Shown here: in pieces, positions 1 through 21,767 of the stretch | Layout: each line of letters begins with the position of its first letter | Position numbering within the stretch: position 1 is the first letter of the stretch | From: a virus | Reading direction: 5' to 3' (one strand) | Length of the DNA: 21,767 nucleotides | Virus record (IMG/VR): IMGVR_UViG_3300046524_000125 | Coordinates: 1-21,767 of that record | Translations under genes and position numbers: made by a program | Notes under the pieces: generated by a model | Databases searched by the model: none | Seen by the model: only the letters and a program-made list of their open reading frames with translations | Told to the model about the DNA's origin: nothing

Positions 1-997
1 TCGTACCGCCCGCGACACCGCCTGAGCCCGAGACGACACGTAAAGCCTTGTCGTTCTGCGTGGTGAGTTTGGTCCAGCCGGTGGGCGCCGCAGCCTGATA
101 GAACAGCATGGTGGTGCCAGAGGGGAATGCCGCTGCTACCGAAATAGCCGCAGTAACGAAGGCCGTCGTCGCAATGCTAGTGTCGTTGTCCCCCGGCGAT
201 GCCGTAGGAGCCTTAGGGTCGCCAGTGAACGTAGGGGACGCCAGAGGAGCATTAAGCGCTATCGCAGCGGACAACGCGGCATCCTGTGTATCCACGTAGG
301 TCTTGTCAGCCTTCGGAGCTACCTGCGTGTCTGTGTAGGTCTTACCGGCCGCGTCCTGCGTATCCACGTAGGTCTTGTCAGCTTTCGGGGCAACCGAGGC
401 GTCTACGTAGGTCACCGAGGCGCGTGAGGTGTCCGTGGGGTGGACGTGATCCTCATGGGCCCACTTGGCGCTCGTGCCAACAGTGGCCGTGCCGTCCATT
501 GCGGGCGTCGCGGTACCGGCTGCCGCAGCGATTCCAGCTAAGACAGTAGCCAAGCTAGAGGCCGCGCTAGCTGCGCTTGCCGCTGCGCCCGAGGCGCTGG
601 TTGCCGCAGCACTGGCGTTGGCCTGTGTTGCGTCCACGAGGGCTTGCAGCTGCACCAACAGCGGATCACTGGAGTTCAGGAAAGCGTAGATGCCGCCGCT
701 GGGGTAGAACGAGCTAGGCGCCTGTGCGTTGCCGTCAGTAGGCTGCGTGTTGCTGTCGTTCTGCGTGGGGAAGCTGGCCGCGTAGTTAACTGCGGCGCCG
801 TAGAACGAGCCGGGGGTGTTGGTCGCCCCGGTTGGATCGGCGGGCGCCGGGGCCGGGATGGCAGTGAAGATACCGCCAGACTGATAGAACGAGCTAGGAG
901 CAGGAGCGTTGCCGTTCGTCGGAGCGCCGTCGTCGTTCTGTGTCGGGAAGTCGGTGGCGTAGTTAGGCGTGTCCGAGTAGAACGAGCTTTGCGTCAT
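1..997 (-). CDS. Tail fibre / receptor-binding protein, 3' end beyond window
   Basis: The reading frame opens with ATG at 997 and stays open to position 1, about 332 residues, so the C-terminus lies outside. Residues about 1-105 hold a duplicated segment (SSFY..FPTQND, then SSFYxSGGI, each twice). This is followed by an Ala/Ser-rich stretch (about 120-160) of the kind seen in fibrous shafts, then GTSAKWAHEDHVHPTDTSRA, a common phage fibre motif. Next come ADKTYVDTQDAA repeats and finally a segment with APTGWTKLTTQNDKALRVVSG, which resembles the start of a collar/tip domain. The role inferred is host recognition at the virion tail. It follows the adaptor gene with a TAAATG junction, so translation is probably coupled. 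The family assignment rests on motif recall, not a search. Confidence 0.8.
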   Translation of the reverse strand, partial: MTQSSFYSDTPNYATDFPTQNDDGAPTNGNAPAPSSFYQSGGIFTAIPAPAPADPTGATNTPGSFYGAAVNYAASFPTQNDSNTQPTDGNAQAPSSFYPSGGIYAFLNSSDPLLVQLQALVDATQANASAAATSASGAAASAASAASSLATVLAGIAAAAGTATPAMDGTATVGTSAKWAHEDHVHPTDTSRASVTYVDASVAPKADKTYVDTQDAAGKTYTDTQVAPKADKTYVDTQDAALSAAIALNAPLASPTFTGDPKAPTASPGDNDTSIATTAFVTAAISVAAAFPSGTTMLFYQAAAPTGWTKLTTQNDKALRVVSGSGGVAGGT

Positions 998-1666
998 TTA
1001 CCAGACCATGCCGTCAGACTGAGACCAGTCATTGTTGAACAGAAGCGCAGGGCGCACAGCGGCGTCTGCGGTCAACTCGTCGCCGTCGGCCATGTCCTGT
1101 AGGTTCTTGGTGATCTGGCTGTAGCGTGCCTCGAATACCTGGCTACGGTCGTCGTTGTAGTAGTCGGCCGCAGCGGAGAGGGCCCCGTACACCACAGCGT
1201 CCCAAGCGATCCTTGAGATGGTGTTGGTGTCGGTGGGGTTCACGAGGGGCGCAAATTCCGCGTAGTAGACGAGTTCGATAACAGAGCCCACAGCGGGCTG
1301 AGGACCAAGGACAAAGTAGCCACCGCGCCGAGCGAACACCCGGGGGATGTCGAGCAGCTGCGCGCGTACCATGGCTTCCTTTAGCTGGACACGCTGGAGC
1401 GGATAGTCGATGAGCCCTGAGTTGTCGCTGTCTACGTTGAGGTCGATGAGTTCAAGAAGGTCCGAAGGGATCACAAGGCCCAAGCTGGGATCGAAGGTGC
1501 TGGGGATCGTGTAGCGGACAATCTTCTCCATGAAGGGAACGCGAAGCTCGCGCTGCAACCTCATGATGGATTGGGTAATAAAGGTGGTCGCAAGCGCCGG
1601 ATTGGCATTCAGGTCACTGCGGTTCATCAGCGCAAGGAATTGCGCGGTTAGCTGGCTGAGATTCAC
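998..1666 (-). CDS. SU10-type head-tail adaptor protein
   Basis: The 222-residue protein has the look of the podoviral adaptor family (SU10 adaptor; T7 gp11-like role). It is helical at the N-terminus (FITQSIMRLQRELRVPFME), has a central beta region with IPSDLLELIDLNVD and GYFVLGPQP, and a helical C-terminal part (AWDAVVYGALSAAADYYNDD). Adaptors form a 12-mer ring below the portal and connect it to the nozzle. The start is GTG with AGGA about ten bases upstream; no ATG start in frame fits better. It lies between the capsid and fibre genes, the normal place in this phage type. The family call is from residue pattern plus context. Confidence 0.75.
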   Translation of the reverse strand: MNLSQLTAQFLALMNRSDLNANPALATTFITQSIMRLQRELRVPFMEKIVRYTIPSTFDPSLGLVIPSDLLELIDLNVDSDNSGLIDYPLQRVQLKEAMVRAQLLDIPRVFARRGGYFVLGPQPAVGSVIELVYYAEFAPLVNPTDTNTISRIAWDAVVYGALSAAADYYNDDRSQVFEARYSQITKNLQDMADGDELTADAAVRPALLFNNDWSQSDGMVW

Positions 1667-1682
1667 AGCGCTTGCGTCCTAA

Positions 1683-2009
1683 TCAAATACGTTTCTGCGT
1701 GGCAATGAACCGGTCAAGCTCGCGCCGCTTCAGCATCGCCATCGTTTCGCGAATGGGTGCCGTCATAACGTCGAAGCCGTAGGTCGTGAGGAGGTCTTCC
1801 ACGGCAGCGATTGGAATAGACGCGGCCAGATAGAAGTCATTGGCGCGCGTGTTGGTGCTAGCTAGCCGCCTGTCAGCTAAGTCAGCCAGAAAGCTGTCTG
1901 GAATTTCTTGGGTCTTGTTGACGTAGAGGTTCGAGCCGTCTGCGTCTTGGTCGAAGCTAACCAGCGGATTGATTAGCTGGGGCTCTTCGTAGAATGTTTC
2001 GTTAGACAT
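1683..2009 (-). CDS. Small protein of unknown function downstream of capsid gene
   Basis: This 108-residue protein is not recognised. It is acidic in the first half (SFDQDADGSN) and basic and helical at the end (AMLKRRELDRFIATQKRI). It contains two phases of Leu/Ala-rich helix (DSFLADLADRRLAS; AAVEDLLTTYGFDV). There is no signal peptide or membrane segment. Position between the major capsid and adaptor genes suggests a virion or assembly role, but this is inference. Its ATG directly follows the seven-T tract of a terminator hairpin and there is no Shine-Dalgarno sequence in the usual window, so its expression is probably low or specially controlled. Confidence 0.7.
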   Translation of the reverse strand: MSNETFYEEPQLINPLVSFDQDADGSNLYVNKTQEIPDSFLADLADRRLASTNTRANDFYLAASIPIAAVEDLLTTYGFDVMTAPIRETMAMLKRRELDRFIATQKRI

Positions 2010-2048
2010 AAAAAAAGTGAGGGGGCCCGCCGTCGCGGGGCACCCCTC
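2010..2048 (-). terminator. Intrinsic terminator after the major capsid gene
   Basis: Read on the minus strand, GAGGGG-T-GCCC pairs with GGGC-CCCCTC. This gives ten base pairs with one bulged T and a nine-base loop, followed by AC and seven T. The T tract touches the ATG of the next gene at 2009. It would end or attenuate capsid transcription and lower expression of the 108-aa protein, adaptor and fibre. Confidence 0.8.
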
Positions 2049-2077
2049 GTATCCTCTAGAGTAAGGAAAAGGTTGGC

Positions 2078-2986
2078 TTAGAAGCCGGTGGTGGCGTTGT
2101 CGATCACCATGGCCGAAGCGGCGTAGTTCTTGTGCTTCAGCGAGAACTCACCGACGATCATCTGCTTCTCAGCGTCGCCGGACTTCGCCAGCGTCGTCCG
2201 GGTCCACGGACGCAGGGTGGCCTGAGACCACATCGCCGGTTCATAGATCAGCGTGTTCTTCGCCTTGATGAAGCGGTTGATCTCAACCTTCTGCTCACCG
2301 AACGGCGAGACATACAGGTTGACGGCGTTGACGATGTTGTTCGACTTCGGGTCCGTGAACGTCCGGTACCGACCGGCAGCCGACGCGAACGCAGCTACGA
2401 CAATCGAGTTCGACGGAGTGACCTGAATGCGATCCGGGTCAGCGCCAGCGGTGAAGGCGTTCTGAAGGGCGATAAGCAGGCCGGCTTCGCTGAGGTTGGT
2501 AGCGGCGCCCATGTAGTTGATGTTGCCGCTTGCAACCTGCTGCTGGGCACCAGCCATGTTACGGGCGGTCGAGGACGAACCGGCATTCAGCACCTGAGCT
2601 GTGCCAACGAAGGCATTCTCAAGGTCGCGCTTCAGCGCAGCCGAGGTCTTGCTCATCTGATACGCCAGCTCTTTCGCGCGGCCATAGGCCAGCGACGCCT
2701 GCGTAGTCTCGGAGACCTTCACGGCTTCAACGAAGATTTGGGTCTGGTTGTTACGCATGACCGTGGGGGTCACGGTGATGTCGGACGGGTCCGCACCTTC
2801 AACAGCCGCAGCGCTAGTGCCGTTCACAGAGCGCAGCGAGTCTTCCTGCCACTGGAACAGCGGCTGGTGGATTTTCTCGGTGCCGATGCTCGACAGGAAC
2901 GGGGTCTTGCGCGGGCTGATGTTGGTGATGATGTCGGAGATGTTCTCTTTGAGACCGACTTCCTGAAAGGTCTGATAGGTAGCCAT
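2078..2986 (-). CDS. Major capsid protein, SU10-like (DUF5309 type)
   Basis: The 302-residue protein matches the DUF5309/SU10 major capsid family, which has the HK97 fold and builds the icosahedral shell. Visible hallmarks are the N-terminal helix region (LKENISDIITNISPRKTPFL), the sequence around FQWQEDSLRSVNG, the VSETTQASLAYGRAKELAYQ helix, and the C-terminal EFSLKHKNYAASAMVIDNAT. The length is usual for the family. It lies after the scaffold gene and is followed by a strong terminator. The leader has no clear Shine-Dalgarno sequence (CACTTTACTTACT before ATG), with the nearest purine run AGAAAGA about 15 bases or more upstream, which is odd for the most abundant virion protein. Confidence 0.9.
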   Translation of the reverse strand: MATYQTFQEVGLKENISDIITNISPRKTPFLSSIGTEKIHQPLFQWQEDSLRSVNGTSAAAVEGADPSDITVTPTVMRNNQTQIFVEAVKVSETTQASLAYGRAKELAYQMSKTSAALKRDLENAFVGTAQVLNAGSSSTARNMAGAQQQVASGNINYMGAATNLSEAGLLIALQNAFTAGADPDRIQVTPSNSIVVAAFASAAGRYRTFTDPKSNNIVNAVNLYVSPFGEQKVEINRFIKAKNTLIYEPAMWSQATLRPWTRTTLAKSGDAEKQMIVGEFSLKHKNYAASAMVIDNATTGF

Positions 2987-3033
2987 AGTAAGTAAAGTGT
3001 CTTTCTGAAACTAATTAGTTAGTGCGAGATTTG

Positions 3034-4059
3034 TTAATCGCCGCCGAACAGCGACATGAAGGCGTCCTGAGTGGCTTCCATTGAGCCCCCGGCTTTCTTC
3101 TGGTTAGCTACGGCCTGCTTGCGGCCGACAGTGCGGTTGGTTTCCTGGCTAGGCGGTGACGAAGTGGTCGAGGCTTTCACAATCTTCTTTGGAGCCTTGT
3201 TGACCTTCTGCGTCACGACCTTCTGCGTCCCCTTGTGGAACTGCATGGCCATGTGGATCAGCTTGAATGCGGAGGGGTCGGTAAGACCGTCCACCATCTG
3301 CTGGTTAGCTCCCATAGAGACAGCGAACGAACGCATGTCGTTGTAGAGCTTCTGATCCCAACCCTTGATGTAGGCTGGCGACTTGTCGTCAGTGAGCGCT
3401 TGGATACAAGCCTTAGCTGCCTCAGCCTGTGTGGCCTGCTGCTGCGACTGTACCTCTTGCATAAAGCCGTCTAGCTGGCTTGTTAGGAACGTTTCGTTCT
3501 CAAACGCGGCCCTAGCTGCTTCTTGCAGGGCGCCAACGTCCTCTGCGGATACGCTGGGGTCCTTCATCAAGGATGCCCAATTGACGTTCCGATAGGGGTT
3601 AGCGGTCTCCTGCGCACGCTTCACCATCACGTCGAGTGCAGCGAGGCTCTTGGCCTGTGCAAGCTCAGCGGCTTTGGTGCGCTCAGCGACTTCTTGGGAT
3701 TTCTTCGTCAGGCTGGCCTCTTGGCCAAACAGACGCTTGAGGTCTTTTACGGCAACCTCGTGCTCTTCCTCACCTACTTTGACCTTGACGTATGTTCCCT
3801 CATCGTCGGCGTACTTCTTCTTGTCCGCCTTGGTCTCTTCGGTTTCGCCTTCGGTCTCTTCGGCGTCTTCGGATGACGTTTCCGCGTCCTCAGTTTCACC
3901 ATCGTTCTCGTCAGCGTCGGTATCAGCTTCCGTGTCCTCCGAGACTTCCGTCTCTTCGGTCTCGCCCTCTTTGCGCTCTTCTTCGGATGGCTTCTCAGCG
4001 TCCAAGAGCTTCAGAAAGGCATTAGTGCCATTGTCTTCAAAATCTTCAGTAACGTCCAT
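3034..4059 (-). CDS. Probable capsid scaffolding protein
   Basis: The protein has 341 residues. The first about 80 residues are extremely acidic (runs of Glu, Asp and Thr such as EETEVSEDTEADTDADEND). A beta-like stretch (YVKVKVGEEEHEVAVKDLKRLFG) and a long helical middle (LTKKSQEVAERTKAAELAQAKSL) follow. The C-terminus is basic and disordered (KVNKAPKKIVKASTT) and closes with a short helix (TQDAFMSLFGGD). This acidic-to-basic layout and the position just upstream of the capsid gene are typical of phage scaffolds, which guide shell assembly and are then lost. It is assigned by composition and context, not by sequence identity; a decoration or head protein is possible. Confidence 0.75.
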   Translation of the reverse strand: MDVTEDFEDNGTNAFLKLLDAEKPSEEERKEGETEETEVSEDTEADTDADENDGETEDAETSSEDAEETEGETEETKADKKKYADDEGTYVKVKVGEEEHEVAVKDLKRLFGQEASLTKKSQEVAERTKAAELAQAKSLAALDVMVKRAQETANPYRNVNWASLMKDPSVSAEDVGALQEAARAAFENETFLTSQLDGFMQEVQSQQQATQAEAAKACIQALTDDKSPAYIKGWDQKLYNDMRSFAVSMGANQQMVDGLTDPSAFKLIHMAMQFHKGTQKVVTQKVNKAPKKIVKASTTSSPPSQETNRTVGRKQAVANQKKAGGSMEATQDAFMSLFGGD

Positions 4060-4076
4060 AAGGATAGTTATCTCTG

Positions 4077-4340
4077 TCAGTCAGTAGGATGGTTTTCGAG
4101 AGCCTGCTGTTTAGCTAGCGTCTCGGCCGCCTCAGCAAATTTGCTCATGAGGCTCGTGAACTCGGTAAAGCCCGAGTAGGCAGCGTGGAGGCCCTCACGT
4201 TTCTTGGTCTCGTGGGGCAGTGTGGCGAGCATGTCGGCCGCCATCTGCTGGCCGAATAGCTGCATCAGCGCATTGAAGCGCTCGTCCCCGAGGAGTCCTT
4301 TGCAGAACTCCCCGAGGGTCATTACGGTGTCGTCGTTCAA
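4077..4340 (-). CDS. Small helical protein of unknown function (head module)
   Basis: This 87-residue protein is not recognised. It appears largely helical (LGEFCKGLLGDERFNALMQL; FTSLMSKFAEAAETLAKQQA), without membrane segments. It lies between the 216-aa gene and the scaffold gene and is likely co-translated with them. The first codon of the longest frame is TTG at 4340, preceded by AGAG; an ATG at 4322 would give 81 residues but has no visible ribosome site. The start is therefore undecided. A head-assembly role is inferred only from its neighbours. Confidence 0.65.
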   Translation of the reverse strand: MNDDTVMTLGEFCKGLLGDERFNALMQLFGQQMAADMLATLPHETKKREGLHAAYSGFTEFTSLMSKFAEAAETLAKQQALENHPTD

Positions 4341-4343
4341 GTG

Positions 4344-4994
4344 CTAGCTCTGTTTGCTGCCGAGGTATCCCAGCATCCGTTGGATCAGGCCACCTTGGTC
4401 CTGCTGCTGCGCCTGCTGAAGCGGGGCGCCACCAACGGACGTTGGGCCATAGGCGCCTTGGATGGAGCCGTTGGCATTGGTGCCGGGTGCGCCAGTGCCC
4501 GCGCCAAGGAGGTTCATCATGCTTGGGAGGATGCCTTGGTGGGAGCCCCAAGTACCGCTGCCTTGTGTGGGGACAGCGGCCTGCGCCCTAGCTGCGCCCG
4601 AGGGATCAATGAGCTGCCCCGTTGCTGGGTCGCGCATCATCGCCGCGTTGCGCTGGAAGAAGCTCATCTGGGGCTGCGCTGTGGGTACCGCAGGGCCCGG
4701 AGCCGGTGTGGCAGCAGCCTGTGTGTGCTGCGGGGGCATCTGAGCCATTGCCTGTTGAGGCGCCGACGGAGGCTGCATCCCGCCAAAGCGGTTAGCTACC
4801 TGCGCGTTGGGCGTCGGCTGCATACCTGGCTGTGCTTGGCTAGCCATAGGCGTAGGGTTGAACATACCGGGCCCGCCGAAGTCCATGGGGGCAAAGAGAC
4901 CCGAGCCCGAACCTACGTTCGAGCCCGAGTTGCGCATGGTAGCGGCGGCCCTTTCCAGAGCCGCACGCAGTGCGTTCGTTTGGTCGTCTTGCAT
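4344..4994 (-). CDS. Pro/Gln/Gly/Ala-rich protein of unknown function (head module)
   Basis: The 216-residue protein has low complexity: repeated Pro, Gln, Met, Gly and Ala (for example PPSAPQQAMAQMPPQHTQAA), with few charged residues outside a short N-terminal helix (NALRAALERAAATMRN) and a C-terminal helix (GGLIQRMLGYLGSK). It is probably mostly disordered. It starts two bases after the portal stop (TAAA then ATG) with AAGG inside the portal end as ribosome site, so it is tightly linked to the portal. No function can be assigned; a virion or assembly factor is inferred from context. Confidence 0.7.
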   Translation of the reverse strand: MQDDQTNALRAALERAAATMRNSGSNVGSGSGLFAPMDFGGPGMFNPTPMASQAQPGMQPTPNAQVANRFGGMQPPSAPQQAMAQMPPQHTQAAATPAPGPAVPTAQPQMSFFQRNAAMMRDPATGQLIDPSGAARAQAAVPTQGSGTWGSHQGILPSMMNLLGAGTGAPGTNANGSIQGAYGPTSVGGAPLQQAQQQDQGGLIQRMLGYLGSKQS

Positions 4995-4995
4995 T

Positions 4996-7068
4996 TTATG
5001 CCTTAGCGTGCGCCTTCGTCTTCTGCGCTTGGATGGCTACCGTGCGGTCCTCGTGAGCGTTGTGGGCCTGAAGGGCTGTCTGGGCCTTCTGGAGCTGTAG
5101 CTCAGCCTCATCATGGATGATGCGGTGTGCCGTGTCGGCGTCCTGCCGGTTGTTGGTCCGGTCGTGGTCGAGAATCTTCATCGTCAGGTCGTGACGCTTC
5201 AGATCATTCTTCTGCTGACCTTCGATAACCAACCGCTGTTCCTTAGCCTGCGCACTCTGCGCGGTCATAACAGTTGCCTGTGCAGTGATCTGCTTGGCTT
5301 GAGCTTCCTGCATCTTGATCGGGTCAGGCTGCGGCTGCGGAGGCGGTGCATTCGGATTGAGGTATGCGGGCCAGCGCGTGAAGTTCTTCATCTTCGCGAT
5401 GTCCGACAGCATCTGATAACGCTGTTGTGGGCCGAACATGTTGCCCAGCGCCGGGTCCTTAGCCAGCATCTGGTAACCCTGCCCAAGCTCAGCTGCCGCC
5501 ATGTCCTTCTCGCCGTAGCCGAGGTGTTGGCTAACAGTGCAAGTCTTGCGGTCGGTCCACTGATGGACGTTGCACTTGAGCGGAGCACCGGCAACCTCAA
5601 TGAACTCAGGCTGCTTGACGTGCAGGATGGCCAGCCGGATGACTTCGATCATCAGGGGCACAAGGAAGTTGTTGGCGAAGTTGCGGGCCATAATCTTAGC
5701 TCGCTGGCCACTCGCCTTCATCATGTTGTCCACCAGACCCTGAGAGTTCTGGGTACTGATGGCGTCCTTGTTGAGACCCTGAGACAGAGCGGAGATGCCC
5801 GTAGACTTCTCGTTCGAAGTGTCGAGCAGCTGGAGCGTCTGATAGATGTACGGGTTCAGGTTGGCCTGCGGGAGAGCCGCAACGCTATCCGGGCGCCGCA
5901 CGTTCACGATGCCGCCGAGGCGGTTGTCGAGAAGCTCGCGCGGGTTCATCAGGCCACCATTGACGACCGCATAGCGCGGGTTCGTGGTGACGGCAGTGTG
6001 ATCCAGCACGCCGCGCATAAGCACGGTCTTAGCGTTCTGCACGGGCACTACGCGGGCAGCGAAGTTGTCACCATAAAACGTACCATGAACCGGCAGCGGC
6101 ACATAGACTACGAAGGGGGCCTTATCGATTTCCTGCGGCTCGTCTAGAAGCTTGTCGCCCGCCGTGCAGATTTTATAAAGGCGAACACCCTTCGACTTAT
6201 CGATCCGCATACGAACGTAGTGTTCATACAGAACAAGATAGTCCATCTCAGTTTGGATAGGGCTATCATAGGTCTCTGCGGCCTTAGTCGGGCCCGTCCT
6301 AGCTAATACTTCCGGGGAGAACAGTAGCTCCTTTGCGTCGTCCGTGGGGAGCGACATAACGAGCTTCTTGTCATACCCCATGTCGATCAGATCAGCGCGG
6401 GTCTTTGGGGTTCGATGGGCACAATAAGATGCGTCCTCGACACAGCGGGCCAGCGGGTCAATCAGGAACTCTTCAGGCGCCAGCACGTCAATAGCGACGT
6501 AGCTACAGTCTTTCTTTCTGATCAGCGTGCCGCTGTACAGCCCAGTCTGAGGGTCCTGTGTAGCGTCGAACTCGTCTACATCGTCCTGTGCCGCGATGCC
6601 GTGCGCGGTCATTTCATCGATAGGGCCGAAAGATTCTTCTGTCGTCTCGAACTTCTCGGACCAATAGACCTTTGCCGTACCGGCGCGGGAAATGAGAGCG
6701 TTGTAGATTACGTCAGAGAAAACCTGATACCCCGGGTTCTTCCTCCAGATGCAGTAGGAGGCGTACTCGGTTGCAACCAGACAGTCCTGAACGTTCATTT
6801 GATTGTCGGGGTCGAACTTGGCGATATTGTCGCCAGTCGCGAACACCTCCAGCAACTGCGCCTGCTGCATCCGAACACTGTCGTACACGTCTTGCGAAAC
6901 GAAGCTAGAAGAGCCTTCGGAGTTGCGCTTGGGCCACTCGCCGTTCAAATACCGATTTACCCGCTCGCGCTCGATGCTCAACTTCTCCTGAGCCCAACCC
7001 ACCGCGTCACGGCTTTTGGAAAGCACTCGCGCTAAAATATCATCATCGCTAATGCGATCCGCAGCCAT
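4996..7068 (-). CDS. Portal protein (P22/SU10 type)
   Basis: At 690 residues it is close to P22-like portals. The dodecameric portal is the DNA channel at one capsid vertex and docks the terminase. The N-terminal half shows the pattern of P22/SU10 portals (SSSFVSQDVYDSVRMQQAQL; VLAPEEFLIDPLARCVEDAS; the CAHRTPKTRADLIDMGYD region). A middle segment with PFVVYVPLPVHGTFYGDN and the long helix around STGISALSQGLNKDAIS follow. The last 110 residues are Gln/Ala/Lys/Asp-rich helix, as expected of a barrel domain. The ATG at 7068 lies inside the end of the nuclease gene (20-base overlap) with AGAGAAA upstream. The call is firm from residue pattern and position. Confidence 0.9.
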   Translation of the reverse strand: MAADRISDDDILARVLSKSRDAVGWAQEKLSIERERVNRYLNGEWPKRNSEGSSSFVSQDVYDSVRMQQAQLLEVFATGDNIAKFDPDNQMNVQDCLVATEYASYCIWRKNPGYQVFSDVIYNALISRAGTAKVYWSEKFETTEESFGPIDEMTAHGIAAQDDVDEFDATQDPQTGLYSGTLIRKKDCSYVAIDVLAPEEFLIDPLARCVEDASYCAHRTPKTRADLIDMGYDKKLVMSLPTDDAKELLFSPEVLARTGPTKAAETYDSPIQTEMDYLVLYEHYVRMRIDKSKGVRLYKICTAGDKLLDEPQEIDKAPFVVYVPLPVHGTFYGDNFAARVVPVQNAKTVLMRGVLDHTAVTTNPRYAVVNGGLMNPRELLDNRLGGIVNVRRPDSVAALPQANLNPYIYQTLQLLDTSNEKSTGISALSQGLNKDAISTQNSQGLVDNMMKASGQRAKIMARNFANNFLVPLMIEVIRLAILHVKQPEFIEVAGAPLKCNVHQWTDRKTCTVSQHLGYGEKDMAAAELGQGYQMLAKDPALGNMFGPQQRYQMLSDIAKMKNFTRWPAYLNPNAPPPQPQPDPIKMQEAQAKQITAQATVMTAQSAQAKEQRLVIEGQQKNDLKRHDLTMKILDHDRTNNRQDADTAHRIIHDEAELQLQKAQTALQAHNAHEDRTVAIQAQKTKAHAKA

Positions 7069-7504
7069 TATGTTTCTCTAAGTAATGTATAGCTTGTGCC
7101 AATGTGTGACTATTATCTCCGAATAGACCCAGCGCTACGTTGCACTTGTGGCACAACACGCCGCGCACTTTCCCTGTGGTGTGGCAGTGGTCTACGTTCC
7201 AGTCCCTGTTAGCTCCGGGGCTGTCGGCTGCGCATATGGCGCATTTGAAACCCTGCTTCTCGAACAGGGCGTCACGCTCAGCTACTGTGATGCCGTAGTT
7301 GCGCTGTAGTTGCTCGTCCGGGTGCTCAGCTCGCCACTTTTGCATGTATTGTTTGCGGCGAGCCTTGAAGGCCGGATCATTCTTACGCTTCTCGTAGCTG
7401 CGCCGATTAGCTTCGCTCTGTTTCTGCTTCTTTTCGTCGTCAGATTGCGTTGACGTAGAGTTCTTGGATGTTTTCAACGGGGGTCCATTTCCCCTCGCTG
7501 GCAT
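7049..7504 (-). CDS. Recombination endonuclease VII-family HNH nuclease
   Basis: The 151-residue protein carries the T4 endonuclease VII pattern: C88-x2-C91 and C118-x2-C121 as zinc ligands, with DHCH at 105-108 and N122 after CHKC (the D, H and N that are catalytic in the T4 enzyme). The N-terminal 60 residues are Lys/Arg-rich (KKQKQSEANRRSYEKRKND), as in phage relatives. Family members cut branched DNA and other distorted DNA. It sits between the terminase and portal, a place favoured by free-standing HNH nucleases, and overlaps the terminase end by 65 bases in another frame. The ATG at 7504 lacks a ribosome site; a TTG at 7477, 13 bases after GAGGGG, is an alternative, so the first nine residues are doubtful. 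Confidence 0.85.
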   Translation of the reverse strand: MPARGNGPPLKTSKNSTSTQSDDEKKQKQSEANRRSYEKRKNDPAFKARRKQYMQKWRAEHPDEQLQRNYGITVAERDALFEKQGFKCAICAADSPGANRDWNVDHCHTTGKVRGVLCHKCNVALGLFGDNSHTLAQAIHYLEKHNGCGSH

Positions 7505-9092
7505 ACGCGGCTAACGCAAGCGCCATCACTGCGTCATCGTGGGCGCCACCTTCGGCTTCCATTTTGCCGCTCTCAGTGACCACAAAGGTCAACATTTCTT
7601 CGAGGGTATTCGTGTCGTTAATTTCAATTTCTTTGTTACGGTCGAAGGCGCGCAACTTGTCGATCATCAGCGGCTTCGTTTTCTCGGACGTGAAAACACC
7701 GAGGTTCAATGTCTCTTTATCGACTTCAACAGTCCCTTCGGTCACATCCAAATAGATGTTCGGGTACTGCTGGTCCCGCAGCTCAACACAGGTTACTAGC
7801 CCGTGATTGTTACGTTCTGGCACCAATAGCGCTTCGTTGAAATAGTACCCAAGTGCGACCAATATGTCAGCGAACACGTCGGGGTGTACTGTGCCGCGCC
7901 ACACCGCTACTTGCCGTAGCTGGCTATCGAGCACCTGAGCTACGCTGGGGTCACTGGGGCGGCCCTTTACGCCGCTTCGCAAACCCATGCCAACGTCGGC
8001 GCCGATGGTGTACGTCTCTTTCTCGTCGCGCTCGCGGTAGACCTTAAGCTCACCACGGGGATGATCCCGCAGCTTGCGTAGCGGTAGTCGCTTTCCGGTA
8101 TCGTGGTCATAGACCTCCTCAACAGCCATCTGCCTGATCGGCGTCTTTGGGGTCTTCAGCCGTTCAACAATGTAGTCAGGGTTGAATATTGGGCGACCGG
8201 TCGAGATGAAGGCTTCCTCGGGGGTCAGCGGATATTCCTGCTTGAACATGTCCGCGCCGTTGAGGGCAATCTTTCTCCTGCGCCACCATAGCTGCTCGTT
8301 GTCAACGTCGATGCCGTAGAGCCGCTTAGCTAGTTCAACTACAGCTTCCTCTTCAGGCACCCGCACGAAGTGAGCTGGCACGGTGGTGTCGCGGTAATCA
8401 TCGCTCTCCACCCACGCGCTGAAGAACAGCTCGTAGCCACTCTCGCCACTCTTGGCGACTTTGTACTGCTCGTAGAACACGCCGGTCATGCCGTTAGCTG
8501 TGCTCTCAAGGAACGCAGCGGTACCGGGCTTGTCGGGCACGGCCTGAATGAGACCGTTGAAGTTGTTCTGTGCGAACGTGTCTGGCCAGAAGGCAACCTC
8601 GGACAAATGTACGGTAGTGAACGTTTCGCCGCGAGCAACGCCTTTGCCGCCCGCCGTAGCAACACGCAAACCACTGTCCAACTCAGAGAACACCAACTCG
8701 GTACGCGAAGAGTACTTCGTGGACGGCTGGACAACCTTCGGAACGTTGCTGTGAATGCGGTGGTACATGTCGAAGAGCGTCGTGGTGCTCTCGGCAACGT
8801 GGGCCATAACGAGACCCTTCTGGGCCTTGCGCTGGCTTAGCCAGAAGTACTGCCACGCGGAGATAACGGTGCTTAGTCCCTGCTGCCGGGCCTTCACAAC
8901 CACGAAGCGGACCTTACCGGTGCGCTGCTGCTGATCGATGATCCGTTCAGCAAAACGCTTCTGGACGCGGTTTAGGAGCAGTGGCGCGATGGTGCCGTCT
9001 TTGGTTCTGATCTTGACGCAGTTCGCGCAGTAGAAGGTGAAATCGTCTCGGAGGCGCTTTCGCGTCTCAATCTGTTTCGGCGTCATCGCCAT
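7440..9092 (-). CDS. terL: Terminase large subunit
   Basis: The 550-residue protein is the ATP-driven DNA packaging motor and nuclease. A Walker A-like KARQQGLST is at 67-75, Walker B TTVHLSEVAFW at 159-169 with acidic E165, and a coupling motif LESTANG at 195-201. The nuclease domain shows TIGADVG with D366, PERNNHG with E426, and GAHDD at 516-520. The length and domain order are normal. The ATG at 9092 has AGGAG eight bases upstream and overlaps the preceding gene by 26 bases. Its 3' end overlaps the endonuclease VII-family gene. The identification is firm; the packaging mode (cos, pac or terminal repeats) cannot be read from it. Confidence 0.93.
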   Translation of the reverse strand: MAMTPKQIETRKRLRDDFTFYCANCVKIRTKDGTIAPLLLNRVQKRFAERIIDQQQRTGKVRFVVVKARQQGLSTVISAWQYFWLSQRKAQKGLVMAHVAESTTTLFDMYHRIHSNVPKVVQPSTKYSSRTELVFSELDSGLRVATAGGKGVARGETFTTVHLSEVAFWPDTFAQNNFNGLIQAVPDKPGTAAFLESTANGMTGVFYEQYKVAKSGESGYELFFSAWVESDDYRDTTVPAHFVRVPEEEAVVELAKRLYGIDVDNEQLWWRRRKIALNGADMFKQEYPLTPEEAFISTGRPIFNPDYIVERLKTPKTPIRQMAVEEVYDHDTGKRLPLRKLRDHPRGELKVYRERDEKETYTIGADVGMGLRSGVKGRPSDPSVAQVLDSQLRQVAVWRGTVHPDVFADILVALGYYFNEALLVPERNNHGLVTCVELRDQQYPNIYLDVTEGTVEVDKETLNLGVFTSEKTKPLMIDKLRAFDRNKEIEINDTNTLEEMLTFVVTESGKMEAEGGAHDDAVMALALAAYASEGKWTPVENIQELYVNAI

Positions 9093-9609
9093 CAGTGGGG
9101 CTCCTGACCTCAGCGATCAGGTCGAGGAAGTCCTCTGCCTTCTCAACTCGCAGCTTGTGCTGCGCTTCCGGCTTCGTCTTGGTGTAGGCGAGCACGGTAT
9201 TAATTGCTTTGATCTTTTCGGGGAGGGCAGTGGGGCCAACGGCGATCAGGAAAGCTTCGCGGAGCGCGATAACGGCTTTCTCTTCGTCGCTATCCGGCAC
9301 AACCATTTCGGTGTGCGGCATGACGTTCGGCCTATCGATAACCTTCACGTCCATGTCGGATGGTGCTTGGTCTGTCTTCTTCATGTAATCCAAATATTTA
9401 TCAGCAAGCTTGTGGGCGGCCCGCCAAAGCGGGATGGCCTTCTTCTTGCCACCTATTCCGAGCGGGATGCCCCAAGGCTTAACGGCCCAAGGATCATCCT
9501 TGCGCATTTGCTTGGTTCTGGCGTCCCGCTCTTTCATTCGAGCGCGGTGCTCTGGAGTAGCCCACTGCTCTTTAGTGAATTTATTGGTCATCGCGTCGAG
9601 GGCCCACAT
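9067..9609 (-). CDS. Putative terminase small subunit
   Basis: The 180-residue protein lies directly upstream of the large terminase and overlaps it, the usual place of the DNA-recognition subunit. The first half is basic (FTKEQWATPEHRARMKERDA; GGKKKAIPLWRAAHKLADKY). The second half is helical (EKAVIALREAFLIAVGPTAL; EKIKAINTVLAYTKTKPEA), which could form the oligomer core. A helix-turn-helix is not clearly recognisable. The start at 9609 (MWALDAMTNK) is preferred over ATG 9591 because AAGGTGA lies at the right distance before it. It overlaps the end of the 534-aa gene by 29 bases. The name rests mainly on synteny. Confidence 0.65.
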   Translation of the reverse strand: MWALDAMTNKFTKEQWATPEHRARMKERDARTKQMRKDDPWAVKPWGIPLGIGGKKKAIPLWRAAHKLADKYLDYMKKTDQAPSDMDVKVIDRPNVMPHTEMVVPDSDEEKAVIALREAFLIAVGPTALPEKIKAINTVLAYTKTKPEAQHKLRVEKAEDFLDLIAEVRSPTDGDDAETD

Positions 9610-11185
9610 AGATACGGTTCACCTTGGCTGCCTGAAGCAGCGCATTGGGAATACCGTTTCGGCCAACTGCATTGCTGTATGCGGCAGAGTTGGCTGCCCT
9701 AGCTGCGTTGTTGCGCGCGGCAATCGAAGCGTTAACAGGTGCGTTCTGAAGCAGTGCATCCTGTACTCGCCGCGCGGTACCGAGGGTGCGGGCGTTCGAT
9801 GCAGCCCGCAGGGCAGGACCCACAGTAGCTCCGAGTACATAACCAACCGGGCCTGCTGCGTGCCCGAATAGGGCCGCCGCCGCATGGTTCGCGATACCCC
9901 CGCCGCCGCCCGTGTAGTTACTGGCACGCCGCAGAAGGTTGGTGGCAAAGTCGCCCTGATTGAGCGTGCGGAGAAGGTCCATAGTATTCGCATCAGCGCC
10001 AAGCTGCCGCGACTTGACGCCGCCATTCTTCAGGAGCTTCTCAGTCTCCTGCCTCATCAGATTGCCAAAGTTAGCACCGGAGCCTTGACCTCCAGCCCTT
10101 AGCTGGGCGTTCTCGATGATGTTTCCGAACTGATCTGCGCCACTATAGGCACGCCAGTTACGGCCCGCCCGATTAAGCGCATCTACAGCGTCAATCGGGT
10201 TACCGCGAACAACGTCCTGAGAAGGGATGTTCTCAAGGTACTGGTTGAGCACACGTTGGGCCCTTCCGGCAGCCGCAGCTTCCTCAGTGGGCCTGAAGTT
10301 GGCGCCCACCTCCTTACCTGTCTCGCGGAGGCTCTTGCGGAAGTTATGCAAGTCCTCAATGGACACGGGGGCTTGGGGACCTGTGCCACCTACTGGGTTG
10401 GGTGCCTCAGCAAGGCGTCCAATGTCCGCAGTGGTTCGCGGGGCCTGCGCGGGTGAGAACCGGCTACGGGCGCCGTCAAGAGCCGCCTGCATGTCTCCGG
10501 CAAGGCCCTGTGTGGCCTGTGGGGAGATTGCGGTGTCTCGGATCAGAGGGTTTGCGTAGTCCGCATTGCTGAGGCCCTTCACCTGATTGGCATTGAGAAG
10601 CGGCTGCATGGCCTGTCGGCTCATTCTAGCTAGGGCAAGCGGAGCCGCAATGGAGCCTGCGAGGTTGCCACCAGCTTCCGCCAGGTGGCTACCGGTGGCG
10701 TCATAGGCAATCTGGCCACCTACGCCTCCAGCTACAGCAGCTAGCGGGCCCATGCCTGTCGCCATCATCGGAGCCTGCGCAGCTATAGCTTTCGTGTAGC
10801 GCCCCGGGGCGGTCTGCGGATCGTACTCAGCGTCTTTGTTGTAGTTGGCGCTGAAGTCGGTCGGGATGGTGGACTTTAGGGCCTCCGATCCCGGCAGGTG
10901 GTTGTAGAGAAACTGCGCGCCCGGGATGGCCTTCACATTGTCGATGACGGACTGCGGGGCTACGGAGTGCGCGAGGGACGCGGCGTCCCCGGGGAGACCG
11001 AGGAGCGTTGTTAGCCCTTTGCCGATACCGGCGTCCGCGCTTCGCATGATGTCGGAGGCGTAGCCGGGGCTTTCTTGGGGAGCCGACGAAGCTTTCAACG
11101 CCTGTAGCCCGCCGTCACTCATCTTGGAGTAATCGCCGGCCTTGAGCGCCAGCAAGTCGGCGTCGGAAAGTTTCGTCAGGTCCAT
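9581..11185 (-). CDS. Putative internal virion / DNA ejection protein
   Basis: The 534-residue protein starts with MDLTKLSDADLLALKAGDYS followed by a near-repeat (KMSDGGLQALKAS). This short Leu-Ser-Asp-x-x-Leu repeat type is common at the N-terminus of large phage virion proteins. The middle has Gly/Ala-rich hydrophobic stretches (AAVAGGVGGQIAYDATG around 158-174 and GHAAGPVGYVLGATVGPALR near 450) that could enter membranes, as expected of an ejected protein. The rest is helical and Ala/Arg-rich. The ATG has GAGG upstream, inside the end of the transglycosylase gene. It is followed by the terminase genes. The function is inferred from composition and from lying beside a virion transglycosylase. 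Confidence 0.65.
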   Translation of the reverse strand: MDLTKLSDADLLALKAGDYSKMSDGGLQALKASSAPQESPGYASDIMRSADAGIGKGLTTLLGLPGDAASLAHSVAPQSVIDNVKAIPGAQFLYNHLPGSEALKSTIPTDFSANYNKDAEYDPQTAPGRYTKAIAAQAPMMATGMGPLAAVAGGVGGQIAYDATGSHLAEAGGNLAGSIAAPLALARMSRQAMQPLLNANQVKGLSNADYANPLIRDTAISPQATQGLAGDMQAALDGARSRFSPAQAPRTTADIGRLAEAPNPVGGTGPQAPVSIEDLHNFRKSLRETGKEVGANFRPTEEAAAAGRAQRVLNQYLENIPSQDVVRGNPIDAVDALNRAGRNWRAYSGADQFGNIIENAQLRAGGQGSGANFGNLMRQETEKLLKNGGVKSRQLGADANTMDLLRTLNQGDFATNLLRRASNYTGGGGGIANHAAAALFGHAAGPVGYVLGATVGPALRAASNARTLGTARRVQDALLQNAPVNASIAARNNAARAANSAAYSNAVGRNGIPNALLQAAKVNRIYVGPRRDDQ

Positions 11186-11187
11186 TG

Positions 11188-12960
11188 TTATTTTAGTCCT
11201 CTACGCTTCAACTCAGCGTCGATAGCGTCGTGGTCAATCACAGGGGCGGAAGGTGTAGCTGCGTCTGGCTTAGCTGCGGTGCCGGGAAATTTCCCAGCCT
11301 TGAGGTCCGCAATCTTCTGCTGCAACGCCTCGTCCTTAGCCTTGAAGGCAGCTTCGGCTTTCACAATCTCAGGGTGGTCTTCGCCCACTGAGCCCTTTGC
11401 GCCGTCATACAGCTCATAGAAGCGGTCAGCGACCTGCTTGCGATAAGCCTCAAGCGCAGCCGCCTGAACTTCAGGTGCCGCCCGTGGCATATAGAGCTTG
11501 GCGTGGGTGTCTTGGCGCTCTGAGACGCCACCGTGCCCCCGGGTGAGGAACGACACGATTTCCTTAGAGGCTGTATCGGAGTTGCGGTCTGCGCTGGTCT
11601 GCTGGGCTTCCCGCGTCGTACCGCCGCGCATATCCTTGTATGCGTTGGCGATGGCAGCACCAGTCGAGTACCCGCCGCCACTGCTGTTACCGAGCGTAAC
11701 GTAATCGTTGGCTACGTTCAGCAAGTGATCCATGACGGTCGGGGCCGAAATGAACTGACCGCCAGCGCCAGTCGGGCTCTTAGAGGCCATGCCCTTCAGG
11801 AACGCTTGGCGTTCGCCGTACTTGGTCATGTCGATGCCGATAGCGTTAGCCGCCTCGACCAGCTTAGCCGTCTTCGGCTGACGCATGGAATATTGGGACG
11901 GCTGGATGCCAGTTCCGGCCTTCCAAGCGTCCATCTGTTTCTTCTCGTCAGAGGTGAGGCTGTCGTACCGCTCTTGCCCCGTCAGGTTGGGATCGCCGCC
12001 GATTGGCGGGCCTGCTGTGGCAGGTGCGGTGTCACCGCCAGACACGGGCTTCCCTGTGTTCATGTCGAACATCTTGAACTGTGGGTTACCGTCCGCATCC
12101 TTATAGGGGACAACGTGGTAGTTGGGTTTGCCGCCGCCCGGGAGCGTAGCGAAGCTAACCTCGCCAGTATCCTTGTTGATCTTCACCAACTGGCCGTTGG
12201 GGCCCATCGTGTACTGGTAGTCGGTCTTGTTCTGCTCTTCGAGGCTCTTACCCAGCGCGTTTAGCTGTGCCGATTGGCCGGGATTGACGCCAGCTGAGAG
12301 CGCAGCAGCAGCACGCACCAGCCTAGCGCCGATGCCGTGCATCTTTGCCTTGGTCTCGTCGCTGGCTCCGAAGAGGTCGCCTAGGCCGAACCTGTTGTCC
12401 TGCTTGCCGCTGCCGTCGCTATTGCCACCGAAGGACAGCGTCCCGCTTTTGGTATTAGCTGCGCCAGCACCGTCACCACCACCTTCACCGTCATCGCCAG
12501 AGAAGGCCATAGCCTGATTTCCAGAGCCGGGGATTAAGCCCATAGCCTGATTGATGGCTGTAACGCCACCACCGCCCTGACCGAGATGCTTGTTGAACTT
12601 GTCTACGTACTGGTTTCCGGTGATGTAGCCATCACTGGAGCTGCCACCTTTCGCCAGAGGGCGGCCGGTGAACCACATGGACGCTGCGTCCTGGGGGTTG
12701 CCATGCTGCTGCACATAGCTGCCGAACTGTCCGTTAAAGACGGCATCCTGCGCTTCTTTGTTAGCTAGGAACTGCTGCGGGGTCAGTGCTTGGCCGTAGT
12801 GCTTCTGGGTCCATTCGGGGATGTTGTTACCCATGACCTGATACGCACCGTAAGCACGGTCGCCGCTCCGGGTAGCAGGCCCCGTGAGGCCATAGTTGCC
12901 GCCGGAGCTTTCGATGCTCTTGATGGCGTTCTGGTAATTGATTAGGTCAGTGGGGTCCAT
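11188..12960 (-). CDS. Virion-associated lytic transglycosylase / ejection protein
   Basis: The 590-residue protein has an N-terminal lytic-transglycosylase-like domain (about residues 8-130). The motif SIESSGG carries probable catalytic E17, GAYQVMGNNIPEW at 38-50 matches the GxxQ motif, and PQDAASMWFTGRP at about 89-101 fits the C-terminal part of such folds. The remainder is Gly/Asp/Lys-rich, with no second enzyme seen. Such proteins are carried in the particle and cut peptidoglycan locally so that DNA and other proteins can cross. It lies between two other probable ejection proteins. The start ATG is preceded by TAAGGCG, which includes the stop of the upstream gene. The transglycosylase call is fairly strong; the ejection role is inferred. 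Confidence 0.8.
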   Translation of the reverse strand: MDPTDLINYQNAIKSIESSGGNYGLTGPATRSGDRAYGAYQVMGNNIPEWTQKHYGQALTPQQFLANKEAQDAVFNGQFGSYVQQHGNPQDAASMWFTGRPLAKGGSSSDGYITGNQYVDKFNKHLGQGGGGVTAINQAMGLIPGSGNQAMAFSGDDGEGGGDGAGAANTKSGTLSFGGNSDGSGKQDNRFGLGDLFGASDETKAKMHGIGARLVRAAAALSAGVNPGQSAQLNALGKSLEEQNKTDYQYTMGPNGQLVKINKDTGEVSFATLPGGGKPNYHVVPYKDADGNPQFKMFDMNTGKPVSGGDTAPATAGPPIGGDPNLTGQERYDSLTSDEKKQMDAWKAGTGIQPSQYSMRQPKTAKLVEAANAIGIDMTKYGERQAFLKGMASKSPTGAGGQFISAPTVMDHLLNVANDYVTLGNSSGGGYSTGAAIANAYKDMRGGTTREAQQTSADRNSDTASKEIVSFLTRGHGGVSERQDTHAKLYMPRAAPEVQAAALEAYRKQVADRFYELYDGAKGSVGEDHPEIVKAEAAFKAKDEALQQKIADLKAGKFPGTAAKPDAATPSAPVIDHDAIDAELKRRGLK

Positions 12961-12969
12961 AATGTCGCC

Positions 12970-13884
12970 TTAGAGGAACGCGCCGAGCAGACCTACGCCG
13001 CTGCTGATGTTGCTGAGCAGGCCGGGGTCAGTCTGCGTGTTGCTCGTGCCCGTGCCCTGCGTCTGCGAGGTGCCGTTGGTGCTGGTCGTCTGGCCCCAGT
13101 TGGTGCCTCCGAACAGTTGCATGTAGGGCTGCAACGCCGCGTAAGCATTGCCTACGCTGTTGGTGTAGTTGCCCTGATTAATGTTGTTCGCAGTGCCCGT
13201 GTTGTTCAGGGCGCCGGAGTACGCATTCTGACCAGTGTTGACCGCAGAGTTACCTTGTGACGCCGCCGAGTTAGCTGCGGTTAGGTTTAGGCCGTTGTTG
13301 TTGTTCGCCTGCGTCTGCGCGAGGTTCAGGCCGTTGCCATACGCCTGCCCGTAGAGCGAGTTGTAGGTGTTCTGGGTGTTCTCAGCCAGCGAGCGCTGCA
13401 CGAGGCCCTGAGCGATGCCGTTTCGCGAGCTGTCGGTGTTGTTACCAATAGCTGCGTTCTGCTGGATGCCGGGGAGCGTAACGTCGCGCACCTGCTCCAT
13501 CGCCTGATTAGTGGCAGCGGCAGTCTGAGCACCGATGTTCTGGTTGTTGGCGTACTGAGTAGCTGCGTCGCTAATCGCCTGCGTGTTGTTCGTGTTGCCG
13601 GCGTTGTAGCTAGACAGCGCCCCGAGGCCCGAGGTGGCCGCGTTGGTGCCGCTGTTCGACAGGCTGACGCCGTTGTTAGACAGCGCAGCATTGCCGTTGA
13701 GGTTCGCAGAGGTACCGTTGGGCGCAGCTACCGACTGCGCATTCGACAGGGAGCTACCCGCCTGATTGAAGGCGTTGGTGAGCGCTGATACCTGGGGCTG
13801 CCAACCGGGAGCCGAGGAGGCCGTGTTGGAATAGTTAGAGTTACTGTTCTGGGATTGGTTCGTAGTGCTGCTGGGGCCGGGCAT
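12970..13884 (-). CDS. Asn/Ser/Thr/Gln-rich virion protein, probably ejected
   Basis: The 304-residue protein is strongly biased to Asn, Ser, Thr, Gln, Ala and Gly with almost no Lys (for example NQSQNSNSNYSNTASS). A more ordered middle region (residues about 130-195) reads AMEQVRDVTLPGIQQNAAIG, then SLAENTQNTYNSLYGQAYGN. This is reminiscent of internal virion proteins of podoviruses that carry repeated Ala/Asn helices. The C-terminus is a short hydrophobic, Gly-rich tail (PGLLSNISSGVGLLGAFL). Its start overlaps the 123-aa gene by 44 bases. No enzyme motif is seen. A DNA ejection or tail-tip role is inferred from composition and its place before the transglycosylase. Confidence 0.65.
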   Translation of the reverse strand: MPGPSSTTNQSQNSNSNYSNTASSAPGWQPQVSALTNAFNQAGSSLSNAQSVAAPNGTSANLNGNAALSNNGVSLSNSGTNAATSGLGALSSYNAGNTNNTQAISDAATQYANNQNIGAQTAAATNQAMEQVRDVTLPGIQQNAAIGNNTDSSRNGIAQGLVQRSLAENTQNTYNSLYGQAYGNGLNLAQTQANNNNGLNLTAANSAASQGNSAVNTGQNAYSGALNNTGTANNINQGNYTNSVGNAYAALQPYMQLFGGTNWGQTTSTNGTSQTQGTGTSNTQTDPGLLSNISSGVGLLGAFL

Positions 13885-14212
13885 AGTTAATCCAAATGGG
13901 CCTCATGTCCCCGTCGTTGCACGGGGCCGCGTCAATGAGCGGGACGAAGCCGAAGTAGCTGATGAACTTTTCCCATCGGGCATCAGGCACCAGCGGGTAA
14001 GCGAATATGTTGTGGGGTACAGTTGTCCGAAATTTGTACCAGTTTTTCTGACACTCTCGGAGAATGCACGGCGACCACCGCGCCAAGTGGGCGTGGATGA
14101 TGAGCATAGTCGCCCCGTCGCAGGGTCGCCGCATCTCTTCTAGCTCACACACTGCGTACTCGTTCTCGAATACCTTGTGGTAAGCTACGTGCTCAAAGTC
14201 CTCCGGCAACAA
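13841..14212 (-). CDS. GNAT-like small phage protein (T7 gp13/P22 gp14-like)
   Basis: The 123-residue protein has the outline of a small GNAT-fold phage protein: a beta-helix start (VCELEEMRRPCDGATMLIIH), a middle TTVPHNIFAYPL and the helix-plus-strand ARWEKFISYFGFVPL, which resembles the last GNAT motif. T7 gp13 and P22 gp14, both needed for virion assembly, are remotely similar in type. An acetyl-CoA site is not clearly visible, so enzyme activity is not claimed. The first codon is TTG at 14212 with AGAGG six bases upstream inside the 57-aa gene, which supports this start. It precedes the ejection protein genes. Confidence 0.6.
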   Translation of the reverse strand: MLPEDFEHVAYHKVFENEYAVCELEEMRRPCDGATMLIIHAHLARWSPCILRECQKNWYKFRTTVPHNIFAYPLVPDARWEKFISYFGFVPLIDAAPCNDGDMRPIWINYARPQQHYEPIPEQ

Positions 14213-14366
14213 GGCGGGCCTCTAACTTACGGATAGCTGCGTTGAGCGTCGCTACCGCGTTTGAGATGGCAGCCAGTTGCTGCTGAAGGTACAGCTGGTC
14301 CCCACCGAGCGTAGGTTGCGGTGGCGGAACATAGGTGACAAGTTTAGCTGGCGTCTTATCGACCAT
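14193..14366 (-). CDS. 57-aa coiled-coil-like protein between tail and GNAT-like genes
   Basis: The ATG at 14366 overlaps the stop of the nozzle gene (TAATG), and the frame ends with TGA at 14195-14193. The 57-residue product has a Pro-rich N-terminus (TYVPPPQPTLGG) and one long helix with a Leu/Ile/Ala heptad-like pattern (YLQQQLAAISNAVATLNAAI), so a short coiled coil is likely. It is not recognised as a family. The stop-start overlap and the reuse of its 3' end as the ribosome site of the next gene make it very probably real. The function is unknown; a tail or assembly accessory is a guess from context. Confidence 0.65.
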   Translation of the reverse strand: MVDKTPAKLVTYVPPPQPTLGGDQLYLQQQLAAISNAVATLNAAIRKLEARLVAGGL

Positions 14367-16009
14367 TAACGTCTTCCGGTAGTTTTAATATCGAGGTCTA
14401 ACCCGGTCATCGTGAATGTTCGCCAATCAGACCAAAGGACCCTGATGGCCAACCAACGTCCCGCCGCGTTCACGTCGAGCTTGTAGTTCGTCACGCCGTC
14501 ATAGGGCTGATAAGCCCCCCATGTTGGCGAGAGGTCGTTGGGGTTATCCGAGGCGCCTACAGCTATCTGAAGCATCTGCCCGCCCGACGTGTCCACACGA
14601 GCCTGCGGGTACACAGTGCTGATGTTCTTGTATTCACGCAGGGTGGCGTCCAGCTCGTCCAAGTCGATACCGACGCGCTCAAGTTTAACAGGTGCGGTGG
14701 CATTCACGGCTACGGGGTATGGAGCGACGGAACCTTGGCCCGCAAGGTCGTATGCGTACAGGGACGACACGAGGCCGTAGGGAGTATTGGTATCACCAAT
14801 CGCCACAACGATACGCTTACCGCCGTCTTCCTGATCCTGATACGAACCGCCCATGGTAGCGTAGGAGGTGGTAACAGTGTCGTAGGTCAGGATATTCGAG
14901 ACAGGGCCGTTATCGGTGTTGAAGATAGACGGGAGGTCGTCAAACGTCCACGTCTGGGTGGTCATGTTGTAGACAGCTTGCCGATTACACCCGTTGACGC
15001 CTTGGTAGTGGACGAGAGGGTCGCCAGACACGTAGCCGAAATAGATTTCATTGAGCCGTGGGTTATACTGGACCCAGCATCTATTCGACTTCGTTTGATT
15101 GAGCGAACTAAAGATGTAGTCACGGACAGCCGTGTCGCACAGGCTTTGCTCTGAGATGCCGTCATGGACCCAGATGTCATCAATGCCGAACACGTAGTTC
15201 TTGCCGTCAAGCTCAATGGAGCAGTTGGAGTTGATCGAGCCCTTCGCGTAGCTAAGTTTGGTGTAGCTATACACAAAGGTCGAGCCGTCGGCGTGCATAC
15301 GCCAAGCCTCACGCTGACCGTAGATGATCAGGTCCTGCCCGAGCTGGCAGGCGTCCGTGATCTGCCCATCCATCGACTGGAGGATGTTTTCGGAGGCAAG
15401 CGTGGCAGGGTTGGTAATGTCCCAAGAGGCCGGGATGCTATCTGAACTGACCGGGGAGGAGGTCTTGACCATCGTGGGGAAGCTGGAGGCACCCTTGGTC
15501 ACGTTCAGGGCCACGATGGCGCCTGCGCACTGTGCGATGACCTTTGCGCGCCAAGTGGGGTCCCACCTGTCAGGCGCGGAGCCGGTGGCGCTCAGGTCCG
15601 CGAAGCGAGACGCGGTTGTCAGGAGATACCACGGGGGCCGGTCGGCACGATTGACGTACACGACGTTGCCGATGGTGTAGCTGGTCCAGTTAGTTTCAGC
15701 TTGAGAGGCCGCATAGCCAGCGGGGCTGTAGAGCGTCTCTGTGCCGTTGCTGTAGAAGTAGACGTTACCGGACAGATAGCCGATGAACATCTCATTGTTG
15801 GTGTTGCCTATCCCCGCTGTGAACGAGTACCTAGGATCGGTCTCAGCTAGCGGGGATTTGACAGTGCGGAAGACAGGTGCCGGGGTGATCTTGTTGTTAC
15901 GGAAACGAACGTTCACACCGTTCGACCATGTGCCCACCGGGAGGGCGTAGGGGTCTTGGTCAGTAATGACCCCGGCAGCCCCGAGGTTTCGGAGCTTCAC
16001 AATGGGCAT
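14366..16009 (-). CDS. Tail nozzle / P22 gp10-like stabilisation protein
   Basis: The 547-residue, beta-rich protein starts MPIVKLRNLGAAGVITDQDP, then YALPVGTWSNGVNVRFRNN. This N-terminus is characteristic of the podoviral family that includes P22 gp10-like tail-closure proteins and nozzle proteins. Repeated beta-blade-like segments follow (GQDLIIYGQREAWRMHADGS; NYVFGIDDIWVHDGISEQSL; NEIYFGYVSGDP), suggesting a propeller. It would form the tube below the adaptor, keep DNA inside and anchor fibres. AAGGA lies at good distance before the ATG. The gene follows the 62-aa gene and the collar fibre. The call combines residue pattern and context. Confidence 0.8.
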   Translation of the reverse strand: MPIVKLRNLGAAGVITDQDPYALPVGTWSNGVNVRFRNNKITPAPVFRTVKSPLAETDPRYSFTAGIGNTNNEMFIGYLSGNVYFYSNGTETLYSPAGYAASQAETNWTSYTIGNVVYVNRADRPPWYLLTTASRFADLSATGSAPDRWDPTWRAKVIAQCAGAIVALNVTKGASSFPTMVKTSSPVSSDSIPASWDITNPATLASENILQSMDGQITDACQLGQDLIIYGQREAWRMHADGSTFVYSYTKLSYAKGSINSNCSIELDGKNYVFGIDDIWVHDGISEQSLCDTAVRDYIFSSLNQTKSNRCWVQYNPRLNEIYFGYVSGDPLVHYQGVNGCNRQAVYNMTTQTWTFDDLPSIFNTDNGPVSNILTYDTVTTSYATMGGSYQDQEDGGKRIVVAIGDTNTPYGLVSSLYAYDLAGQGSVAPYPVAVNATAPVKLERVGIDLDELDATLREYKNISTVYPQARVDTSGGQMLQIAVGASDNPNDLSPTWGAYQPYDGVTNYKLDVNAAGRWLAIRVLWSDWRTFTMTGLDLDIKTTGRR

Positions 16010-16027
16010 AGACAGTCCTTGGGGGAT

Positions 16028-16216
16028 TTAGGGAGCAGGGGCTCCGGGAGGCGAAACGCCATCCCAATTCCACCAGACAGCTGCCAAGCGGCAGGTGCGG
16101 TAGATAGCCCGAGCAACTTCCTGCGGCAGCGTGACAATAATCATCACGCGCCTCAACCATCGCCACCTGTAGGTGGAGATGTGCGGAAGCTCGAAGTGGT
16201 TCAGGAAATTAATCAT
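16028..16216 (-). CDS. 62-aa protein, translationally coupled to the collar fibre gene
   Basis: The ATG overlaps the collar-fibre stop (TAATG at 16218-16214) and the frame stops at 16028, 18 bases before the nozzle start, so it fills the gap exactly. The product is basic and aromatic: MINFLNHFELPHISTYRWRW, then a short hydrophobic stretch (VMIIVTLP) and an end with WWNWDGVSPPGAPAP. There is no convincing full membrane segment and no known family. The absence of a ribosome site fits re-initiation after the fibre gene. It is likely real because of this tight fit; the function is unknown. Confidence 0.6.
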   Translation of the reverse strand: MINFLNHFELPHISTYRWRWLRRVMIIVTLPQEVARAIYRTCRLAAVWWNWDGVSPPGAPAP

Positions 16217-17100
16217 TACAATGCGCGAATACAGAAGAGAACAGTAGCTGACAGCGGGCGGGTCTCAGTGCCATCGGCGCTACCGTTCGAAGTCGTGAAC
16301 GAGAAGGCGTGAGTGTGCCCTTGGCTCGCGCCGCTCGTGGTACCGCTGAAGGCGTGCGCGTGGTCGGTGTTGGTCGCTGCGATGGCGTTTGCGAAGCCCA
16401 CACCAAACGAGCCGCCACCATACTCCGTACCGCCGCTGCCGCCGTGTACGAACGAGCTTCCGTTGGTGAAACTGTGCGTGTGCGAGGCGTTCTGGTTCAT
16501 CGCGCCCGTACTGCCCGAGAAGGTGTGCGAGTGGTCAGCCGAGTTGTTACCGGTGTTGCCGGAGCCTGTGTGCGTGTGCGGAGCCGTCTGGGCAGCCTGC
16601 ACAGTGCCTACAGCGCCCGCAGCTCCTGAGACCTCACGGTGACGGAGGAAGCGGCTGTTGAGCGGGGGGACGTTGAACGTCGTACTGCCGTCGCCTGCGC
16701 CCCACGTAGTACCGATTGCGTTGAACAGGGCCGCGTAGGTCGTGCGGGACACGGCTTGGCCATCACAGGCAAGGTATCCATTGGGGACAGCGGAGCCTGC
16801 GTAGAAGCCGAGGAAGCCAATATCGACAGAGCCTTGGCCGATCAAGCTACCGACTACAGCCTGTTGGCCAGTACCTTTGCGGTAGAAGCCAGCAGTAGCA
16901 TCAGCAGCATAACCAATTGAGGGAGCAGAAGAGGTGCCATCAGGGGCAGTCAGATTGCCGCTAGTCAGCGAGCTGCCGACATCAGTGAGCAGAACCGACT
17001 TGATCAGCCGCAGATGATCGTCAGCTTGGTTGAGGCCATCCGAAGAGGCAGGGTTGGAGGCAACTAGACCCGAAATGTGGGTCGCAGTCTCTAAGGGCAT
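16216..17100 (-). CDS. Tail fibre with collar domain and HxH-rich tip
   Basis: The 294-residue protein opens with ATHISGLVASNPASSDGLNQ and ADDHLRLIKSVL, a common attachment segment of podoviral fibres. A collar domain (PF07484 type) spans about 95-155 (GFLGFYAGSAVPNGYLACDG; FNVPPLNSRFLR). The tip has five His-x-His motifs at 175-177, 190-192, 207-209, 247-249 and 262-264. In the T4 long-fibre tip such motifs bind iron in a trimeric needle; the same geometry is inferred here. The closing ETRPLSATVLFCIRA is usual for this fold. It is the first gene of the minus-strand cluster, with AGGA about 9-12 bases before the ATG. Confidence 0.88.
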   Translation of the reverse strand: MPLETATHISGLVASNPASSDGLNQADDHLRLIKSVLLTDVGSSLTSGNLTAPDGTSSAPSIGYAADATAGFYRKGTGQQAVVGSLIGQGSVDIGFLGFYAGSAVPNGYLACDGQAVSRTTYAALFNAIGTTWGAGDGSTTFNVPPLNSRFLRHREVSGAAGAVGTVQAAQTAPHTHTGSGNTGNNSADHSHTFSGSTGAMNQNASHTHSFTNGSSFVHGGSGGTEYGGGSFGVGFANAIAATNTDHAHAFSGTTSGASQGHTHAFSFTTSNGSADGTETRPLSATVLFCIRAL

Positions 17101-17412
17101 CGTGGGTCCTAGGGTACATAGGGCCCAGAGGGGCCTTTAGGGGACAGTGGAAATGGGGGAGTGGGACAGGTAATTGCAAATTGCTAGCTACTAGCTACAA
17201 ACTTCTGTCTCACATAGGTAACTAATGGTACCTAAAGGTCCCTCAGAGGTTTCTCTAAGGGGTGGTAATTTGCTACTACTTGGTATCCCTAGGGGCCATA
17301 CGTTCCACGAGGGTACATTGGGTTCCCTAGGGTACTAGCTGTAGTACAGGGGTCTTTGAGAGGACATCGTGGCCCTCTTCTCTCTATACGTGAGCATGTT
17401 TGCGCTGTAAGT

Positions 17413-17670
17413 CATTGATATCATTGGAGAACAGGGGTAAAAAAGGGCCATTTGGGACCTGAGGGTTCCGTTGGGACCCTACGGTACTTCTGGCGAAGCA
17501 CACCGCCCTGTTCAGCCGAGCAGAGGCCATGGGCTTTAGCCCTCGATTTTGGAACTGGGGGCCCCGAAAGGAGGGCCCGGGGGCCCCATGCCCGGCCGGA
17601 GTCCCTTTGGCTTCGCTGTGCCCCCCCGCCAGCTGCCCCCGCGCCATAGCTAACCCATTGATATCATTGG
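17413..17670. repeat. 15-bp direct repeats flanking a GC-rich segment
   Basis: CATTGATATCATTGG occurs exactly at 17413-17427 and 17656-17670, 243 bases apart start to start; its centre TGATATCA is palindromic. The sequence between is markedly GC-rich. It contains GGGGGCCCC twice (17557-17565 and 17579-17587), the hairpin GGGCTTTAGCCC (about 17531-17542), and GCGAAGC (17493-17499) with its complement GCTTCGC (17610-17616). The repeats could bound an insertion or be paired protein sites. Confidence 0.75.
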
Positions 17671-17897
17671 GCAACATGCGGATGCATTAACCGATAGGGG
17701 ATAGCTAGGGATAGCCAGCCTATCAAGTGGTAGGGCCGATACGGTCATATAGTTGCACACTGGCCATGGTCGGCGTTTGGCAGAGCGTAGACAGATAGGC
17801 CCTAGCTGCCCCTAGGAAGCCCATAGAGCCCGATGCGCCTATGGCTAGCTAGTCGTGCCCCATGCTGCCTCATGGCCCCTAGCTGCCCTCGGCTGGC

Positions 17898-17941
17898 GGT
17901 TTCAACAGCTAGGCGCAATCCGGCTCGCAACTGTTGAAACC
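17898..17941. promoter_or_regulatory. Perfect 11-bp inverted repeat upstream of the ATPase gene
   Basis: GGTTTCAACAG at 17898-17908 and CTGTTGAAACC at 17931-17941 are exact reverse complements with 22 bases between them. The site is about 150 bp before the ATPase start. No T tract follows, so it is not a normal terminator; an operator or recombinase-type site is more likely. Confidence 0.7.
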
Positions 17942-18087
17942 AATGGCCGCTATGCGCCCTTGGAATCCCTGTTATGCATTGTCCAGAAAGTATGCTTTGC
18001 GCAACGATTAGCTATTGCCAACTAGTGCTCGATAGTGTTCATAGGGGCAAGGCCGAACACACACACTGACTAACCGGAGCTAGACCA

Positions 18088-19353
18088 ATGACAACAACGA
18101 CCGACGATACCTTCCGCACCTATGAGACTGCGCTGGAACTCGGATGCGAGCGCGGCGACCTTCGCTTCTCCCTGATGGCGCAAGAGCGTAAGCACCCCGC
18201 TAAGCTCGCCTTGCGCAAATGGCTGTCAGCTAATGGCGTCCCCTCCACCTATGCCGCGCGCCTCTCATTCGCTGAGCTAGAGAACGCTTGGAACGATACC
18301 AGCGATGCCAGCCTCAATATCCTTCGCTTGTCACAAGGCGCTGCTACTAGCTCCGCTGCGCACGCTGCCCCCGCAACCCCTTCCACCGCAAACCCCTTTG
18401 AGGAACCAATGACCATTCATCCCCACACTACTGCGCACACTGCCCCTGCTAGCACAGCTAACCCGCTTGATGGCTTGATGGCCTACATCAATGCCAACAT
18501 GGCAGGCGCTGTTAATGAGGACAGGGTGCGCGCTATCGTTGAGGAAGCCTTGTCCGGTGTTGCACCGCGAGCCATTGAAATCATCAGCGACATGGGCATG
18601 GTCCGCATTGAGGAACGGACCAACCCGGTATTTGATCGCGTGCTTAAGTTGATCGCTTGCGGCGAGAACGTGCTCATTGTTGGTCCGGCCGGTTGCGGCA
18701 AAACCCACCTTGTGGAGCAAGTAGCCAAGGCGCTTGACCGTCGGTTCGGAATGCTTTCGGGCAGCGCAGGGGCAAGCGAAAGCCAAATCATGGGTTGGTT
18801 GCTGCCTTCCGACAATGGCAAGTTTGCTTATCAGCCGTCCGAGTTCATTGAACTGTACGAAGGCGGAAACTCCATCTTCCTATTTGATGAATACGACGCT
18901 TTCGACGGCAACATGCTGCTTTGTGCTAACTCTGCCTTGGCCAATGGGCATATCACTGTGCCTCAGCGTCTTGGTAATCAGCGCGTCAACCGGGGTGCAA
19001 ACGTTGGCATTGTGGCCACGGCGAACACTTACGGTACAGGTGCCGATCCTATCTATTCAGGCCGTAATCAGCTGGACGGCGCTACGCTTGATCGTTTCAT
19101 CGTGGTTGAAATGACCTATGACGAAAAGCTCGAAACCGAAATGGCCATGATTGGCGGATTGTACCCGGAACAATTGGGACGCTTCCACAGGCTTCGCGAC
19201 AAGGTAGCTCAGGCCGGTTTGTTGCGCGTTATCTCAACCCGCGCGCTGAAAAAGACGATTAGCAACATGCGTTGCGGGATGGATTTTGGCGCGGCATTGC
19301 AAGACTTAACCACGGGCTGGAGCGCGGACGAAAAGCAGCGGGTGGGCTTCTAA
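18088..19353 (+). CDS. MoxR/CobS-like AAA+ ATPase
   Basis: The 421-residue protein has a typical AAA+ core at about 175-400: Walker A GPAGCGKT at 199-206, Walker B FLFDEYD at 264-270, sensor-1-like IVATAN at 308-313, LDRF at 334-337 with a probable arginine finger, and a sensor-2-like STRAL at 383-387. The overall pattern is that of the MoxR/CobS/NorQ branch, whose members remodel partner complexes, often through VWA-domain proteins. Residues 36-70 (ALRKWLSANGVPSTYAARLS) look like a small helix-extended-helix or SAP-like domain, followed by an Ala/Thr/Pro linker to 130. The start has GGAG and CCA before ATG, matching the next gene. It is paired with the VWA-like gene downstream. A phage chaperone-like role is inferred; the target is unknown. 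Confidence 0.88.
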   Translation: MTTTTDDTFRTYETALELGCERGDLRFSLMAQERKHPAKLALRKWLSANGVPSTYAARLSFAELENAWNDTSDASLNILRLSQGAATSSAAHAAPATPSTANPFEEPMTIHPHTTAHTAPASTANPLDGLMAYINANMAGAVNEDRVRAIVEEALSGVAPRAIEIISDMGMVRIEERTNPVFDRVLKLIACGENVLIVGPAGCGKTHLVEQVAKALDRRFGMLSGSAGASESQIMGWLLPSDNGKFAYQPSEFIELYEGGNSIFLFDEYDAFDGNMLLCANSALANGHITVPQRLGNQRVNRGANVGIVATANTYGTGADPIYSGRNQLDGATLDRFIVVEMTYDEKLETEMAMIGGLYPEQLGRFHRLRDKVAQAGLLRVISTRALKKTISNMRCGMDFGAALQDLTTGWSADEKQRVGF

Positions 19354-19362
19354 TCGCGAAAA

Positions 19363-19399
19363 AGGGTTGCTTTGGGTATTGACTAGCTAGAGCAACCCT
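19363..19399 (+). promoter_or_regulatory. 9-bp inverted repeat bracketing the promoter of the VWA-like gene
   Basis: AGGGTTGCT (19363-19371) and AGCAACCCT (19391-19399) are exact reverse complements. With wobble pairs the RNA stem could extend to about 13 pairs. The -35 box lies in the loop and the -10 box begins just after the second arm. It may act as an operator or as an RNA attenuator between the ATPase and partner genes; no strong T tract follows. Confidence 0.6.
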
Positions 19400-19406
19400 A
19401 TATTCT
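19379..19406 (+). promoter_or_regulatory. Sigma70-type promoter for the VWA-like gene
   Basis: TTGACT at 19379-19384, a 16-base spacer and TATTCT at 19401-19406 are close to the consensus boxes. The expected start of transcription is near 19413, followed by GGAG at 19421 and ATG at 19435. It would let the partner gene be expressed separately from the ATPase. Confidence 0.55.
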
Positions 19407-19434
19407 CAAATCACCCAAACGGAGCTAGAGACCA

Positions 19435-20262
19435 ATGACAACCCATTGCCCCAACTTCCTTGATGCACGCTATGGCACGTTGCGCGACTATATCGACGCA
19501 GCAAAGATTGCCCCGCGTTGCCGTGCCAATGAGAAGCTAACCGGAGATTGGGATAGGGGCGAAAGCCTAATGGCCGATTGGGCCGGAGCGGCTAACACTG
19601 CCGATGCAGCGGCTAAGCTTACCGCGCCTTATGAGGCAGGCTCTGCAATCATCAGCCGCATTGAGAAGGCAGCTGCTAGCATCACACTGCCCCCCAAGAT
19701 GGACACGCGGCGCCGTAGGGTGCGTGGCGATCATGGGGATAGTCTAGACATTCATTCGGTCTATCGTGGACAGCTAGACCGCGCATGGGAACGTATGGGC
19801 AAGCGGCAAGTTACTGCCCCTCCTATGGTCTCGATTGTGATCAATTCAATCATTCAATCCGATCAAGACAAGACTGTCATCAGCTATCGCGGCGCGGTCG
19901 GTATCGTGCTCTGTCAGTTGCTGGAACGTTTTGGCTATCGCGTGCGCTTGGTAGTGGCACGCGGAGGGGAAGCTAGGACAGCATATGGCGATGACGAAAA
20001 GTTTAGCTGCCGCTCTACCATCAAAGACTATGGCAAGCCTCTAGACCGCGAAACGGTTGCTTGTGCCACCCACCCGGCAATGCAGCGCGTTATGGGCATC
20101 CGCTGGACGTGGGCCCATATGCACAGCGGGGGCACCATGTCAGGTTCGGGAGTTGGCGAGGCAGTCCGCGAGAAAGGCGAGATTTTTATCTCTAGCGAAG
20201 TCTACAACGAAGCGAGCGCAATCGCCAAGATCAAGTCTGTCATCAAAGAAATAACCAAATAG
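19435..20262 (+). CDS. VWA-like partner of the AAA+ ATPase (DUF7192-like)
   Basis: The 275-residue protein has an N-terminal helical part (LRDYIDAAKIAPRCRANEKL) and a basic segment RRRRVRGDHGDSLDIHSVY at 92-110. From 130 to about 175 it has a Rossmann-like unit: strand MVSIVINSII, helix AVGIVLCQLLERFGY, strand VRLVVA. This matches the VWA layout in CobT-like and DUF7192-type proteins, but the usual metal site DxSxS reads INSIIQS, so the site looks degenerate. The C-terminal part holds IRWTWAHMHS and EIFISSEVYNEASA. It follows the ATPase with its own promoter and nearly the same leader and first codons. A joint complex with the ATPase is inferred from this pairing; the family name is from memory of pattern. 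Confidence 0.7.
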   Translation: MTTHCPNFLDARYGTLRDYIDAAKIAPRCRANEKLTGDWDRGESLMADWAGAANTADAAAKLTAPYEAGSAIISRIEKAAASITLPPKMDTRRRRVRGDHGDSLDIHSVYRGQLDRAWERMGKRQVTAPPMVSIVINSIIQSDQDKTVISYRGAVGIVLCQLLERFGYRVRLVVARGGEARTAYGDDEKFSCRSTIKDYGKPLDRETVACATHPAMQRVMGIRWTWAHMHSGGTMSGSGVGEAVREKGEIFISSEVYNEASAIAKIKSVIKEITK

Positions 20263-20278
20263 CTGCCAAATCGCATTA

Positions 20279-20309
20279 GCTGCCCCGTGGTAAGTTTCCC
20301 CGGGGTGGC
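20279..20309 (+). terminator. Possible hairpin after the VWA-like gene
   Basis: GCTGCCCCG (20279-20287) pairs with CGGGGTGGC (20301-20309), nine pairs including two G-T wobbles, around a 13-base loop. There is no T tract, so a rho-independent terminator is doubtful; it may mark transcript ends or protect RNA. Confidence 0.35.
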
Positions 20310-20374
20310 CGCTACCCTACTAGCCTAGAACCGAAACCCTATTCAGTGACTCTCTAATCGCGAGGAAATGCCCA

Positions 20375-20620
20375 ATGAAGCTATTCGCCGTTACCGTGCT
20401 CTACATCAAAACCGATGGTACCGATTGCTCTGCCGTGGCCATGGTTGGCGCCCCTAGCGCCCTTGAGGCTATCGACGCGGCAGCGGAAGGCGTGCGTGCG
20501 CTACCCCATTGCCGGGAGGTGCAGGGCGGCGCTTGTGAGGAGCTAGCTGACCTCGGCTCTAACGCGCGAGAGCCGCAGGCGCCAGCGGCAACCCATCCCA
20601 CACACGCCACCGTCAACTAA
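20375..20620 (+). CDS. 81-aa small early protein of unknown function
   Basis: This is the first of a series of very small plus-strand genes. Residues 1-45 look like a compact alpha/beta unit (MKLFAVTVLYIKTDGTD; SALEAIDAAAEGVRALPHCR), similar in feel to many small phage host-interaction proteins. The last about 20 residues (NAREPQAPAATHPTHATVN) are low-complexity. They include the AACGCGCGAG element that elsewhere acts as a gene leader, so the tail could be a read-through extension. GAGG lies nine bases before the ATG. The family is not recognised. Confidence 0.6.
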   Translation: MKLFAVTVLYIKTDGTDCSAVAMVGAPSALEAIDAAAEGVRALPHCREVQGGACEELADLGSNAREPQAPAATHPTHATVN

Positions 20621-20779
20621 CCCCAACGCGCGAGGACTATACCGATGTGGAAACTTATCGCCCTCTGCCGAGGCTATCGTGCGGCATACGATGTGGAAGA
20701 TGGTCGCCTAGTTGTTCATAACGAGCGCACAGGCCGCTGGTTTTATTCGTGGCGTGAAGCTGCGCTCTAACGCGCGAGG
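20561..20779 (+). repeat. Recurrent leader element AACGCGCGAG
   Basis: The exact ten bases occur at 20561-20570 (inside the 81-aa gene), 20625-20634 (before the 41-aa gene), 20769-20778 (before the 69-aa gene) and again at 21422-21431. A one-mismatch copy (AACGCGCTAG) is at 21007-21016, and TAATCGCGAGG precedes the 81-aa gene. In three cases GAGG is nine bases from ATG, so it includes the ribosome site. Confidence 0.8.
20645..20770 (+). CDS. 41-aa small early protein
   Basis: ATG at 20645 to TAA at 20768-20770 encodes 41 residues. The protein is aromatic and charged, with LIALCRGYRAAYDVEDGRLV followed by NERTGRWFYSWREAAL; it may form a small beta-hairpin plus helix. It has a full AACGCGCGAGG leader with GAGG nine bases before ATG, and its stop codon overlaps the leader of the next gene. 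These features make it likely to be real despite its size. No family is recognised. Confidence 0.55.
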   Translation: MWKLIALCRGYRAAYDVEDGRLVVHNERTGRWFYSWREAAL

Positions 20780-20788
20780 GATAACCCA

Positions 20789-20998
20789 ATGAGCCGCCAT
20801 ACAATCACGTTTGAAGAAATGAGCGATTATCTAAATCAGGAGGTTTGGAGCATGGCCGCCTGTAGTTCTAGCGTCCGATCACACAAGAGGCTGGAAGCAA
20901 GCACCAAAGGAATGTTCCGCGTCACAGACGGCGGTGAAATCAAATATCAAGGGCCAAGCTTGGGTGCCGCCGTCGATGCCTACAACGAAACCCCTTAA
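20789..20998 (+). CDS. 69-aa small early protein
   Basis: The 69-residue protein begins MSRHTITFEEMSDYLNQEVW, a helix-rich start. It then has a Ser-rich stretch (ACSSSVRSHKRLEASTKG) and ends in a beta-like segment and helix (MFRVTDGGEIKYQ; GAAVDAYNET). The leader AACGCGCGAGGGATAACCC places GAGG nine bases before ATG. It is followed directly by the degenerate leader at 21007. It is not recognised as a family; a host-takeover role is only a guess from its early position. Confidence 0.6.
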   Translation: MSRHTITFEEMSDYLNQEVWSMAACSSSVRSHKRLEASTKGMFRVTDGGEIKYQGPSLGAAVDAYNETP

Positions 20999-21049
20999 CC
21001 ACCCCCAACGCGCTAGGGATAATTAGCTACAAATAGCTACACAAAGGCA

Positions 21050-21077
21050 TTGATTATCCCCCGCAACCTAGTACACT
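21050..21077 (+). promoter_or_regulatory. Sigma70-like promoter before the 56-aa gene
   Basis: TTGATT at 21050-21055, a 16-base spacer and TACACT at 21072-21077 fit a promoter. The predicted start near 21084 precedes AGGA at 21092 and ATG at 21106. It would drive the last three genes in the window. Confidence 0.5.
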
Positions 21078-21105
21078 AATCAAACCAAATCAGGACTAGA
21101 CGACA

Positions 21106-21276
21106 ATGCAACAGAGCAAAGCATACGTGATCAAGAACGCCACCCGGAACCTCAAGGCGACCATGGCCGCGCGGAAAGCCGAGTATGCCTTGTACCGCTA
21201 CGGCAGCGCGGTGACGATGCCGTTCATTCCTAAGCCTGTAACCAAAATCGATTGGCGCGGTCGCGTCTATCGCTAG
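21106..21276 (+). CDS. 56-aa basic small early protein
   Basis: ATG at 21106 to TAG at 21274-21276 encodes 56 residues rich in Lys, Arg and Tyr (KNATRNLKATMAARKAEYAL, then VTKIDWRGRVYR). AGGA lies about ten bases before ATG, and a plausible promoter lies just upstream. The charge suggests nucleic-acid or protein binding, but no motif is recognised. The next gene starts 15 bases after its stop. Confidence 0.55.
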   Translation: MQQSKAYVIKNATRNLKATMAARKAEYALYRYGSAVTMPFIPKPVTKIDWRGRVYR

Positions 21277-21291
21277 AGAGGAGCAAGCCCA

Positions 21292-21450
21292 ATGGCTACC
21301 AAAGACAAGCTAAGCACAGCTTCAGCGGCACTACCGTCGAACGAGGCTATCTGGTCCGGCCGCAAGGTGGCCGTGCCCAAGGCGCCCAAGGTCAAGCGGG
21401 CACCCAAGACCCAAACGCCACAACGCGCGAGCAAGAGGGGGCGCAAATGA
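21292..21450 (+). CDS. 52-aa highly basic protein
   Basis: ATG at 21292 to TGA at 21448-21450 encodes 52 residues. The second half is a Lys/Pro/Arg tail with repeated (A)PK units (VPKAPKVKRAPKTQTPQRAS, then KRGRK), which resembles DNA-binding histone-like tails. GAGGAG lies nine bases before the ATG, with the same CCCAATG ending as other early genes. Its stop overlaps the next start (ATGA). A DNA- or RNA-binding role is inferred from charge only. Confidence 0.6.
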   Translation: MATKDKLSTASAALPSNEAIWSGRKVAVPKAPKVKRAPKTQTPQRASKRGRK

Positions 21451-21767
21451 CACATACACACTTATCTGCCGACATTGCGGACGCACTCCAAGATTTGAAG
21501 ACACACCGGGAGGTTTGGCGGTCTGCACTTCTCAAACAGCAGACGCCGTTCGGCTCTGATGACGACGGTAGCTACTGGGCTCACGAACTTAAGGTTTTCG
21601 ATCGGACGTTCTCCGCGCTCGAAAAGCTCGTGCTCAGTGAACCGCAGCAAGTCAAAGTGACGGAAGCGCTTGAGGAATGGCGTATGGCGCGACAGGACGT
21701 CTTTGACAACACCACGAAGATTTCCGAGGAAAACGTCGCGCGATGGAAGAGGCTTTCGGATGCTGAG
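21447..21767 (+). CDS. Unknown early protein, C-terminus beyond window
   Basis: ATG at 21447 overlaps the stop of the previous gene (ATGA), with AGAGGGGG upstream as ribosome site. The frame is open to the end of the window, 107 codons. The product is helical and charged (SADIADALQDLKTHREVWRS; VFDRTFSALEKLVLSEPQQV; VTEALEEWRMARQDVFDNTT), with a possible coiled coil. No family is recognised. Confidence 0.6.
   Translation, partial: MTHTHLSADIADALQDLKTHREVWRSALLKQQTPFGSDDDGSYWAHELKVFDRTFSALEKLVLSEPQQVKVTEALEEWRMARQDVFDNTTKISEENVARWKRLSDAE

Follow-up and report, generated by a model that had tools for sequence, protein, structure and literature searches.

Midasin, CobS, CbbQ, and NorQ are ring ATPases that work with VWA-domain partners. 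The same general architecture, an AAA+ ring with a VWA/MIDAS adaptor, is found in CbbQ-CbbO, RavA-ViaA, and Rea1/Midasin, all of them cellular and with known targets of their own; Rea1 keeps an intact MIDAS domain. In NorQ-NorD of Paracoccus denitrificans (PDB 9QH6 and 9QHD), whose target is nitric oxide reductase, the VWA domain inserts a finger into the ATPase pore, and NorD with a mutated MIDAS still binds NorQ but no longer activates the target (PMC13036017, PMC9976466). Viral cobST genes are likewise adjacent, one encoding a CobS-like ATPase and the other its VWA partner (PMC8651126, PMC7824862); viral CobT, labeled “peptidase” in T4-like cyanophages, is ~580 to 840 aa long. One such “peptidase” beside cobS, in Synechococcus phage Syn19 (L009, 441-2600), is a CobT-like VWA protein with an intact DWSGS and no Pfam match.

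Here, we report a computational analysis of a phage gene pair in which an ATPase of the same clade as NorQ is followed by a short protein of Pfam family DUF7192 (PF23822). A literature search found no paper naming DUF7192, for which the Pfam entry lists function unknown, and neither DUF7192 nor phrog_249, the family of the ATPase, was described as part of a MoxR-VWA pair in the literature found. Since cobST and jumbo-phage pairs are already published and DUF7192 is named in no paper found, the apparent novelty lies in a metal-less VWA adaptor that is short and comes with an ATPase lineage of its own. We read the two genes as one MoxR-VWA-type machine, a finger-in-pore remodeler that would grip its target without metal (probability, roughly 0.6).

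Locus and ATPase

The minus strand of the window (the whole stretch of DNA analyzed, a 21,767-base contig from a virus record) has podovirus-like genes for the head and for packaging (SU10-type portal, major head protein, and terminase; Pfam and phrog matches). The plus-strand gene set starts, past ~1 kb of apparently noncoding sequence, with the ATPase and DUF7192 genes. Both frames were open at the positions given by the initial annotation and are separated by 81 nt. Features of the first gene and the gap were as follows.

18088..19353, plus strand: putative MoxR/CobS-clade AAA+ ATPase gene (421 aa, phrog_249)
18682..18705, plus strand: Walker A, GPAGCGKT, residues 199-206 (G202, G204, and K205 invariant)
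18763..18852, plus strand: putative counterpart, by alignment only, of the helix-2 insert and pore-loop segment of CobS/NorQ, approximately residues 226-255
18877..18891, plus strand: Walker B, FLFDE, residues 264-268 (D267 and E268 invariant)
19024..19026, plus strand: sensor 1, N313 (invariant)
19093..19095, plus strand: arginine finger, R336, in LDRF (invariant)
19240..19242, plus strand: sensor 2, R385, in STR (invariant)
19363..19399, plus strand: intercistronic hairpin (13-bp helix; dG, −24.8; z, −3.0)

The ATPase matched Pfam AAA_5 (E value, 4.8e-13) and, over its AAA+ part (residues 147-418), phrog_249, labeled “porphyrin biosynthesis” (E value, 2.7e-52). The complete AAA+ core that had been claimed at the outset was recovered in full, with Walker A, Walker B, sensor 1, and sensor 2 all conserved in 16 relatives, across which G202, G204, K205, D267, E268, N313, R336, and R385 are invariant. 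The putative helix-2 insert and pore-loop segment were assigned following a published motif layout (PMC13036017); where the clade has its helix-2 insert hairpin and pre-sensor-2 insert, the alignment shows a candidate region. When a profile of the phage ATPases was compared with PDB sequences, the top matches were Midasin, CobS (E value, 5.9e-32), CbbQ (1.4e-24), and NorQ (7.2e-22), all over the AAA+ module; these matches bear out the MoxR/CobS membership proposed earlier, and by sequence the open reading frame is an AAA+ ATPase of that clade.

The hairpin lies in the 81-nt gap (19354-19434), is not followed by a T-run, and might serve to make ring and adaptor in unequal amounts. The apparently noncoding divergent region (17101-18087, ~1 kb) holds a 26-nt direct repeat, CATTGATATCATTGG, at 17408 and 17651, and short repeats of the CCCTAGGG type. 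Downstream of the pair, cassettes that combine a stop with a ribosome site, of the form TAACGCGCGAGG(n)ATG, are repeated between small plus-strand open reading frames (20556-21017; cassettes at 20556, 20620, 20764, and 20992). On the minus strand, an open reading frame at 7049-7504 resembles an HNH endonuclease (by eye only) and overlaps the end of a terminase-like open reading frame (7440-9092).

Predicted fold, candidate finger, and metal site of the DUF7192 protein

The second open reading frame matched PF23822 far above chance (E value, 7.5e-17; 62 bits against a cutoff of 27) and, on this score, is a DUF7192 member. Its features were as follows.

19435..20262, plus strand: DUF7192 VWA-like partner gene (275 aa; Pfam, AlphaFold, and PDB fold matches)
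19717..19806, plus strand: candidate pore finger (residues 95-124), immediately ahead of VWA strand 1; G101, 97% conserved; G112, 74%
19825..19860, plus strand: predicted VWA strand 1 and degenerate MIDAS, MVSIVINSIIQS, residues 131-142 (N137, I139, and Q141 at the DxSxS positions)
20023..20025, plus strand: K197, 87% conserved, end of strand 3
20086..20088, plus strand: R218, 98% conserved, first turn of a helix, after the loop expected to hold the third MIDAS ligand
20155..20157, plus strand: G241, 95% conserved, in a loop (229-249) of low model confidence

The AlphaFold input for the partner comprised 69 sequences, drawn only from the window and from contigs found by the scans, and gave a model with a pLDDT of 89.2 and a pTM of 0.84. 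At E values below 1e-3, its only PDB matches were the NorD VWA chains of NorQ-NorD complexes (E value, 4e-5; probability, 1.00). The VIA Z score was 8.8 over 192 residues (5.6 Å) against NorD (9QH6, chain G), followed by 8.0 for Rea1-MIDAS and then ~5 for ordinary VWA domains; values below 8 can reflect a common arrangement. Against viral predicted structures, DUF7192 proteins ranked first and CobT/VWFA proteins second. A distant member (L082), modeled separately with AlphaFold, gave the same ranking, with the NorD VWA domain again best (E value, 2.7e-6). Global TM-scores to NorD were low for both models (0.23 to 0.27) and Z only moderate, and we assign the VWA fold because of the rank order, its repetition on the distant member, and an independent profile alignment to CobT, not because of TM-score or Z.

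In that alignment (hhalign), DUF7192 and phage CobT were in register from the finger through strand 1/MIDAS to strand 2, with E values of 2e-4 to 5e-4 and a probability of only 31 to 46%; the negative control, DUF7192 against the ATPase, gave 0.26. A bridging member (L024) matched the CobT HMM at 4e-5, above every shuffled or reversed control. Pfam VWA did not match the window protein, the CobT Pfam domains (CobT/CobT_C) matched neither it nor other DUF7192 proteins, and the DUF7192 profile found nothing credible among PDB sequences. The only NCBIfam match, acrylyl-CoA reductase AcuI, was rejected as far under its cutoff (17.7 versus 440 bits). The DUF7192 protein is thus predicted to have the alternating beta/alpha topology of a VWA domain, with that of NorD the closest, in line with the initial annotation, which had named a VWA fold in a structure model of this protein as a deciding check.

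The phage partner has a conserved segment where NorD has its finger, just before VWA strand 1. This segment (residues 95-124) is better conserved in the family alignment than the N-terminal or C-terminal parts, and AlphaFold predicts a strand (95-98), a helix (106-110), and a second strand (118-121); in CobT, the corresponding segment directly precedes strand 1. The marks of a finger of NorD/CobT-type partners were therefore all found: register with CobT, G101/G112, and strand-helix-strand.

The metal site differs. The replacement of DxSxS by INSIIQS (residues 136-142), proposed at the outset, was upheld by both the profile alignment to phage CobT and the family alignment, and the window protein reads N-x-I-x-Q at the DxSxS part of the DxSxS-T-D metal motif. 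DxSxS/T is intact in 2 of 131 nonredundant members from viral and bacterial contigs, which have Asn (56%) or Asp (15%) at the Asp site; in a set of 75 drawn from viral contigs plus isolate phages, 2 are intact and 46 carry Asn for Asp. Phage CobT, in contrast, keeps DxSxS in 13 of 13 cases. As judged from these alignments, loss of the metal site is a property of the whole DUF7192 family, not of the window phage alone. Where Asn takes the Asp position and Ser/Thr the remaining two, weak metal binding could persist; this would hold for many members, less so for the window protein. NorD, for its part, is 638 aa long, keeps its MIDAS, and includes a linker and a distinct N-terminal domain, against 275 aa and no MIDAS in the phage partner.

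As the finger segment is kept and DxSxS is lost, motor coupling appears to be retained and the metal grip lost. In the machine that we propose, the ATPase would assemble into an AAA+ ring, the DUF7192 protein would serve as adaptor by plugging the ring pore with the finger before VWA strand 1, and ATP-driven ring movements would turn or pull the adaptor with its cargo. That the two proteins form a physical complex is very probable, and coupling through a finger in the pore is likely. The hold on the target would be metal independent because the adaptor, unlike CobT and NorD, has lost the metal-coordinating DxSxS; we lean toward such a grip, which may use the near-invariant Arg218 and Lys197. 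That R218 substitutes for the MIDAS metal is a guess. A broader version, in which invariant R218 takes the charge role of the metal in a metal-free VWA adaptor and the pair is a general remodeler of phage replication complexes in tailed phages of most bacterial phyla, strikes us as doubtful. The family offers a natural experiment on MoxR-VWA machines: it retains the part that couples to the motor and has given up the metal site, the presumed grip on the target, so that the two roles are separated.

Gene neighborhood and possible target

In Sinorhizobium phage phiM5, the pair heads a strand with polymerase, primase, and helicase genes, and the structural genes lie on the opposite strand. Replication genes also flank the pair or its counterparts elsewhere: helicase/Sak4/primase in crAss cr125_1, DNA polymerase III alpha nearby in a Pseudomonas phage, and gp46 and gp45/gp44 on either side of cyanophage cobT-cobS. 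The annotated loci in bacterial genomes neighbor clamp loader, helicase, primase, and terminase families; because they sit beside terminase, primase, or clamp loader families, they look like prophages or phage contigs, and a cellular, nonphage version of the pair was rejected on the same grounds. The target would most likely belong to the replication stage, as a protein complex of the phage itself or one that it recruits. We put this forward tentatively because the neighbor families are mixed and include terminases, which lie near the pair in some relatives; among viral contigs, no neighbor family was dominant enough to name the target. The main text of a study of Listeria phage CKA15 does not give the expression timing of the pair genes. 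In two Bacteroidota loci (L190, 4750-5511; L171, 4849-5607), the gene immediately upstream of that for the ATPase encodes phrog_8810, a protein of unknown function (~250 aa) that was matched by 5 of 94 neighbor proteins tallied.

The same terminase genes could point instead to a chaperone that folds or assembles capsid or tail proteins, and virion assembly has been proposed for the MoxR-VWA pairs of T4-like jumbo phages and for p618/p892 of Acidianus two-tailed virus (PMC7824862, PMC7911831). We consider this unlikely for the DUF7192 pair, which lies opposite the structural-gene strand in both the window and phiM5 and often neighbors replication genes in prophage-like loci. Nor is either protein noted in the particle proteome in the phiM5 record, in which many structural proteins are. 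Within the phiM5 ATPase gene, an open reading frame in another frame (L215, 42460-42657) is marked as detected in the particle proteome, possibly by misassignment.

The initial annotation had taken the position of the pair, at the head of the early strand, to suggest a self-contained phage remodeling machine, perhaps one acting on host transcription, replication, or defense complexes. The pair does lead the nonstructural strand in the window and in phiM5, but this failed as a general rule: the gene upstream was divergent at 27 of 73 loci, against a background of 196 of 678 (29%), and the notion of an invariable first place in the operon was rejected. Remodeling of a host complex during takeover or counter-defense, e.g., RNA polymerase or a defense complex, would suit that head-of-strand position and a family widespread among phages of unrelated hosts. 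Conservation across phyla would, however, better fit a target that is phage encoded or very conserved, and PADLOC returned no defense match for the partner and, for the ATPase, nothing beyond generic P-loop matches; we regard a host target as improbable and retain the tentative replication-stage assignment.

Pairing across phages and bacterial genomes

Relatives were reached via the ATPase and then by HMM; as the scans started from the window ATPase, CobT-type relatives are undersampled by design. A single-sequence scan of viral contigs with the window DUF7192 protein retrieved nothing, as did a genome scan with the window ATPase sequence alone, whereas an ATPase alignment did retrieve loci. 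A DUF7192 gene was present at 160 of 165 ATPase loci. Viral contigs contributed 82 of 85 (window included), the other three ending in or soon after the ATPase gene, and bacterial genomes contributed 78 of 80, the exceptions being one contig end and one ATPase broken by a stop. Conserved adjacency, which the initial annotation had singled out as decisive for a functional pair, thus holds in nearly every relative examined. Among isolate phages, the genes directly neighbor each other in those of Sinorhizobium, Staphylococcus, Listeria, and Mycobacterium and in crAss-like phages; a Lactobacillus phage has one small gene between them, and in Acinetobacter phages a single gene on the opposite strand intervenes. 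Counts of records with ATPase and partner agree (Staphylococcus, 236/236; Listeria, 70/70). This distribution, which takes in phages of most major groups of bacteria, points, together with the kept finger segment and the lost metal site, to a widespread phage protein-remodeling machine. Hundreds of phage genomes, those of Staphylococcus, Listeria, and Mycobacterium phages among them, usually label the ATPase “porphyrin biosynthesis” or CobS and the DUF7192 protein hypothetical; if they are read as AAA+ motor and adaptor, a mechanism that can be tested takes the place of a misleading metabolic label, and the pair is present in genetically tractable laboratory phages.

In the ATPase tree, 75 DUF7192-linked and 26 CobT-linked ATPases are split by one branch (SH-aLRT, 99), and partner type switches once, a result matched in 0 of 500 shuffles. 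Such a separation tells against the pair being a CobS-CobT that recruits host CobN for cobalt insertion, even though many phages have this ATPase annotated as CobS/porphyrin biosynthesis and hijacking of CobN has been proposed for viral cobST clusters (PMC8651126). The partner is also without the MIDAS motif, most of CobT, and any CobT Pfam match, and the window encodes no CobN. Staphylococcus, host of the 236 phage records, is not known to have a corrin pathway, and a role in cobalamin synthesis is very improbable.

ATPase and partner distances covary (Mantel r, 0.69; permutation maximum, 0.136), and the two genes appear to be lost together: mycobacteriophage DirkDirk (L011, 1864-2994) has an ATPase truncated after Walker B with no partner found beside it, and a second locus (L149) likewise has a truncated ATPase and lacks the partner. 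Although short collinear blocks may persist among related phages, functionally unrelated neighbors kept together by chance or common descent are very unlikely given 160 of 165 loci in many phyla, codivergence, coloss, and adjacency even where the order is swapped, with DUF7192 directly before the ATPase (L071, 3684-5822; L189, 505-2895). At one further locus (L073, 4661-6424), a single ATPase gene is followed by two tandem DUF7192 open reading frames.
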